Shown here piece by piece: positions 1 through 64,000 of a stretch of 64,000 nt of DNA. A program made the translations under genes and the position numbers. This DNA is from Dehalogenimonas sp. 4OHTPN (GTDB lineage Bacteria; Chloroflexota; Dehalococcoidia; Dehalococcoidales; Dehalococcoidaceae), in the NCBI RefSeq assembly GCF_040448695.1, contig NZ_CP159307.1:124001-188000 (forward strand). The letters are read 5' to 3'. Within the stretch, counting starts at the first letter, position 1, and each line of letters begins with the position of its first letter. A model generated the notes under the pieces. It saw only the letters and a program-made list of their open reading frames with translations. It made no database searches and was not told where the DNA came from.

Positions 1-1407
1 GACGCCTTGCAGGCGGCGGCCAACCTCTCGGCGCGCTATATTTCCGACCGCTTCATGCCGGACAAAGCCATCGACATCATTGACGAGGCCGCCTCGCGCG
101 TCCGGATCCGCCACCGCACCAAGCCCATGCCTCTGAAAGACCTCAAGAAGGCCGAAGACTCCTACCGCCGCGATAAAGAGGCGGCGTTGGCCACCCAGCA
201 GTACGACTACGCCGCTGAACTTCGCGAGCGTGAATACCAGATCGCTGAGAAGCGCCGCAAGATGGAAGAGGAGTGGCAGCAAGAGCAGGGCGCCACCAAG
301 CCCAAGGTCAGTAAAGAGGACATCGCCGACGTTGTCTCGATGTGGACCGGCGTGCCCCTGCTGCAACTCACCGGCGACGAGACCGAGCGGCTGCTCCATA
401 TGGAAGAAGCCCTCCATCAGCGCATCGTCGGCCAGGACGAGGCTATTGTCACCATCGCTAAAGCCGTCAGGCGCGCCCGGGCGGGGCTCAAGGACCCGCG
501 GCGCCCCATCGGCAATTTCGTCTTCCTCGGCCCCACCGGCGTCGGCAAAACCGAACTGGCCAGAGCCCTCGCCCAATTCATGTTCGGCTCTGAGGACAAT
601 TTGATCCGCATCGACATGTCGGAATTTATGGAGAAATTCGCCGTTTCCCGCCTGGTCGGCGCGCCGCCCGGCTACGTCGGTTTCGAGGAAGGCGGCCAGC
701 TGACCGAAGCTGTCCGCCGCAAGGGCTACTCGCTGGTGCTGCTTGATGAAATCGAGAAGGCCCATCCCGACGTGTTCAATATCCTGCTACAGATCTTCGA
801 CGACGGCCACCTGACCGACGCTAAAGGCCGCCGCGTGGACTTCAGGAACACCATCATCATCATGACTTCCAATATCGGCGCCGATCTCATCAGAAAAGGC
901 ACCGGGACCATCGGTTTTACCACCACTTCGGACGCCGCCAAAGCCGTAGATATCGGGTATGAGCGGATGAAGGACAAGCTGCTGGCTGAGGTCAAAAAGA
1001 GCTTCCGGCCGGAGTTTTTGAACCGAATTGACTCGACAGTGGTCTTCCATTCCCTGACCCGCGACGAGATCCGGAAGATCGTCGACCTTCAGCTCGTCTC
1101 GGTGACCAAACAGCTCAAGGAAAAGGGCATCGCCATCGAGATTACCGAGCCGGCTAAAGACGTCCTGGGCAAGAAGGGCTACGACGAGGTTTACGGCGCC
1201 CGCCCGCTGCGGCGCGTCATCCAGAACCTCATCGAAGACCGGCTGTCCGAAGACTTGCTGCGCGGCGTCTTCGCCTCCGGCGACACCGTCACCATCGACG
1301 CCGCCGGCGAAGCCGAGGAACTGGCCTTCAGCGTCCGCCACCCGGAACTGCCACCCCCGGCAGTTGAGGAGCAGCCGGCGCTGGCCGCCGGCGGCAACGG
1401 CGCTTAG
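1..1407 (+). CDS. clpC: ATP-dependent Clp protease ATP-binding subunit ClpC, 3' part
   Basis: This is the C-terminal 468 residues of a class I Clp/Hsp100 unfoldase; the reading frame is open from base 1, so the N-domain and most of the first AAA+ module lie outside the window. Visible in order are the end of AAA-1 (FMPDKAIDIIDEAA), a coiled middle segment with a UVR motif (YDYAAELRERE), which favours ClpC over ClpB, the second AAA+ module with Walker A GPTGVGKTE (bases 529-555) and Walker B LVLLDEIEKAH, sensor GAPPGYVGF, and the C-terminal D2-small domain (YGARPLRRVIQ). The family unfolds proteins and feeds them to ClpP in the cytoplasm. The tail ends in a short Ala/Gly-rich extension. A strong terminator follows the stop codon. 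The identity is very secure; ClpC versus ClpB rests on the UVR motif. Confidence 0.95.
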   Translation, partial: DALQAAANLSARYISDRFMPDKAIDIIDEAASRVRIRHRTKPMPLKDLKKAEDSYRRDKEAALATQQYDYAAELREREYQIAEKRRKMEEEWQQEQGATKPKVSKEDIADVVSMWTGVPLLQLTGDETERLLHMEEALHQRIVGQDEAIVTIAKAVRRARAGLKDPRRPIGNFVFLGPTGVGKTELARALAQFMFGSEDNLIRIDMSEFMEKFAVSRLVGAPPGYVGFEEGGQLTEAVRRKGYSLVLLDEIEKAHPDVFNILLQIFDDGHLTDAKGRRVDFRNTIIIMTSNIGADLIRKGTGTIGFTTTSDAAKAVDIGYERMKDKLLAEVKKSFRPEFLNRIDSTVVFHSLTRDEIRKIVDLQLVSVTKQLKEKGIAIEITEPAKDVLGKKGYDEVYGARPLRRVIQNLIEDRLSEDLLRGVFASGDTVTIDAAGEAEELAFSVRHPELPPPAVEEQPALAAGGNGA

Positions 1408-1429
1408 CCGAAGCTTTATCGCTTGCCAA

Positions 1430-1456
1430 GAGCCCTCTCGGTGAGGGCTCTTTTTT
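1430..1456 (+). terminator. Rho-independent terminator of clpC
   Basis: A perfect 8-bp stem, GAGCCCTC (1430-1437) with GAGGGCTC (1443-1450), has a 5-nt loop and is followed by six T residues. It lies 23 bp after the clpC stop codon. Confidence 0.92.
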
Positions 1457-1546
1457 ATGCCCTAAAAGCCCAATGGGGGGGGAGGTTTCACCCGGTAGAG
1501 GTGAACTCCTGTTAACCCCTGCCAAATATGGTTATTAAACTATTAT

Positions 1547-1597
1547 TAAAAATACGCATATTGGCGGATACCTAAAACAAACGCAGGTATTTATAAT
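1547..1597 (+). promoter_or_regulatory. Putative control region of rdhA copy 1
   Basis: The region upstream of the first rdhA is AT-rich. It contains AAATACGCAT (1549-1558), which matches the core of the motif found before the three rdhA genes at 10.4-15.5 kb but points the opposite way relative to this gene. A good -10 box TATAAT lies at 1592-1597, and no recognisable -35 precedes it at normal spacing, which suits an activator-dependent promoter. The match beyond the 10-bp core is degenerate, so the regulatory role is inference. Confidence 0.35.
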
Positions 1598-1665
1598 ATT
1601 AACGTAATCTTAGGCGCAAGCAGTAATCAGATGCTGTTTAGCGCCCATAAAACGGAGGAATCTGA

Positions 1666-3081
1666 ATGAACAAGTACCACAGCACCATGTCACGCCGGGA
1701 CTTTATGAAAGCTCTCGGAGTCGCCGGTGGCGCCATGGCCGCGGCACCTGCGTTTGCCGATCTGGATGAAATGGCAGCCAAAGACGGCCTGTACACCAGG
1801 CGGCCTTGGTGGATCAAGACCCGCGAACACCTCGAGATGACCACCGATGTCGATTGGGACGAGATGCAGCGCTATTCCGAGAATGACACCATGCGCGGCA
1901 CCAAGGCCAGCGGGTACCGGCTGTCACTCTACGACCAGGCCGAATGGGACCGTCGGGCCGCGGTCAAAAAGGAGGAAGAAACCAAATTCCTCAAAGAAGA
2001 CAAACCCGGCTTTGCCCTGAAAGACCTGGCTTACTCTTCCAATGTCGGCAGCAATCAGTCAGTCAGCCAGAGTTTCCTGGGTGCCCAGAAAGCCACCCTC
2101 CCGGAAGCCCGCGGCGTCTCAAAATGGCAGGGCTCTCCGGAAGAAGCCGCCTCCCTGCTCCGCACCTTCATGCGCAGCGTAGGTGCCATGAGCATCGGCT
2201 TCGTCGAACTGGAAGAGGGCAAGACCAAGAAGCTGATCTATGATTTCGAAGGGGGCGGCAAGATCCGCAACGTCTGGGAGGATACTGACAAGGCGTCCAT
2301 CCGTACCCTGGCCAACGGGTTCCAGGATAACGTCATTCCCAACTCTTTCAAGTATGCCATCGAAATCATCAACCAGGAGTCCATCAATCTCTTTAAAGTG
2401 AACCCGACGCTCCTTATGTCCCAGATCCGCTATGGCCGCAACGCTAACACCCAGGCGGCCACCATGGAGTTCATCCGCAGCCTCGGCTACCAGGCTGTTG
2501 GCCAATACTCCATCAACACCATCGGCATAGCTCCGGCGCTGGCCACCGTCTCTGGCCGAGGTGAAATGGGCCGGATGAACCGCCTGATCACACCGGAGCA
2601 CGGCCCCATCGTCGGTGCCTTCACCATGCTGACCAACCTGCCGCTGGCGCCGGACAAGCCCATAGACGCCGGTTACCTTAATTTCTGCAAGACCTGCATG
2701 AAATGCGCCGAGACATGCGGTGAGGGCGCCATCTCCATCGAGAAGGAACCCTACTGGGAGACCATCGGCGGCTGGAACAACGCCGGTCACAAAGCCTGGT
2801 TCGAAGATTCCCGCAAGTGCGCCGCCTTCCGCGCCCTGCCCAACTCCTGCACTTCGGGCAAATGCCTGGCAGTCTGCACCTTCTCCAAGGACCACCTGTC
2901 CGGTATTCACGAAGTGGTTCAGGCGACGCTGGCCAACACCTCGTTGTTTAACGGCTTCTTCAAGCAGATGGACGACGTCTTCTACCATGACGGCCTGCAT
3001 GCCCCGGAGAAGTTCTGGGACATCGAGCTGCCGACCTACGCCATCGACTCGACGATCAACGGCCGAGACACCCACTCCTAA
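1666..3081 (+). CDS. rdhA: Reductive dehalogenase catalytic subunit RdhA (copy 1)
   Basis: This 471-aa protein belongs to the corrinoid/Fe-S reductive dehalogenases, which use halogenated organics as terminal electron acceptors at the outer face of the membrane. It starts with a twin-arginine signal (SRRDFMK at residues 9-15, then an Ala-rich stretch). The first ferredoxin-like motif is canonical, CX2CX2CX3C at Cys341, 344, 347 and 351. The second is unusual: Cys385, 395, 400 and 404 give CX4CX3C at the end, where the other copies in the window have CX2CX3C. The start has a good ribosome site (GGAGG, 1654-1658). No rdhB follows; a terminator comes first and then a convergent Rieske ferredoxin. 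It is clearly divergent from the three other copies. The family call is secure; the substrate cannot be read from the sequence. Confidence 0.95.
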   Translation: MNKYHSTMSRRDFMKALGVAGGAMAAAPAFADLDEMAAKDGLYTRRPWWIKTREHLEMTTDVDWDEMQRYSENDTMRGTKASGYRLSLYDQAEWDRRAAVKKEEETKFLKEDKPGFALKDLAYSSNVGSNQSVSQSFLGAQKATLPEARGVSKWQGSPEEAASLLRTFMRSVGAMSIGFVELEEGKTKKLIYDFEGGGKIRNVWEDTDKASIRTLANGFQDNVIPNSFKYAIEIINQESINLFKVNPTLLMSQIRYGRNANTQAATMEFIRSLGYQAVGQYSINTIGIAPALATVSGRGEMGRMNRLITPEHGPIVGAFTMLTNLPLAPDKPIDAGYLNFCKTCMKCAETCGEGAISIEKEPYWETIGGWNNAGHKAWFEDSRKCAAFRALPNSCTSGKCLAVCTFSKDHLSGIHEVVQATLANTSLFNGFFKQMDDVFYHDGLHAPEKFWDIELPTYAIDSTINGRDTHS

Positions 3082-3096
3082 ACTATCTGGGAGACA

Positions 3097-3138
3097 ATGA
3101 AAAAAGGGGGCGCCCGGCCGGGCGCCCCCTTTTTTCAT
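3097..3138. terminator. Bidirectional terminator, perfect 42-bp palindrome
   Basis: The 42 bases read identically on both strands: an outer A6/T6 run flanks a GC-rich core centred at 3117/3118. It sits between the stop codons of the converging rdhA copy 1 and the Rieske gene and should terminate both transcripts. Confidence 0.9.
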
Positions 3139-3188
3139 AGAACCAAGCGGCATGGCTCTCTTCGCGTTCCCGACAGCCCCATACGGAG

Positions 3189-3575
3189 TCAAACGTCGCA
3201 GTCAGGGATTTCAACCATCACAAAACCGTCCTCAACCCTGGTACGGTACGTCCTGAGGTCAAGCGTGTCGATGGATGCGACCATCCTGGTTTTGCCGGAA
3301 GCCGCAATAAACATATTTTCCAGGTTCCCCATCTGGGGCAGCTGGACGCATTTGCCGCTGGTGATATCGTATTTGGCTCGGTGCAGCGGGCATTCAACGA
3401 CTTTTCCCTCAAGCCGTCCCATGGACAGCGAACCGTTCATATGGCCGCAGCGGTCGTCAACAGCATAGAACTGGCCGCCGATGCCGGCGATTAGAATTTC
3501 CCTTTTCTTTACCTCGATCCGGGTCATCTTGCCGGGAGATAAATCTGCGGTCTTGAAAGTCTTGTAATACGCCAT
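3189..3575 (-). CDS. Rieske-type [2Fe-2S] ferredoxin
   Basis: This 128-aa soluble protein carries a full Rieske cluster motif: CGH near residue 43 and CPLH near residue 62, giving the C-X-H ... C-X2-H ligand set. There is no signal peptide or membrane segment, so it is probably cytoplasmic. Family members are small electron carriers or the ferredoxin component of oxygenase or nitrite-reductase-like systems; in an anaerobe the oxygenase role is unlikely. It converges on rdhA copy 1 across the 42-bp palindrome, and no partner reductase is adjacent. Its electron partner cannot be told from the sequence; delivery of electrons to a dehalogenase would be speculation. Confidence 0.88.
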   Translation of the reverse strand: MAYYKTFKTADLSPGKMTRIEVKKREILIAGIGGQFYAVDDRCGHMNGSLSMGRLEGKVVECPLHRAKYDITSGKCVQLPQMGNLENMFIAASGKTRMVASIDTLDLRTYRTRVEDGFVMVEIPDCDV

Positions 3576-3652
3576 AGCTCAGAGACCTCTGAATAATTCT
3601 ACCACCACTCTCTTCCAGACCAGAATACGGCGGACGGGAGTTGGATAAAACC

Positions 3653-3679
3653 AAAAAACCCCGTCGTGATTCGGCGAGG
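3653..3679 (-). terminator. Terminator of the 23S-5S rRNA unit
   Basis: On the minus strand an 8-bp stem with one mismatch and one G-T pair (arms 3672-3679 and 3659-3666) is followed by six T residues (3658-3653). It lies about 25 bp beyond the 3' end of the 5S gene. Confidence 0.7.
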
Positions 3680-3704
3680 CTTAACGGCTAAAATATAAAA
3701 AGCC

Positions 3705-3822
3705 CCCTGGCGATGGCATATTTTCCACAAGGGGTCGCCCCCTCAGTATCGTCTGCGCTGACGCGTTTCACTGCCGTGTTCGGGATGGGAACGGGTGGGA
3801 CCACGTCGCTCTTATCACCAAG
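3705..3822 (-). rRNA. rrf: 5S ribosomal RNA
   Basis: The minus strand contains the conserved 5S core CCCGAACACGGCAGTGAAAC and the loop C/helix III context CCCATCCCGAACACGG. The ends pair (TGGTGAT with ATCGCCA) to form helix I. It lies downstream of the 23S gene in the same orientation. Ends are placed by the terminal helix and may be off by a few bases. Confidence 0.93.
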
Positions 3823-3909
3823 AGACTTTTTAACGAAAGTGAGCTATTAAGTTTTTAATCTGAACCTGTAATCTGAATCCGCCATCATTTGGTTACCTCA
3901 ACTCTGAAG

Positions 3910-6861
<2,952 letters not shown>

Positions 6862-6869
6862 TGCTTCAG

Positions 6870-7198
6870 ATTTGAGATAACCTATTATTTATGGCGGTAT
6901 TCAGTTTTTAAGGTTCAGTACAATAAGAAACGGCCTGGCGTTTTCACCAAGCCGTCTTGGTTAACACCGCTGTCTGCGCTTTATGCTGCTTTATTTAACA
7001 TCATAATTTTCAAACGCGAAGGCAATAATAGCACAGGCTGCAAAGCCATGTCAAGCCCCAGTCTAGCTTTATTCCGAGGGGACTGAAGTCCGTTTTTTCG
7101 CAGTACGTCACCGACTTTCCGCGGCCTTGACACCGGAACGGTCTTTGACCTATAAAGGTAGTCCGACGATATCCTGATAGTTAAGGGGGCAAGCTTCC
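6870..7198. other. Intergenic region between 23S rRNA and the NTF2-like gene
   Basis: This 329-bp stretch holds the 23S-5S promoter (7025-7054, minus strand) and a leader of roughly 150 bases. On the plus strand only a purine-rich ribosome site (GGGGG near 7184) ahead of the next gene is visible. There is no tRNA in the leader and no 16S gene. I see no further gene. Confidence 0.7.
7025..7054 (-). promoter_or_regulatory. Sigma-70-type promoter of the 23S-5S unit
   Basis: On the minus strand a perfect -35 TTGACA (7054-7049) is separated by 18 bp from TATTAT (7030-7025). It points into the 23S gene, whose 5' end is about 160 bp downstream. Confidence 0.8.
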
Positions 7199-7765
7199 AT
7201 GAGAGCCGACAATGAAACCAGGTCCATCATCAACGCCCTGCTGGAACAGACTAAAGCGGCATTTGAAGCCAGGAACGCCGACGCGCTGATCAAGCTGACC
7301 ACCGACGACCCGAATATGCTGAACATCGGCATTGCCAAAGATGAACTGTCGGTAGGGCCGGGGCAGCTCAAGGAGCGGATGCAGAAGCATTTCGCCATGG
7401 CCGATACCATCACCCTGAAGTACGGCTACACCACCATCAAGTCCAACGGCAACGTCGCCTGGGTGTCCAGCCACCTCTGGGAAACCCTGGTGAAAGGCAC
7501 GCGCAAGCTGCTCCTGGATATGCGCATGACCGCCGTGGCTGAGAAAATCAACGATAAATGGGGCTGGAGCGAAATGCACTGGTCAATGCCGGTCGAGGTC
7601 GCCATGCCGGAGCCCACGGCCGAGGAAAAAGCCGCCGAAGAAGCGGCCGCCAAAGCCGCCAAAGAGGCTGAGGAATCCAAGAAAAAAGCCGAAGAAGAGA
7701 AGCGCAAAGCCGAACTCAAGGCCGACGAACCGCCGACCGACCAGTCATTCTTTGACTACTACTAG
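7199..7765 (+). CDS. NTF2/SnoaL-like domain protein with charged C-terminal tail
   Basis: This 188-aa protein has two parts. Residues 1-125 resemble the SnoaL-like/NTF2-like cone fold used by ketosteroid-isomerase relatives (an N-terminal helix with FEARNADAL, then a beta-rich part with GNVAWVSSHLWETL and a closing GWSEMHW strand). Residues 135-180 are a strongly charged Ala/Glu/Lys coiled-coil-like tail. There is no signal peptide. Domains of this type often serve as calcium-calmodulin kinase association-like oligomerisation domains, but the function here is unknown. It stands alone, with a terminator directly after it. The start is ATG with GGGGG about 10 bases upstream. Confidence 0.75.
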   Translation: MRADNETRSIINALLEQTKAAFEARNADALIKLTTDDPNMLNIGIAKDELSVGPGQLKERMQKHFAMADTITLKYGYTTIKSNGNVAWVSSHLWETLVKGTRKLLLDMRMTAVAEKINDKWGWSEMHWSMPVEVAMPEPTAEEKAAEEAAAKAAKEAEESKKKAEEEKRKAELKADEPPTDQSFFDYY

Positions 7766-7783
7766 AGTGACCGCTGTCTTTCC

Positions 7784-7817
7784 GACAAGGGGGCTGTAAC
7801 GGCTCCCTTGTCTTTTT
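7784..7817 (+). terminator. Rho-independent terminator after the NTF2-like gene
   Basis: GACAAGGG (7784-7791) pairs with CCCTTGTC (7805-7812), with additional pairing inside the loop, and five T residues follow. Confidence 0.85.
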
Positions 7818-7906
7818 ATATGGGCGAGCTTGCTGACGGTTGCCGCAAAATGATAGATTATAACCACTTGCTAGTTCTTTAGGACTAGTCCCTCCGAGGA
7901 GAGCTG

Positions 7907-8737
7907 TTGTTCCCCATCGTTGCCACTGAAGAGTTGGTGCCGCGGGTACGGCTGTACCGCATTCACGCCCCTCGGGTGGCCAGAAAGGCTGCCGCCGGGC
8001 AGTTCGTCATTCTACGTGTCGACGCGCACGGCGAACGCATTCCGCTGACCATCGCCGATTGGGACGCCGCCGAAGGCACAGTTTCGGTAGTCTTCATGGA
8101 GGTCGGCACCACCACCACCAGACTGGCCCGCCTGAAGCCCGGCGATGCCATCGCTGACCTCTGCGGTCCGCTGGGCAATCCTACCGAGGTAGAAAACTTC
8201 GGCACCGTCTGCCTGATGGCCGGCGGTTTCGCCACCGCCACCATCATGCCCATCGCCCGGGCGATGAAAGCGGCGGGCAACCGTGTGATCATCGTCGTCG
8301 GCGCCCGCAATAAAGATCTCCTTTTTTGGCGCGAGCGGCTGGCTGAAAACTCGGATGAACTGATTATCACCACCGATGACGGTTCCGCCGGACGCAAGGG
8401 CGTGGTCACCGAACCGGTCAAAGAAAAACTGGAACGCGGCGAGCGGATCGACCGTGTCATCGCCATCGGTCCCAGCATCATGATGAAGTTCTCCTCGTTG
8501 ACCACTAAACCCTTCGGGGTCAAGACCATAGTTTCCATGAATCCGATCATGGTGGACGGTACCGGTATGTGCGGCTGCTGCCGCGTTTCGGTTGCCGGGC
8601 AGACCAGGTTCGCCTGCGTCGACGGCCCGGAGTTCGACGCCCACGCCATCGACTGGGACAATTTCATGGCCCGCCAGCGAACCTATATTGATGAGGAGAA
8701 GCGGTCGCTGGAAATTTGCCGGTGCCCGACTGCCTGA
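7907..8737 (+). CDS. nfnA: NfnA/SudB-like FAD and [2Fe-2S] oxidoreductase subunit
   Basis: This 276-aa protein matches the ferredoxin-NADP reductase-like alpha subunit of NADH-dependent ferredoxin:NADP oxidoreductase (Nfn; sulfide dehydrogenase subunit B). It has an N-terminal FAD-binding barrel (IPLTIADWD around residue 44), a nucleotide-binding middle domain (LMAGGFATATIMPIARA), and a C-terminal cysteine cluster, DGTGMCGCC then FACVDGPEFDAH, that ligates the [2Fe-2S] centre. Nfn couples NADH and reduced ferredoxin to NADP reduction by flavin-based bifurcation. It starts at TTG with a good ribosome site (GAGGAGAG, 7896-7903). The partner subunit follows 7 bp downstream. The family is secure; whether it truly bifurcates is inferred from the pair. 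Confidence 0.88.
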   Translation: MFPIVATEELVPRVRLYRIHAPRVARKAAAGQFVILRVDAHGERIPLTIADWDAAEGTVSVVFMEVGTTTTRLARLKPGDAIADLCGPLGNPTEVENFGTVCLMAGGFATATIMPIARAMKAAGNRVIIVVGARNKDLLFWRERLAENSDELIITTDDGSAGRKGVVTEPVKEKLERGERIDRVIAIGPSIMMKFSSLTTKPFGVKTIVSMNPIMVDGTGMCGCCRVSVAGQTRFACVDGPEFDAHAIDWDNFMARQRTYIDEEKRSLEICRCPTA

Positions 8738-8744
8738 GATACCG

Positions 8745-10163
8745 ATGAGTCAAGAATCTGGCGGCAAAGCTAAAGCAAAAATCGACCTGAACCGGGTAGC
8801 CATGCCCAAGCAGCCAGCCGACGCCCGGCGGCAGACATTCGGCGAGGTCGCCCTGGGCTATTCAGCCGATGATGCAGCCCGGGAAGCCGCCCGCTGCATC
8901 GAATGCAAGGCCAGGAACTGCGTGGCCGGCTGCCCGGTGGCCATCGACATCCCCGAGTTCATCGCCGCCGTTAAAGCCGGCGATCTGGCCGGCGCCTCGC
9001 GGGTGATCAAGCGCACCAATGCCCTGCCCGGTATCTGCGGCCGCGTCTGCCCCCAGGAAAGCCAGTGTGAGGCAGTCTGCACCCTGGCTAAGAAGAAGGC
9101 GCCGGTGGCCATCGGACGGCTGGAACGGTATATCGCCGACTGGGAACTGGGACATCATCCGGTGCCGGAGTCCCCGGCCAGGCCGCCGACGGGACGCAAA
9201 GTGGCCGTGGTTGGCTCCGGCCCGGCCGGACTGACCTGCGCCGCTGAACTTGCCCGGCTGGGGCATACGGTCACCATCTTCGAGTCTCTCCATGTGGCTG
9301 GCGGCGTGCTGATGTACGGCATACCGGAGTTCCGCCTGCCCAAAAGCATCGTCCAGGCTGAGATTAACTATGTCAAAAGCCTGGGAGTGACCATCGAACT
9401 GGATGCAGTTATCGGCAAAACGCTGACCATTGATGAACTGCTGGCCGATGGTTTCGACGCCGTTTTTGTCGGCACCGGCGCCGGCCTGCCGCTGTTTTTG
9501 AGCATTGAGAACGAGAACGCCTGCGGCGTCTATTCCGCCAACGAATTCCTGTCGCGGGTCAACCTGATGAAAGCTTACCGCTTCCCCGAGGTTGATACCC
9601 CCCTCAAGGTGGGCAAAGAGGTTGCGGTCATCGGCGGCGGCAATGTCGCCATGGACGCCGCCCGCTGCGCCGTGAGGATGGGCGCCAGGGTCACTGTTGT
9701 TTACCGCCGCGGTCGGGAGGAAATGCCCGCCCGAATTGAGGAAATCGAGAACGCCGAAGAAGAAGGAGTCGCCTTCCTTTTTCTGACCAATCCCATCAAA
9801 TTTGATATAAACGACCAGAAATGGGTTTCCGGCATGGTCTGCCAGAAGATGGCTCTGGGCGAACCCGACGCCTCCGGCCGCCGCCGGCCGGTGCCTGTCG
9901 AAGGTTCGGAATTCACTCTGGCTATTGATATGGCCATTGTCGCCCTGGGTACCCGGCCCAATCCCCTTATCGCCCGGTCCACGCCCGACCTGGCATTCGC
10001 CTCCAGAGGCACCGTAGTGGCGGATGAAGCCACCGGGCTGACCCGGAAGAAGGCGGTGTGGGCCGGAGGCGATATTGTCACCGGTTCGGCCACCGTCATC
10101 TCCGCCATGGGCGCCGGCAAAACCGCCGCCCGGAATATTGATCGCTACCTGGGTTCGCTTTAA
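8745..10163 (+). CDS. nfnB: NfnB / glutamate synthase small-subunit-like flavoprotein
   Basis: This 472-aa GltD-type protein has two N-terminal Fe-S motifs (CIECKARNCVAGCP and CGRVCPQESQCEAVC) followed by two Rossmann nucleotide-binding sites, VAVVGSGPAGLTCAAELA and VAVIGGGNVAMDAAR, for FAD and NAD(P)H. Together with the preceding NfnA-like subunit it makes the Nfn heterodimer, which balances NADH, NADPH and ferredoxin pools in the cytoplasm. ATG at 8745 is chosen because it follows the nfnA stop by 7 bp; the same frame is open 51 codons further upstream but that part overlaps nfnA and is low-complexity. No glutamate synthase large subunit lies nearby, which favours the Nfn role over glutamate synthesis. 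Confidence 0.88.
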   Translation: MSQESGGKAKAKIDLNRVAMPKQPADARRQTFGEVALGYSADDAAREAARCIECKARNCVAGCPVAIDIPEFIAAVKAGDLAGASRVIKRTNALPGICGRVCPQESQCEAVCTLAKKKAPVAIGRLERYIADWELGHHPVPESPARPPTGRKVAVVGSGPAGLTCAAELARLGHTVTIFESLHVAGGVLMYGIPEFRLPKSIVQAEINYVKSLGVTIELDAVIGKTLTIDELLADGFDAVFVGTGAGLPLFLSIENENACGVYSANEFLSRVNLMKAYRFPEVDTPLKVGKEVAVIGGGNVAMDAARCAVRMGARVTVVYRRGREEMPARIEEIENAEEEGVAFLFLTNPIKFDINDQKWVSGMVCQKMALGEPDASGRRRPVPVEGSEFTLAIDMAIVALGTRPNPLIARSTPDLAFASRGTVVADEATGLTRKKAVWAGGDIVTGSATVISAMGAGKTAARNIDRYLGSL

Positions 10164-10202
10164 TTCGCCATCTTACCCGAGACAGACCCACGGCGGGAAT
10201 AT

Positions 10203-10340
10203 TTGCTTGAGGCAATAGGCAAGTTCATCAAGGGCGGTGGATTCCAGGAAAAGGCGCCGCTGGACATTGCCCGCGAACGGTTCGACAGGGGCGAAATATC
10301 GGCGGAGGAGTTTGATAAGATCAAAAAGAATCCAACTTAG
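10203..10340 (+). pseudogene. SHOCT-domain remnant or micro-protein
   Basis: A 45-codon frame from a TTG encodes a short acidic/basic peptide ending ARERFDRGEISAEEFDKIKK, which matches the SHOCT (short C-terminal oligomerisation) domain. The frame is the same as that of nfnB and is open right after its TAA stop, so the domain could be read only by readthrough or from a weak internal start; no convincing ribosome site is visible. The most likely reading is the tail of a lost SHOCT protein. A real micro-protein is possible. Confidence 0.4.
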
Positions 10341-10355
10341 AATTCGGCATCTATG

Positions 10356-10394
10356 AAAAACCAGAGGGGGCTCCATACGGAACCCCCTCTTTTT
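10356..10394. terminator. Bidirectional terminator between nfnB and rdhA copy 2
   Basis: AGAGGGGG (10363-10370) pairs with CCCCCTCT (10383-10390). T4 follows on the plus strand and A5 (10356-10360) supplies the T-run for the minus-strand rdhA. Confidence 0.88.
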
Positions 10395-10410
10395 CACGAA
10401 GAGGATGTAT

Positions 10411-11928
10411 TTACTGACTCTTAACCGTGGAGGTAAGGGTAGAATCGATGCCGAATTGCGGCAGGGAGGCATTCCACCACTCTTCCGGATCCTCGAAGGC
10501 GCCGTAGCCGAAGGTCCGGCCCATGTTGGCCAGGAAGCCGTTGAAGATGGGCACGTAGGAGATGGTCGATTTCAACACGGTATGGACCATCGCTCCGCTG
10601 CCGGTGGAGAAGGTGCAATTGGCGGCGCAGGCGGAACAGCCGGAGCCGGGGATGAATTCGTTAACGTAGTTTCTGCAGCCAGAACCATCGTAGTAGAACC
10701 GCTTCATCCCGGAGATGTGCTGGGTGTCGGGTTTGCCGTTGATGGGCGGCATATCGTAACTTGGATCCCCGGCATCCAATCCCTGAATGGAGTTGGACGG
10801 GCATGAGTCTGCGCAGATGCCGCAGGTCTTGCAGAACCGCCACAAGCCGGCGTCAATTGGATGAGTCTCAGCCAGCGGCATATCGGTGATCTGGCAGAGG
10901 TCGGTGCTCCGGGGGCCCCAGGAAGGAGAGATCACCCAGTTAGTCATTCGGGCGGCCTCGGCTTTGCCGGTAAATACAGCTACGCCAGGGGTCTGGAAGC
11001 AGTCGGTGCCGTGGCCGGTGCCGCCGAACATGTTATAGCCCAGAGCTCTCATGAAGTTATAAGTGCTGTAGAAGGCGATGTTGCGGGTGCCGGAGTTGGC
11101 CACCAGATTCGATTTCGAGATTCTGGAAGGATAGGTCCGGTCGGTTTCTCTGGGTTCCGGGCCACCGAGATAGAGTACATTCAAGTCTTTGTTGGCCGGG
11201 ATGACCCATTTTTCCGCGGTGTAGTACGGTTGGTCAACATTCTCGTAGACAATGGGCCTGGCGGCTGTCGGCGGGACGTTGGCAGGATCGGTGTCGATCC
11301 ACTGGGAACCGGTCGAACTGCCCTTTTCATTAAAGGCTACCAGCTTGGTCCGCCAGGTGCTGTCGAGGTTGTTGAAGCCGGCCTCGGCCATGCCGAACAG
11401 CCTGATGGCGGCTACCACCAGCTTTGCGTTCTCTTCAGGAGACGCCTGCCACTTGGGCACGCCCAGGGATTCCGGGGTGGCGGCGGTGATCTTGCCGCTG
11501 ACTTCGGGGCCGAGGTAGGACACAGACCACTTGTTGGACTGGCTGAGACCGGTCCTCAGAGCTTCCCATTTGTGACCGAAGCCGGGCACATTGTCCTTCA
11601 TCCTTTGCGCCTGAAGCGCACCAGATTCGGCGTCAATCTTTTCGACATACGCCTTTCCGTAATACTTGGCGCGGATATTGGAGCATTGGCCCATGTAGCG
11701 GCGGTCGTAGCGGTGGATCACATTCCAGTCTATCTCCATTGTAGGATCCAGGCGCTCGCGCTCCTTGACATACCAGGGATGCTTCTGCAGATTGTCGCCG
11801 GAGGCGACGACTTCGTCCAGATCATGAAAGTTCGGGGCGACCAGGGCGGCCGCGCCGGTGCCGGCGCCAGCCAGGCCGATGGCTTTCATGAACTGCCGGC
11901 GGCTCATTGTGCTGTGAAAAACGGACAT
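10411..11928 (-). CDS. rdhA: Reductive dehalogenase catalytic subunit RdhA (copy 2)
   Basis: This 505-aa protein has a Tat signal (SRRQFMKAIGLAG near residue 10), the Fe-S motif CX2CX2CX3CP at Cys366, 369, 372 and 376, and a second cluster with Cys418, 431, 434 and 438 (final CX2CX3C). ATG at 11928 is preferred over the longer frame because it begins the Tat peptide, follows a GGAAAG-type ribosome site and matches the start of copy 3. It is closely similar to copy 3, differing only at scattered positions, so the two are recent tandem duplicates. No rdhB is adjacent. It has its own promoter module (11960-12056) and a bidirectional terminator. The dechlorination substrate is unknown. Confidence 0.95.
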   Translation of the reverse strand: MSVFHSTMSRRQFMKAIGLAGAGTGAAALVAPNFHDLDEVVASGDNLQKHPWYVKERERLDPTMEIDWNVIHRYDRRYMGQCSNIRAKYYGKAYVEKIDAESGALQAQRMKDNVPGFGHKWEALRTGLSQSNKWSVSYLGPEVSGKITAATPESLGVPKWQASPEENAKLVVAAIRLFGMAEAGFNNLDSTWRTKLVAFNEKGSSTGSQWIDTDPANVPPTAARPIVYENVDQPYYTAEKWVIPANKDLNVLYLGGPEPRETDRTYPSRISKSNLVANSGTRNIAFYSTYNFMRALGYNMFGGTGHGTDCFQTPGVAVFTGKAEAARMTNWVISPSWGPRSTDLCQITDMPLAETHPIDAGLWRFCKTCGICADSCPSNSIQGLDAGDPSYDMPPINGKPDTQHISGMKRFYYDGSGCRNYVNEFIPGSGCSACAANCTFSTGSGAMVHTVLKSTISYVPIFNGFLANMGRTFGYGAFEDPEEWWNASLPQFGIDSTLTSTVKSQ

Positions 11929-11959
11929 ACGGTTTTCCTTTCTTTCCATATTTTTCTTC

Positions 11960-12056
11960 AGCCTACAACCTGGCACACTAAAGGTAAATACGCATTTATG
12001 CCGATTTATGTTCGTTAATGCTCCGTTTGTAGCTAGGTATTAATTACAATTAATCT
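11960..12056 (-). promoter_or_regulatory. rdh promoter module (rdhA copy 2)
   Basis: Read on the minus strand, the module holds an inverted repeat ATTAAT-N4-ATTAAT (12054-12039), then two identical heptamers CATAAAT at 12010-12004 and 12000-11994 (10-bp period), then TATTTAC (11990-11984) at the -35 position, exactly 18 bp, and TAGGCT (11965-11960) as the -10. The heptamer block matches the copy 4 module at all but one base. Transcription would start about 25 bp before the ATG. The binding of the neighbouring response regulator is inference. Confidence 0.7.
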
Positions 12057-12163
12057 CGTCAGGGCTATGATTTTTAACTTTTAGGGTAATATTCTGTGTG
12101 TAATAAGAAAATGGTTTAGCGAAGCAGTATCGGCGAATGCCGGATAGTAGTTGATAAAGTCGC

Positions 12164-12201
12164 AAAAACACGAGATGGGCTCCGCTGGGAGCCCATCTCG
12201 T
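12164..12201 (-). terminator. Terminator of rdhA copy 3
   Basis: A long perfect stem (12170-12180 with 12191-12201, core CGAGATGGGC) is followed on the minus strand by a T5 run (12168-12164). Confidence 0.88.
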
Positions 12202-12224
12202 GAATTCTTGAATGAGGTTATGTT

Positions 12225-13736
12225 CTACTGGCTCTTGACCGTGGAGGTGAGAGTAGAATCGATGCCGAATTGCGGCAGGGAGGCGTTCCAGAACTGCTCC
12301 GGATCCTCGTAGGGACCGTAGCCGAAGGTCCGGCCCATGTTGGCGAGGAAGGTGTTGAAGATCGGAACATAGGAAATGGTGGTCTTCAACACGGAGTGGA
12401 CCATAGCACCGCTGCCGGTGGAGAAAGTGCAGTGGGCGGCGCAGGCGGAACAGCCGGAGCCAGGATAGGTTTCCTTGGTCCAGTTATTGCAGGATGAACC
12501 ATTAAAGTAGTACATCTTGCGGCCGGTGGCATGCTGGGTGTCGGCGACGCCGTTGATGTCCGGGATTTCGAAGGTCGGCTCGAAGCCTTTTTTCGGAATC
12601 GATTCGGAAGGGCAGGCGTCGGCGCAGATGCCGCAACTCTGGCAGAAGCGCCATAGGCCGGCATCGATCGGGTGAGTCTCAGCCAGCGGCATGTCGGTGA
12701 TTTGGCAGAGATCAGTGCTGCGGGGACCCCAAGAAGGAGAGATTACCCAGTTGCTCATGCGAGCGTTCTCCGCTTTACCAGTCAGGACGGCCACGCCCGG
12801 CGTCTGGAAGCAGTCGGTGCCGTGACCGGTGCCGCCGACCAAGTTGTAACCGAGAGCCCTGAAGAAATTGTAGGTGCTGTAGAAGGCGATGTTGCGGGTG
12901 CCGGAGTTAGCAACCAGGTTGGACTTACTGATGCGGGACGGGAAGGTCCGGTCGGTTTCGCGAGGTTCCGGGCCGCCCAGGTAAACCACCCACTGATCCT
13001 TGGTGGGAACTACCCACTTGGTGGTGGTGTAGTAAGGCTCAGCGACATCTTCGTAAACAATCGGGCGGGCGGCGGTATCCGGAACATTGGCCGGATCGGT
13101 GTCGATCCACTGCATGCCGGTGGAGGAACCCTTCTCGTTCTTGGCCACCAGCTTGGTCCGCCAGGTGCTGTCAAGATGGTTGAAGCCGGCTTCAGCCATG
13201 CCGAACAGCCTGATGGCGGCCACCACCAGCTTTGCGTTCTCTTCCGGGGTAGCCTGCCACTTGGGCACGCCCAGAGATTCCGGAGTGGCCGCGGTGATCT
13301 TGCCGCTTACTTCAGGTCCCAGGAATGATACAGACCATTTGTTGGACTGGCTGAGACCGACGCGCAAGGCTTCCCACTTGTGACCGAAGCCCGGCAGGTT
13401 TTCAACAAGTTGCTTCTTGGCGAGAGCGCCGGAATTGGCGTCGGTATCGACAACCCGCTGCCGGCCGAGGTACTTGGAGCGGATGTTGGCGCACTGGCCC
13501 ATATAACGCCGGTCGTAGCGCTGCATGAGGTCGAAGTCCAGTTCGACGGTGGGATCCAGGCGCTCGCGCTCCTTGACATACCAAGGATGCTTTTGGAGAT
13601 TGTCGCCGGAAGCGACAACTTCGTCCAGGTCATGGAAATTGGGACCGACCAGGGCGGCCGCGCCGGTGCCGGCGCCAGCCAAGCCGATGGCTTTCATGAA
13701 CTGCCGACGGCTCATTGTGCTGTGAAAAATGGACAT
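12225..13736 (-). CDS. rdhA: Reductive dehalogenase catalytic subunit RdhA (copy 3)
   Basis: This 503-aa protein is a near-duplicate of copy 2: the same Tat peptide, SQSNKWSVS segment and C-terminus (LPQFGIDSTLTSTVKSQ), with the Fe-S motifs CQSCGICADACP and, later, CSACAAHC preceded by a distant Cys. The open frame extends 225 codons further upstream, but that part is antisense to copy 4; ATG at 13736 starts the Tat signal and has a ribosome site (AAAGGAAA). It lies 296 bp from copy 2 and has its own promoter module and terminator, so the duplicates are independent transcription units. No rdhB is adjacent. Divergence between the copies is concentrated around residues 60-105 and 385-425, which may alter substrate range. 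Confidence 0.95.
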   Translation of the reverse strand: MSIFHSTMSRRQFMKAIGLAGAGTGAAALVGPNFHDLDEVVASGDNLQKHPWYVKERERLDPTVELDFDLMQRYDRRYMGQCANIRSKYLGRQRVVDTDANSGALAKKQLVENLPGFGHKWEALRVGLSQSNKWSVSFLGPEVSGKITAATPESLGVPKWQATPEENAKLVVAAIRLFGMAEAGFNHLDSTWRTKLVAKNEKGSSTGMQWIDTDPANVPDTAARPIVYEDVAEPYYTTTKWVVPTKDQWVVYLGGPEPRETDRTFPSRISKSNLVANSGTRNIAFYSTYNFFRALGYNLVGGTGHGTDCFQTPGVAVLTGKAENARMSNWVISPSWGPRSTDLCQITDMPLAETHPIDAGLWRFCQSCGICADACPSESIPKKGFEPTFEIPDINGVADTQHATGRKMYYFNGSSCNNWTKETYPGSGCSACAAHCTFSTGSGAMVHSVLKTTISYVPIFNTFLANMGRTFGYGPYEDPEQFWNASLPQFGIDSTLTSTVKSQ

Positions 13737-13764
13737 ATTTTTCCTTTCTTTTTTAATTAAATTT

Positions 13765-13861
13765 ATACTACAACCTAATGTGGCAAACGTAAATACGCAT
13801 CTATGCTGATTTATTTTTATTAATCCGCCGAGGATAGCCAAAGATAAATAAACATTAATGA
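13765..13861 (-). promoter_or_regulatory. rdh promoter module (rdhA copy 3)
   Basis: It has the same architecture and spacing as the copy 2 and copy 4 modules: a decayed inverted repeat (13842-13861), heptamers AATAAAT (13815-13809) and CATAGAT (13805-13799), TATTTAC (13795-13789) at -35, 18 bp, and TAGTAT (13770-13765) as -10. The heptamers carry single substitutions relative to the other two. Confidence 0.68.
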
Positions 13862-13890
13862 GAGCTCGCCACGTTGATACGAACTCCGTT

Positions 13891-13926
13891 AATAAAAGGA
13901 GAGGGCTTCTTGAAGAAGCCCTCTCC
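13891..13926 (-). terminator. Terminator of rdhA copy 4
   Basis: A perfect 13-bp stem with a 3-nt loop (13898-13926, GGAGAGGGCTTCT and its complement) is followed by TTTTATT on the minus strand (13897-13891). Confidence 0.92.
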
Positions 13927-13948
13927 CGGATAACCGTTGGCGTCAGGT

Positions 13949-15463
13949 TTAGTAGCCCATGTCGCGGGCATAGACGGTGGAATCGAAGCCATAAGCCGGC
14001 AGGGAGGAGTGCCACCACTTCTCGACCGCCTCGCCTTCCTTCAGGCCGTAGCCCATGATATCGTGCATCGAGGCGAAGAAGGAGTTGAAGATGCCGGTGG
14101 TGGATGCCGTGGCCTTGACCACCTGGTGGATCATGGCGGAGTTGGCGCCGTTGAAGACGCAGTGGCCCCAGCAGACGTTGCAGACGCCGACCGACCGCTG
14201 GTAGATCTGGCTGGAGGGCATGTCCGTCCAGAAGGTCTTGCGGCCCAGCTTGGCCCACTCGCCGCTGGTGCGGATGCCTTCCCAGGGCAGCTGGTAGACT
14301 TTCGGACCCAAGGAGGACGGTTTCGGGCCTTCCCAGCTCGGCTGGCTCTCGCCCTTCTTTTCGATCGAGCCGGACGGGCAGTAGTCGGCGCACAGACCGC
14401 AGGACTGGCACATCCGCCAGATGCCGGCGTCAATGGGCTTGGTGTGGGCGATGGGCAGGGTGGTCAGGAAATCGAAGTAGCCGCCGAAAGCGCCGAACTC
14501 GGGGCTGATGGACATGATGGTGTGGCGGGAGTTCTCAGTGAGGCCGCCCAGAACCGCGCCGGAGTTGGAGGGATTCCAGCGGTAAGGCTCATCATGCATG
14601 CTCTCGTAGCCGAGGCCGGTGATGAAGGCCTGGGTGCAGGCGCGGGGTACTTCGCGCAGGCGGTAGCGGGTCTGGGTCAGGCGGCCTAGCACCGTCGGGC
14701 GCATCCGGTTCAGGTCGTTGTCCTGCGGGATGAGGTAGCAGACGTTGTAAAGCGGTTTGTTGGGCAGGTAGGTGATGCCCGTTTTTTCATCCCAGCGGAA
14801 AGAGGTATCGGTCTGGGAGAAGACGACCGGTTTGGTGACGGTGGTCGGCGGCTGTTTGTCCCAGTAGGTGATGCCGGGATTCTCGCCGGTGATGCCCATC
14901 AGTTTCCGGTGATGATCGTCGAGTTCGGCGGTGGCGATGTCGGCGGCGCCGAAGAAGACCATAGCAGAACGAAGCATGATCAAGCCCTCTTCCGGAGTGC
15001 CGGTCCACTTGGGCACACCGCGGGCTTCAGGGGTAGTGACATTCTTGATCTGGCCGAATTTTTCGGCGATGGTGGCGATGCGCAGACCGCCGTTGGCGCC
15101 GGACAGGGCATGATCCTTTAACCGATAGCCGGGCTCATTGGCCTTGAGACGATCGGAGTCGGATTTCTCGGACCGGGTCATTGCGTTGTACTTCTCAACG
15201 CCGGTGTACTGGGCCACCAGGGCGGCGGATTGGGTCTGATAGCTGTAGTGCGGTTTCATCAGGTCCCAGTCGATCTCGACGGTCGGTTCATCAACTTCCT
15301 TGACCCACCAGGCGCGCTTCCGGGTGGTGACGCCGGACTGCATCAGTTCGTCCAGGTCGTGGAAGGCCGGGGAAACGGCGGCGGCGCCGCCCAGGCCGGC
15401 GCTGACGAAGCCCAGACCTTTCATGAAGTCGCGGCGGGAGACGGTGCTGTGAAATGCTGACAT
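13949..15463 (-). CDS. rdhA: Reductive dehalogenase catalytic subunit RdhA (copy 4)
   Basis: This 504-aa protein has the Tat signal SRRDFMKGLGFVSAG near residue 10, CX2CX2CX3CP at Cys352, 355, 358 and 362, and the second motif CX2CX3C at Cys428, 431 and 435. It is only distantly related to copies 2 and 3. It is the first gene left of the divergently transcribed two-component system, the usual arrangement for a regulated rdh operon, but as elsewhere in the window no rdhB follows; a strong terminator does. ATG at 15463 follows AAGGGG about 10 bases upstream. The family call is secure; the substrate is unknown. Confidence 0.95.
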   Translation of the reverse strand: MSAFHSTVSRRDFMKGLGFVSAGLGGAAAVSPAFHDLDELMQSGVTTRKRAWWVKEVDEPTVEIDWDLMKPHYSYQTQSAALVAQYTGVEKYNAMTRSEKSDSDRLKANEPGYRLKDHALSGANGGLRIATIAEKFGQIKNVTTPEARGVPKWTGTPEEGLIMLRSAMVFFGAADIATAELDDHHRKLMGITGENPGITYWDKQPPTTVTKPVVFSQTDTSFRWDEKTGITYLPNKPLYNVCYLIPQDNDLNRMRPTVLGRLTQTRYRLREVPRACTQAFITGLGYESMHDEPYRWNPSNSGAVLGGLTENSRHTIMSISPEFGAFGGYFDFLTTLPIAHTKPIDAGIWRMCQSCGLCADYCPSGSIEKKGESQPSWEGPKPSSLGPKVYQLPWEGIRTSGEWAKLGRKTFWTDMPSSQIYQRSVGVCNVCWGHCVFNGANSAMIHQVVKATASTTGIFNSFFASMHDIMGYGLKEGEAVEKWWHSSLPAYGFDSTVYARDMGY

Positions 15464-15498
15464 ACCTTAACCCCTTTCAATTAATTTGCTATGTGTAG

Positions 15499-15595
15499 AA
15501 TCTACATCTGAATCGAAAGGGAGTAAATACGCATTTATGCCGATTTATGTTTGTTAATCCGCCCTTCGAAGGTAAAGATTAATAACTTTTAATCT
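15499..15595 (-). promoter_or_regulatory. rdh promoter module (rdhA copy 4)
   Basis: On the minus strand there is a perfect inverted repeat AGATTAA-N6-TTAATCT (15595-15576), heptamers CATAAAT at 15549-15543 and 15539-15533, TATTTAC (15529-15523), exactly 18 bp, and TAGATT (15504-15499) as -10. A short palindrome TGTAGA-T-TCTACA overlaps the -10. The flanking bases differ from the other two modules, so the shared parts look selected rather than merely copied. Confidence 0.72.
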
Positions 15596-15710
15596 CCTTA
15601 ATAATATTAGTGATTAACCTTTGGATAACCGAACCCTCGAATAGACAGCGCGATATCAGGCATTTCACCCTGCCGTGTTTCGGTGGTAATATACCGGCAT
15701 TGTTTGTGTT

Positions 15711-16898
15711 ATGATTCATCATCCGCCGCTCCGAGGACAGAGATTGAACGTAGCGAAACCAGTTGACCTGCTTTACCGCGCCGTCTTTGAGAATGCCGGC
15801 GACGCCATTATCATCTGGCGCCGCGCGAACGGCTCGGAAGTCTTAAAGATCATTGACGCCAACCCCGCCGCCTGCCGCCGACTCGGCTACACCAGGGACG
15901 AAATGATCCGCCTGACTGACGCCGACCTCAACGCGCCGGACAGCCTGCGCCGCAGCCGGGAAATACTTGCCGCTCCCTCAGACAACGGGAAGCTGACCCT
16001 GGAGGTGGCGCTCCTGACTAGAAGCGGGCAGGAACTGCCATCGGAAGCGAATTGCCAGGTTTTCATTATGGATGGACGCCCGGCCATCGTCGCTGTTTAT
16101 AGGGATATAGCCGAGCGCAAGGAACAGGAAGAACGCCGGCAGCGGGCGCTGGAGCATGAAACTTCGCTGCGGTCCAAGCTGGAAGCAGATACCGATATGC
16201 GCACCAATTACACCCGGGCGCTGGTGCACGAGCTCAAAACGCCGCTGACCCTGCTCATGGCTTCTAGCGATTTCCTGGTATCTCATATAAAGGAAGAACC
16301 GCTGCTGTCCTTTGCCAAGAATATCAGCTTCGGCGCCGCTTCGATCAACCGCCGCATCGATGAGCTGCACGACCTGATGAAGCTAGAGATGGGCTCGTTG
16401 CAGTTGGAGTTTTACCCGGTGCCCACCCGCCGGCTCCTCAGCGACATCGCCGCCTTCGCCCGGCCGGCGGCGGAACGCAGTGAACTGGCTTTCAACGTCG
16501 AATTGCCGGCAAGGCTGCCGACTGTCCTGGGAGACCGGGAGCGGCTGCAACAGGTGATCATGAACCTGCTGAACAACGCCTTCAAGTACACCCCTAAAGG
16601 CGGTTCGGTCTGGCTGAAGGCTTATACTCGCGCAGGCGAGCTGATCATCGAGGTCAGAGACACCGGCTGCGGCATACCTGAAGATGCCCAGCAGGCACTG
16701 TTCCAGCCTTACCAGCGCCGGGATCCCAGCCATCAGCGTAAAGACGGCCTGGGGCTGGGGCTGGCCATAACCAAAGCGATTGTGGAAAGATATAAAGGCC
16801 GCATCTGGGTGGAAAGCCGCCCGGGCGCCGGCAGCCGCTTTTTCGTGGCGTTACCGACAACCAGGAGGAACTCTAAAAATGAAAGCGCTGATTGTTGA
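15711..16898 (+). CDS. Cytoplasmic PAS-domain histidine kinase
   Basis: This 395-aa sensor kinase has a PAS domain (about residues 20-135, FENAGDAIIIW), a short coiled linker, HisKA with phospho-acceptor His173 (LVHELKTPLT), and an HATPase domain with N-box NLLNNAFKYT, G1 DTGCGI and G2 GLGLGLAI. There are no membrane segments, so it senses a cytoplasmic signal, as is usual for kinases linked to rdh genes in Dehalococcoides. It is divergent from rdhA copy 4 and overlaps its response regulator by 20 bp. A TTG at 15744 has a better ribosome site (GAGGACAG) than the ATG at 15711 and may be the true start. The likely role is control of the neighbouring rdhA genes; the ligand is unknown. Confidence 0.92.
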   Translation: MIHHPPLRGQRLNVAKPVDLLYRAVFENAGDAIIIWRRANGSEVLKIIDANPAACRRLGYTRDEMIRLTDADLNAPDSLRRSREILAAPSDNGKLTLEVALLTRSGQELPSEANCQVFIMDGRPAIVAVYRDIAERKEQEERRQRALEHETSLRSKLEADTDMRTNYTRALVHELKTPLTLLMASSDFLVSHIKEEPLLSFAKNISFGAASINRRIDELHDLMKLEMGSLQLEFYPVPTRRLLSDIAAFARPAAERSELAFNVELPARLPTVLGDRERLQQVIMNLLNNAFKYTPKGGSVWLKAYTRAGELIIEVRDTGCGIPEDAQQALFQPYQRRDPSHQRKDGLGLGLAITKAIVERYKGRIWVESRPGAGSRFFVALPTTRRNSKNESADC

Positions 16899-17571
16899 CG
16901 ACGACGATGGCATCATCCAGCTTGTTTCGCTCTGCCTTATCCTGATCTGGCCTGACGTCAAGATAACCTGGACGCATCTTGGCGGCGAGGGCGCCGATCT
17001 GGTGCGCAGCGCCTCCCCCGACCTGGTGGTTTTGGATCTCGGGTTGCCGGACATGAGCGGCTTCGATGTCCTGAAGCGCATCCGCGCTTTTTCCAAAGTG
17101 CCGCTCATTGTCCTCACCGTCAGGAACGACGAGGTGGATGTGGTGCGGGCTTTCGAGCTCGGCGCCGATGACTATGTCACCAAACCGTTCCGCCAGTTCG
17201 AATTCCTGGCGCGGGTACGTTCAGCGGTGGCACGTTTCGTACCGGGACAGAACAAAGGAGAGGAGGTCAGGGCGGCCTTCGGCGATTTCCGGTTCGATTC
17301 CTCCTTCAGGAAGCTGGAATACCGCAACAAGACCATCGACCTGACGTCTACAGAAAGCGTCACCTTGCGCTGCCTGCTGGAAAACGCCGGCAAGGTTGTC
17401 ACACACAAAGCCATCGCCCAGCAGATCTGGGGCCACCCGGTGCCGGACGCGGTCAAGATTATCCGGGTCTATATCCGGCACCTGCGGGAAAAGATCGAGG
17501 CCGACCCCAACAATCCGACGCTGATTGTCACCAAAGCCGGCGAAGGCTACCTGTTCACCCGAACGGTGTAG
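16879..17571 (+). CDS. OmpR/PhoB-family response regulator
   Basis: This 230-aa protein has a receiver domain (acidic pocket VDDDD near residue 6, phospho-acceptor Asp53 in VVLDLGLPD, Lys in YVTKPF) and a C-terminal winged-helix DNA-binding domain (IWGHPV ... IIRVYIRHLREKIE). ATG at 16879 has a strong ribosome site (AGGAGGA) inside the kinase gene and overlaps it, so the two are translationally coupled. PhoB-type regulators bind as head-to-tail dimers to direct repeats with a 10-11-bp period; such heptamer repeats lie upstream of three rdhA genes just to the left. This makes it the prime candidate activator, by inference. Confidence 0.95.
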   Translation: MKALIVDDDDGIIQLVSLCLILIWPDVKITWTHLGGEGADLVRSASPDLVVLDLGLPDMSGFDVLKRIRAFSKVPLIVLTVRNDEVDVVRAFELGADDYVTKPFRQFEFLARVRSAVARFVPGQNKGEEVRAAFGDFRFDSSFRKLEYRNKTIDLTSTESVTLRCLLENAGKVVTHKAIAQQIWGHPVPDAVKIIRVYIRHLREKIEADPNNPTLIVTKAGEGYLFTRTV

Positions 17572-17601
17572 GATTAATCATCTGGTCGCAGGCGCCTAGC
17601 C

Positions 17602-17630
17602 TTGCCACTCCGGGCGCATCGGTATAAGAT
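17602..17630 (+). promoter_or_regulatory. Candidate promoter of remA-gmk
   Basis: TTGCCA (17602-17607), 17 bp, TAAGAT (17625-17630), about 35 bp before the remA start. Confidence 0.45.
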
Positions 17631-17664
17631 AGTATTTATTCTCCTTTCAGTTTAAGAGGTGTAA

Positions 17665-17952
17665 ATGTCTATTGAACTCGTCCACGTCGGTTTCGGCAAT
17701 ATCCTGGCGATGAACCGCCTGATCGCCATCGCCCCTCCCGGCTCCGCCCCTATCAAGCGTATCATCCAGGAGAGCCGCAACAAGGGTAATCTCATCGACA
17801 TGACCAACGGCCGCAAGACCAAGGCGGTGATCTTCACCGATTCCGGCCACATCGTCCTGGCGGCTCTGGCGCCGGAAACCATCACCGGCCGGGTGACCGT
17901 AGGCCGCGGTGTCATGAAGACCGAAGTGGCCGAGGTACCGCTTGACGTTTAA
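17665..17952 (+). CDS. remA: RemA-like (DUF370) regulatory protein
   Basis: This 95-aa protein matches the DUF370/RemA family along its whole length ([17 protein letters not shown], then [26 protein letters not shown] and a closing [13 protein letters not shown]). In Bacillus subtilis RemA is a DNA-binding oligomer activating matrix genes, while in many bacteria it simply sits before gmk, as here; its role outside Bacillus is not known. The start has AGAGGTG eight bases upstream. It overlaps the start of gmk by 11 bp, so the two are co-translated. Confidence 0.9.
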
Positions 17953-18556
17953 GCCGCCTCTTCCGGCGCCGGTGCTCATCGTCCTGTCAGGCCCGTCCGG
18001 GGTCGGCAAAGACGCCGTACTGGAACGGATGAAGGAGCGGCAGCTGCCGGGAGTGAAATACGTCACTACGGTGACCACCCGCGCCCAGCGCCCGCGTGAA
18101 ATCGGCGGCAGGGACTACCACTTCTTCAGCCAGCCCGAGTTTAAAAAGCTCATTGAAGCGGATGAACTCCTGGAATGGGCGGAGGTTTACGGCAATTTCT
18201 ACGGCGTGCCCAAGGCGGCGGTGCGGGAAGCGCTGAGAGCCGGGCACGATGTTGTCGTCAAGGTCGACGTCCAGGGCGCCGCTTCGATCAAGAAGATCAC
18301 CCCCGGCGCCGTTTTCATCTTCCTGCTGCCGCCTTCGCTCAAGGACCTGGAAGCGCGGCTGTCACGCCGCCTCACCGAATCGCCGGCGGCGCTGAAACGC
18401 CGGCTAGAAACGGCGCCGCATGAACTGGAACAGCTGAGCATGTTTGATTATTTTGTGGTCAACCACGAAGGCCGGATTGACCAGGCTGTCGACGGCATCG
18501 CCGCCATCCTGGCCGCAGAAAAGGCCCGGGTCCACCCCCGGAACATTAATCTATAG
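17942..18556 (+). CDS. gmk: Guanylate kinase
   Basis: This 204-aa enzyme phosphorylates GMP to GDP with ATP. It has the P-loop SGPSGVGKD near residue 16, the GMP-binding segment [19 protein letters not shown], and the lid region [16 protein letters not shown]. The length is normal for the family. Translation begins at a TTG inside the end of remA, preceded by GAGG, so the pair is coupled. A convergent phosphate transporter follows. Confidence 0.95.
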
Positions 18557-18573
18557 CTCGGTCCAGCCTGAAC

Positions 18574-19575
18574 CTAGAACAACCCCTTCAGTATTGTCGC
18601 CAGAATGAAGGCGATGACGCCACAGATAGGGATTGTCAGTACCCAGGCGGCAAAGATATGCCCGGCCACGCCCCAGCGTACCGCCGAAAGGCGCCGGGTG
18701 GCGCCGACGCCCATGATCGAGGCGGAAATAGTATGAGTCGTCGACACCGGGATGCCGATGGTGGAGGCGATCTGGATGACCGTGGCCGCCGCCGTCTCGG
18801 CGGCGAAACCGTTGACCGGTTTTAAAGCCGTCATCCTCACTCCAAGTGTCTTGACCACCCGCCAGCCGCCGATGGCCGTACCGGCGCTAATCGAACCGGC
18901 GGCGACCAGGATAATCCACACAGGTATCGAGTCCCAGAGCGCCAGGTTGCCAGAATAGATGACCATCGCCATGGTGATGAGGCCGATAGGCATCTGGCCG
19001 TCGTTGCGGCCGTGGCTGAAAGCCATGTAGCTGGCAGAAAGTATCTGAGCATTGGAGAAAATGCGGCCGACGCGGTCCGGCCGTGACTTGCTGAACAGCC
19101 ACATGATGGCCACCATCATCAGATAACCGCCGGCGAAACCAATAGCCGGGGCGATTATGATGGCCGCCACGACCTTGCCGAGCACCGCCCAGTTGACCGC
19201 GGCCGCTCCAGCCACGCCGACGCCGGCCATGGCCAGCGAGGAAACCATACCGTGGGTTAGGCTGACCGGCAGCCCCCGCCAGGTGGCCAGCGAAGTCCAG
19301 GCGATGACAGCGATAAGCCCGGCGATGACCGTTGTGTAAGTAATCGCTTCCGGTACCAGGATGCCCTTGCCGATAGTACGTGCCACCGCCACGCCGGTGG
19401 TGGCGCCGACCAGATTGGCGGCGGCGGCCATGAGCACCGCCTGCCGTGGTGACATCACCCTGGTGCCGACGACGGTGGCGATGGCGTTGGCGGTGTCGTT
19501 GGTGCCGTTTACGAAGGCGAAACCGATGGCCAGCAGGATTATTATGACTATGGGCAGCAGCGACGCATCAGGCAT
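18574..19575 (-). CDS. pit: Inorganic phosphate transporter, PiT family
   Basis: This 333-aa polytopic membrane protein has the duplicated PiT signature: FVNGTNDTANAIATVVGTR near residue 25 and SHGRNDGQMPIGLI in the second half, with about ten hydrophobic segments. PiT proteins take up metal-phosphate in symport with protons. Its start overlaps the end of the upstream PhoU-like gene by 8 bp, a pairing (DUF47-pit) seen in many bacteria, so the two form one operon. Confidence 0.93.
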   Translation of the reverse strand: MPDASLLPIVIIILLAIGFAFVNGTNDTANAIATVVGTRVMSPRQAVLMAAAANLVGATTGVAVARTIGKGILVPEAITYTTVIAGLIAVIAWTSLATWRGLPVSLTHGMVSSLAMAGVGVAGAAAVNWAVLGKVVAAIIIAPAIGFAGGYLMMVAIMWLFSKSRPDRVGRIFSNAQILSASYMAFSHGRNDGQMPIGLITMAMVIYSGNLALWDSIPVWIILVAAGSISAGTAIGGWRVVKTLGVRMTALKPVNGFAAETAAATVIQIASTIGIPVSTTHTISASIMGVGATRRLSAVRWGVAGHIFAAWVLTIPICGVIAFILATILKGLF

Positions 19576-20194
19576 TCTTGAGGGCGACTCCCTCGAAGAC
19601 GTTGGCTACATCCTCGCAGCGGTCGGTGGCGCTTTCCATTGATTCGTAGATTTCGCGCCACTTGATAACATCGGCGATGTTGTGTTCTTCGAACAATTCG
19701 ACCAGAGCGGCGCGGTAAGCCTGGTCAGCCTGATTTTCCAGACGGTTGATCTCGATACAATGCTCCAGCAGGCTCTTGAGACCGCTTTTCTTGCGCAGCT
19801 TCGGCGCCGCCGCGGCCACTTCTTTGGCCCCCAGCAAAATGATCTCCGCCAGTTCCCTGACCCTGTCATTGGGCTTGCCAACCTTGTAGAGCATCATGTA
19901 GTCCGCCGCCGAGTGGATGAAATCAACCACGTCATCCATCGAATGCGCCAGGAGAGCTATGTCCTCGCGGTCGAAAGGGGTGACGAACGAACGGTGCAGC
20001 ATGGCGATGATCTGGTGGGTGACCGAATCGCCGGTATGCTCCAGTTCGGCGATCTTCTGGAATTTTTCCGGGATGTCCCGCCAGTCGTTGACCAATTCCT
20101 TCAAGGCTTCGGCAGTGCGCACCATATTTGCCGCACCGGCTTCGATCAGGTCAAAGAACTTCTCTTCCCTGGGCATGATTGATATCTTGGCCAT
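19568..20194 (-). CDS. DUF47 / PhoU-like phosphate transport accessory protein
   Basis: This 208-aa all-helical protein is of the PhoU-like DUF47 family (FFDLIEAGAANMVRTAEALKEL, then repeated E/D-rich helices with EHTGDSVTH and DREDIALLAHSMDDVVDF), which bind metal clusters and modulate the partner PiT transporter. ATG at 20194 is chosen over a 23-codon longer frame because it has GGAGG at ideal spacing. It is the first gene of the pit operon. Confidence 0.9.
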   Translation of the reverse strand: MAKISIMPREEKFFDLIEAGAANMVRTAEALKELVNDWRDIPEKFQKIAELEHTGDSVTHQIIAMLHRSFVTPFDREDIALLAHSMDDVVDFIHSAADYMMLYKVGKPNDRVRELAEIILLGAKEVAAAAPKLRKKSGLKSLLEHCIEINRLENQADQAYRAALVELFEEHNIADVIKWREIYESMESATDRCEDVANVFEGVALKNA

Positions 20195-20276
20195 ATTTCC
20201 TCCGGGGCTGCTGGACAAGCCAGCGGTTCCTGATATGATAGTATGGCAGTGGTGAAAAAACAACCGATCCCGAGAC

Positions 20277-21266
20277 TTGGGGAATGTAAATAATTTGCAT
20301 CAGCACCGACGTGCCCATGTCGCCGCCGGCGCCCGCCTGACGCTGGGCATCATCATTTCCAGCGTTATTTTCGTCGCCGAGGTGGCGGGCGGTCTAATTT
20401 CCAACTCGTTGGCGCTGCTATCCGACGCCGGGCATGTCTTCGCGGATATCGTCGCCCTGTCGCTTTCAGCGTACGCCCTGCGCCAGGCGCAGAAACCCCC
20501 CAGCCACCGCATGACCTTCGGCTATCACCGGGTAGGCGTCGTCGTCGCCATCATCAATTCAGTACTTATCTTCGGCATAGCGGGTTTTATCTTCTTTGAA
20601 GCAGCCCGGCGCTTACAGGCGCCGCCGGAGGTGGATAGCCCGGTGATGCTGGGCGTGGCCGCTTTAGGACTGGCAGCCAATTTAATTGTCGCGTTCTGGC
20701 TGCGTGAAGCCCAAAAGGAAAGCCTCAACGTCAGGAGCGCTTTCTGGCACGTCCTGGGTGACGCCCTGGCCTCTGTCGGCGTCATCATCGGCGCGATTGC
20801 CATCATGCTCACCGGTTACTCCATCATCGACGCCGCCGTCTCAGCCATCATCGGTCTCATCATCGCCGCCTCGGCCTGGGGCATTCTGGCCGAAGGGGTC
20901 AAGGTCATTCTGGAATCGGCGCCGGCCCACGTAAAACTCGATGACCTGGCCGGCGACCTGCGGCGCATCGGCGGAGTTCAGGACGTTCATGACCTGCACG
21001 TCTGGAGCCTGACCCCGCAGCTGCACGCTCTTTCATGTCACATCGTCATTGACGACCGTTTGACCTCGGAGACTGCCCATGTACGGGCGGAGGTCGAAAC
21101 GATGCTGGCCGAAAGATACGAGATAACTCACACCACTTTACAGCTCGAGTGCCAGTCCTGTGCTCCTGGCGGCTTGCTGTGCACCCTGGAGCCTGGAGCC
21201 TGCCCCTTCACCCCTCATTCCCATCCCGGCAGGGAATCCTCGCCGGCTGCCGGCCAGAATTCTTGA
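20277..21266 (+). CDS. Cation diffusion facilitator (Zn/Co/Cd efflux)
   Basis: This 329-aa protein has six membrane segments and the CDF zinc site in TM2 (SLALLSDAGHVFADIVAL, Asp and His ligands) and TM5, followed by a cytoplasmic domain (VQDVHDLHVWSLTPQLHALSC). It exports divalent metal ions against protons. The C-terminus adds a Cys-rich tail (CQSCAPGGLLC) that may bind metal. The start is uncertain: TTG at 20277, or TTG at 20295, which has GGGGAA ahead of it. Confidence 0.92.
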   Translation: MGNVNNLHQHRRAHVAAGARLTLGIIISSVIFVAEVAGGLISNSLALLSDAGHVFADIVALSLSAYALRQAQKPPSHRMTFGYHRVGVVVAIINSVLIFGIAGFIFFEAARRLQAPPEVDSPVMLGVAALGLAANLIVAFWLREAQKESLNVRSAFWHVLGDALASVGVIIGAIAIMLTGYSIIDAAVSAIIGLIIAASAWGILAEGVKVILESAPAHVKLDDLAGDLRRIGGVQDVHDLHVWSLTPQLHALSCHIVIDDRLTSETAHVRAEVETMLAERYEITHTTLQLECQSCAPGGLLCTLEPGACPFTPHSHPGRESSPAAGQNS

Positions 21267-21284
21267 GAACTGGCATCGAACTGG

Positions 21285-21313
21285 TTGACAACTTGAAGGT
21301 TTGGGCCTAAAAT
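21285..21313 (+). promoter_or_regulatory. Promoter of the potassium-uptake cluster
   Basis: A perfect -35 TTGACA (21285-21290), 17 bp, and -10 TAAAAT (21308-21313). The leader to trkA is about 160 nt and contains a small open frame. Confidence 0.75.
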
Positions 21314-21329
21314 GCGGCTTCAGTTAGAG

Positions 21330-21479
21330 ATGAAGACCGAACAGCCCAGAGCTGCCGCCTGCGTCCGGCCCGGCGACCGGGTCATCCGGGTACACCGCCG
21401 CCCGCGCAATAGGATTCTCGCCTTTTTCGCCTCGCTGCCGTCCCTGTTCCGCTTCGGGGGCTCGCCGGGGGCGAGGTAG
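21330..21479 (+). CDS. Possible leader peptide upstream of trkA
   Basis: A 49-codon frame from ATG 21330 encodes a basic peptide with a hydrophobic stretch near its end (ILAFFASLPSLF). Its TAG stop overlaps the GTG start of trkA by one base (TAGTG), the arrangement of translationally coupled genes, and the frame fills the leader. No clear ribosome site is visible and I recognise no family. It may be a leader peptide or an accident of GC-rich sequence. Confidence 0.35.
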   Translation: MKTEQPRAAACVRPGDRVIRVHRRPRNRILAFFASLPSLFRFGGSPGAR

Positions 21480-22840
21480 TGTATATCATCATCGCCGGCG
21501 GCGGCGTCGTTGGCTTCAATATCGCCTCTCTTCTTTCAGTCGAAAACCACGATGTGGTCATCATTGAGGAATCCGCCGCGGCCGTCGAGTCCATCCAGCG
21601 CCAGCTTGACGTCCGCACCATTACGGGCAACGCCGCCACCCCCCGCGTTCTACGGGAAGCCGAAGCCCACCGCGCCGACCTGATCCTGGCAGTCACCGAC
21701 TCCGACGAAACCAACATGGTCGTCTGCTTCATCGCCAAGGAGATGGGCGCTTCCCGCACCGCCGCCCGCATCCGCAACCCGGACTATTCCGGCTATTTTC
21801 AGCTGCCGGCCAAAAACCCCGGCGCCACCCGCCGCATCGTCCGGCCTCAGAATCTGGGAGTGGACATCTTCATCAACCCGGAAGTCGAGATGGCCCGGGA
21901 AATCCTATCCATCCTGCGGGGCTTTTACTCCACCCCGGCCGAACAGTTCAGCGGCGGGGCGGTGCAGCTCCGGGAGTTCAAGGTCGAGGATAAAAGCCTG
22001 TTTAACAAAAAGGTGTCCGACATCAAATCGGACATCCCCTTCTTTATCGTCGCCCTGGGACATGAGGACGGCGGCACCATCGCCAGAGCGGATGAAATCA
22101 TTCACGAGGGCGATTCTATATATGTAGTCGCGCCCGGTGACCAGGTCGAACGGCTCGGCCGGCTGTTCGCCGCGCCAAAACCCCCCGCCCAGAGCGTGGC
22201 TGTCATCGGTGGCGGACGCATCGGCTACCTGGTGGCTGAGGGACTGCTGCGCCAGGGCATCCGGGTCAAGATCCTAGAGAGAGATCAATCCCGCGCTGAA
22301 GAGATAGCCGGCAAGCTGGAGCGCGCCCTTGTACTTCAGGGCGAACCGACCGACCGCGACTTCCTGGTAGACCAGGGCATCGGCAGCGCCGACGCCGTGG
22401 TCGCCGCGACGGAAAACGACGAGCTCAACATACTAGCCACACTCCTTGCCAAAAACATCGGCGTCGGCCGCACCCTGACGGTCATCAACAAGCCGGATTA
22501 TATCCCGCTGGCTGAAGCCGCCGGCATTGATGTCGCCGGTTCGCCGGCGGTCATCGCCGCGCGTAAGATCGCCCATTACGTCCTCCGAGGTGGCGCCATC
22601 GCCGCCGCGGTGATCGAAAAATCCACCCTGGAAGCCATCGAGTTCGTCGTCTCGCCCGGCGCCAAGATAGCCGGCAAAGCGGCGGCGGAAATTACCTTGT
22701 CTTCCGGTATCATAGGCGCCATTGTCCGGGGCGGCCGGCCGGTCATCCCGCCGGACGATTCACCCATCGAACCCGGCGATCACGTCGTCGTCGTCTCCAC
22801 CATCGCCGGCATCCCCGAGGTCGAAGAGTTCTTCAAGTAG
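21479..22840 (+). CDS. trkA: Trk potassium uptake regulatory protein TrkA
   Basis: This 453-aa cytoplasmic protein has two RCK units. The first begins YIIIAGGGVVGFNIA and the second VAVIGGGRIGYLVAE near residue 240, each a NAD-binding Rossmann fold followed by a TrkA-C domain (residues about 140-220 and 380-453). It gates the TrkH channel-transporter in response to nucleotides. It starts with GTG and GGGGGCGAGG upstream and lies 6 bp before trkH. Confidence 0.95.
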   Translation: MYIIIAGGGVVGFNIASLLSVENHDVVIIEESAAAVESIQRQLDVRTITGNAATPRVLREAEAHRADLILAVTDSDETNMVVCFIAKEMGASRTAARIRNPDYSGYFQLPAKNPGATRRIVRPQNLGVDIFINPEVEMAREILSILRGFYSTPAEQFSGGAVQLREFKVEDKSLFNKKVSDIKSDIPFFIVALGHEDGGTIARADEIIHEGDSIYVVAPGDQVERLGRLFAAPKPPAQSVAVIGGGRIGYLVAEGLLRQGIRVKILERDQSRAEEIAGKLERALVLQGEPTDRDFLVDQGIGSADAVVAATENDELNILATLLAKNIGVGRTLTVINKPDYIPLAEAAGIDVAGSPAVIAARKIAHYVLRGGAIAAAVIEKSTLEAIEFVVSPGAKIAGKAAAEITLSSGIIGAIVRGGRPVIPPDDSPIEPGDHVVVVSTIAGIPEVEEFFK

Positions 22841-22846
22841 CCGGCC

Positions 22847-24298
22847 ATGAGCTACATTTCAATCGTCCATTACCTCGGCCTGCTGCTCTCCCTGGTAGGC
22901 GGCGTCATGGCGGTGCCTGCCGTTTTCGGCCTGGTACAGCACGATGCCGCCGGCGGGGCACTGACCGCCGCCGCCGAGATCACTATTATCTGCGGCGGAT
23001 TAGCTTATTTCTTCACCCGCAAGGGACGCCGCCCGGTGACCCAGCGGGAAGCTCTGGTCATAGTTGTCGCCGCTTGGTTTGCTGTTTCCGCCTTCGGCGC
23101 CCTGCCCTATTATTTTTCCGGAGCCCTGCCGACCTATCTCGACTCCGTGTTCGAGACGATGAGCGGCTTCACCACCACCGGGGCGACGGTGATGACCCAC
23201 ATCGGCGACCAGCCGGACAGCATCCTGCTGTGGCGCTCGCTGACCCAGTGGCTGGGCGGCATGGGCATCATCATGCTGTTCGTCGCCCTGTTCCCTTTGC
23301 TCGGCATCGGCGCCGCTCAGATGGCTGAGGCCGAAATGACCGGCGAAAAAGGCGAGCGGCTGACCTCCCGCATCACCAGCACCGCCAAAGCGCTGTGGCT
23401 GATATATTTCGGTTTCACCCTGCTGTGTTTCGGCGCTCTTTTATGGGCGGGGCTGCCCCTGTTCGACAGCGTCAATATCTCTTTGACCACCCTGCCTTCA
23501 GGCGGCTTTGCCCCGGTTGACCTTTCTATCGAGGAGTATGCCTCGGTGCCGGTGCAATTAATCGTCAATTTCTTCATGTTCATCGCCGGCGTCAATTTCG
23601 CCCTGTTTTACTACGTCTTCATGAAAGGCCGCCCGGGCAAGCTCTTCCGCAACCCGGAATTCAAGCTTTATGCCGCCCTTCTGGCTGCCACCTCAATCGT
23701 GCTGGCGCTTGACCTTACCTTTCACAATATCTACCCCATCGGCGACGCCTTGAGACAGGGCGCTTTCCAGGCGACCACCATCATGACCTCCACCGGCTAT
23801 TCCAGCGCCAACTTTGATGAATGGCCCCACCTCAGCCGGGCGCTATTACTGATCCTGATGGTCATCGGCGGCTCGGCCGGCTCTACCGCCGGCGGCCTCA
23901 AGGTTATCCGTTCTTTGATTCTCTTCAAATACACCTACCGCCGCATCATTCTGGCTTATAATCCCAACGCAGTGATCCCCATCAAAGTCGGCGGGATTGT
24001 CCTCCCGGAAAAAACGATCTCCCGCACTGTCGGCATGACCGTAGCCTTCTTTGCCGCAATGTGGGGCGGCTTTCTGACAATGAGCGCCCTGGGGCTCAAT
24101 TTCGAGACTGCCTTATCAAGCGTAGCAACATGCCTGGGCAACGTCGGCCCCGGCTTGGCTGGAGTCGGACCATACGAGAACTTTGCCTGGATACCGGGGT
24201 TGGGGAAAATCGTCCTGATTGTCATGATGCTGGCCGGTCGCCTGGAGTTGTTCACCCTGCTTATCCTGCTGACCCCGGCCTTCTGGCGTCGTTATTAA
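22847..24298 (+). CDS. trkH: Trk/Ktr potassium transporter membrane subunit TrkH
   Basis: This 483-aa integral membrane protein carries the four pore loops of the Trk/Ktr family: SGFTTTGATV, TLPSGGFAPV, TSTGYSSANF and CLGNVGPG, each with the selectivity-filter glycine, and the conserved SAGSTAGGLKVIR loop. It is the potassium-translocating subunit, with trkA upstream and two further RCK genes downstream. Confidence 0.95.
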   Translation: MSYISIVHYLGLLLSLVGGVMAVPAVFGLVQHDAAGGALTAAAEITIICGGLAYFFTRKGRRPVTQREALVIVVAAWFAVSAFGALPYYFSGALPTYLDSVFETMSGFTTTGATVMTHIGDQPDSILLWRSLTQWLGGMGIIMLFVALFPLLGIGAAQMAEAEMTGEKGERLTSRITSTAKALWLIYFGFTLLCFGALLWAGLPLFDSVNISLTTLPSGGFAPVDLSIEEYASVPVQLIVNFFMFIAGVNFALFYYVFMKGRPGKLFRNPEFKLYAALLAATSIVLALDLTFHNIYPIGDALRQGAFQATTIMTSTGYSSANFDEWPHLSRALLLILMVIGGSAGSTAGGLKVIRSLILFKYTYRRIILAYNPNAVIPIKVGGIVLPEKTISRTVGMTVAFFAAMWGGFLTMSALGLNFETALSSVATCLGNVGPGLAGVGPYENFAWIPGLGKIVLIVMMLAGRLELFTLLILLTPAFWRRY

Positions 24299-24338
24299 GC
24301 TAGCTCTGCGCTTTGCCGCGCCCCAATGACACGTTTTG

Positions 24339-24368
24339 TTGTCAAAACTCCCCCGCGGTGTCTATAAT
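24339..24368 (+). promoter_or_regulatory. Promoter of the Usp-RCK operon
   Basis: TTGTCA (24339-24344), 18 bp, TATAAT (24363-24368), 36 bp before the Usp start. It divides the potassium cluster into at least two transcription units. Confidence 0.7.
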
Positions 24369-24403
24369 AGCCTGTTATCTATGGCCTCAAGCCGTAATAC
24401 TAT

Positions 24404-24838
24404 ATGAAACAATTCCGGACTCTGCTTATCCCGGTGGCCGGCGGCCCAGAGGATGAAGAGGCGCTGGAGCTGGCCTGCCAGCTCTCCAGAGCCCTAGGCG
24501 GCATTAAGCTGGTGGTCACCAACATCATCTCCATTGACCGTTCACTGCCGCTGGATGCCGAGGTGGAATCCGAAATCGCCAAAGCCGAAGGCATCCTGGC
24601 CCGTTTTGAAAACCTTGGGAAAAAATACGGCTGCAGCCTGGAGACTAACCTGCTGCAGGCCCGGGCGGTCGCCCCGGCCATTGTCGACGAGGCTATCGAA
24701 CAAAAAGCCGACGCCATTATCATCGGCTCGTCCTATAAAATGCGCTACGGCGAATTCAGCCTGGGCGACGTGGTGCCCTACCTCCTGCAGCACTCACCAT
24801 GCCGCGTCATCCTGAGCCACCACTCCCAGAATGAGTAA
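24404..24838 (+). CDS. Universal stress protein (UspA-like)
   Basis: This 144-aa single-domain protein has the UspA fold (LLIPVAGGPEDEEALELACQLSRA at the start, ADAIIIGSS in the middle). The usual ATP-binding GX2GX9GS signature is altered: the segment reads GSSYKMRYGEFSLGDVVPYLL, so nucleotide binding is uncertain. It lies between trkH and two RCK genes, and Usp proteins often modulate transporters; a link to potassium uptake is an inference from position. Confidence 0.85.
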   Translation: MKQFRTLLIPVAGGPEDEEALELACQLSRALGGIKLVVTNIISIDRSLPLDAEVESEIAKAEGILARFENLGKKYGCSLETNLLQARAVAPAIVDEAIEQKADAIIIGSSYKMRYGEFSLGDVVPYLLQHSPCRVILSHHSQNE

Positions 24839-24850
24839 GGAGTCCCGGAG

Positions 24851-25249
24851 ATGAAAGTGGTCATCATGGGCTGCGGGCGCGTCGGCGCCCAGCTGGCAAC
24901 GATGCTGGACCAGGAAGGCCACAGCGTCACCACCCTGGATTTGGACGCCTACAGCTTCCGCCGCCTGCCGCCCGATTTCAAGGGCAACGCCATCCTTGGC
25001 AACGGGCTGGACGAGGAAGTGCTGCGCCGCGCTGGCATCGAAGAAGCCGATGCCTTCGTGGCGGTGACCCAGGGCGACAATCGCAACGTCATGGCCGCCC
25101 AGATGGCGCAGAAAATCTTCAATGTCAAGAAGGTAGTGTGCCGCATCTACGATCCCCTGCGCCGCGACCTGTACACCATCCTCGGCCTGGAAGCCATCAG
25201 CCCCACCACCGTCTTCGCCGAAATGCTTAAAGAAAAGCTGGAGAGCTAG
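24851..25249 (+). CDS. Short TrkA-N (RCK) protein
   Basis: This 132-aa protein consists of only one RCK NAD-binding domain (VVIMGCGRVGAQLATMLDQEGH) and lacks the TrkA-C domain. It abuts the next RCK gene without a gap (stop at 25249, ATG at 25250), so the two are co-translated and may form a hetero-oligomeric gating ring. Family assignment is secure; the precise partner is inferred. Confidence 0.9.
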   Translation: MKVVIMGCGRVGAQLATMLDQEGHSVTTLDLDAYSFRRLPPDFKGNAILGNGLDEEVLRRAGIEEADAFVAVTQGDNRNVMAAQMAQKIFNVKKVVCRIYDPLRRDLYTILGLEAISPTTVFAEMLKEKLES

Positions 25250-25918
25250 ATGTATATCATTGTCGCCGGCGGCGGCCGCCTAGGATATTCTCTGACCAAA
25301 GCCCTGCTGAATGAAGGGCACGAGCTGTTGTTGATCGAGAAAAACGCCTCGGTCTGCGACAAGATCAACAAGGAACTGGGCAGCCTCTGCCTCCGGGGCG
25401 ACGCCTGCGAGACGGCTATTCAGACCGAGGCCGGCACCGGCCGCGCCGATATGTTCATCGCCGTCACCGGAGAGGATGAGGATAACCTGGTAGCCTGCCA
25501 GGTCGCCAAATACCGCTTCAATGTGCCGCGTACCATTGCCCGCGTCCGTGACCCGAAGAATGAAGACATCTTCAAAAAGCTTGGCGTGGATGTTACCGTC
25601 AACTCCACCAACATCATCCTGGAACGCATCGAGCATGAAGTCCCCTCCCACCCCATGACCCATCTTTTCTGCATCAGCGGCGACAACCGGGATTTCGAAC
25701 TGCTGGAACTCCGAGCCGCCGCCGGCGCCGCCGGACTGGGCCGGCCGATGAACGAACTGGACCTGCCGGCCAAAGCGGTGCTGGGACTGGTCATCCGCGG
25801 CGGCGGAAAGCCTTTCGTGCCCCGCGGCGACACCGTTTTCCAGCCCGGCGACCAGATCATCGCCGTCGCCCCGCCTGAGACCGAAGCCGACCTGCGGCAG
25901 CTTTTCGCCGGAAAGTAG
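25250..25918 (+). CDS. TrkA/KtrA-like RCK potassium channel regulator
   Basis: This 222-aa protein has an RCK-N domain (YIIVAGGGRLGYSLTKALLNEGH) and a C-terminal TrkA-C domain (LRAAAGAAGLGRPMNELDLP to the end), the normal KtrA layout. Together with the preceding short RCK protein it gives the locus a second regulatory set besides the double-RCK trkA, although only one TrkH is visible. Confidence 0.92.
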   Translation: MYIIVAGGGRLGYSLTKALLNEGHELLLIEKNASVCDKINKELGSLCLRGDACETAIQTEAGTGRADMFIAVTGEDEDNLVACQVAKYRFNVPRTIARVRDPKNEDIFKKLGVDVTVNSTNIILERIEHEVPSHPMTHLFCISGDNRDFELLELRAAAGAAGLGRPMNELDLPAKAVLGLVIRGGGKPFVPRGDTVFQPGDQIIAVAPPETEADLRQLFAGK

Positions 25919-25983
25919 ACTGATTCCCGCCGCGGCGGGGTCATGCTACAATAGGCTATCTCTGAACGTAAGGCGGAGGGCTG

Positions 25984-26991
25984 TTGCGCTACCTGCTGGC
26001 TGGTCCGGATGACTACTCGCTGAAACAGAAGCTGACTGAAATCAAGCTGGCGCTGGGCGATGCCGCACTTCTGACCGACGCCACCACCATATTCGACGGC
26101 GCCCGGGTCAAAGCCACAGAATTCAAGCTGACCGTTGACGCCCTTCCTTTTCTCACTCCCTGCCGGCTGGTAATCGTGACCGGAATGCTAGGCCGCTTCC
26201 AACCGGCCGGAGGTCAGGTGAATAAGGCATCCCGACTGGAGGAAGCCAATACTTTCTCCGCCGCAGTCCGGGCCGCGCCGCCGACCACCGCCATCATTCT
26301 CATTGAGCCTGAGCTTAACCGCAGGAACCCTCTCTTTGCTGACCTTGCCGCTATCCTTGAGGTCCATGAATTCCCCATGCTTGACCGTTCCGGATTAAAA
26401 GCCTGGATCAGCAGCCGGGTCAGTCTTGGCGGCGGCGCTATCACCCCGGGCGCCATCAACCTGCTGGCTCAGTATGTCGGCGCCGACCTGTGGGCGCTTT
26501 CCGGAGAGATAGAAAAGCTCCGCCTCTATGCAGGAGGCCAGCCGATCACCGAGGCTGATGTCAAAACCCTGGTGGGTTACACAGGAGAAGCCAGTATTTT
26601 TAACCTGGTGGACGCCGTCATCGAATGCCGGCTGAAACCAGCGGTCGAATCTCTGGAGGCACTTAAAGCCGGCGGCCTGCCGGCAGGCTACGCGCTGTCT
26701 ATGATGTCGCGTCAGCTTCGGCTGATCATCCTTTATCTTGACTTGAAGAGCCGCGGCGAAAAGGATACCGAAATCCGCCGCCGTCTCGGTTTGACAGCTG
26801 ACTTCGTGTGGCGTAAAACGGCGGCGCAGGCGGCCCGCTTCAGTTTCGGCCGCGCCGCCGGCGCTTACCGCCGCCTTCTGGAGACTGACCTGGCGATCAA
26901 GACCGGCCGCATGGAAGAATCCGCGGCTGTTGATCTGTTGGTGGCCGAACTGGCTTCAGGCGCCGGTCTTGAGACTCACGAACGCACTTAA
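25984..26991 (+). CDS. holA: DNA polymerase III subunit delta
   Basis: This 335-aa protein matches HolA, the clamp-loader wrench that opens the sliding clamp. It shows the N-terminal AAA+-like domain without a P-loop (YLLAGPDDYSLKQKLTEIK), LVIVTGMLGRF, and the conserved middle segment LWALSGEIEKLRLYAGG. The start is TTG preceded by GCGGAGGG. It stands alone, converging on gyrB. Confidence 0.9.
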   Translation: MRYLLAGPDDYSLKQKLTEIKLALGDAALLTDATTIFDGARVKATEFKLTVDALPFLTPCRLVIVTGMLGRFQPAGGQVNKASRLEEANTFSAAVRAAPPTTAIILIEPELNRRNPLFADLAAILEVHEFPMLDRSGLKAWISSRVSLGGGAITPGAINLLAQYVGADLWALSGEIEKLRLYAGGQPITEADVKTLVGYTGEASIFNLVDAVIECRLKPAVESLEALKAGGLPAGYALSMMSRQLRLIILYLDLKSRGEKDTEIRRRLGLTADFVWRKTAAQAARFSFGRAAGAYRRLLETDLAIKTGRMEESAAVDLLVAELASGAGLETHERT

Positions 26992-27024
26992 AAAATGAGG
27001 AAGAGGCTCTTCCCGCCCCTTCCT
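26990..27024 (-). terminator. Terminator of gyrB
   Basis: On the minus strand a 9-bp stem (AGGAAGGGG with CCTCTTCCT, one G-T pair; 27024-26998) is followed by CA and T6 (26995-26990). Confidence 0.75.
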
Positions 27025-27045
27025 AAAGTACAATTTCAATCTAAA

Positions 27046-28974
27046 TTAAACGTCCAGGTTTTTAACATGCTGGGCATGGGCCTGGATAAAGGCTTTCCGC
27101 GGCGGCACCTCGTCACCCATGAGCAGGGCAAAGGTGGCGTCGGCGCGGGCGGCGTCGGCCACTTCCACCGTCAGCAAAGTACGGGTAGCCGGATTCATCG
27201 TGGTGCTCCAGAGCTGCTCGGCGGACATTTCGCCCAGACCTTTGTAGCGCTGGATATCCACATTCTTGCCCTTGAACTCTTTGAGCGTCTCGGCTTTTTC
27301 GGTGTCGGAATAAACCCAGCGCTCGTTCTGGCCTTGCTTGATGCGGTACAGCGGCGGCTGGGCGATGTACAGCCCGCCGCCCGAGATCAGCTTGTTCATA
27401 TGCCGGAAAAAGAAAGTCAGCAGCAGGGTGCGGATATGAGCGCCGTCTACATCGGCATCGGTCATCAGCACCACACGGTGATAGCGCAGTTTTTGGAACT
27501 CGAAGTCGTCGTCGATGCCCGCGCCCAGGGCGGTGATGAGGGCCCTTATTTCTTCGTGAGACAGCATCTTGTCCGGCGCCGCTTTCTCCACGTTCAGGAT
27601 CTTGCCCCTGAGCGGCAGAATGGCTTGGAAACGCCGGTTGCGGCCCTGTTTAGCCGAGCCGCCGGCCGAGTCTCCCTCAACCAGGAACAACTCGCAAAGG
27701 GACGGTTCTTTCTCGGAGCAGTCGGCTAGCTTGCCGGGCAGCGTACCGCCGTCGAGCGAGTTTTTCTTGATGATCAGGTCACGCGCTTTGCGGGCGGCGT
27801 CGCGGGCCCGAGCCGAGGTGAGTACTTTGTCGATGATGCGCCTGGCTTCGTCCGGGTGCTCCTCCAGATACAGGGCTAATTGTTCGCTGACAACCGAATC
27901 AACCAGACCTTTCATCTCGGCGTTGCCAAGTTTACCCTTGGTCTGGCCTTCAAACTGTGGCTCGGATAGCTTGACCGAGACGATGGACACCAGGCCTTCC
28001 CGGGCGTCTTCGCCGGAGATATTGAGATCGTCCTTGATCAGTTTGTTTTTATCGGCGTAATCGTTGATGACCTTGGTCAGCGCCGAGCGAAAGCCGGTCA
28101 GGTGGGTACCGCCATCCTGGGTATTAATGCAGTTGGCAAAAGAGAAATTGGTCTCGGTGTACCCGTCGTTGTACTGCAGTGCCACCTCGACAATAGAGGA
28201 ATCGATCTTCTTGTAAATCGGTATCGGCAATCTGTTGATGACATTGCGGTTGTGGTTCAGGTGCCGGACGAAGCCGGTGATGCCGCCCTCGAAGTAGTAA
28301 GTCTGCTCCTCGTCGCTGCGCCGGTCCAATATTGAGATTTCCAACCCCTTATTCAGGTAGGCAATCTCACGGATGCGCTCAGCCAGAGTCTTGTAATCGT
28401 AGGTGGAGTCGCCGAAAATGAACGGGTCGAACTTGAAAGTGGTGATCGTGCCGGTGCCGCAGGCTTCGCCGACAACCGCCACCGGCGCCGCAGGAATACC
28501 CTGCCGGTATTCCTGCCGGTAAAGCTTGCCCTCGTTTTTGACTTCGACCCGCACCCAATCTGACAGGGCGTTGACCACCGAAGCGCCGACGCCGTGCAAG
28601 CCGCCGGAGACCTGGTAGGTTTTACCGCCGAACTTGGCGCCGGCGTGCAGCACCGTCATCACGGTTTCCAGGGCGGAGACGCCGGTAGTCTTGTGGATGC
28701 CTACCGGGATGCCGCGGCCGTTGTCTTCGACGGTGATGGACTCATCCTTATTGAGGGTGACTTCGATCCTGTCGCAGAACCCGGCCATGGCTTCGTCAAC
28801 GGAATTGTAGACAATCTCATAGACCAGGTGGTGCAGGCCGCGGTAGTCGGTGGAGCCAATGTACATGCCGGGGCGCTTGCGGACAGCTTCGCGGCCGCCC
28901 AGTACCTGGATGTCTTCGGCGGTGTAGGACGCCGATCCCCTGTTTTCGTCTTCGGGCAGAGTCTGTTCGACCAT
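27046..28974 (-). CDS. gyrB: DNA gyrase subunit B
   Basis: This 642-aa type IIA topoisomerase subunit has the GHKL ATPase (NSVDEAMAGF, DNGRGIPVG, GGLHGVGASVVNALS), the transducer, and the Toprim metal site (LVEGDSAGGSAKQGR, then DADVDGAHIRTLLL). The length is typical of the short gyrB form. gyrA is about 19 kb away rather than adjacent. A promoter with a leader of about 90 nt lies upstream. Confidence 0.97.
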   Translation of the reverse strand: MVEQTLPEDENRGSASYTAEDIQVLGGREAVRKRPGMYIGSTDYRGLHHLVYEIVYNSVDEAMAGFCDRIEVTLNKDESITVEDNGRGIPVGIHKTTGVSALETVMTVLHAGAKFGGKTYQVSGGLHGVGASVVNALSDWVRVEVKNEGKLYRQEYRQGIPAAPVAVVGEACGTGTITTFKFDPFIFGDSTYDYKTLAERIREIAYLNKGLEISILDRRSDEEQTYYFEGGITGFVRHLNHNRNVINRLPIPIYKKIDSSIVEVALQYNDGYTETNFSFANCINTQDGGTHLTGFRSALTKVINDYADKNKLIKDDLNISGEDAREGLVSIVSVKLSEPQFEGQTKGKLGNAEMKGLVDSVVSEQLALYLEEHPDEARRIIDKVLTSARARDAARKARDLIIKKNSLDGGTLPGKLADCSEKEPSLCELFLVEGDSAGGSAKQGRNRRFQAILPLRGKILNVEKAAPDKMLSHEEIRALITALGAGIDDDFEFQKLRYHRVVLMTDADVDGAHIRTLLLTFFFRHMNKLISGGGLYIAQPPLYRIKQGQNERWVYSDTEKAETLKEFKGKNVDIQRYKGLGEMSAEQLWSTTMNPATRTLLTVEVADAARADATFALLMGDEVPPRKAFIQAHAQHVKNLDV

Positions 28975-29071
28975 AATTATGCCTTAGCCTTGAATTCAGA
29001 TAGATCAGCGCCAGGAGGGAAAGTTTGGCAAAAGAATTGCGTTCGTAAAATCATGCGCTTTTAGACGCACG

Positions 29072-29101
29072 ATTATAGCATTTCAGCGTAGACGGAGGCA
29101 A
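29072..29101 (-). promoter_or_regulatory. Promoter of gyrB
   Basis: On the minus strand TTGCCT (29101-29096), 18 bp, TATAAT (29077-29072), about 98 bp before the gyrB ATG. Confidence 0.65.
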
Positions 29102-29167
29102 TGAAAACAGCCTCCACTGTCAGTTCTCAATTGGGATAACCGAGGGAATAAGGGGGGAATGCCACGG

Positions 29168-29536
29168 CTAGAAAAGGTAAAAGCTGAATGGCTCGCGGCG
29201 CAAACGGATTATCGGCATCCAGTAGAAGGCCAGAAGGAACACAATGGCAACAGACCAAAGATAATCACTGGTACCAAAAAGTGATTTGAAGATACCCGGC
29301 GAAAAATAGCCCAATAAAAGGAGCGGCAGACGCCACCAACGCAGTCTGTCAGGTATCAAGGCTACTAGGTATGCCAGCCCTACAAGTAAAGGCACAGCCA
29401 GCCAGAATACGAATTCTTTCCATTGGCTGGTGAACACGACGATCGCTCCGAGAATTGCGCTGGCAAAGAGGCTGGCCAGGATTTCCGACTGGTCGAGGCG
29501 GCGGATCTTTTGAGTGGCGGTTACCCGTGCCAACAC
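29168..29536 (-). CDS. Small hypothetical membrane protein
   Basis: This 122-aa protein is mostly hydrophobic, with about four predicted membrane segments after an amphipathic N-terminus (residues about 20-37, 43-63, 70-85 and 90-110). I recognise no family and see no catalytic motif. It stands alone between gyrB and an alcohol dehydrogenase, both on the same strand. It is probably real on the basis of its length and consistent hydrophobic pattern. Confidence 0.6.
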   Translation of the reverse strand: MLARVTATQKIRRLDQSEILASLFASAILGAIVVFTSQWKEFVFWLAVPLLVGLAYLVALIPDRLRWWRLPLLLLGYFSPGIFKSLFGTSDYLWSVAIVFLLAFYWMPIIRLRREPFSFYLF

Positions 29537-29585
29537 TCCTCCACGATTTGGAAATCAGCGGACAATACTGATTATACGACAGGCG

Positions 29586-30728
29586 TCAATAAGCCATCCG
29601 ATAGAGGCGCTCAATATCGTCAAATTCCAGCGGCGTCGGATTATGCTTGATCCAAGGCGAAGATACTTTTGCCAGCCGCGCCAGGTCCGGAATCGATTCC
29701 TGCTTCACGCCGAGATTCTCCAGCCGCAACCTCATACCGACGCTGCGGAGCCAGTCCTCGACTGCTTTTTGCCCGTCATCCGCGCCAAAGACACGCTCGC
29801 CCAGAAGCCGGACCCGGTCGCTCCGCTCGCGTAATACATCCGCCAGCCACGCGGGCAGCAGTGCCGCCAGGCCGTCGCCGTGGGCGATGTCATATAACCC
29901 GGACAACGGATGCTCGATGCCGTGGAGGGTCATCGAGCCGTCGCCGCCGCCCAGGCTCGAAAAGGCGGAGCAGGCCATAGTCGAGGCCCAGGCCAGGGCG
30001 CGGCGAGCCTTCAGGTTGCGGAGGTCGCCACGGACGACCGGCAGGTATTCGACGACGGTGCGCAGCATGGCCTCGCGCCAGCCGTCGTTCAAGGGCTCGG
30101 GATGGGAGGCGGTGATGTAGGGTTCGACGGCATGGCAGAAGATGTCGATGCCGCCCGCCAGCGTCGGCTGCAGCGGCAGGGAGAGGGTAAGTTCGGGATC
30201 GACGATGGCGGTCACGGGCTGGAGGGTCGGTCTTGACAGAACGCGTTTCTGGTGGGAATCCCAGTCGGTGATGACGGCGCCGGAATTGACCTCGGAGCCG
30301 GAGGCGGACACGGTGGGAACCATGATGAGGGCCGGGACGTCGCCCTCCGGGTTGTCCGATGTCGTCAGGTAATGCCAGACTGGTTTGTGGCCGGCGGCGG
30401 CCAGGGCGATGCCTTTGGCGGCATCCATGGCCGAGCCACCGCCGAGGGCGATGACCATATCGATGCCGGAGAGGCGGGCCAGGGCGGCGCCTTCATCAAT
30501 TGTCGAAGCCCGGGGATTGGGTTCTACCTTGTCGAATAAAAAAGTTTGAACGCCGGCGCGCTCCAGAAGGTCGGCAGCACGGTCGAGGAGTTCCAGGCGG
30601 CGCATCGTCTTCTGGCCGGAGACGATCAGGGCGCGTTTCCCAATCGCGGCCGCCCCTTCGCCGAGCCGGTCGAAGACGCCTTCGCCGAAAATAACTCTGG
30701 TGGGAAGATTGAATTCGGTGAGTGGCAT
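29586..30728 (-). CDS. Iron-containing alcohol dehydrogenase
   Basis: This 380-aa protein is a group III Fe-ADH: an N-terminal NAD(P)-binding domain with the GGGSAMDAAKG turn near residue 96 and a helical metal domain with Asp and His ligands (GIDIFCHAVEPY, then LHGIEHPLSGLYDIAHGDGLA). The family reduces aldehydes or oxidises alcohols and polyols with NAD(P)H. No partner genes point to a substrate. The length is normal. Confidence 0.92.
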   Translation of the reverse strand: MPLTEFNLPTRVIFGEGVFDRLGEGAAAIGKRALIVSGQKTMRRLELLDRAADLLERAGVQTFLFDKVEPNPRASTIDEGAALARLSGIDMVIALGGGSAMDAAKGIALAAAGHKPVWHYLTTSDNPEGDVPALIMVPTVSASGSEVNSGAVITDWDSHQKRVLSRPTLQPVTAIVDPELTLSLPLQPTLAGGIDIFCHAVEPYITASHPEPLNDGWREAMLRTVVEYLPVVRGDLRNLKARRALAWASTMACSAFSSLGGGDGSMTLHGIEHPLSGLYDIAHGDGLAALLPAWLADVLRERSDRVRLLGERVFGADDGQKAVEDWLRSVGMRLRLENLGVKQESIPDLARLAKVSSPWIKHNPTPLEFDDIERLYRMAY

Positions 30729-31187
30729 GACAACTTCTCCCTGGTTTTACCTCAATATAAAGTCATTACGACACAGGGTCAAACGATAAAGCCAGACAGG
30801 GTTGACTCACCCAATCAGTTCAAAACACGCAATCTGAAGGCTATTGCCTTTGATTGGGGCTCAGTTTAGAATTCAACAAAACAGGCGGGGCAGATAATGA
30901 ATGAAAAGAATAACCGGTTGAAGAGAGCGGCTTGGATTCTTCGATTACTCGCTATTGTGTCCTTCGGCGTCATTGGAGCCGACATCGCCATTTCTGAAAT
31001 ATCGAATTTACGCTGACTGGCTTTTTGCAGCCCGCGAGGATTGTTGGGCCTGATGGTTCTCGGGATCGGAATGCTGGTTGGTTCTGCGTGGGTAGCGAGT
31101 AACGCAACTAAAGGTTAATTGCATTGCCAGGACGAATCGCGCTTTCCTGCGGGCGGAGGTCGCCCAGTGTGCCCGGGAAAGAATGGG
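30729..31187. other. Intergenic region with a decayed small gene
   Basis: Apart from the interrupted small membrane-protein frame at 30897-31118, this 459-bp stretch holds no gene I can support. It lies between two minus-strand genes. Its base composition is lower in GC than its neighbours over 30740-30900. Confidence 0.5.
30897..31118 (+). pseudogene. Small two-helix membrane protein interrupted by an in-frame TGA
   Basis: An ATG at 30897 opens a frame encoding a charged N-terminus and a first membrane helix (AAWILRLLAIVSFGVIGAD), then meets TGA at 31014-31016. The same frame continues for 33 codons with a second membrane helix (GLMVLGIGMLVGSAWVAS) to TAA at 31118. The two halves together look like one 73-residue protein broken by a nonsense mutation. 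Readthrough or selenocysteine is possible but unsupported. The ribosome site ahead (GGCGGGG) is fair. Confidence 0.45.
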
Positions 31188-32372
31188 TTAGTCCATGCTT
31201 GGATGGCTTGAATTGCGGTCCTTCAGCCATTGCCGCTTCTGTGACAGCCGCACCGATTCATCCGTCGGTTTGTAGTCAGAGAGGAAGCCGCGGGCGAAAT
31301 CGTCGTAGCGGCTGTCGAGTATCGCCTGCCGGAGATCCGACATCAGCCGCCGCATAAAGTAAAGGTTGTGCAGGGTGGCCAGACGATAGGCCAGGAGCTC
31401 TCTAGCCCGGAACAGGTGATGGACGTAACCCGCCGAAAACTTAGTACAAGCGTAGCAGCCGCAGCCCTCGGCGATCGGGCCTTTGTCACCCTGGTAGCGG
31501 GCGTTGCCGATGTCGATGCGGCCATAGCGCGTGAACAGGGCACCGTTACGGGCTACCCGCGTCGGCAGAGCGGAATCGAACATATCGATGCCGGCGGCCA
31601 CGCCGCGGACAATGTCTTCCGGGGAGCCGACGCCCATCAGATATCTCGGTTTATCGACCGGTAAAACCTCGGTGGTTGCTGAGGTGATCTCCGTAGTCTG
31701 CTCCTTGCTCTCGCCGATAGCCAGACCCCCGATGGCATAGCCAGGGAAGTCAGCCTCGATTAACCCTTCGGCAGAACGGCGTCGCAAGTCGGCATGAAGT
31801 CCACCCTGGACGATTGGAAAAAGAGCTTGGTCAGCGCGGCTTTTGGTGGATTTACAGCGGAGAGCCCAGGCGTGGGTCCGTTCGACGGCCGCCTCGATTA
31901 CCTCTCGCGAGGCCTCCACCGGCGGACATTCGTCCAAAGCCATAATAATGTCGGCGCCGAAGACTTCCTGGTATTTGATCGCCAGTTCCGGGCTGAAGAA
32001 ATGTTCCGAGCCGTCGATATGGGAGCGGAAGGTGACGCCCTCGTCGCTCATTTTCCTTAGCGGCGATAACGAAAAGACCTGGTAGCCGCCGGAGTCCGTC
32101 AACAAAGCGCCGTTCCAGCCCATGAATTCATGAATCCCGCCATAGCTGCCGACGACCTCGGTGCCAGGCCGCAGGTAGAGGTGGTAGTTATTGGCGAGGA
32201 TGAGCTTGTAGCCCAACTCCTTCAACTCGTCCGGGGTGAGCGTCTTGACCGTAGCCTGTGAGCCGACCGGCATGAAGCAAGGTGTCTCGACGGCGGCGTG
32301 GGGCGTGTTGAGCACGCCTGCCCGGGCTGCTCCGGAAAGGGTCAATTCGAATGAAAAACCAGCCGTCCCCAT
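31188..32372 (-). CDS. tgt: tRNA-guanine transglycosylase
   Basis: This 394-aa enzyme replaces guanine-34 by preQ1/queuine in GUN-anticodon tRNAs. It shows the active-site segment DSGGYQVFSL, QGGLHADLRRRS, GGLAIGE and the zinc site CGCYACTKFSAGYVHHL. ATG at 32372 is chosen because it starts the conserved beta strand (FSFELTL) and nearly touches the end of the upstream HPP gene; the frame extends 24 codons further inside that gene. No queuosine synthesis genes are adjacent. Confidence 0.95.
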   Translation of the reverse strand: MGTAGFSFELTLSGAARAGVLNTPHAAVETPCFMPVGSQATVKTLTPDELKELGYKLILANNYHLYLRPGTEVVGSYGGIHEFMGWNGALLTDSGGYQVFSLSPLRKMSDEGVTFRSHIDGSEHFFSPELAIKYQEVFGADIIMALDECPPVEASREVIEAAVERTHAWALRCKSTKSRADQALFPIVQGGLHADLRRRSAEGLIEADFPGYAIGGLAIGESKEQTTEITSATTEVLPVDKPRYLMGVGSPEDIVRGVAAGIDMFDSALPTRVARNGALFTRYGRIDIGNARYQGDKGPIAEGCGCYACTKFSAGYVHHLFRARELLAYRLATLHNLYFMRRLMSDLRQAILDSRYDDFARGFLSDYKPTDESVRLSQKRQWLKDRNSSHPSMD

Positions 32373-32373
32373 C

Positions 32374-32874
32374 TCAGAACAGGTCCACCAGCCAGCGCCG
32401 CAGGACCCGGTGGATAACGGATAATAAAACAGCAAAAAGCACAACGAACAGGATCGTCGCCCAGCTCCAGCCGGCAGTTAGCAGCCCCAGGGATGTCGCG
32501 GCCGCCGGCGGGTGTTCCGTATTGGTAATTGACATCAGGAACATCGCCAGGGCGATAGCCAGGGCAAACGTCATGGCAGACAGCAACACCGGGTCATTGA
32601 TTAACCCGGTGAATGAGCCGGTGAGAAAAAAATGTCCGGCTGTGCCGGCCAGCAGCCCGACGATATGTCCGCCGATGAGCCGCCGCGGCTGGGCAGTGAT
32701 GGAATGCGGCATGGAAAAGATGATGAAAGTACTGGCGCCCAATGCCGCCACGATGACCACCTGGGTTACTCTTTCAACAAATAGCAGGACGATGAAGAAG
32801 ACAGCCAGCGCCACCAGGCTCTGTAAAACATAAGGTCGGGGATTTTTCTTGAAATGGGAATCGATGATTTCCAA
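32374..32874 (-). CDS. HPP-family membrane protein
   Basis: This 166-aa protein has four or five membrane segments and the signature EHPPAAAT near residue 120 that names the HPP family, together with the GAS(T)F and PRRLIGGH segments. Some HPP proteins are reported as nitrite transporters in cyanobacteria and plastids; here the function is unknown. It sits between ruvX and tgt in one operon; its start is directly next to the ruvX stop. Confidence 0.85.
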   Translation of the reverse strand: MEIIDSHFKKNPRPYVLQSLVALAVFFIVLLFVERVTQVVIVAALGASTFIIFSMPHSITAQPRRLIGGHIVGLLAGTAGHFFLTGSFTGLINDPVLLSAMTFALAIALAMFLMSITNTEHPPAAATSLGLLTAGWSWATILFVVLFAVLLSVIHRVLRRWLVDLF

Positions 32875-33312
32875 TCAGCCAACCTCCGCCCTCGGCCGGT
32901 TTTCGTCCAGCCAGTCCTGAAGGATGACCGCCGCAGCCACCGCGTCGTCACGCTCGGTGATGTAGCCTTTTTTCCTCTTGCGATTGGCCTTCATAATGTC
33001 CTTAGCGTCGGCGGTGGAAAAGCGCTCGTCCTGAAACAGTACCGGTGCATCGGCTATGGCTGCGAGGCGGCGGGCAAAATGCTGCACCCGCTCCGCCTGG
33101 CTCCCGGCAACGCCGGTCAACAGCCGGGGCAAGCCCACGACCACTTTACCGGCGGCGTAGCGCCTGATAAGCTGCGCCACCGTTTCGGCGTCGGTCAGTT
33201 CGTCCTTGCGCTCAATAATCAACAGCGGTCTCGCGATGATGCCCATCGGGTCAGACAGGGCCACTCCCAGCCAACGATCGCCGACGTCGAGCCCAATGAC
33301 GCGTTCAAGCAT
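32875..33312 (-). CDS. ruvX: Holliday junction resolvase-like RuvX (YqgF)
   Basis: This 145-aa RNase H-fold protein has GLDVGDRWLGVALSDP at the start, VVGLPRLLTG in the middle, and DERFSTADA with a final acidic DDAVAAAVILQDWL helix; these give the three acidic catalytic residues. The family takes part in pre-16S rRNA 5' end maturation and possibly recombination. It is downstream of alaS on the same strand, a common neighbourhood. Confidence 0.92.
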   Translation of the reverse strand: MLERVIGLDVGDRWLGVALSDPMGIIARPLLIIERKDELTDAETVAQLIRRYAAGKVVVGLPRLLTGVAGSQAERVQHFARRLAAIADAPVLFQDERFSTADAKDIMKANRKRKKGYITERDDAVAAAVILQDWLDENRPRAEVG

Positions 33313-33394
33313 GGAAGTAGAATACTACCAAGTTAAAAAATATCCAAACCTGCCGACCCGGACAAGCGTCATTGTGAAGGAGTGCGGCGGCTCA

Positions 33395-35989
33395 TTATCT
33401 GATGAACTCTTCAACCGCCTCGAGAGCAGCGGAAAGCTTCGAGGCATCCCGACCGCCCCCCTGAGCGAGGTTGGGACGGCCCCCTCCGCCGCCGCCGGCG
33501 ATTTCCGAAAGACGCTTAATGATGTTGCCGGCGTGATACCCTTTAGCCACCAGGTCCTGGGTCACCGCGGCGACGAATACCGGTTTTTCCCCGGCGACCG
33601 AGCCGAGAACGACAACCGCCGAGCCCAGCCTATCGCGCAGCAGGTCGGCCATTTCGCGGAGAGTCTCGATGCCTGCCTCGGCAACCGAGGCGACGAGGAG
33701 TTTACCGCCGGGAATGGCTCTAGCTGAGGTCAAAAGCGCTAATGCGTCTTTTTTAGCCAGGTCCCTTTGCAGCGCGGCGATGGTGTTTTTCCCGGCCTCA
33801 ACCTCGGCCTGGAATTTTTCAAGACGCTCGTGGAAGGACCTGACCTGATCCCTGAAATAAACCGCCGCACCGCGGCCGGTGACCGCCTCGATGCGGCGGA
33901 GGCCGGCGCCGACGGATGATTCGGAAACGACCTTAAAGAAGCCAATCTCGCCTGTGGCTTTGATGTGGGTGCCGCCGCACAACTCGGCGGAAACGTGGGT
34001 ATCAGCACCGATGGATAGGACGCGCACTTTCTCGCCGTATTTTTCGCCGAAGAGGGCAGTGACGCCGGACTTCAGCGCTTCCTGGTAACCGGTCTCGACG
34101 GCGGCTACGGAATGGTTTTCCCGAATGCGCTCGTTTACGATGTCTTCGACGCGAGCGATCTCTTCGGAAGTGACGGCCTTAAGATGAGAAAAGTCGAACC
34201 GCAGCCGGTCCGGCCCGACAACCGAACCCCGCTGCTGAACGTGTCCACCTAGAACCTCCCGCAGGGCGGCCTGGAGTAGATGGGTGGCGGTGTGGTTGCG
34301 GGCAATGTCACTGCGGCGCTGGACGTTGACTCGGGCGGAAACCTCGTCACCGATGCCGATATGGCCCCGGCTGACATAGCCTTGGTGCAGGAAAACGCCG
34401 GGCGACAAGGGTAAGGTATCGGTGACGACAAAGAGGCTTTCGCCGGAAACTAGTTCGCCGGTGTCGCCGACCTGGCCGCCCATCTCGGCGTAAAACGGCG
34501 TCTTGTCCAGGATAATGCCGCCTTCTTCGCCCTCACGGATGGCGTCGGCGGAGGAATTGTTGACCAGGATGCCGTCGACGACCGCCTGTTGCACCAGGGT
34601 GTCATAGCCGGTGAAGCAGGTCTGTTTCCTCTTGACAATGATGATTGACTCCGAAATATTAATATTTTCATTCAGGGCAAACTTGTGTGCCCCCCTGGCC
34701 TTTTCCCGTTGGCGCTCCATTTCATGGTCAAAGCCTTCGGCGTCAACCTCGAAGCCGTTGCTGGAGGCAATCTCCGCAGTCAGATCCAGCGGGAAGCCGT
34801 AGGTGTCGTAGAGCTTGAAGGCCTGGGTACCGGTGATCTTCCGCTTGAGTTGTGCTTCCTCCGAGGCCATCATTTCATCGAGGATTTGCATGCCGGTGAA
34901 AAGGGTCTCGGCGAAGCGGGACTCCTCGCGGGCTACCAGCTCGGTGATGAAGCCGCGACGGACTGAAAGCTCAGGGTAAACGGGCGCCATGCGGTCGATG
35001 ACCGTCTCGACCAGCGGCACCATGAAAGGCTTTTCCAGGCCCAGCATCCGCCCGAACAGGGCGGTGCGCCGCAGCAGGCGCCGCAGCACGTAGCCGCGGC
35101 CTTCATTAGACGGGATGACACCGTCGGCGATGAGGAAGGTGATGCTGCGGGAGTGCTCAGCGACGATGCGCATGGCCCGGTCGGTTTCGCCGCCGGCGCC
35201 GTATTTTTTCCCCGAGACGTTGGCTACCTTATCGAGCAGGTAGTCGAAGCGGTCGGTCTGGTAGACGCCGGACTTGCCCTGCATGATGGTCGTCAGTCGT
35301 TCCAGGCCCATGCCGGTGTCGATGCTGGGGTTCTTTAGCGGGATGCGGGCGCCGGACTTGTCCTGGTCGTACTGGACGAAAACCAAGTTCCAGATCTCGC
35401 AGAAGCGGCCGCATTTGCAGGCCGGGCCGCAGCAGCCGGGCTCGCCGCAACCGGCGGCCTCGCCGAAGTCGTAGTGGATCTCGGAACATGGGCCGCAGGG
35501 GCCGGAGTCGCCGGCAGGGCCCCAGAAATTGTCTTTCTCCCCCAGCCGCACAATGCGGTTGTCCGGTACGCCCTTGGCCTGCCAGAGCTTCACCGCCTCG
35601 TCGTCGTCGAGGTAGACGGTGGTCCATAAACGCTCGGACGGGATTTTGAGGCGCTCGGTGACGAACTCCCAGGCGAAGTCGATGGCTTCTTGCTTGAAAT
35701 AGTCGCCGATGGAAAAATTGCCCAGCATCTCGAAGAAGGTCAGGTGCGAGGCGTCGCCAACCGAATCGATGTCGGTGGTGCGGAAGCACTTCTGGCAGGT
35801 GGTCAGGCGCGGCGCCGGCGGCTTTTCCTTGCCCAGGAAGTAGGGCTTGAACTGCACCATGCCGGCGGTGGTCAGGAGCAGGGTGGGGTCGCCGTGAGGA
35901 ATCAGGGACGAGGAAGGCAGTATCTTGTGGGCTTTCTCGGCAAAATACTCAAGGTAAAGCGTGCGGAGCTGGTCACCGGTAAAGGACAT
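33395..35989 (-). CDS. alaS: Alanine-tRNA ligase
   Basis: This 864-aa class II synthetase has the N-terminal catalytic core (LIPHGDPTLLLTTAGMVQFK, TFFEMLGNFS), a Cys-rich insertion (CGEPGCCGPACKCGRFC) that probably binds zinc, the editing domain with HNHTATHLL-like RNHTATHLL and CGGTH zinc ligands, and the C-terminal oligomerisation part ending in GGGGGRPNLAQGGG. ATG at 35989 fits the ribosome site AGGTGA better than the GTG four codons upstream. Confidence 0.97.
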   Translation of the reverse strand: MSFTGDQLRTLYLEYFAEKAHKILPSSSLIPHGDPTLLLTTAGMVQFKPYFLGKEKPPAPRLTTCQKCFRTTDIDSVGDASHLTFFEMLGNFSIGDYFKQEAIDFAWEFVTERLKIPSERLWTTVYLDDDEAVKLWQAKGVPDNRIVRLGEKDNFWGPAGDSGPCGPCSEIHYDFGEAAGCGEPGCCGPACKCGRFCEIWNLVFVQYDQDKSGARIPLKNPSIDTGMGLERLTTIMQGKSGVYQTDRFDYLLDKVANVSGKKYGAGGETDRAMRIVAEHSRSITFLIADGVIPSNEGRGYVLRRLLRRTALFGRMLGLEKPFMVPLVETVIDRMAPVYPELSVRRGFITELVAREESRFAETLFTGMQILDEMMASEEAQLKRKITGTQAFKLYDTYGFPLDLTAEIASSNGFEVDAEGFDHEMERQREKARGAHKFALNENINISESIIIVKRKQTCFTGYDTLVQQAVVDGILVNNSSADAIREGEEGGIILDKTPFYAEMGGQVGDTGELVSGESLFVVTDTLPLSPGVFLHQGYVSRGHIGIGDEVSARVNVQRRSDIARNHTATHLLQAALREVLGGHVQQRGSVVGPDRLRFDFSHLKAVTSEEIARVEDIVNERIRENHSVAAVETGYQEALKSGVTALFGEKYGEKVRVLSIGADTHVSAELCGGTHIKATGEIGFFKVVSESSVGAGLRRIEAVTGRGAAVYFRDQVRSFHERLEKFQAEVEAGKNTIAALQRDLAKKDALALLTSARAIPGGKLLVASVAEAGIETLREMADLLRDRLGSAVVVLGSVAGEKPVFVAAVTQDLVAKGYHAGNIIKRLSEIAGGGGGGRPNLAQGGGRDASKLSAALEAVEEFIR

Positions 35990-36084
35990 AAAGGCTGTCA
36001 CCTATCGAAAAACGTTCAGGTTAAGATTGTATGTGAGGGGTGAGGGGATGTCAATTGAAGCTGAACCAATGTTGGAACCCCGGG

Positions 36085-36915
36085 CTAGTGTTTGCCCCCC
36101 TTCTCAGCCCAGGCTTTGTTGGCCAGGAGCCAGCCGCCTGGCTCGCCGGTGTCGTAGCGAGTGCCCTTAAGCTCGCAGGCATACACCGGCCGGGTCTTCA
36201 AGAGCAGCCTCAAAGCGTCGGTAAGCTGTATCTCGCCGCCATAGCCCGGTGGTGTGGCCGCAATAGCCCCGAAGACATCCGGCTCTAGGATATATCGCCC
36301 GATGACCGCCAGATTGGAAGGAGCTTCTTCTGCTTTCGGTTTTTCCACCAGCCCGCTTACCCGGTATATCCCCCGCCCGATGGTTTCTCCTTCAATCACT
36401 CCGTACCTATGTACCTCGTCAGCTCCGCATTTTTCAACAAGTAGGATGCTGCCTGGGTGGCGCCGGTAAACATCCAGCATTTGCTGGAGCGCCGGGGTTG
36501 TTGAATCGATAATATCATCCGGCAGGACCACGCCGAAAGGCTCGTCACCGACAGCGCTTCGGGCGGCGGCGATGGCGTGGCCAAGGCCGAGCGGGGCGGA
36601 TTGATATACCCGGCTGAAATGGGACATTTGCGGCAGGGCTTTAATATCTTCGAGGTGTATCAGATCGCCCTTGGCTTCCAGCAGTGCCTCCAGTTCCGGA
36701 GCTGGTAGAAAATAATCGGCGATAACCTCTTTGCCCTTAGCAATAACGAATACTACTTCACTGATGCCCGAAGCGGTTATCTCTTCAACGATATAGTGGA
36801 TGAGCGGCCGGGACAGGAGCGGCAGCATTTCTTTAGGAATGGCTTTTGTAATAGGCAGGAAACGAGTACCGGCACCAGCGGCAACGATAACAGCCTTTTT
36901 CACCGCGGCACTCAT
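36085..36915 (-). CDS. galU: UTP-glucose-1-phosphate uridylyltransferase
   Basis: This 276-aa nucleotidyltransferase makes UDP-glucose. It shows the nucleotide loop AAGAGTRFLPITKAIPKEML, GLGHAIAAAR, GVVLPDDII and GLVEKPK, in the normal order and at typical length. It is divergent from the orphan rdhB and has AGGTGCAAGC ahead of its start. Confidence 0.95.
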   Translation of the reverse strand: MSAAVKKAVIVAAGAGTRFLPITKAIPKEMLPLLSRPLIHYIVEEITASGISEVVFVIAKGKEVIADYFLPAPELEALLEAKGDLIHLEDIKALPQMSHFSRVYQSAPLGLGHAIAAARSAVGDEPFGVVLPDDIIDSTTPALQQMLDVYRRHPGSILLVEKCGADEVHRYGVIEGETIGRGIYRVSGLVEKPKAEEAPSNLAVIGRYILEPDVFGAIAATPPGYGGEIQLTDALRLLLKTRPVYACELKGTRYDTGEPGGWLLANKAWAEKGGKH

Positions 36916-37027
36916 CTGCTTGCACCTCCCCGCGTGGTTACGCTGTAGCGATTATAGGCTGGCCTGACGCCGGAGCGCAAAAAGGGAGTGCCCGCCAACC
37001 AATTAATACTGGTTATGGTATGTTTTA

Positions 37028-37071
37028 AAAAAATCAGCATAAATGCTTAGTCCCACTCCGGGCATTTACGT
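37028..37071 (+). promoter_or_regulatory. Split rdh-type motif upstream of rdhB
   Basis: AAATCAGCATAAATGC (37031-37046) matches the heptamer region of the rdhA copy 3 module (AAATCAGCATAGATGC) with one difference, and ATTTACGTTTG (37064-37074 region) matches the segment that directly follows it there. In rdhB the two parts are separated by extra bases and lie 25-60 bp upstream of an otherwise strong promoter. This suggests shared control, but the altered geometry makes it tentative. Confidence 0.45.
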
Positions 37072-37094
37072 TTGTACCACCGAAAAACGGGGTA

Positions 37095-37123
37095 TTGACA
37101 AGCACGAGAATGCGCTCTATAAT
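37095..37123 (+). promoter_or_regulatory. Consensus sigma-70 promoter of rdhB
   Basis: TTGACA (37095-37100), 17 bp, TATAAT (37118-37123): a perfect consensus promoter 52 bp before the rdhB ATG. It is much stronger by sequence than the rdhA promoters in this window. Confidence 0.88.
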
Positions 37124-37174
37124 AAGCCAAAAGTTAGGGAATAATTAGGAAATAATAAGGGAGGTATCTGGTCT

Positions 37175-37444
37175 ATGTGGTTGGTAATCGGTCTTATCCT
37201 CGGCGCGCTCCTTATCTGGCTGGTCTCGTTCATGAAGGGCAAGGGCGTCACCATGCGCTGGTACGAGTGGATCCTCGGCCTCATCGGCTTGGCTCTATTA
37301 CTCTTCACCGTCCAGAACTACTTCGGTTCTCAGGCTGAGTTGGAGCCCACCGCCGCCAACATGTTCCTTCTGGTCACCGGCCTGCCGGCCCTGATCCTGC
37401 TCGCCATCACCTGGCAGCTGGTCATTCGCCACAAGGAGAGCTAA
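37175..37444 (+). CDS. rdhB: Orphan reductive dehalogenase membrane anchor RdhB
   Basis: This 89-aa protein has three membrane helices (residues about 2-18, 30-48 and 60-82) with the RdhB pattern: an N-terminal helix, then RWYEWILGLIGLALLLFTVQN, the exoplasmic loop SQAELEPTAANMF with its conserved glutamates, and a GLPAL-containing third helix. RdhB anchors the Tat-exported RdhA to the outer face of the membrane. No rdhA is adjacent: galU is divergent and a terminator follows. The ribosome site GGGAGG is well placed. The family assignment comes from length, topology and the WYEW/EPTAA motifs and is good; which RdhA it anchors is unknown. Confidence 0.88.
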   Translation: MWLVIGLILGALLIWLVSFMKGKGVTMRWYEWILGLIGLALLLFTVQNYFGSQAELEPTAANMFLLVTGLPALILLAITWQLVIRHKES

Positions 37445-37472
37445 TCTCCAGGACAACTTAATATCGCAAATC

Positions 37473-37503
37473 AAGAGGGAGCCTTTTGGCTCCCTCTTCT
37501 TGT
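37473..37503 (+). terminator. Rho-independent terminator of rdhB
   Basis: A perfect 11-bp stem (AAGAGGGAGCC, 37473-37483, with 37488-37498) and a TTTT loop are followed by CTTGTTT. Confidence 0.88.
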
Positions 37504-37597
37504 TTGGCTCCCCTCAAAATATTTATTGCGTTCAGTCGTAGACCAAAGATCGTCGGACTACTTCGGCGTGAAGTGCGCGTATCAAATTGAAATAAGG

Positions 37598-37650
37598 CGC
37601 CGCAGATGGACAATTCATCATTGACCCAGCCAGCCGGTTACGCTGCGGCG
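37598..37650 (+). repeat. Inverted repeat in the leader of the citrate/homocitrate synthase gene
   Basis: CGCCGCAG (37598-37605) is complementary to CTGCGGCG (37643-37650) with a 37-nt loop. It lies in the 282-bp gap between rdhB and the synthase gene. I see no known riboswitch fold; it may be structural noise. Confidence 0.25.
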
Positions 37651-37726
37651 TCTTACGTTGCCTCCTATTCCCCATTCATGTTACCATAATACTTTACCGC
37701 ACTAACCGTTACGATTGAGGTCCAGT

Positions 37727-39010
37727 ATGCCAAAAATATACATAATCGATGTCACCAACCGCGACGGCGTTCAGACAGCCAAGCTGGGTTTATCTAAACT
37801 GGAAAAGACCATGATCAACCTCTATCTTTCTGAGATGGGCGTTTTTCAGTCGGAGTTCGGTTTCCCCACAACCAGGCACGAGACCAACTACCTCCGCGCC
37901 AATCTGCGCCTCGCCGAGCTGGGAGTCATCAGCCCGCTGCGGCTGGAGGGCTGGCTGCGGGCTATCTCTTCCGATGTCGAGCTGGGCTTCAAGATGGTAC
38001 CGGGCTTGAAGCATGTGAACCTATCTATTTCTACCTCACGCCAGATGATTGACGGCAAATTCAAAGGCAAAAAGAGCCGCAAGGACATCATTAACGAGAT
38101 GACCGCCGCGGTCGACACTGCCTACAGGCTAGGCGCGGAAACCGTCGGTGTCAACGCCGAGGACGCCTCCCGAACCGACATCGACTATCTAATCGAATAT
38201 GGGCAGGCTGCCAAGGCGCACGGCGCGATCCGCTTGCGCTACTGTGACACCCTGGGATATGACGACCCGTTTTCAATATATGAAGCCGGGCAGGCACTGG
38301 CCAAAGGCGTTGCCTTGCCCATCGAGCTACACTGCCATGGAGACCTGGGGATGGCGGTAGCCAACTCCGTAGCAGGCGCCCGAGGTGTCATCGACGGGGG
38401 CCAGGATGCCTACATCAACACAACCCTGAACGGCATTGGCGAGCGTGCCGGCAATGCCGATCTGGTGGCCACGGTACTAGCCCTCACCAAGAGTAAAAGC
38501 TTTGCCGGTAAATATGAGCTTGGGCAGCCTATTGACCTGACCAAGAGCTGGAAAATTGCCAAATTCGCCTCTTATGCTTTTGGGGTACCAATCCCCATCA
38601 ATCAGCCAGGTGTCGGCGCCAACGCCTTCGCCCACGAGTCCGGCATCCACGCCGACGGAGTGCTTAAAGATCCCCACAACTACGAGCTTTACGGCTTCGA
38701 GGAACTGGGCCGCGGCGACCCCGAGATGGTGGAGACAGGGCGGGAGATCTGTGCTGGGGAATATTCGGGCATCTCAGGCTTTTCCCATATCATGGGAGAG
38801 CGTATGTCCTGGCATTTCAAAGATAAAGAAGAAGCTCAGGAGATCCTGGAACTGGTTCGCTACGCCAACGTGCTGTCACACAAGCCGCTTGTGGAGGATG
38901 AATTACTGTTTATCGCCCGTTACCCTCACACAGCGAAACGTCTTCTCACCATGACGCCCCTGGGTTCCGCCGAACCGGATCCCATTCTAGGCACGGATTC
39001 CAGGCTCTAG
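37727..39010 (+). CDS. Homocitrate synthase-like protein, probable Re-citrate synthase
   Basis: This 427-aa protein belongs to the DRE-TIM metallolyases (isopropylmalate/homocitrate synthase family): DVTNRDGVQT near the N-terminus supplies metal and base residues, ELHCHGDLGMAVANS holds the metal-binding HxH, and NTTLNGIGERAGNADL follows. In Dehalococcoides the protein annotated as homocitrate synthase was shown to be the Re-face citrate synthase that closes the incomplete TCA branch to 2-oxoglutarate; the present protein is a likely counterpart. No lysine or leucine pathway genes lie nearby, which agrees. ATG at 37727 is chosen for its GAGG site 6 bases upstream. Confidence 0.85.
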   Translation: MPKIYIIDVTNRDGVQTAKLGLSKLEKTMINLYLSEMGVFQSEFGFPTTRHETNYLRANLRLAELGVISPLRLEGWLRAISSDVELGFKMVPGLKHVNLSISTSRQMIDGKFKGKKSRKDIINEMTAAVDTAYRLGAETVGVNAEDASRTDIDYLIEYGQAAKAHGAIRLRYCDTLGYDDPFSIYEAGQALAKGVALPIELHCHGDLGMAVANSVAGARGVIDGGQDAYINTTLNGIGERAGNADLVATVLALTKSKSFAGKYELGQPIDLTKSWKIAKFASYAFGVPIPINQPGVGANAFAHESGIHADGVLKDPHNYELYGFEELGRGDPEMVETGREICAGEYSGISGFSHIMGERMSWHFKDKEEAQEILELVRYANVLSHKPLVEDELLFIARYPHTAKRLLTMTPLGSAEPDPILGTDSRL

Positions 39011-39016
39011 TCGGAA

Positions 39017-39778
39017 TCAAGCAGTGACTACTGCAGATGGCTCCCTCTGGAACGGGTGGGTTCTGAGCAGTAGTGAATAGAAATAGGGGTAATGGTTCTT
39101 TAAATGCTCGGCATAGTTGAGCCACTCAACAACGAGCCGGTCATAAAATCTGTTGATGTCGCCTTCAAGATGCCTGCGGTCAGCATCGCTGATTTTAATC
39201 AAGTCTCCCCGGGCCTGCAGTTCCTCGGCCAAGTGGGTAATCGCCCAAAGTAGTTCGGTAAACGCTTCCCTCTCCAGCAAATTGGGATTTTCCATCAGGG
39301 TGAGTAAGAACGCCCTCTGTTCCATTAAGAAGACCTTGATACCTTGAAGATCAATCCTGCCGAAATCCACTTTCAGCCGGGTTTTCAGCGCCTGTTTTCT
39401 CGCCTGAGAGAAGTCATCCCGTGTCCATTCGGCGGTAATTCCGAAATCCCGGTAGAGTGTTTCCTGCTCGCGAAAATCAGTCAATAATTCCGCCATGAGC
39501 CGATTGCCTACCGACATGAAAAAGGCGCCAACGACCATATTGAGTTTGGATTGCAGCGATTTACGTTCCTGTGCAGCCAGGAGGCGTTCAATCAGAATGA
39601 TAACCAGGAAAACCTCAAGAGGCATGAACGCGAGGTCTCCGAGAAGATAGATGAAAATATGATGGGCATCCTGGAAAATAAAATAGTGCAGAACATACAA
39701 GGCCACGGAAGCGGCAATCGCCACAACCCCGGCGATGAGGATGAATGATTTCTTGCCCACCTCGTAAATATACCACAC
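39017..39778 (-). CDS. Hypothetical protein with two N-terminal membrane helices
   Basis: This 253-aa protein has two hydrophobic helices at about residues 12-32 and 40-65, followed by a long helical, charged cytoplasmic part (ERLLAAQERKSLQSKLN ... HLEGDINRFYDRLVVEWLNYAEHLKNHYPYFYSLLLR). No catalytic motif is recognised. The start is uncertain: GTG at 39778, or GTG six codons later. It ends 6 bp from the convergent synthase gene. Confidence 0.7.
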   Translation of the reverse strand: MWYIYEVGKKSFILIAGVVAIAASVALYVLHYFIFQDAHHIFIYLLGDLAFMPLEVFLVIILIERLLAAQERKSLQSKLNMVVGAFFMSVGNRLMAELLTDFREQETLYRDFGITAEWTRDDFSQARKQALKTRLKVDFGRIDLQGIKVFLMEQRAFLLTLMENPNLLEREAFTELLWAITHLAEELQARGDLIKISDADRRHLEGDINRFYDRLVVEWLNYAEHLKNHYPYFYSLLLRTHPFQREPSAVVTA

Positions 39779-39839
39779 GATGCAAGGTCAAGCCTATCTA
39801 TTTGGCCGATTGAGAGTTTCCCGCTATACTTCAACGGTC

Positions 39840-40631
39840 ATGACACAATCCCACGGCGACTCCATTATCTTCCTCGGTACCGGCGGCGCCCGTATCATGG
39901 TGGCCCACCAGATACTGGCATCCGGCGGCCTGTGGCTTTCGCTCTCAGGCCAGAACGTGCTCGTTGACCCCGGCCCCGGCTGCATCGTCCAGGTCAACAA
40001 GCGTAAGCTGCGGGCGGAAACCCTGGATGCGGTGCTCCTATCCCACCGCCATTTGGACCACTCCGGCGACGTCAATGTCATGATCGAGGCTATGACTGGC
40101 GGCGGCTTCCGCGGCAGGGGCAGGTTCTACGCCCCGGCTGACGCCTTCGGCCCGGAGCCCGTGATGTTCTCCTACCTCAAGAAGTACCTGGAGGAGGTCA
40201 TCGTTCTCGAAGAGGGCGGCAAGTACGCTCTTGACGGTCTGAAGTTCGAGACGCCGCTTAAGCACCGTCACCCGGTGGAGACCTACGGCATCGTCTTTCA
40301 TTCAGGCGGCAAATCGATAACCTACATCACCGACACCCGCTACTTCGACGGCTTGGTCAATGCCTACAAAGAGTCTGACCTTCTCATTATCAATGTGGTG
40401 CTGACCGAGCCGCGCCCGACCATTGATCATCTCACGCTGGCCGACGCCGAGAAAATCATCGCCGGCATCAAACCCAAAGCCGCCATCCTGACCCACTTCG
40501 GCATGAACGTCTGGCGGGCCCACCCGTGGGAGGCCGCCGCCGCCATCTCAGAGCGGACCGGTATCCCCGTCACCGCCGCCCGCGACGGTATGGTATTTCA
40601 GCTCTCCAATCTCGATACAGATATAAATTAA
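39840..40631 (+). CDS. Metallo-beta-lactamase fold hydrolase
   Basis: This 263-aa protein has the MBL dinuclear metal site SHRHLDHSGD near residue 68, with later His and Asp ligands (TDTRYFDG, ILTHFGMNVW). Such proteins include RNase Z-like and PqqB-like hydrolases; the FLGTGGARI start resembles the RNase Z/ElaC group, but the exosite arm is not evident. ATG at 39840 is preferred over a frame open 20 codons earlier, because a TATACT -10 box lies about a dozen bases before it, giving a very short leader. Confidence 0.85.
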   Translation: MTQSHGDSIIFLGTGGARIMVAHQILASGGLWLSLSGQNVLVDPGPGCIVQVNKRKLRAETLDAVLLSHRHLDHSGDVNVMIEAMTGGGFRGRGRFYAPADAFGPEPVMFSYLKKYLEEVIVLEEGGKYALDGLKFETPLKHRHPVETYGIVFHSGGKSITYITDTRYFDGLVNAYKESDLLIINVVLTEPRPTIDHLTLADAEKIIAGIKPKAAILTHFGMNVWRAHPWEAAAAISERTGIPVTAARDGMVFQLSNLDTDIN

Positions 40632-40702
40632 CCCTGTCTTTTAAGGTAAAGCGAAGAACCTCAAATTCTGAAGAGCAGCTGATCTGCAACCAGGAGTACA
40701 AT

Positions 40703-42583
40703 TTGGCCTACCCAGATTCCATTCTTTACAAGGTACAAAAGCCCGCCCGCTACACCGGCGCCGAGGTCAACGCCATCGTCAAGGACTTCGATGCGACCGC
40801 CGTGCGGCTGGCCCTGTGCTTCCCGGACGTCTACGAAGTGGGTATGTCCAACCTGTCGGTACCAATCCTCTATGACATAATCAACCGCCGCCCCGACGCT
40901 TTAGCCGAGCGCGCCTACGTGCCGTGGCCGGATATGGCCAAAGCGATACGCGACAGCGGGTTGAGCCTGTTGGCGCTGGAAAGCTTCCGCCCGCTGAAGG
41001 ACTTCGATGTTGTCGGCTTCTCACTGGGGGCGGAGTTGGCTTACACCACCATGCTGGAGATGCTCGATTTGGCGGGCATCCCCGCCTGGGCCAAAGACCG
41101 CGGCGAGGATTCTCCGCTGGTCGTCGCCGGCGGAGCCTCGATGTTCAACCCGGAGCCCGTGGCGGACTTCATCGATTGCTTCTTCATCGGCGACGGCGAG
41201 GAAGCAATAGTGGAGTTCATCGACATTTACGGCGACTGGAAGGCCGGCGGCAGAGTCGACGGCAAGGCCGGACTGCTGGAGCGCGTCGCCGCCATCGAGG
41301 GATTGTACGTGCCTTCATTCTATGAGGTGACCTACCGCGACAATGGGACCGTCGCGTCAATTACGCCCAAAAACCCCATTGCCCCGCCCGCCATAATCCG
41401 CCGCATCATTCAGAAGTTGCCGCCACCGGTTACCAGCCCACCAGTACCTTACATTGAGGCGGTTCAGGACCGGGGCGTCATTGAGATTTCCCGGGGGTGC
41501 GTCCGCGCCTGCCGTTTCTGCCACGCCGGTGTCGTCTACCGCCCCGCCCGCAGCCGACCGCAGCAGGAGATCATCCAGGCCGCCGACGAGATCATCGAGA
41601 ATTGCGGTTACGACGAAATTTCACTGTTGTCGCTCTCAACTTCCGACTACCCTAGCGTCGATGAGCTGGTGGGAAAACTTGCCGAGCGGTATCAGGGCAA
41701 GAACATCGCGATTTCACTGCCGTCGCTCCGGATTACCCCCTGCTCCGTGGCCCTGGTCGAGAGCCTGCCGGAAAAGAGAAAATCCGGCCTGACCTTCGCT
41801 CCGGAGGCTGCCTCGCCGCGATTGCAGAAGGTCATCAATAAGGTCATCTCGGATGAGGAACTGCTGGCCACCGCCAAGGCGGCTTTCGACCGCGGCTGGA
41901 CCGGATTAAAGCTCTATTACATGCTCGGCCTGCCTACCGAGACCCTGGACGACCTATCGACTATGGCTGACATGCTGCACCGGATCTACGGCCTGGGTCG
42001 CGATGCCCCCGGACGCCGCCCGCAGATCAGAGTGTCCCTGTCCACTTTTGTGCCCAAAGCCCATACCCCGTTCCAATGGGCGGCCCAGGATGATGAGGAG
42101 ACGATCAACCAAAAACAGCGCCACCTGATTGACCGGGTCAGGGTCAAGGGCATCCGGCTATCGTGGTCGGACGCCAAAATGAGCCTGCTCGAAGGCGCGT
42201 TATCCCGGGGCGACAGGCGGCTTTCGAAGGTGATATACGAGGCGTGGAAGCGCGGCAGCGTTCTCGATGGCTGGACCGAGCTTTTTTCGTGGCAGCGTTG
42301 GGCCGATGCCTTCACCGAGGCTGGCCTGGATCCGGCCTTCTACGCCAGGCGGACCCGACCCCTTGGCGAGGTGTTTCCATGGGTGCATATCGAGAGCGGA
42401 GTCACCGAAGGATTCCTTCTTCGGGAATACCGCCGCGCTCTGGCTGGAGATGCCTCCGGGGACTGCCACCATGCCCCCTGCCAGGCTTGCGGCCTGCAAG
42501 AATTGATTGATGAATGCGCGGCTTCGCTAACTCATCGGATTTCGGCCGGCGCATCTAGCCAGCCGCCGCCGTCCGCAATATAA
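40703..42583 (+). CDS. B12-binding-domain radical SAM protein (TIGR03960-like)
   Basis: This 626-aa protein has an N-terminal cobalamin-binding-like domain (ALCFPDVYEVGMSNLSVPILYDIIN), then the radical SAM core with CX3CX2C (CVRACRFC, around residue 265) and GLPTETLDDL. It matches the uncharacterised radical SAM family usually found with a DUF2344 partner (fused or adjacent) near ribosomal or RNase G genes; that partner is absent here. A C-terminal CHHAPCQACG cluster may hold another metal. The start is TTG 40703 with AGGAG six bases upstream; the frame is open further 5', but overlaps the hydrolase gene. Confidence 0.88.
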   Translation: MAYPDSILYKVQKPARYTGAEVNAIVKDFDATAVRLALCFPDVYEVGMSNLSVPILYDIINRRPDALAERAYVPWPDMAKAIRDSGLSLLALESFRPLKDFDVVGFSLGAELAYTTMLEMLDLAGIPAWAKDRGEDSPLVVAGGASMFNPEPVADFIDCFFIGDGEEAIVEFIDIYGDWKAGGRVDGKAGLLERVAAIEGLYVPSFYEVTYRDNGTVASITPKNPIAPPAIIRRIIQKLPPPVTSPPVPYIEAVQDRGVIEISRGCVRACRFCHAGVVYRPARSRPQQEIIQAADEIIENCGYDEISLLSLSTSDYPSVDELVGKLAERYQGKNIAISLPSLRITPCSVALVESLPEKRKSGLTFAPEAASPRLQKVINKVISDEELLATAKAAFDRGWTGLKLYYMLGLPTETLDDLSTMADMLHRIYGLGRDAPGRRPQIRVSLSTFVPKAHTPFQWAAQDDEETINQKQRHLIDRVRVKGIRLSWSDAKMSLLEGALSRGDRRLSKVIYEAWKRGSVLDGWTELFSWQRWADAFTEAGLDPAFYARRTRPLGEVFPWVHIESGVTEGFLLREYRRALAGDASGDCHHAPCQACGLQELIDECAASLTHRISAGASSQPPPSAI

Positions 42584-42612
42584 TGATGTTCAGCTGATCG
42601 AGAGGTAAATAC

Positions 42613-43179
42613 ATGAAAAAGTCGTGGATCGTTCTCGGTGCCATCCTCGGCGTGGTTCTGATTGTGGGCTTGTCGCTGGCTGGAGTCTATAACTCGCTGG
42701 TAGCTCGCAGCCAGGCGATTGACGGTCAGTGGGCACAGGTGGAGACTCAGTATCAGCGACGTTTCGACCTCATCCCCAATTTGGTGGAGTCAGTTAAGGG
42801 TATTATGATCCAGGAGCAAACGGTTTTCCTGGCATTGGCTGAGGCCCGCACCCGGTACGCCGGGGCGATTACGCCCCAGGAACAGACCGATGCCGCCAAT
42901 GAAGTGGAAAGCGCTCTGGCAAGGCTCCTGGTCGTCATGGAAAATTATCCTGAACTCCGCAGCATCGAGGCGGTGACTACTTTGATGGATGAACTGGCCG
43001 GCACCGAAAACCGCATCGCCGTTGAGCGCGGCCGCTACAATACCGAGGTCCGTGATTATAACACCGCCATCAAACGCTTTCCGGTGGTGATGGTCGCCGG
43101 CATTTTCGGTTTTGATGAACGCGAATACTTTGAGAGTTTCCCCGGGACCGATATGCCGCCCCGCGTCGATTTCAGCTAG
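42613..43179 (+). CDS. LemA family protein
   Basis: This 188-aa protein has an N-terminal membrane anchor (residues about 5-27), then the LemA coiled helical bundle with YNSLVARSQAIDGQWAQVETQYQRR and the NRIAVERGRYNTEVRDYN signature, and the final FP.......FGF..R.YFE pattern. LemA proteins are anchored helical bundles of unknown molecular role, commonly paired with a TPM-domain protein, which follows here 1 bp downstream. Confidence 0.93.
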   Translation: MKKSWIVLGAILGVVLIVGLSLAGVYNSLVARSQAIDGQWAQVETQYQRRFDLIPNLVESVKGIMIQEQTVFLALAEARTRYAGAITPQEQTDAANEVESALARLLVVMENYPELRSIEAVTTLMDELAGTENRIAVERGRYNTEVRDYNTAIKRFPVVMVAGIFGFDEREYFESFPGTDMPPRVDFS

Positions 43180-43180
43180 T

Positions 43181-44065
43181 ATGAGGCGCATCTTTTTCGC
43201 CGTCGCCGCGGTGGGAGGGCTGTTCCTTTTCGGCGGTGCCGTCTGGGCCCAAGCCTTCCCGCCGCCTCAGGGATTCGTATCTGATTTCGCCGGCGTCATA
43301 GATCCCTTCGATCGCGATATTCTGGAATCCAGGCTGCAGTCGCTGGCCGATGACAACGGAGCCGAGGTGGCGGTAGTGACCATCATCACCCTGGACGGGG
43401 ACACCATCGAGAACTACGCCGTGCGCCTGTTCGAGGCTTGGGGGATCGGCCAGGCTGAAACTGACAACGGCGTCCTCTTTATCACCGCCATTGCTGAGAG
43501 AAAAGTGCGCATTGAAGTCGGCTACGGACTGGAGCCGGTCATCACCGACGGGCGTGCCGGGCGAATCCTGGATAACGAAGTCCTCCCCCACTTCAGGGAT
43601 GGTGACTATTCGGCCGGAATAATAGCGGGCGCCGCTGCCATTGAGGAACTAATCCATTCCGGCTCACCACCAAGCTTTATTGAAGACAATCCCCTCAGGA
43701 ATATCTTTAAGGATAAGGAGACGCTCGGGATCGTTCTGGGTATTGCCAGCATCTACATGGCAGGGTGGATGTCCCGCACCAGGAGCGTCTGGCTTGGCGG
43801 AGTTTGGGGCGCTGCGGTCGGCGCAGTCCTCGGTTTAGGCTTGGGAAACCCGTGGGCGCTGTTCGGTCTTGCTCTCGGTCTTGGCCTTCTGGGACTGCTC
43901 CTGGATATCGTTTTATCCCGTAATTATCAGTCCCGAGCTTCTTCAGGGTTGCCGACTACCTGGTACTCCAGCGGCGGGGGCTTTAGAGGAGGATCGGGTG
44001 GTTCGGGTTTCGGAGGATTTTCCGGCGGCGCCTCGGGCGGCGGCGGAGCCTCCCGCGGATGGTGA
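43181..44065 (+). CDS. TPM-domain membrane protein (YgcG-like)
   Basis: This 294-aa protein has a signal peptide or anchor (residues 1-24, ending VWAQA), a TPM domain (GFVSDFAGVIDPFDRDILE ... EVAVVTIITLDGDTIENYA ... RAGRILDNEVLPHF), two membrane helices near residues 200-245, and a Gly/Ser-rich tail ending in RGW. TPM domains of this type occur in YgcG and related proteins, with reported phosphatase activity in the plant homologue. It forms an operon with the lemA-like gene; the ATG lies right after its stop. Confidence 0.9.
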   Translation: MRRIFFAVAAVGGLFLFGGAVWAQAFPPPQGFVSDFAGVIDPFDRDILESRLQSLADDNGAEVAVVTIITLDGDTIENYAVRLFEAWGIGQAETDNGVLFITAIAERKVRIEVGYGLEPVITDGRAGRILDNEVLPHFRDGDYSAGIIAGAAAIEELIHSGSPPSFIEDNPLRNIFKDKETLGIVLGIASIYMAGWMSRTRSVWLGGVWGAAVGAVLGLGLGNPWALFGLALGLGLLGLLLDIVLSRNYQSRASSGLPTTWYSSGGGFRGGSGGSGFGGFSGGASGGGGASRGW

Positions 44066-44155
44066 CTCACAATCAGACTCTCAAACTTTTTCGATTGTAC
44101 ATCGCCCTACCTTCAGGGTATCATCAGGCGGAAATACAAGGAGCACTGCAGCATT

Positions 44156-45412
44156 ATGGACTACCAGGCGCCCCGCGGTACTCAAGACATACTCCCTGAA
44201 GATCAAACATGCTGGAGATATGTCCGTGAAAAAGGCGAAGCCATCGCGCAAAGGTACGGCTACTCCCGTATAGATACCCCCACATTTGAAGATGCCAGAC
44301 TCTTTACCCGGACGGTCGGAGAAGAGACAGACATCGTCACCAAAGAAATGTACACCTTTGCCGACCGAGGCGGTTCGGACCTGACGCTGCGGCCGGAAGG
44401 CACGGCTCCGGTTTGCCGGGCCTACATCGAGCACGGCATGGCCTCGCGCCCCAGGCCGGTGAAACTCTACTACCTGGCCAGCATTTTTCGCTACGACCGG
44501 CCACAGGCTGGGCGTTATCGGGAACATCACCAGTTCGGCTTCGAGCTTTTCGGCGAAGCCGACGCCGCTGCCGATGCCGAGGTCATAGAAATGGCTTGGC
44601 GGTTCTACCGGGAACTCGGGTTAATCACTCTCCCGGTGCAGATCAATTCCATCGGCTGCCCGGAATGCCGCTCTGCCTACCTTTCAGCGCTTAAAAATTA
44701 TTACGCCACCTGCCTGGATACAGCGTGCTCCGACTGCAAAACCCGCTACCACAAGAACCCGCTGCGCCTGCTGGATTGCAAGAAGCCGGATTGCCGCGCC
44801 GCGGCGGTCAAGGCGCCCCATGCCGTAGAATATCTCTGCCAGGACTGCAAGATCCATTTCGACAAGCTGATCGCCTTCCTGGGGGCGGTGGAGATACCTT
44901 TCGAAGTCAACCACCGCTTGGTCCGCGGCCTGGACTATTATTCCCGCACCGTCTTCGAAATCCAGCCTGCTGAAGAAGGTGCCCAAAGCACCATCGGGGG
45001 TGGCGGCCGCTATGACAGCCTGATCGGTCAACTCGGCGGAGAGCATACCCCCGCCGTCGGTTTCGCTACCGGCATCGAGCGTATTATCATTAACCTCAAG
45101 CGGCAGAATGTAGCTGTGCCGGGGATGCCAGCGCCTCGCTTTTTTATCGCCTGGCTGGGTGATGCCGCCGGGCTGGCGGCTTTCTCGCTGACCGCCATTC
45201 TGCGGCAAGCCGGCATAAACCTGATACAATCGCTGTCTGGCCGCAGCTTGAAAGCCCAACTGCGGCAGGCTTCCTCGCTCGGGGCGGAATACGCGTTGAT
45301 CATTGGTGATTCCGAGCTCTGCAAACAGGAAGTAGTATTGCGTGATCTGTTGAGATCCACCCAGCGTTCGCTGCCGCTGGAAGGGATAGTAGAATCCCTG
45401 AGGTCTGTTTGA
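44156..45412 (+). CDS. hisS: Histidine-tRNA ligase
   Basis: This 418-aa class II synthetase has motif 1 (YQAPRGTQDILPEDQ start), motif 2 (YYLASIFRYDRPQAGRYREHHQ), the histidine-A segment LVRGLDYYSRTVFE, motif 3 (GFATGIERI) and the C-terminal anticodon domain. The length is normal. It stands alone after the TPM gene. Confidence 0.96.
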   Translation: MDYQAPRGTQDILPEDQTCWRYVREKGEAIAQRYGYSRIDTPTFEDARLFTRTVGEETDIVTKEMYTFADRGGSDLTLRPEGTAPVCRAYIEHGMASRPRPVKLYYLASIFRYDRPQAGRYREHHQFGFELFGEADAAADAEVIEMAWRFYRELGLITLPVQINSIGCPECRSAYLSALKNYYATCLDTACSDCKTRYHKNPLRLLDCKKPDCRAAAVKAPHAVEYLCQDCKIHFDKLIAFLGAVEIPFEVNHRLVRGLDYYSRTVFEIQPAEEGAQSTIGGGGRYDSLIGQLGGEHTPAVGFATGIERIIINLKRQNVAVPGMPAPRFFIAWLGDAAGLAAFSLTAILRQAGINLIQSLSGRSLKAQLRQASSLGAEYALIIGDSELCKQEVVLRDLLRSTQRSLPLEGIVESLRSV

Positions 45413-45430
45413 AAGTCAGCCACACTTAAG

Positions 45431-45512
45431 AAGGGGTGGGTTACGGACCCGATATTCTGTAGTTAACGACATCAACAAAGAGTGTCGCCAGGCCAGTTTG
45501 CCCACCCCTTTT
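45431..45512 (+). repeat. Inverted repeat after hisS, possible terminator
   Basis: AAGGGGTGGG (45431-45440) is complementary to CCCACCCCTT (45501-45510), followed by TT. The arms are 60 nt apart, so it could close a long stem after hisS, but the right arm overlaps the -35 of the next promoter. Confidence 0.35.
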
Positions 45513-45526
45513 CAATCGGTTACAAT
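45498..45526 (+). promoter_or_regulatory. Promoter of the TPR-gyrA operon
   Basis: TTGCCC (45498-45503), 17 bp, TACAAT (45521-45526), 33 bp before the TPR gene. Confidence 0.6.
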
Positions 45527-45558
45527 CTCAATCCAAAAGTTATCTTTAGGAGCCGGTG

Positions 45559-46371
45559 ATGGTCCATAGTGACGAAGAACAGGCAAAGCTGAAAAAACAG
45601 AACACCCAGTCCGCTATTGACCTGGCCCTGGCTGGCCGCTGGAGAGAAGCGGTAACCGTTAATAAATCTATTGTGGAACTTTTTCCCGATGACACCGAAG
45701 CGCTCAACCGGCTGGGCAGGGCTTTTCTTGAGCTTGGCGAGTACGGTGAAGCCCGGGAGGCGTATCGGAAAGCGAAGGAACAGGATCCTTATAACACCAT
45801 CGCTGACCGTAACTTGCGTCGGCTGGAACTTCTAACCATATCGGGCGCCAAACCCATTGCTGACACAGACGTACAGCGGGTTGAGCCGCAGGTTTTCCTT
45901 GAGGAAACAGGGAAAGCCGGAGTGTTTAATTTATCCCGCTTGGCGCCCAGGGAAGTGTTGGCCGGAGTGGTTGCCGGAGATAAGGTCAACTTACGAGCCA
46001 GTGGTGCCGTTCTGGTGATTGAGGGCATGTCCGGCGAGCAACTCGGAATTATCGATCCCCGTTATGCTTTGAAATTGCTGAAGCTCATGAAAGGCGGTAA
46101 CCGCTATTCAGCCAACGTTATCAGTTCCGCCGAAGACAAACTCTCCGTCATTATCAGGGAAACATATCAGGATCCCTCTCAAATTGGGCAAATCTCTTTC
46201 CCGACGCGCCAAAGTCCAGCCACAGTAAGAAAACCCGAACTCGAAGTGTCTGGTGAGGAATTAGAAAGCGCTGTTGATGGCGAAGAAGCCGATGTGTCCC
46301 CGGAAGAGAGACTGGAAGACGAAACCTATCCCGACGACGGTGACGATGAAGAGGAGGACTTGGAGGTCTAA
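45559..46371 (+). CDS. Tetratricopeptide-repeat protein
   Basis: This 270-aa protein has about two TPR units near residues 15-85 ([34 protein letters not shown] then [19 protein letters not shown]; these are partial quotations of the two repeats), a middle globular domain (residues 110-200) and a very acidic tail ([14 protein letters not shown] to the end). It is joined to gyrA by an ATGA-like overlap (the TAA stop shares its last base with the gyrA ATG), so expression is coupled. The function is unknown; TPRs suggest protein binding. ATG at 45559 has AGGAG at good spacing. Confidence 0.8.
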
Positions 46372-48812
46372 TGGTAATAGGAAAAACCCGCCCTGTCAAT
46401 ATTGAGGAGGAGATGAAAAACTCCTACCTGAATTATGCCATGAGCGTGATTGTCTCCCGCGCTCTGCCGGATGTCCGCGATGGCCTGAAGCCGGTTCACC
46501 GACGCATCCTTTATGCCATGAGCGAACTTGGGATGCGTTTTAATACCCCCTATAAGAAGAGCGCACGCATTGTCGGCGAAGTTTTGGGTAAATATCACCC
46601 GCACGGCGATACTTCGGTTTATGATGCCATGGTGCGGATGGCCCAGCCTTTCTCCATGCGATACCCCCTGGTCGACGGTCAGGGCAACTTCGGTTCGGTT
46701 GATGCCGACCCGCCGGCGGCTATGCGCTATACCGAGGCACGCCTTACCCGTTTGGCAGAGGAAATGCTGGTAGATATCGATAAGGACACCGTCGATTTCA
46801 TGCCGAATTTCGACGCATCGCTGAGCGAACCGGTAGTGCTCCCATCCCGCCTGCCGAACCTCCTGATGAATGGCTCGGCAGGCATCGCGGTGGGTATGGC
46901 CACCAATATCCCGCCTCACAACTTAGGCGAGTTATGTGACGCAATCACGCATCTGATCGACAACCCGGACTGCTCCATGGACGACCTGTTGAATTTCGTC
47001 AAGGGTCCGGATTTTCCAACCGGAGGCATCATTCTGGGAAGAGATGGCATCAGAAGCGCCTATGCTTCCGGGCACGGTAAGGTAGTAATCCGCGCGCGCG
47101 CCCACATCGTGGACACCCAGGAAGCAGGGAGCAGGCGGCAGATTATCATTACCGAACTGCCCTACCAGGTTAATAAAGCTGAATTGGTCGGTCGTATCGC
47201 AATGCTGGTCCGTGAAAAGAAAGTGACCGGCATAGCCGAAATCCGGGATGAATCTGACAGACAGGGTTTGCGCATTGCCATCGATCTTAAGAGAGACGGC
47301 CAGCCGCAACAAATCCTGAACAATCTCCATAAACACACCAATCTCCAGGACAGTTTTTTTATCAATATGCTGGCATTGGTGGACGGAAAACCTCAAGTTA
47401 TCAACCTGAAAGAGGCGCTGAAGCTTTATGTCGACTTCCGCCAGGTAGTCATTACCCGACGGTCAAAATTCGAACTTAAAGCAGCAAAAGAGCGCGCCCA
47501 TATACTGGAAGGGCTAAAAATCGCCCTCGACAATCTGGATGCCATCATCAATCTCATCAGAAAAGCCGAGAATGCCGACACAGCCCGACGCGAACTGCAA
47601 AGCCGTTTCGGGTTGTCGCAGATCCAGGCTCAAGCCATCCTGGACTTGCAGTTGCGTCGCCTGGCCGGCCTCGAGAGACAGAAGATACTTGACGAATACG
47701 CCGAGGTCCTGAAGCAGATCTCCTACCTGGAAGACCTGTTAGCCAATCCTCGCAAGATCCTGCTTCTGATTAAGTCTGATTTGGGCGAAATCAGAACCAG
47801 ATACGGTGATGTCCGCCGCACCGAGATCCAGGCTCAGGGCGTCATCGAGTTCCGGGAAGAAGACCTGATTCCCCACCAGAGTATGGTGGTTACCATCACC
47901 GAGCGAGGCTTCATCAAACGCGTGCCCACCGAGGTCTACCGCCTGCAGCACCGCGCCGGTCGGGGCAAGAGCATTATCACCACCCGCGAGGAAGACGCTG
48001 TCCGCTTCGTGATGGTCGCCGATACTCATGACTCGGTGCTGCTATTTACCAACCGTGGCCGGATCTTTTCGATCCGATGCCATGAAGTCCCCTGCGATTT
48101 GTCGCGCACCGCCAAGGGACTAGCGATCATCAACCTGGTACCGGTGGCCGAGAATGAAAAGATCACCGCTATGCTCTCGCTCTCGGAGTTCCGGGAGGAT
48201 ACCTCGCTAATCATGGCTACCGGCGGCGGCGAAATCAAGCGTACCTCAGTGTCGGACTTCGCCGCGGTGCGTTCCAGCGGCCTCCTGGCGATGGACCTAC
48301 CTAAGGGCGACGAACTTATCGGCGCGGTACTGGCCAAAGAAGAAGACAATATCATCCTTATTACCAACTGTGGCCAATCTATCCATTTCCCGGTGGCCGA
48401 TATCCGCCTGTCCCAGCGCGCCTCCGGCGGCGTCAAGGGCATCAGCTTCAAAGACGACGATCGCGTCGTCGGTCTGGATGTCACGTGCCCCAGCCATTTC
48501 GTCCTGGTGGTCACCGAAGGCGGCTATGGCAAGCTGACCAGGGTCGAGGAATACCCGCTGCAGCATCGCGGCGGCTCCGGTGTACTGACCTTCAAGGTAG
48601 TGGACAAGACTGGTCCGGTGGTCGCTGGGCGCGTCGTTGACCGGGAACATCAGGTGATGATCGCCACCGCCGAGGGTGTGGTCATCCGCACCCCGGTAGG
48701 CACTGATGACGAGGAAAAGGGCATCGTGGTCATGGGCCGCAGCACCCAGGGGGTGATCGTCATCCGTCCCGACGAGAACGACAGGGTGGTGACTTTCGGC
48801 ATGGTGGTATGA
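46371..48812 (+). CDS. gyrA: DNA gyrase subunit A
   Basis: This 813-aa type IIA topoisomerase subunit has the breakage-reunion domain with catalytic Tyr in [10 protein letters not shown], the quinolone-resistance region ([19 protein letters not shown]), and six C-terminal beta-pinwheel blades, the first with the GyrA box QHRAGRGK. It pairs with the GyrB encoded about 19 kb to the left. It is translationally coupled to the upstream TPR gene. Confidence 0.96.
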
Positions 48813-48838
48813 TTTGACCTCCCGGGTGAGACACGGTA

Positions 48839-48867
48839 TTGACATTATCGGTCGGATGAGCTAAAGT
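48839..48867 (+). promoter_or_regulatory. Promoter of lexA
   Basis: TTGACA (48839-48844), 17 bp, TAAAGT (48862-48867). Confidence 0.75.
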
Positions 48868-48875
48868 ACTCCAAA

Positions 48876-48887
48876 GAACACTTGTTC
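48876..48887 (+). promoter_or_regulatory. Candidate LexA operator (SOS box)
   Basis: GAAC-ACTT-GTTC at 48876-48887 is a perfect palindrome with the GAAC-N4-GTTC core of the Gram-positive SOS box. It lies at about +4 to +15 of the lexA transcript, an ideal place for autorepression. Confidence 0.75.
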
Positions 48888-48899
48888 AGGGGTGACCAA

Positions 48900-49553
48900 A
48901 TGGCTAAAATGTCTGATACCCTTTCATCACGCCAGGAAAAGATTCTGGAATATATTCGGGGCTACATGGGGCATCACGGCATTCCGCCGAGCATCCGGGA
49001 CATCGTTGCCGGGTGCGGCATCAGCTCCACCTCGGTAGCTGACTACAACCTAAAACACCTCGAACGACTGGGCTTCATCCGACGTCACCATGAGATTTCC
49101 CGCGGTATCGAACTGGTGAGTAAAGACGGCCGTCCTGGACCAGCCGCCGTCCCCTTAATGGGTCAGATTGCCGCCGGACGACCAATACCGGTGCCGGACA
49201 GCGAAAGCTGGAGCACTGCCGCCTCCGCCGAGATGATCGAGGTCCCGGAGTCCTTCATCGCTAACCGCAAGGATGTCTTCGCCCTTAAAGTCAAAGGCAC
49301 CTCGATGATTGACGCCCTGATCAACGACGGTGACCTGGTGGTTATGCAGGCCGTTCAGTCGGTAGACAACGGCGACATGGCAGCGGTTTGGCTCAAGTCC
49401 GAGAAAGAGGCCACCTTGAAACGCTTCTTTAAAGAGAAGGGTGACCGCATCCGCCTGCAGCCGGCCAACTCCCAGATGGCGCCTATCTACGCCGACGCTT
49501 CCAACGTCGCTGTCCAGGGCCGCGTCGTCGGCGTCATTCGCAAGCTCGTTTGA
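48900..49553 (+). CDS. lexA: LexA repressor
   Basis: This 217-aa SOS repressor has an N-terminal winged-helix DNA-binding domain (SSRQEKILEYIRGYMGHHGIPPSIRDI), an Ala-Gly autocleavage site (QIAAGRPI), and the S24-type protease domain with catalytic Ser in GTSMIDA and Lys in ATLKRFF. RecA filaments trigger its self-cleavage after DNA damage. ATG at 48900 follows AGGGGTGA and lies just after an SOS palindrome, so it probably represses itself. The start six codons upstream has no ribosome site. Confidence 0.94.
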   Translation: MAKMSDTLSSRQEKILEYIRGYMGHHGIPPSIRDIVAGCGISSTSVADYNLKHLERLGFIRRHHEISRGIELVSKDGRPGPAAVPLMGQIAAGRPIPVPDSESWSTAASAEMIEVPESFIANRKDVFALKVKGTSMIDALINDGDLVVMQAVQSVDNGDMAAVWLKSEKEATLKRFFKEKGDRIRLQPANSQMAPIYADASNVAVQGRVVGVIRKLV

Positions 49554-49617
49554 ATAATCCCTCCCGGTCAGCTACCATATGAAGGTCTCCCCAAGTACCT
49601 TAGAGGTAGTCTGACTC

Positions 49618-50178
49618 ATGCTTAACACCGAGTTTAAAGAGGTTGGCAAAGCCCTGTTCACCCGCGGCCTCGTGTCGTCGCACTCCGGCAACCTGTCGGT
49701 ACGTCTGAACGACGAGAAGATGCTTATCACCCGCCGCGGCAGTCAGCTGGGCGCGCTCCAGGATCAGGACCTCATCGAGACCGGCATCGACAAGAACGAT
49801 CTGAAAACCCCTCTGGCCTCGGTAGAGTTACCGGTACACCGCGCCATACTGCAGCACACGGCGGCCGGGGCAGTGGTCCATGCCCACCCGCCCCACGCCA
49901 TCGCCCTGTCCATGAATGAAACGGAGATCCCCACCGAACAGTTCGAGGCGTATGAACTGGGGACAGTGCCCGTTTTAGGCTGGAACCAGGATGTCCGTCC
50001 CGGCTGCCTGGGCGACGCCATTGCCGAGGCGCTGAAGACCCATAAAATCATCCTGGTCTACGGACACGGCACCTTCGCTGTGGGCCAGATACTAGAGGAA
50101 GCTTACAAATACACCGCCGCCCTGGAAGAGGTCTGCCAGGTTCAGTGGCTGGTTAAAACCCTCCGTAAGTCCAGATAG
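49618..50178 (+). CDS. Class II aldolase/adducin family protein
   Basis: This 186-aa protein has the metal site of class II aldolases: HAHPPH near residue 83 and GHGTF near residue 155, with the N-terminal phosphate-binding SHSGNLSVR and TRRGSQLG. Relatives include L-fuculose-1-phosphate aldolase and methylthioribulose-1-phosphate dehydratase. The protein is slightly shorter than fuculose aldolase and no sugar pathway lies nearby, so the substrate is unknown. Confidence 0.88.
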   Translation: MLNTEFKEVGKALFTRGLVSSHSGNLSVRLNDEKMLITRRGSQLGALQDQDLIETGIDKNDLKTPLASVELPVHRAILQHTAAGAVVHAHPPHAIALSMNETEIPTEQFEAYELGTVPVLGWNQDVRPGCLGDAIAEALKTHKIILVYGHGTFAVGQILEEAYKYTAALEEVCQVQWLVKTLRKSR

Positions 50179-50294
50179 CCTTCTCGCCGTATGCCATCCT
50201 GTCCGCTCAATTCGCCCCCCTCGCTCTTCGATGCGGCCAGGGAAAACTGGCTCGCCGCGTCACCGGAAGGACTCTGCCCATGCCGGGACGGACG

Positions 50295-50906
50295 TCATGA
50301 CCGTTTGGGCTTGATCTCATCGGGGCCGAGCGCCCCAAACCCGCGGCGTTTGAAATCAGCGATGGCGTCAGGAGCGTACTTCAGCGCGATAACGGCGTTC
50401 AGGCAGAGGGCCGCGAGTACCACCGCCGCCGAGTGGGAGGCCAGCCAGGCCAATCCCGGCAGGCAGAGCAGGGCCACGGCGTTGCCCAGCACCAGGTTCC
50501 TGCCCAGCCGCCACACCGCCAGGATGATCCCGGCGAAGACAAGGAAGACCCAGCCCTGGCTGTAGATCAGTGAAGCGGTCAGCACGGCGCCGGCCGCGGC
50601 GGCCATGCCTTTGCCGCCTTTAAAGCCGAGCCAGACCATCCAGTTGTGACCGATGACGCAGCCGACACCGGCAAAGAGCACCCAGCCAGCCGAGGCGTCC
50701 AGGGCGTATCGGGCGGTCAGCACCGCCGCTGCGCCTTTGGCGACATCCAGAACAGCGACGGCAATGCCCGCCTTGAGGCCGATGCTCCGGATGGTATTCA
50801 GGGCACCGACATTCCCGGCGAGCCGCTGACCGGACAGCCGAGCGACGAGGCGGGCTGTAGGGATGGAGCCCCAGAGATAGCCCGCCAGCAGGGCTAACAG
50901 CGGCAT
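50295..50906 (-). CDS. plsY: PlsY-like glycerol-3-phosphate acyltransferase
   Basis: This 203-aa membrane protein has the PlsY layout: GSIPTARLVARL in the first loop, then the usual GSGN-GATN motif in an altered form (LAGNVGALNTIR), and the intact second motif GHNWMVWLGFKGGKGMA. PlsY transfers acyl groups from acyl-phosphate to glycerol-3-phosphate in phospholipid synthesis. The change in the first motif may mean a divergent paralogue with altered activity. It ends 117 bp from the convergent aldolase gene. Confidence 0.88.
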   Translation of the reverse strand: MPLLALLAGYLWGSIPTARLVARLSGQRLAGNVGALNTIRSIGLKAGIAVAVLDVAKGAAAVLTARYALDASAGWVLFAGVGCVIGHNWMVWLGFKGGKGMAAAAGAVLTASLIYSQGWVFLVFAGIILAVWRLGRNLVLGNAVALLCLPGLAWLASHSAAVVLAALCLNAVIALKYAPDAIADFKRRGFGALGPDEIKPKRS

Positions 50907-50962
50907 ATCTCAGCCCTCACCCTGTCCCCTCTCCCGCGAGGTCGCGGGCGGGGGGACGATCT

Positions 50963-51874
50963 TTAGTAGACGGGTGTGCACCAACCGGCGTACTTCGGCA
51001 GGTTGCCCTTGATGGCCTCGAAGTAGAGGTCCTTGAGTTTGGCGGTCACCGGGCCGATGCCGCCTTCGCCGAGGCGGCGCCGGTCAATCTCGCACACCGG
51101 GGTCAGGTGAGCCGCCGTGCCGGTCAAGAAGCATTCGTCGGCGGTGTAGAGTTCGTAGCGGTCAACCAGCCGTTCTTCGACCTCCAGGCCGAGTTCCTGC
51201 TTCGCCAGGGTGATGACGGTATCGCGGGTGATGCCGTTCAAGATGCTGGAGTAAGTGGCCGGGGTGACGAGCTTGCCTTTTTCAACCAGGAAGAGGTTCT
51301 CGCCGGAGCCCTCGGCGACGTGACCGTCGGGGGTGAGCATGATGCCCTCGTCGAAGCCGTTCTCGATGGCCTCGGTCTTGGTCAGGGCGTTGTTGATGTA
51401 CAGGCCGGTGGCCTTGACCGACGGCGGGAAGACATTGTCGTCAGGGCGGCGCCAGGTCGAGACGGCGCAGCGGCAGGTGTCGACATCTATGTAGCGGCCC
51501 CAGGGGATGGCGAAGACCAGAAAGTCGCTCTTCAGATCATGCAGGCGGACGCCCAGGGCTTCGCTCGACTTGTAAGCCAGCGGGCGGACGTAGGTGTCCT
51601 CTTTGAAGCCGCACTTTTTGACCACGTCGGCGGTGATGCGGGACAGGTCCTCAGCGGTGTGGGGGATATCGAGCCGGAGTACCTTGCAGCCGTCCTTCAT
51701 CCGCTTCATGTGATCCAGGAGGCGGAAGATGTAGAGCTGGCCGTGGGCAGCGTTCCAGTTGGCGCGGATGCCCTCGAACAGGGCGGTGCCGTAGTGCAGG
51801 GCATGGGTCATGACCGAGATTTTGGCGTCCTCCAGCGGAACGACGGCGCCTTTGAAATAACAGTAGCTCGGCAT
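50963..51874 (-). CDS. ilvE: Branched-chain amino acid aminotransferase
   Basis: This 303-aa fold-type IV PLP enzyme transfers amino groups between branched-chain amino acids and 2-oxoglutarate. It has HALHYGTALFEGIR near residue 25, the PLP-lysine in SVKATGLYINN near residue 153, and EGSGENLFLV and NGITRDTVI for phosphate binding. It has AAAGGAGAAAG ahead of the start and its own promoter. Confidence 0.95.
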   Translation of the reverse strand: MPSYCYFKGAVVPLEDAKISVMTHALHYGTALFEGIRANWNAAHGQLYIFRLLDHMKRMKDGCKVLRLDIPHTAEDLSRITADVVKKCGFKEDTYVRPLAYKSSEALGVRLHDLKSDFLVFAIPWGRYIDVDTCRCAVSTWRRPDDNVFPPSVKATGLYINNALTKTEAIENGFDEGIMLTPDGHVAEGSGENLFLVEKGKLVTPATYSSILNGITRDTVITLAKQELGLEVEERLVDRYELYTADECFLTGTAAHLTPVCEIDRRRLGEGGIGPVTAKLKDLYFEAIKGNLPKYAGWCTPVY

Positions 51875-51931
51875 GGCCTTTCTCCTTTTTAATCCTTTCG
51901 CGCGGTTCAGGATCGCTCAGTATGGATATCG

Positions 51932-51960
51932 ATTATAGACTCTCGGGGGCGGACGGGCAA
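51932..51960 (-). promoter_or_regulatory. Promoter of ilvE
   Basis: On the minus strand TTGCCC (51960-51955), 17 bp, TATAAT (51937-51932), about 58 bp before the ilvE ATG. Confidence 0.65.
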
Positions 51961-52088
51961 GCTGGCGGCGGCCGGATTTGTTTTTGTTTCCCGTCGAAAG
52001 AAGCACTTTTGGGAGAAACGAAGCCCAAAATCCGCGATGGGCCAATCCCGGGGAACGATAATCGTCGGGAACGGGAACGAAAGCGCCA

Positions 52089-52526
52089 TCAGCTGCCAGC
52101 ACCAACCGCCGGGGACGGACCGGGACGCATGGCCGCGGCGAGGCGGCTCCGAAGCGATGGGGTGAGCGCCAGGTCAAAGCAAAGGCGGATGAAGTAGGCC
52201 GCCAGGTCATCGTCAAAGCCGCGGCGGGGCAGGCCGTACTTGCGCCGCACCAGGGCGCACAGATGATTGAAGGAGCCGTCCTTGAGGCCGGCAGGGCCGG
52301 GCGGGCCGCCGCCCAAAAGGGCTATCTGCCACAGGGCGAGGACGATGTCCAGGTCATAGCCGGAGTAGCCGGAGTCCTCGATCACCCGTCGAAAGGCCTC
52401 GGCGCGCTGCCTGGAATAGTAGCCGTGGCTGACGGCGTTGCGGTTGCCCGGCTGCGCGCCGCGGCGGCGGGGCGGGGAGGAGGCGACAGACTGAGATGCC
52501 GGTACACTTGTTCTAATATTGTTCAT
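52089..52526 (-). CDS. Hypothetical protein with terminase-small-subunit-like N-terminus
   Basis: This 145-aa basic protein has near its N-terminus RRGAQPGNRNAVSHGYYS, a pattern seen in phage terminase small subunit-like and related DNA-binding proteins (G-PKGN-NALKHG type). The rest is helical with no known motif. A promoter (TTGACA, 52564-52559; 19 bp; TATAAT, 52539-52534) lies so close that the transcript would begin almost at the ATG, so it may be leaderless. It marks the left edge of the accessory island. Confidence 0.6.
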   Translation of the reverse strand: MNNIRTSVPASQSVASSPPRRRGAQPGNRNAVSHGYYSRQRAEAFRRVIEDSGYSGYDLDIVLALWQIALLGGGPPGPAGLKDGSFNHLCALVRRKYGLPRRGFDDDLAAYFIRLCFDLALTPSLRSRLAAAMRPGPSPAVGAGS

Positions 52527-52533
52527 GGCGGAG

Positions 52534-52564
52534 ATTATAGCACTAGTGTTCCCTGTTCTGTCAA
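52534..52564 (-). promoter_or_regulatory. Promoter of the 52089-52526 gene
   Basis: On the minus strand, consensus TTGACA and TATAAT boxes with a 19-bp spacer, the -10 ending 7 bp before the ATG. Confidence 0.6.
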
Positions 52565-52683
52565 GGGAGTTTTGTCGTTTTTGGGGTATCTATTTTTTAC
52601 ACGGCCTTGGGGTGCTACATACCGTACCCCTACTGCTGGACACGTGATGTATAATCAAACATCTTTGTTATGGAGACGTATAC

Positions 52684-55600
52684 ATGACCGAAGCTACAGC
52701 CCTTTTCAAAACTTACCTAGCTGAGTTAGCGGCCAAGTTGGCAACCGGGGATTCTACCGAGCATTCCCACCGTACCGCATTGCAGCATCTGATCGAAGGA
52801 CTGTTACCCAGCATTACCGCAGTCAACGATCCGAAGCATACAGCGGTGGGTGCACCGGATTTCCTGGTAAAAAAGGGCGAGGTAATCATAGGGCATATCG
52901 AGGCGAAGGACATCGGCGTCAATCTGGAGAAGGTGGAAAAGACCGACCAATTCAAGCGGTACGTCCCGGCGCTGTCTAATTTCATCCTGACCGACTACCT
53001 GGAATTCCGCCACTACATCGACGGCAAACTGCACTACCAAAAGAGCCTAGGAAGCCTGGTTGATGGCAAGATCAAGCGCCAGCCGGAGAACATCCCCGCC
53101 GTCGCCGAGCTTTTAGACCGGTTCCTCTCCATGAACGCCGCCTCCGTGGGCACGCCAAAAGAATTGGCGGTGCGCATGGCAAAAATTGCCCATTACATCC
53201 GCAACCTGATACTGGAGACGCTGAACGCCGAAGCGGAGAAAGGCGAGCTTCACAACCAGTTGGCCGCCTTCCGCGAAAACCTGATCCCCGAGCTGTCACA
53301 CGAACAGTTTGCCGACATGTATGCCCAGACCATAGCCTACGGCTTATTCGCCGCCCGCTGCACCAAGCCCACGGAAAAACATTTCACCCGTTCCGACGCC
53401 GCCCAGAACCTACCGAAGACCAACCCGTTCCTCCGAAAACTATTCCAGCATATTGCCGGTTACGACCTCGATCCGCGCATCGCCTGGCTGGTGGACGAAC
53501 TGGCGCAGGTGCTGGCGCAGGCCGACATGGCGGCGGTCTTGAAGGACTTTGGCAAACATTCCGGCAAGGAAGACCCGGTGGTGCATTTCTACGAAACATT
53601 TCTCAAGGAATACGACCCCAAGATGCGGGAGATGCGCGGTGTCTACTACACGCCGGAGCCGGTGGTTTCCTACATTGTCCGCTCGGTTGACCACCTGCTG
53701 AAAACACGCTTCAACAAGCCCACCGGCCTGGCTGACGACAGCGTCTATATCCTGGACCCGGCGGTGGGCACCGCTACCTTCCTCTACATGGTAATCAATG
53801 AAATACACGAGGCGGTAGTGGGGGCGGGGCAGAAGGGCGCCTGGAACGACTACGTTGCCAAGAAGCTGCTGCCGCGGCTTTACGGCTTTGAACTGCTGAT
53901 GGCGCCCTATGCCGTGGCTCATCTGAAACTTGGTCTCCAGCTTCAAGAAACCGGCTACAAGTTCGAGACCGACGAACGGTTGGGCATTTACCTGACGAAT
54001 ACCCTCGAAGAGGCAGCCAAACACGCCGCCCAGATGGGATTTTCCCAGTGGATCTCCGAAGAATCCAACGCCGCTGCTGAGGTCAAGAAGGACAAGCCGA
54101 TCATGGTGGTGTTGGGCAATCCCCCATATTCAAAGCATTCCGTTAACAAAGGACCCTGGATTAAGAAATTAATTGAAACCTATAAAACGGTCGATGGTAA
54201 ACCGCTGGGTGAGAAAAATCCCAAATGGTTGCAAGATGACTATGTCAAATTCATCCGGTTTGGTCAATGGCGGATTAACCGGACTGGCCAAGGGATCATG
54301 GCTTTTGTCACCAACCACGGATATCTAGATAATCCGACGTTTCGCGGTATGCGCCGGTCCCTGATGGACGGTTTCTCGGATATCTATATCTACAATCTTC
54401 ATGGCAATTCTAATAAAAGGGAAATACCTCCCGATGGTGGTAGGGATGAGAATGTCTTTGATATACAGCAAGGCGTGGCTATTGCAATTTTTATTAAAGA
54501 GGCGGGTAAAACCACTCCCGCCAAGATTCACTACGGGGACTTATGGGGAATCAGGGAACAGAAAAACCAACTATTAGGAGCGACTGATATTACTCAGGTG
54601 TCTTGGGGAGAGCCGCAACCTATAAGTCCCTTTTACATGTTCCCACCAGCGAATAGCGATTTACTATCCGAATTTTCGAGTGGTTGGAACATTTCGGAAA
54701 TATTCCGAGTTAATAGTGTCGGGATATTGACGTCCAGAGACGAATTGACGATAAGGTGGTCAAAGGAAGAAGTATCGTCGACTATTAAAGAGTTTTGTCA
54801 GCTGTCTGTCGAAGATGCTAGGTTAAAATACAACTTAGGTGAAGATGTCAGAGATTGGAAGGTGAATCTAGCCCAAAAAGATCTTAAAGATAGTAATTTG
54901 TCATCTAAAAATATTATCCCGGTTTTATACCGTCCTTTTGACACGCGCTACACCTACTTTACCGGTCATTCGAGGGGCTTTCATTGTATGCCGCGTGGGG
55001 AAGTCATGCACCACATGTTATTGAAAGATAACTTGGCGCTTATTTCTGCACGAATGAACAAAACTCAAGAAATGAATCATTTCCTTTGTGCAAGAAATAT
55101 CACAGAAATCAAATGCGGGGAATATACAATCGGGTCTTATTTATTTCCTCTATACCTTTATCCTGTAAAGGGTGAAATGCAGTTTGAGGTCGGGCGACGA
55201 CCGAACCTCAATCCGGAATTCATCAAGGATATTTCTAATAAGTTGGAATTAGCGTTTATCCCGGACGGCAAAGGGGATTTGGAGACGACATTCGGGCCTG
55301 AAGATATCTTCAATTACGCCTACGCTGTTTTCCATTCGCCGACCTACCGCAGCCGGTACGCGGAGTTCCTGAAGATAGATTTCCCTCGCCTGCAACTGAC
55401 CTCCGACAAGGAGTTGTTCAAGGCGCTGGCGGAGAAGGGCGAGGAGTTGGTGGCGCTGCACCTGATGGAGGCGGCGGTGTTGAACCACTTGATTACCTCT
55501 TACCCTTTGACTGGCAGTCAAAAGGTAGAGAAGGTCAGCTATGACGAGAAGCTGCGGCGGGTGTACATCAATAAGGAGCAATTTTTTGAGGGGGTGGAGC

Positions 55601-55785
55601 CGGAGGTTTGGGAGTTCCAGGTTGGCGGGTACCAGGTGGCGGAGAAGTGGTTGAAGGACCGCAAGGGTCGGACGCTTACCTACGATGACATTATCCATTA
55701 CCAACGGATAATTGTGGCACTGACGGAGACGCGGCGGGTGATGGCGGAGATTGATGAGATCATACCGGGGTGGCCGGTGGAGTAG
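52684..55785 (+). CDS. Type ISP/IIG-like restriction-modification enzyme
   Basis: This 1033-aa protein fuses nuclease, methyltransferase and specificity parts. Residues about 50-105 carry a PD-(D/E)XK nuclease pattern (PDFLVKKG, HIEAKDIG, then QFKRY). A helical connector follows. The N6-adenine methyltransferase has motif I DPAVGTATFL near residue 360 and motif IV NPPY near residue 480. The C-terminal third resembles the type ISP specificity domain (YRPFDTRYTYFT, FPLYLYP). There is no helicase domain, so it is not a full type ISP enzyme; type IIG is the alternative name. It would cut and methylate with one polypeptide. The central third (about 54130-55290) is visibly more AT-rich than both ends, suggesting a swapped specificity module. 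It is followed by rhuM. Confidence 0.85.
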   Translation: MTEATALFKTYLAELAAKLATGDSTEHSHRTALQHLIEGLLPSITAVNDPKHTAVGAPDFLVKKGEVIIGHIEAKDIGVNLEKVEKTDQFKRYVPALSNFILTDYLEFRHYIDGKLHYQKSLGSLVDGKIKRQPENIPAVAELLDRFLSMNAASVGTPKELAVRMAKIAHYIRNLILETLNAEAEKGELHNQLAAFRENLIPELSHEQFADMYAQTIAYGLFAARCTKPTEKHFTRSDAAQNLPKTNPFLRKLFQHIAGYDLDPRIAWLVDELAQVLAQADMAAVLKDFGKHSGKEDPVVHFYETFLKEYDPKMREMRGVYYTPEPVVSYIVRSVDHLLKTRFNKPTGLADDSVYILDPAVGTATFLYMVINEIHEAVVGAGQKGAWNDYVAKKLLPRLYGFELLMAPYAVAHLKLGLQLQETGYKFETDERLGIYLTNTLEEAAKHAAQMGFSQWISEESNAAAEVKKDKPIMVVLGNPPYSKHSVNKGPWIKKLIETYKTVDGKPLGEKNPKWLQDDYVKFIRFGQWRINRTGQGIMAFVTNHGYLDNPTFRGMRRSLMDGFSDIYIYNLHGNSNKREIPPDGGRDENVFDIQQGVAIAIFIKEAGKTTPAKIHYGDLWGIREQKNQLLGATDITQVSWGEPQPISPFYMFPPANSDLLSEFSSGWNISEIFRVNSVGILTSRDELTIRWSKEEVSSTIKEFCQLSVEDARLKYNLGEDVRDWKVNLAQKDLKDSNLSSKNIIPVLYRPFDTRYTYFTGHSRGFHCMPRGEVMHHMLLKDNLALISARMNKTQEMNHFLCARNITEIKCGEYTIGSYLFPLYLYPVKGEMQFEVGRRPNLNPEFIKDISNKLELAFIPDGKGDLETTFGPEDIFNYAYAVFHSPTYRSRYAEFLKIDFPRLQLTSDKELFKALAEKGEELVALHLMEAAVLNHLITSYPLTGSQKVEKVSYDEKLRRVYINKEQFFEGVEPEVWEFQVGGYQVAEKWLKDRKGRTLTYDDIIHYQRIIVALTETRRVMAEIDEIIPGWPVE

Positions 55786-55794
55786 GAGATAAAG

Positions 55795-56835
55795 ATGGGT
55801 AATGAATTGGTACCGCAGGAGAATGACGTCATCATGTATACCACGCCCGATGGGGTGGTTAGAGTTGAAGTCATCTTTCAGAACGAAACATTCTGGATGA
55901 CGGCAAACCGAATGGCTGAACTGTTTGGTACGACAAAGCAGGTAGTAAGCTACCACCTGCAAAATATCTACGAAACCGGGGAGCTTTCAAGAGGGGCAAC
56001 TGTCAAAGAAATTTTGACAGTTCAAATAGAGGGAGACAGGCAAGTATCCCGAAATCTGGAGTATTACAACTTAGACGTGATTATCGCTGTGGGATACCGG
56101 ATCAACAGCCGACAAGCTACTCAGTTTCGGATATGGGCTACGGACACGTTGCGAGAATTCATTGTTAAGGGTTTTGTCCTCGATGATGAACGGCTCAAGC
56201 AAGGTCAGCGGTTCGGTAAAGACTACTTTGACGAACTGCTGGAGCGTATTCGGGAGATACGGGCCAGCGAGCGGCGATTTTATCTTAAAATTACCGACAT
56301 ATATGAACAGTGCAGTATTGATTATGACCCGAAAGCGGACATTACCCAAACCTTCTTCAGGACAGTGCAGAATAAGCTCCATTGGGCAATCACCGGCAAA
56401 ACAGCGGCGCAGCTAATTTCCGAACGGGCTAACGCGACACTCCCGCACATGGGTTTGAAAACCTGGAAAAACGCACCGCATGGAAAAGTTCTGAAGTCCG
56501 ATGTATCGGTGGCAAAAAACTATCTTGGCGAAAAAGAGATCAAAGACCTTGAGCGGGTAGTATCCATGTATCTTGACTATGCCGAAAACCAGGCTGAACG
56601 GCACATCCCAATGAAAATGGCAGATTGGATTAGAAAATTGGATACCTTCCTTCAGTTCAATGAGTACCAGATTCTCACAAACGCGGGAACTATTTCTCAT
56701 GAGGTAGCCGTAAAAACCGCTCAGAATGAATATGAGAAATTCCGGGTGACCCAAGACAGAGACTATATCAGCGATTTTGAAAAAGCTACGAAGAAGATCA
56801 CCGGTTCGCGCAGGCTCAAGAAAAAAGTGGAATAG
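55795..56835 (+). CDS. rhuM: RhuM family protein
   Basis: This 346-aa protein matches the RhuM family over its length (FWMTANRMAELFGTTKQVVSYHLQNIYE at the start, then YYNLDVIIAVGYRINSRQATQFRIWA and a C-terminal Fic/DOC-like helical part with DYAENQAERHIPMKMADW). The N-terminal part resembles a DNA-binding module. RhuM was first named on a Salmonella pathogenicity island, and homologues are frequent next to restriction-modification genes; the molecular role is unknown. It starts 9 bp after the restriction-modification gene and is lower in GC than the core genes, in line with transfer as one unit. Confidence 0.88.
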   Translation: MGNELVPQENDVIMYTTPDGVVRVEVIFQNETFWMTANRMAELFGTTKQVVSYHLQNIYETGELSRGATVKEILTVQIEGDRQVSRNLEYYNLDVIIAVGYRINSRQATQFRIWATDTLREFIVKGFVLDDERLKQGQRFGKDYFDELLERIREIRASERRFYLKITDIYEQCSIDYDPKADITQTFFRTVQNKLHWAITGKTAAQLISERANATLPHMGLKTWKNAPHGKVLKSDVSVAKNYLGEKEIKDLERVVSMYLDYAENQAERHIPMKMADWIRKLDTFLQFNEYQILTNAGTISHEVAVKTAQNEYEKFRVTQDRDYISDFEKATKKITGSRRLKKKVE

Positions 56836-57335
56836 TTAACGGGCAAGCTCAGAGGGTTGCGCAATTCGAAGTAGATTGCCACTTCGCTGCGCTCCTCGCA
56901 ATGACGGAATTAGATTGGGGTTGACCTTCGATCCTTCCACAGGCTCAGGACGAACGGGCTCGGGGTGATTCGGAACAGATTGCCATGTCGCACGCCCTCA
57001 CCACATTCGCTGCGCTCAGTGCAGGCTCTAGACCCTCTCCCAGGGGGAGAGGGAATGAAAAGGAAAGGCCATTTGCGGCTCCCCGCAATGACGGAATGGG
57101 GTGGAGTTCACCCTTCGACAGGCTCAGGGCGAACGGGGGTTGAGGAAATACCCCTCACCCTCTTATCCCTCTCCCTCAAGGGGCGAGGGAGGTTGGAGCC
57201 GGAGGGATGCGGTGAGAGCAAGTCGAATCAGATTGCCACGCGCTTTCGGCGCTCGCAATGACAGGGGTTTGTGAGGCCCAGCAATGACAGAGTTGGTTAG
57301 CCCTTCGACAGGCTCAGGGCGAACGGACGAAGGGG
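56836..57335. repeat. 500-bp gap filled with short interspersed repeats
   Basis: No gene is visible. The stretch holds three copies of a 25-26-bp unit (CCTTCGACAGGCTCAGGGCG core) at 56933-56957 (variant), 57111-57136 and 57301-57326 (identical), several copies of a GATTGCCAC...CTCGCAATGAC unit (about 56874-56904 and 57231-57262; a partial one near 57084-57093), and GGGAGAGGG/CCCTCTCCC inverted patches. It separates the accessory island from the core genes on the right. Confidence 0.8.
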
Positions 57336-57947
57336 CTATTTGATCTGGATCTCGGCGTAGCCGCGGCCGCCGGCGGGATGGGCGCCGGAATCAGTGGCAG
57401 CGAAGCCGACAGCCCACATGATTTTATTCAGGCCGATTTCCAGCTTCTGATCCTTGGCGTCGCCGGTGTCCAGCTTGCGGCAGAACTCAATGATGGTGGT
57501 GTTGCCGGTCACCGAGCCGGAAAGCTGCTCAACATCATTGCGGTCATCGGCGGGATGGGGAGTCAACTTGTCAATGGACATGGCGTCGGTGGCGTAGGCC
57601 ACGCCGCCGGCGACGAAGCCGATGATCATATCGGAATTGGTCTTCTTCATTTCCGCGGTCCAGTCATCGGGCAGGAAGCCGAGGGCGACGTAGCCGGGGG
57701 AATAGGGCGAGGTGCCCTGCATGGCGACGTAGATATACTTGCCGTCCGAGTTCCAGTTGAGGGTGAAGAACTCCGACATGACCAGCTGGTTCTCATATTC
57801 GCCGGGAGTGACCCGGCCGTCCGAAGTCCAGGCGACGCCCTGGGGCGACTGGAAGGTGGCGGCGGTGTTGTCCGAACAGCCGGAGGCGGCGGCCAGGATC
57901 AAGAGGACGGCGCCGACGCTCAGCAGACCCAGGGCTTTCTTGCTCAC
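57336..57947 (-). CDS. DOMON-like domain lipoprotein
   Basis: This 203-aa exported protein has a lipoprotein signal (hydrophobic core then AASGC, Cys24). The mature part resembles DOMON/cytochrome b558-566-like beta sandwiches (VTPGEYENQL, IYVAMQGTSPYSPGYVALGF, DMIIGFVAGGVAY, closing with WAVGFAATD and an H...RG). Such domains bind haem or sugars outside the cell. In an organohalide-respiring bacterium a surface haem protein would be interesting, but haem ligands are not certain. The start is GTG with AGGTGAT upstream. Confidence 0.75.
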   Translation of the reverse strand: MSKKALGLLSVGAVLLILAAASGCSDNTAATFQSPQGVAWTSDGRVTPGEYENQLVMSEFFTLNWNSDGKYIYVAMQGTSPYSPGYVALGFLPDDWTAEMKKTNSDMIIGFVAGGVAYATDAMSIDKLTPHPADDRNDVEQLSGSVTGNTTIIEFCRKLDTGDAKDQKLEIGLNKIMWAVGFAATDSGAHPAGGRGYAEIQIK

Positions 57948-58018
57948 CGCATCACCTCAAAAACTCCGCGAACGTTAAGGCAGGACAACTTAAAGGCGGA
58001 GAAAAACATAATTCCGTT

Positions 58019-58046
58019 ATTATAGCTTACAAAAGCCGGTTTTCAA
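58019..58046 (-). promoter_or_regulatory. Promoter of the DOMON lipoprotein gene
   Basis: On the minus strand TTGAAA (58046-58041), 16 bp, TATAAT (58024-58019), about 72 bp before the GTG. Confidence 0.6.
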
Positions 58047-58109
58047 AGAGCGTGGCGGCGGCGCGGCGGCGCGGGTATAATGCGTTATCCCCTCTTGAGA
58101 GGTAACGAA

Positions 58110-58916
58110 TTGGCTGATCTTTCGGCAGGCTCAGGGCAGGCGGGCGAGGAGTTCCAGAGGCTGGTGGATGTCATTGACCGGCTGCGGGGGCCGGACGGCT
58201 GCCCGTGGGACCGGGAGCAGACCCACCGATCAGTCCGCGACTCACTGCTTGAGGAATGCTACGAGGTGCTGGAAGCCATTGACGCCGGCGACGGCGGGGA
58301 GCTTCAGACGGAACTCGGCGACCTCCTGATGCAGGTGGTGTTCCATGCCCGGATCGCGTCGGAGGCGGGCGGCTTCAATATCGGCGACGTCATCGGCGGC
58401 ATAACCGCCAAGCTCATCCGGCGCCACCCGCACATCTTCGGCCAGGCGAAGGCGGCGGATTCGGGGGAGGTGCTGCGGCGGTGGGAGGACATTAAAGCGG
58501 CGGAGCGGCCGGAAAAGACTTCAATGCTGGACGGGGTGCCCCGGGCGATGCCGGCGCTGGCCTACAGCCAGGAGGTCCAGGGCCGGGCGGCAAGGGTGGG
58601 CTTCGACTGGCGGGACGACCAGGGCGTCGTCGACAAGCTGGCCGAGGAGGTCTCGGAGCTAAAGGAGTCGGCGTCGGCGGCGGAGAAGGAAGCCGAGTTC
58701 GGCGACATCCTGTTCACCCTGGTCAACTGGGCGCGGCGCCAGGGGATAGACGCCGAGAGCGCGCTTAGAGGCGCCGGGCGGAAGTTCGCCGGGCGTTTTA
58801 AGGCGATGGAAGCCTGCTGCGCCGAGGGGGGGATATCATTTAAGGAACTGACCTTCGACCAGCAGAACGAGCTGTGGGAACGGGTCAAGGACGGCGGCGG
58901 TGACTCGGGCGGCTAA
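58110..58916 (+). CDS. mazG: Nucleoside triphosphate pyrophosphohydrolase MazG
   Basis: This protein of about 268 aa has two MazG domains. The first has EECYEVLEAID and ELGDLLMQVVFHARIA (the EExxE...ExxD metal site); the second has EEVSELKESA and EFGDILFTLVNWAR. MazG hydrolyses NTPs, including aberrant ones, to NMP and pyrophosphate. An ATG at 58080 opens the same frame but lies inside a TATAAT box (58076-58081), so TTG at 58110, with GAGAGGT ahead, is the better start. Its first residues (ADLSAGSGQAGE) are encoded by a copy of the local intergenic repeat. Confidence 0.9.
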   Translation: MADLSAGSGQAGEEFQRLVDVIDRLRGPDGCPWDREQTHRSVRDSLLEECYEVLEAIDAGDGGELQTELGDLLMQVVFHARIASEAGGFNIGDVIGGITAKLIRRHPHIFGQAKAADSGEVLRRWEDIKAAERPEKTSMLDGVPRAMPALAYSQEVQGRAARVGFDWRDDQGVVDKLAEEVSELKESASAAEKEAEFGDILFTLVNWARRQGIDAESALRGAGRKFAGRFKAMEACCAEGGISFKELTFDQQNELWERVKDGGGDSGG

Positions 58917-59007
58917 TCGTGCTATCATGAGAGCGGCGGTGGCCGGGGACCGGGGCATCGTAAAAGACGGCTGAAGCGCCTAGCGGCGCGGAGGACAGGG
59001 GAAAGAA

Positions 59008-59085
59008 TGGTCGGGGCGAGAAGATTTGAACTTCCGGCCTCAGCGTCCCGAACGCTGCGCGCTAACCAGGCTGCGCTACGCCCCG
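59008..59085 (-). tRNA. tRNA-Pro (anticodon CGG)
   Basis: The minus strand folds into a complete cloverleaf: acceptor CGGGGCG/CGCCCCG, D-arm GCGC/GCGC, anticodon arm CAGCG-TTCGGGA-CGCTG giving anticodon CGG, T-arm GGAAG/CTTCT with TTCAAAT loop, discriminator A and encoded CCA. Length 78 nt. Confidence 0.96.
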
Positions 59086-59139
59086 CCAGAATGGTTATTA
59101 TAGCCTTACCCCTGCCGCATTAGCAAACAGGAAGGCGTT

Positions 59140-60327
59140 ATGAAATACGTGGTGCTCATCATTGACGGAGCGTCCGGGTGGCCGGCTGAGGGGCTGGGCG
59201 GCAAGACCAGCCTGGAGGCGGCTCAAACCCCGAACCTCGACCAGATGGCGCGGCGGGCGACGGTGGGCCTGGCCGGCACGGTACCGGCGGGCATGGAGCC
59301 TTCTTCCGCCTGCGCCTGCATGTCGGTGCTGGGCTACAACCCGAAGGTATTTTACAAGGGCCGCGCTGCCATTGAGGCCAGGTCTTTAGAGATCCCCATC
59401 GCCGCGGACGAGACGGTCTTCCGGGCTAACCTGGTGACCATCGAAAACGGCAGGATGGCGGACTATTCAGCGGGGCATATCGGTTCAAACGAGTCCGCCG
59501 AGCTGATACGTTTCCTGGATGAAAAGCTAGGGACGCCGGAGTTGTCACTGCACCCGGGGGTCGGCTACCGCCATATTTTAAAGCTTAAAGGGCGTCCGGA
59601 GACGCTGAAAGCCGCCTGCACGCCGCCGCACGATATTCCGGGACAGCCGGTGGAGGATTATCTGCCGCGGGGCGAGGGTTCGGACATCCTGCGCCGGATT
59701 ATGGCTGACTCGGCGGAACTGCTGAAAGACCACCCGGTCAACCGGGACAGGACCGCCCGGGGCGAAAAGCCGGCGACGAGCCTGTGGCTGTTCTGGGGCA
59801 GTGGGCAATTGCCGAACATGCCGTCCTTCAAAGACCGCTACGGGCTGTCCGCGGCCATCACCTCAGGCGTCGATCTGCTGCGGGGTCTGGGCCAGATGCA
59901 GGGCATGGACGTGCTGTGCATCGAGGGGGTGACCGACAATTCGGACAACGATTACGCCTTCCAGATGGAGCAGGCGCTTAGAGCCCTGGAGACATACGAC
60001 ATGGTGGTCGTCCACGTGGAAGCGCCGGACGAGGCGGGCCACGCCGGCGACGCCGATGGCAAAGTCAAGGCGATCGAGATGATCGACCGCGATATGGTGG
60101 GGCGGCTGCGCGAATACAGCCGGGACAGGCTGCGGGCGCTCATCATGCCCGACCACCCGACGCCGCTCCAGATACGCACCCATGCCGCCGAGCCGGTGCC
60201 GTTCATGATCTGGGGCTCCGGGGTGCGCACCTCCGGCGCCCGCCGTTTCACCGAGGCCGAGGCCAAAGGCACCGGGGTGGCGGTGGCCGAGGCGCACAAC
60301 ATCATGAGCATGGTCGTCCGGGGTTAA
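59140..60327 (+). CDS. apgM: Cofactor-independent phosphoglycerate mutase (archaeal-type, ApgM-like)
   Basis: This 395-aa alkaline-phosphatase-superfamily enzyme interconverts 3- and 2-phosphoglycerate. It has the metal site LIIDGASGWP at the start, GMEPSSACACMSVLGYNP with the catalytic serine, HVEAPDEAGHAGD and MPDHPTPL. The length fits the ApgM branch. ATG at 59140 has GGAAGG upstream. It leads a short same-strand run with two unknown genes and lysC. Confidence 0.93.
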   Translation: MKYVVLIIDGASGWPAEGLGGKTSLEAAQTPNLDQMARRATVGLAGTVPAGMEPSSACACMSVLGYNPKVFYKGRAAIEARSLEIPIAADETVFRANLVTIENGRMADYSAGHIGSNESAELIRFLDEKLGTPELSLHPGVGYRHILKLKGRPETLKAACTPPHDIPGQPVEDYLPRGEGSDILRRIMADSAELLKDHPVNRDRTARGEKPATSLWLFWGSGQLPNMPSFKDRYGLSAAITSGVDLLRGLGQMQGMDVLCIEGVTDNSDNDYAFQMEQALRALETYDMVVVHVEAPDEAGHAGDADGKVKAIEMIDRDMVGRLREYSRDRLRALIMPDHPTPLQIRTHAAEPVPFMIWGSGVRTSGARRFTEAEAKGTGVAVAEAHNIMSMVVRG

Positions 60328-60356
60328 TAACCAGTCGGAAATCGGAATCAGAAATC

Positions 60357-60566
60357 ATGTGCCCCCGCGAAGACGAAACTTTTAGATCCACCCGCTACGG
60401 CGGCCACCCGCCGGCCTGCACCTGCGTGGCCTGCTGCGAGAAGCGGCGGGCGGGTATATCCACAGGTTACAAATCCCCCAGAGAGGGCGGCGGCACGCCG
60501 GCCTGGTTCTGGGCGGTCATCGGCATCGTGGTCGTTGCCCTGGTGCTGACGCTGGTGTTACGTTAA
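60357..60566 (+). CDS. Small Cys-rich protein with a C-terminal membrane helix
   Basis: This 69-aa protein has a cytoplasmic-looking part with a Cys cluster (CTCVACCEKRR, residues about 21-31) that could bind zinc and a C-terminal membrane helix (WFWAVIGIVVVALVLTLVLR). No family is recognised. It sits between apgM and a lipoprotein gene. The tail-anchored layout with a Cys knuckle argues for a real gene. Confidence 0.6.
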   Translation: MCPREDETFRSTRYGGHPPACTCVACCEKRRAGISTGYKSPREGGGTPAWFWAVIGIVVVALVLTLVLR

Positions 60567-60587
60567 ATCCGAAATCCGAATATCGAA

Positions 60588-61463
60588 ATGCGAAACAAAT
60601 TCGCCCTCCGACTAACCAACCTGCTGGCGGCATCGGCCGTCGTGGCGGCGCTGCTGTCCGGCTGCTCCTTCAACCTGGCCATTCCCGGCGTCAACCAGCC
60701 GCCGCCGGAGACCCTGTCGGCGCCGGATATCAGTGCCGGGTGGAACTCTATCGCCGGAGCGCTGTCCTATGACGGGCGGCAGCCGCCGTACCGGCTCTAC
60801 CCCGACGGCCCGCTGGTGAAGCTGGTCAATAACGCCGCGGCCAGGGACGTCAGCTGGGCGGAGCTTATGGCCTTCGTCAAGAGCGACATCACCGATTTGA
60901 ACGCCTACCTGCCCGACCGCTACATGTGCGGCGGTTTCGCCCTCGACCTGCACAACGCCGCCGAGGCGGCCGGCATCCGGGCGGCCTGGGTGGCGATAGA
61001 TTTTATCGGTGAAAGCGTGGGGCACGCGGCGACGGCCTTCCAGACGACCGACCGGGGCCTGGTGGTCATCGATGACACCTCTTCATACTCCAGCGGCGGC
61101 CGAGCGCTGGGCGAGGCCGAAAGCCACAGTTACGACAAGGTGGCTTATATAATGATCGGCCGGGATTACGGCGTCATCCCGCTTGAGGCAGCCGGCTCGC
61201 CGCTTTATAATGACTATCTGGCTTACCTGGAGCAGTTCCGGGTGTTCGACGAAAAACGCCAGGCTTATGAACGCGAAGCCGCGGCGTACGAGGCGGAACT
61301 GGCCGGCCGCACCAGGCTCAAAGAGCCGGAATACAGCTATTTCATGAGCTGGCACAAGCGGCTCCAGGCGATGAAGGAAGAGCTGAACGAACTGGGCGAG
61401 TCCCTGGGCAGCTACTATTGGGAGAGCCTGGGGGTGGTATCCGAGGTCAAAATCTACTGGTAA
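60588..61463 (+). CDS. Lipoprotein with transglutaminase-like domain
   Basis: This 291-aa exported protein has a lipobox (LLSGC, Cys26). The middle part shows a possible Cys-His-Asp triad of the transglutaminase-like fold: YMCGGFALDLHNAAEAAGI near residue 108, GHAATAF near residue 145 and GLVVIDDT near residue 156. A long charged helical tail follows (KRQAYEREAAAYEAEL ... LQAMKEELNELGE). Family members are papain-like proteases or structural domains. The function is unknown; the fold call rests on motif order only. Confidence 0.68.
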   Translation: MRNKFALRLTNLLAASAVVAALLSGCSFNLAIPGVNQPPPETLSAPDISAGWNSIAGALSYDGRQPPYRLYPDGPLVKLVNNAAARDVSWAELMAFVKSDITDLNAYLPDRYMCGGFALDLHNAAEAAGIRAAWVAIDFIGESVGHAATAFQTTDRGLVVIDDTSSYSSGGRALGEAESHSYDKVAYIMIGRDYGVIPLEAAGSPLYNDYLAYLEQFRVFDEKRQAYEREAAAYEAELAGRTRLKEPEYSYFMSWHKRLQAMKEELNELGESLGSYYWESLGVVSEVKIYW

Positions 61464-61498
61464 GCCGATAATCAAATCCGGGAATCGAAAGACGATGG

Positions 61499-61518
61499 AT
61501 TCCCGCTTTCGCGGGAAT
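61499..61518. repeat. Short palindromic intergenic repeat
   Basis: ATTCCCGC-TTTC-GCGGGAAT is a perfect 8-bp stem with a 4-nt loop, the widespread intergenic unit that gives FPRKRES when translated. It lies between the lipoprotein gene and lysC. Confidence 0.7.
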
Positions 61519-61548
61519 GACAATTTTAGAGGGCATCAGCGAGGCAGC

Positions 61549-62766
61549 ATGGCAATCATCGTTCAGAAATACGGCGGCACGTCGGTGGCCAACGCCGAGC
61601 GCATCCGCGCCGTGGCCCGGCGGATTATCGCCACTAAAGAAAAGAGCAACCAGGTGGTGGTGGTCGTTTCGGCAATGGGCGACGCCACCGACGACCTGAT
61701 CGAGCTGGCGCGGGAGCTTTCCGAGCACCCCGACCCGCGGGAACTGGACGTCCTCATGTCCACCGGCGAGATCGTATCCTCGACGCTGCTGGCCATGGCT
61801 TTGAAGCAGATGGGCCACGAGGCCATCTCCCTGTCCGGCGCCCAGGCCGGCATCAAGACCGACGCCTCCCACTCACGTGCGCGCATCACGGGCATCGAGC
61901 CGGAACGCATCCACCGCGAGCTGCACAAGGGGCGCATCGTCATTGTGGCCGGCTTCCAGGGCATCACCGACAGCATGGAGGTGACCACATTGGGCCGCGG
62001 CGGTTCCGACACCTCGGCGGTAGCCCTGGCCGCTATCCTGGGGGCCCAGATCTGCGAGCGCTTCACCGACGTCGACGGCGTCTATACCGCCGACCCGCGG
62101 GTGGTGCCCGAAGCGCGGCGCTTGAAGGAGATCTCCTACGAGGAGATGCTGGAGCTGGCGACCTACGGCGCCAAGATCATGCATCCCCGCGCCGTCGAAC
62201 TGGGCCAGCTTTATAACATACCGATTCTGGTCGCTTCCAGCTTTAACGACAATCCCGGCACGCTGATTCACGGAGGAAAAATGGAAATCCGCAATAAAGT
62301 GAGCGGCATCGCTCACGACCTTGACGTGGCCAAGATCACCCTGGTGGGCATCCCTGACAAGCCAGGCATCGCCGCTTCGCTGTTCGAACCGCTGGCCAAG
62401 GCTGGCGTGTCGGTGGACACCATCGTCCAGAACGCCTCGGTGGCCCGCATCACCGACATTACCTTCACCCTGGCCGAATCCGACCTGAAAAAAGCCATGG
62501 ACGTGGTCAAGCCGATCGCCGAAAAGCTGGGGGCGACCAGCATCGCCGCCGACGCCAACATCGGCAAGATCTCCATCGTCGGCACCGGCATCCAGAACAC
62601 GCCGGGCTACGCCGCCAAGATGTTCCGGGCACTTTATGACGCCGGCATCAACATCGACCTCATCTCCACTTCCGAGATCCGCATCACTGTTATCATCGAA
62701 GAAGGCAAGGTCAAAGAGGCGGTCAAGGCGCTCCACAAGGCCTTCGAGCTGGAAACGGAAGAGTAG
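61549..62766 (+). CDS. lysC: Aspartate kinase
   Basis: This 405-aa enzyme phosphorylates aspartate at the entry to lysine, threonine and methionine synthesis. It has KYGGTSVAN at the start, GRGGSDTSAVALAA, FTDVDGVYTADPR and two C-terminal ACT domains (KITLVGIPDKPGIAASLF and KISIVGTGIQNTPGYAAKMF) for feedback control. ATG at 61549 follows GAGG; the frame open 18 codons further upstream is inside the palindromic repeat. Confidence 0.95.
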   Translation: MAIIVQKYGGTSVANAERIRAVARRIIATKEKSNQVVVVVSAMGDATDDLIELARELSEHPDPRELDVLMSTGEIVSSTLLAMALKQMGHEAISLSGAQAGIKTDASHSRARITGIEPERIHRELHKGRIVIVAGFQGITDSMEVTTLGRGGSDTSAVALAAILGAQICERFTDVDGVYTADPRVVPEARRLKEISYEEMLELATYGAKIMHPRAVELGQLYNIPILVASSFNDNPGTLIHGGKMEIRNKVSGIAHDLDVAKITLVGIPDKPGIAASLFEPLAKAGVSVDTIVQNASVARITDITFTLAESDLKKAMDVVKPIAEKLGATSIAADANIGKISIVGTGIQNTPGYAAKMFRALYDAGINIDLISTSEIRITVIIEEGKVKEAVKALHKAFELETEE

Positions 62767-62866
62767 CCGGCACTGTTGGTTCTCTCTTCACGGGTTGAAA
62801 TGTCCTGTCCGCCGCCACGGCGGATGATTTCCTATTTTCTGTAGTCTGGTTTATACTGGGAAAATT

Positions 62867-63844
62867 ATGGACTGGGGCAACTTTTTCGAATCTGTTACCA
62901 GTTGGATTGGGGCTCACGGGCTGCGAATCCTGCTGATCATCAGCTTGAGCTTCCTGTTCTACCGCCTGATCAAAATGGCCCTCGACCGCGGTCTGGTGCG
63001 CTATGTCGAATTCCGGGAACACCATCACGCCGGAACCCGCGAAGACCGTATCAAACGGGCCAAGACCCTCGCCAGCGTCCTCACCGGCTCCGTCGGTGTC
63101 TTCATGTTCGGCCTGACGGTGTTTATGCTTCTGGCCGAGCTGGGTATCGATATCGCTCCGCTTTTGGCTTCAGCCGGCGTCCTGGGCATCGCTATCGGCT
63201 TCGGCGCTCAGAGCATCATCAAGGATACACTGAACGGTCTGTTCATCCTGCTCGAAGGCCAATTCAACACCGGCGATGTGGTCAAGGTAGCCGGGGTGTC
63301 GGGCAACGTGGAAGACCTGAATTTGAGACGCACCGTCCTGCGGGACCTGGACGGCATCGTCCATATTATCCCCAACGGCCAGATCACCACCGTATCCAAC
63401 TACACCCACGAATGGGCGCGGGTGAATTTAAACGTGCCGGTAGCCTATTCGACCGATCTCGACCAGGCCGCGGCGGTCATCAACCGGGTGGGACGGGAAC
63501 TGGCAGCCGACCCCGAATTTTCCCCGATGATCATTTCAGCGCCGCAGGTCCTCCGGGTCGATAATTTTGCCGACTCCGCCATTGAAATCAAAGTGCTGGG
63601 CGACGTCCACCCGATGAAGCAGTGGCCGGTCACCGGCGAGCTGCGCCGCCGCCTGAAGAAGGCTTTCGACGAAGCCGGCATCGAGATCCCATTCCCGCAC
63701 ACCAAGCTTTTTTTTGACGACAACCAGCTTGATAAATACGCCCGGCTGTCGTTCCGGTCGGATGCCGGACGGCGCTCCGCCGAAGGTGGGATTAAACCCA
63801 TTCCGCCAGCCAGGGACAATCTACCGCCGGACACGGAACCCTGA
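62867..63844 (+). CDS. MscS-family mechanosensitive channel
   Basis: This 325-aa protein has three or so membrane helices at the N-terminus (residues 15-30, 65-90, 95-115), the pore-lining Gly/Ala helix ending in GVLGIAIGFGAQSIIKDTLNGLFILLE (partly quoted), the beta domain (FNTGDVVKVAGVSGNVEDLNLR) and a C-terminal alpha-beta cage. It releases solutes on osmotic downshift. The length is close to E. coli MscS with an extra disordered tail. Confidence 0.93.
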   Translation: MDWGNFFESVTSWIGAHGLRILLIISLSFLFYRLIKMALDRGLVRYVEFREHHHAGTREDRIKRAKTLASVLTGSVGVFMFGLTVFMLLAELGIDIAPLLASAGVLGIAIGFGAQSIIKDTLNGLFILLEGQFNTGDVVKVAGVSGNVEDLNLRRTVLRDLDGIVHIIPNGQITTVSNYTHEWARVNLNVPVAYSTDLDQAAAVINRVGRELAADPEFSPMIISAPQVLRVDNFADSAIEIKVLGDVHPMKQWPVTGELRRRLKKAFDEAGIEIPFPHTKLFFDDNQLDKYARLSFRSDAGRRSAEGGIKPIPPARDNLPPDTEP

Positions 63845-63925
63845 GCCCAGCCGGTTGAACCGCCGCACCCGGTGTGCTTAAATGGCGGCGCTGTCCCCGG
63901 TGAGAATTTCAGTAAAGGAAGTTTC

Positions 63926-64000
63926 ATGGCTTTATGCATTGGCATTATCGGCCTGCCCATGAGCGGCCGCACCACCGTTTTTGAGGCCGCCGCCGGCGGC
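63926..64000 (+). CDS. GTPase-like protein, 5' fragment (YchF/OBG-like)
   Basis: Only the first 25 codons are in the window. The start is ATG with AAAGGAA upstream. The peptide opens CIGIIGLPMSGRTTVFEAA, which resembles the YchF/OBG GTPase start (GIVGLPNVGKSTLFNA). The P-loop lysine is replaced by Arg (SGRTT), which is odd for a GTPase. The identification is tentative because of the short fragment. Confidence 0.5.
   Translation, partial: MALCIGIIGLPMSGRTTVFEAAAGG

Follow-up and report, generated by a model that had tools for sequence, protein, structure and literature searches.

In Sulfurospirillum, RR2/PceP, the OmpR-family regulator of the two-component system TCS2, binds repeats located upstream of or over the -35 region of several operons (PMC7755780). 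The stretch of 64,000 nucleotides of Dehalogenimonas sp. 4OHTPN analysed here (the window) is similar in that an OmpR-family regulator gene likewise adjoins a reductive dehalogenase (rdhA) locus. The elements differ, being CTATW-N17-CTATW for RR2/PceP and, in the window, a pair of 18-bp ATTAAT-N4-ATWAAT elements with a separation of about 35 bp, and binding has been demonstrated for RR2/PceP, whereas the response regulator of the window is a candidate binder. In Dehalogenimonas and Dehalococcoides, rdhPS systems consist of a PAS-type histidine kinase and a response regulator adjoining rdhA, and the pair in the window is of this kind; the accessible part of the survey describing them (PMC13390414) considers adjacency only and presents no cis element, whereas the element reported here ties in rdhA genes without a nearby pair. 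This element also resembles the dehalobox of CprK/RdhK, TTAAT-N4-ATTAA, which is located before dehalogenase genes. CprK/RdhK uses, however, one site at -41.5, as compared with two sites far upstream and a cluster without an adjoining dedicated CRP/FNR gene in the present case (PMC7062800). Finally, the repression of rdhA by a MarR-type regulator in Dehalococcoides mccartyi CBDB1, as cited in PMC13390414, is paralleled by a promoter class with upstream unit L_B, which has a MarR gene divergent from rdhA and a palindrome over the promoter; unlike these, the promoters of the window carry the upstream units E1/E2 and lack an adjoining MarR gene. No published description of the motif was found in the openly accessible literature, which leaves out most subscription papers.

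Architecture of the promoter modules

Three 97-bp modules on the minus strand (m2, 11960-12056; m3, 13765-13861; m4, 15499-15595; Table 1) match in sequence and spacing what a first-pass annotation of this DNA had described. They are real and not a product of chance: the 18-mer GCATAAATGCGTATTTAC with 3 mismatches is expected 0.01 times in the window and occurs three times, and TTAAT-N4-ATTAA with at most one mismatch is expected 0.54 times and occurs five times, four of these inside the modules. Any two modules share 65-68 of 97 bases, and the matches cluster in the functional parts (core region 32-36/38, inverted repeat 12-14/18) rather than in the spacers (-35/-10 spacer 4-9/18, upstream spacer 8-9/16), which therefore argues, as had been proposed, for conservation of the motif and not for recent copying. 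The -10 boxes all come 17 bp after TTTACn, with transcription from m2 predicted to start near 11953. The identical spacing noted earlier is thus found in the window, but in relatives the -10 spacer varies from 16 to 18 bp and the E1-E2 distance from 34 to 36 bp. TTTACn, 16-18 bp and TANNNT are present in nearly all of 24 modules, which is the sigma-70 spacing of 17 +/- 1 bp.

The inverted repeat (E1) had been regarded as unrelated to the hexamers that follow it. It turns out that a single 18-bp element, GATTAAT-N4-ATWAATC, is present twice, 34-36 bp apart: once as E1 and once as the two hexamers that precede CATAAAT (E2). The repeat array reaches beyond its annotated limit by one upstream hexamer (ATTAAY). 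Of 29 sites, 27 have E1 and E2 separated by 34-36 bp, and 18 have an E1 scoring at least 12/14, compared with 0.16% of background segments. The remainder, CATAAATGCGTATTTAC-N17-TANNNT, represents an exchangeable core promoter (R1), which is also located behind L_B in rdhA loci adjoining a MarR gene, while E1/E2 also precedes an unrelated core, R2. CATAAAT and TATTTAC, previously read as an OmpR-type heptamer array, hence represent a separable core, found also before rdhA genes without this regulator clade and beside MarR genes; CATAAAT-CATAAAT-TATTTAC is weakened as the regulator's own array, being absent from E1/E2-R2 promoters and present without E1/E2 in L_B promoters. Self-similarity of the modules peaks at a lag of 10, with core dyads scoring equal or higher, and direct and inverted symmetry are indistinguishable from the letters because ATTAAT is its own complement.

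Table 1. Predicted promoter elements and genes of the dehalogenase cluster in the window
Feature	Position	Strand	Remarks
m2 operator E1 (predicted) GATTAATTGTAATTAATA, the earlier inverted repeat	12038..12055	-	13/14 match to GATTAAT-N4-ATWAATC, offset -35 from E2
m2 operator E2 (predicted) CATTAACGAACATAAATC, then GGCAT	12003..12020	-	
m2 core R1 CATAAATGCGTATTTAC	11984..12000	-	holds -35 TTTAC (hexamer 11983-11988)
m2 -10 box TAGGCT	11960..11965	-	17 bp from TTTACC
rdhA after m2	10411..11928	-	likely ATG 11928 (inferred from sequence), ORF listed from 11976; TIGR02486 1.1e-71 on listed ORF
m3 operator E1 (predicted) CATTAATGTTTATTTATC	13843..13860	-	
m3 operator E2 (predicted) GATTAATAAAAATAAATC	13808..13825	-	14/14 match
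m3 core R1 CATAGATGCGTATTTAC	13789..13805	-	1 mismatch to CATAAATGCGTATTTAC
m3 -10 box TAGTAT	13765..13770	-	
rdhA after m3	12225..13736	-	likely ATG 13736; TIGR02486 7.4e-73 on 12225-13778
m4 operator E1 (predicted) GATTAAAAGTTATTAATC	15577..15594	-	
m4 operator E2 (predicted) GATTAACAAACATAAATC	15542..15559	-	
m4 core R1 CATAAATGCGTATTTAC	15523..15539	-	
m4 -10 box TAGATT	15499..15504	-	
rdhA after m4, 504 aa	13949..15463	-	TIGR02486 2.9e-63
Sensor histidine kinase (PAS, HisKA, HATPase_c), candidate sensor	15711..16898	+	divergent from m4 rdhA
OmpR/PhoB-type response regulator, candidate E1/E2 binder	16876..17571	+	Response_reg + Trans_reg_C on 16780-17571

A promoter type of rdhA genes in the genus

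Association with rdhA had been named beforehand as a test that could overturn the proposal. When eight genomes of the genus were scanned with an R1 model built from 24 modules, the motif was not scattered: 41 of 46 sites lie directly upstream of rdhA, as do 17 of the 22 sites outside the training set. The E2 unit ATTAAYNAANATAAATCRGCAT (at most 2 mismatches) occurs at 27 places, all of them upstream of rdhA, compared with 0-1 matches per genome for the reversed pattern. The modules thus represent a promoter type, genus-wide in its distribution and nearly confined to rdhA; no R1 core with up to 2 mismatches was found in the three genomes tested from the family's second genus. At this threshold the own genome contains the core at four places, namely the three modules and one position before another rdhA.

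Co-regulation of a set of three genes, as initially envisaged, remains the likeliest meaning, but the set is larger: the own genome has at least eight rdhA promoters with E1/E2, the further genes (at least five) being located at about 39, 97, 806, 851 and 1712 kb. A control region common to these genes and to many in relatives suggests one shared sensor system, which may switch a set of pollutant-respiring enzymes on together. Organohalide-respiring Chloroflexota encode dozens of rdhA genes for which substrate and control are mostly unsettled, and the neighbourhood of genes has hitherto been the main basis for guesses about their regulation. A cis element predicting which rdhA genes are under the same sensor, even where no regulator is nearby, would narrow this question to a limited number of testable regulons and aid the reading of rdhA transcripts as markers in bioremediation.

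Candidate regulators

The adjacent two-component system probably controls these promoters in trans via E1/E2, and its response regulator, already favored by the first-pass annotation, is supported as the best candidate by co-occurrence and synteny. The locus encodes a regulator with receiver and Trans_reg_C domains along with its partner kinase. Outside the own genome, orthologues of the regulator (99%, 80% and 62%) are present only in G001 and G002, with best matches of at most 49% in every other genome, and 26 of the 27 E2 units are in the three genomes with this clade, a co-occurrence resting on three genomes of which two have near-identical regulators. The exception is one E2-bearing rdhA promoter in G006, which lacks the clade. 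In all three genomes the kinase/regulator pair is divergent to an rdhA cluster bearing E1/E2. The putative recognition helix IRVYIRHLREKIE is unchanged in the 99% and 80% orthologues, and is changed to IRVYVNRLREKLE in the 62% paralogue, which adjoins a module with a diverged E2. Of the five rdhA loci with E1/E2 that the own genome has outside the window, four show no relative of the kinase, the response regulator, a PAS-wHTH protein or MarR in the flanks examined, so that trans control is plausible. An initial scan of genome contigs with the regulator had given only distant response regulators (at most 46% identity), without near relatives.

The modules would then be regulated sigma-70-type rdhA promoters with the order E1, E2 and core R1, in which two GATTAAT-N4-ATWAATC copies have centres about 35 bp apart and the core GCATAAATGCGTATTTAC would provide the -35 TTTAC, followed after 17 bp by TANNNT. 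We infer that the response regulator of the divergent pair, once phosphorylated, occupies E1 and E2 and activates by recruiting RNA polymerase to a promoter with a weak -10 box, and that the three genes of the window would respond jointly with at least five rdhA genes elsewhere on the chromosome. OmpR-family regulators usually bind direct repeats, and the G...C flanks of E point instead to a palindrome, which speaks against this mechanism, as does the fit of E to the CRP/FNR dehalobox.

It is in fact conceivable, albeit unlikely, that E1 and E2 are dehaloboxes for an organohalide-sensing, CprK/RdhK-like CRP/FNR regulator and that the two-component system is a mere neighbour. The flanks of E are palindromic, the own genome encodes CRP/FNR proteins, and E1 and E2 are centred near -93.5 and -58.5 from the inferred start, close to class I CRP positions. 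Moreover, TTAAT-N4-ATTAA within E is exact at several sites (in the window in m2 E1, with 1 mismatch in m4 E1 and looser in m3 E1) and corresponds to the paradigm dehalobox TTAATacacATTAA of Desulfitobacterium (PMC7062800). That dehalobox is, however, located at -41.5, where, given the inferred start, neither E1 nor E2 lies. G002 combines ten E2 units with only two CRP/FNR proteins, which fall into two orthologue groups with members in each of the eight genus genomes, four of which have no E2 unit at up to 2 mismatches, and the recognition helices of these groups are largely conserved. None of the CRP/FNR genes found adjoins, by coordinates, an rdhA with E1/E2, and the gene census found none in the window cluster. 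A further proposal, compatible with control by the two-component system and itself rather unlikely, is that the core GCATAAATGCGTATTTAC is a MarR-type repressor operator over the -35 region, as with the MarR type of Dehalococcoides, and that the window promoters are repressed as well. The core of L_B promoters forms a near-perfect palindrome, AAATACGCAT-AA-ATGCGTATTT, the outer arms of which are retained even at sites with a disrupted central heptamer (G003_303, G004_895, G007_19), and orthologous MarR genes (53-90% identity) are divergent to L_B rdhA in G000 (64 kb), G001, G002 and G003. Yet the symmetry over the -35, strong in L_B promoters, is imperfect in the window modules, where the left arm reads CRG instead of ACG. 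MarR adjacency, moreover, tracks L_B and not R1, with R2 as the adjoining core in G000 and G001; beside the window cluster no MarR gene was found, and the rdhA genes of m2-m4 lack a divergent one.

Proposed inheritance and exchange of promoter parts

That the likeness of the modules reflects nothing but a recent joint duplication of rdhA and promoter, without common regulation, is very improbable, even though the upstream unit tracks RdhA descent (1 change on the RdhA tree, compared with a mean of 14 after shuffling) and tandem paralogues exchange promoter and 5' gene parts. Operator and core are preserved between randomised spacers, and modules m2 and m4 are as alike as m2 and m3 (68/97 and 65/97) despite encoded proteins that are about 34% and 80% identical, respectively. 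Simple recent duplication was rejected, unconstrained spacers being far less conserved than the motifs. It is possible, as a tentative proposal, that Dehalogenimonas rdhA promoters represent a two-part code, in which the operator unit would be inherited with the enzyme clade, E1/E2 serving one two-component system and L_B a MarR or another regulator, while the core, R1 or R2, would be exchanged repeatedly, partly by recombination between tandem copies. One sensor could then act on many scattered rdhA genes, while the core would contribute another input that evolves separately. Ten changes of core type are counted on the RdhA tree, which is about the random frequency.

Promoter modules and their association with rdhA

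The three 97-bp promoter modules (m2, m3 and m4) that the first-pass annotation had located upstream of rdhA genes are all present at these positions (see table). Three parts make up each of them: an inverted repeat rich in A and T, a block of 38 bp that ends in CATAAATGCGTATTTAC (with CATAGAT in m3) and TAGNNT, with 17 bp between TTTACn and TAGNNT. Their pairwise identity of 65-68 over 97 bp is carried by the inverted repeat and the 38-bp block, both spacers being near random in pairwise comparison, and the core 18-mer at three mismatches occurs 3 times in the window versus 0.01 times expected by chance. In the 1.75-Mb single-contig genome of 4OHTPN (G000), of which the window is C1:124001-188000, the core at up to two mismatches has four copies, namely the three modules and one upstream of an rdhA at 1.712 Mb. 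Core matches occur in seven of the eight genus genomes (G000-G007), most of them a short distance upstream of an rdhA; the reversed pattern gives 0-1 matches, and three genomes of the family's second genus have no core match.

A sequence-only model of this core type (R1), trained on 24 modules picked because they lie upstream of rdhA, identified 46 distinct sites across the eight genus genomes at E <= 0.01. The association with rdhA proposed earlier holds in own and related genomes, since 41 of these sites are directly upstream of rdhA (17 of the 22 non-training sites): 8/11 in G000, for which filters were stricter than for other genomes, 13/13 in both G001 and G002, 5/5 in G003, 1/1 in each of G004 and G007, and 0/2 in G005, with no site at this threshold in G006. 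As two sites in G059, a genome from another family of the order, likewise precede rdhA, the origin of the element probably predates the genus.

A related element, AAATTAGGCATAAATGCGGATTGACA with a TTGACA -35, was observed in G059 and G035 (another family of the order) at loci L212, L225, L213, L222 and L223; two sites lie upstream of rdhA and the others near contig ends, with the genes there outside the sequence seen. An R1-model match also precedes the gene of an 89-aa membrane protein in the window, which we regard as an rdhB-like orphan whose rdh promoter is either a relic or still in use, since its relatives elsewhere lie directly behind rdhA (e.g., at L164, L170 and L296). A complete-looking rdh-type promoter in G005 (L250), behind which no rdhA was found, is perhaps a relic.

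Coordinates of promoter modules, candidate regulators and associated features
Feature	Location	Strand
Module m2	window 11960-12056	-
Module m3	window 13765-13861	-
Module m4	window 15499-15595	-
Histidine kinase	window 15711-16898	+
Response regulator	window 16876-17571	+
R1-model match	window 37025-37049	
89-aa membrane protein gene	window 37175-37444	
Promoter without rdhA (L250)	G005:C1:1548882-1548939	
Chimeric rdhA at 64.7 kb (L167)	G000:C1:64.0-66.1 kb	
PAS/OmpR-type protein (L296)	G000:C1:39694-40431	
PAS/OmpR-type protein	G002 L177:9417-10262	
RdhA copy	G000:C1:1426514-1427440	
RdhA copy	G000:C1:1470531-1471457	

Upstream units, cores and their evolution

The inverted repeat had been read as a second, different site. 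The repeat is real, but alignment of 29 upstream units (27 at up to two mismatches plus two weaker copies) identifies it as the same 18-bp element as the array's first two hexamers, GATTAAT-N4-ATWAATC (E1 and E2). The two are 34-36 bp apart at 27/29 sites; best E1 scores average 11.9/14 versus 7.1 in background, and 18/29 sites score at least 12 versus 0.16% of background segments. Across 11 genomes, the E2 unit ATTAAYNAANATAAATCRGCAT has 27 copies at up to two mismatches (7 in G000, 9 in G001, 10 in G002, 1 in G006), each upstream of rdhA. Two cores are found behind E2: R1, which the window modules have, and the dissimilar R2, in which GTACTAGTAC-N4-GKACGATG is followed by a TATAAT-like box. 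R1 is found also behind another upstream unit, L_B (TTAAC-N6-TTAAC-NAAAAATACGCAT), and all four pairings of upstream unit and core are present.

Changes of promoter type were counted along a phylogeny of 69 RdhA proteins (45/65 inner branches well supported), with labels assigned by us from the sequences and module-less rdhA genes left out of the count. The upstream unit (E1/E2 or L_B) changes a single time, against a mean of 14 and a minimum of 10 after shuffling, and the core (R1 or R2) ten times, against a mean of 12.2 and a minimum of 9, so that core type is not tied to descent. One exchange is seen directly in the chimeric rdhA at L167: of a tandem pair in G001, the first gene corresponds to its MarR, promoter and initial ~80 codons (87% DNA identity) and the second gene to the remainder of rdhA (79%), which, judged from these matches, shows promoter exchange by recombination. 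Elsewhere in G000, two RdhA copies of identical protein sequence lie ~44 kb apart.

We found no description of such a cis element in the open-access literature, nor in the regulation section of a 2026 comparative study, where control is deduced from the presence of rdhPS, MarR and CRP/FNR genes next to rdhA (PMC13390414).

Candidate regulators

Divergent from the m4 rdhA lies a pair of genes, one for a PAS histidine kinase and the other for an OmpR/PhoB-type response regulator. Orthologues of the latter (at least 62% identity) are confined to G000, G001 and G002 (at most 49% in all other genomes), which together hold 26/27 E2 units. G001 and G002 likewise have the pair in divergent orientation to an rdhA cluster that carries E1/E2, and the 62% paralogue in G002, with altered recognition helix, adjoins a module with a diverged E2. 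Relatives of the kinase, the response regulator, PAS-wHTH and MarR proteins are absent from the flanks covered (of unequal lengths, and no more than a few kb on the shorter side of the locus at 97 kb) of four of the five E1/E2 rdhA genes that G000 has beyond the cluster in the window; at the fifth, a PAS-wHTH gene is divergent from rdhA. Co-occurrence, conserved synteny and flanks mostly free of such relatives favour the view that one two-component system would control eight or more rdhA promoters in trans; the common control suggested earlier would thus stand, for a set larger than the three window genes. The E2 unit of G006, a genome lacking this regulator clade, is an exception to the co-occurrence and possibly reflects gene transfer. 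The nearest demonstrated case is RR2 of Sulfurospirillum, the element of which differs from E1/E2 (PMC7755780).

Since E includes TTAAT-N4-ATTAA, the CprK/RdhK dehalobox (PMC7062800), it might instead be recognized by a CRP/FNR regulator. However, the only CRP/FNR proteins of G002 belong to two orthologue groups, which every genus genome has whether or not it contains E, and this makes the reading less probable. L_B promoters have as their core the palindrome AAATACGCAT-AA-ATGCGTATTT over the -35 and are adjoined by an orthologous MarR in four genomes; this class is probably MarR-controlled, in agreement with a report of MarR-type control in CBDB1 (cited in PMC13390414), and MarR may act on the window promoters too.

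Beside rdhA genes of G000 and G002 we also observed one-component regulators in which a PAS domain is fused, with no receiver, to a DNA-binding domain of the OmpR type; they resemble a two-component pair of sensor kinase and response regulator condensed into a single protein.
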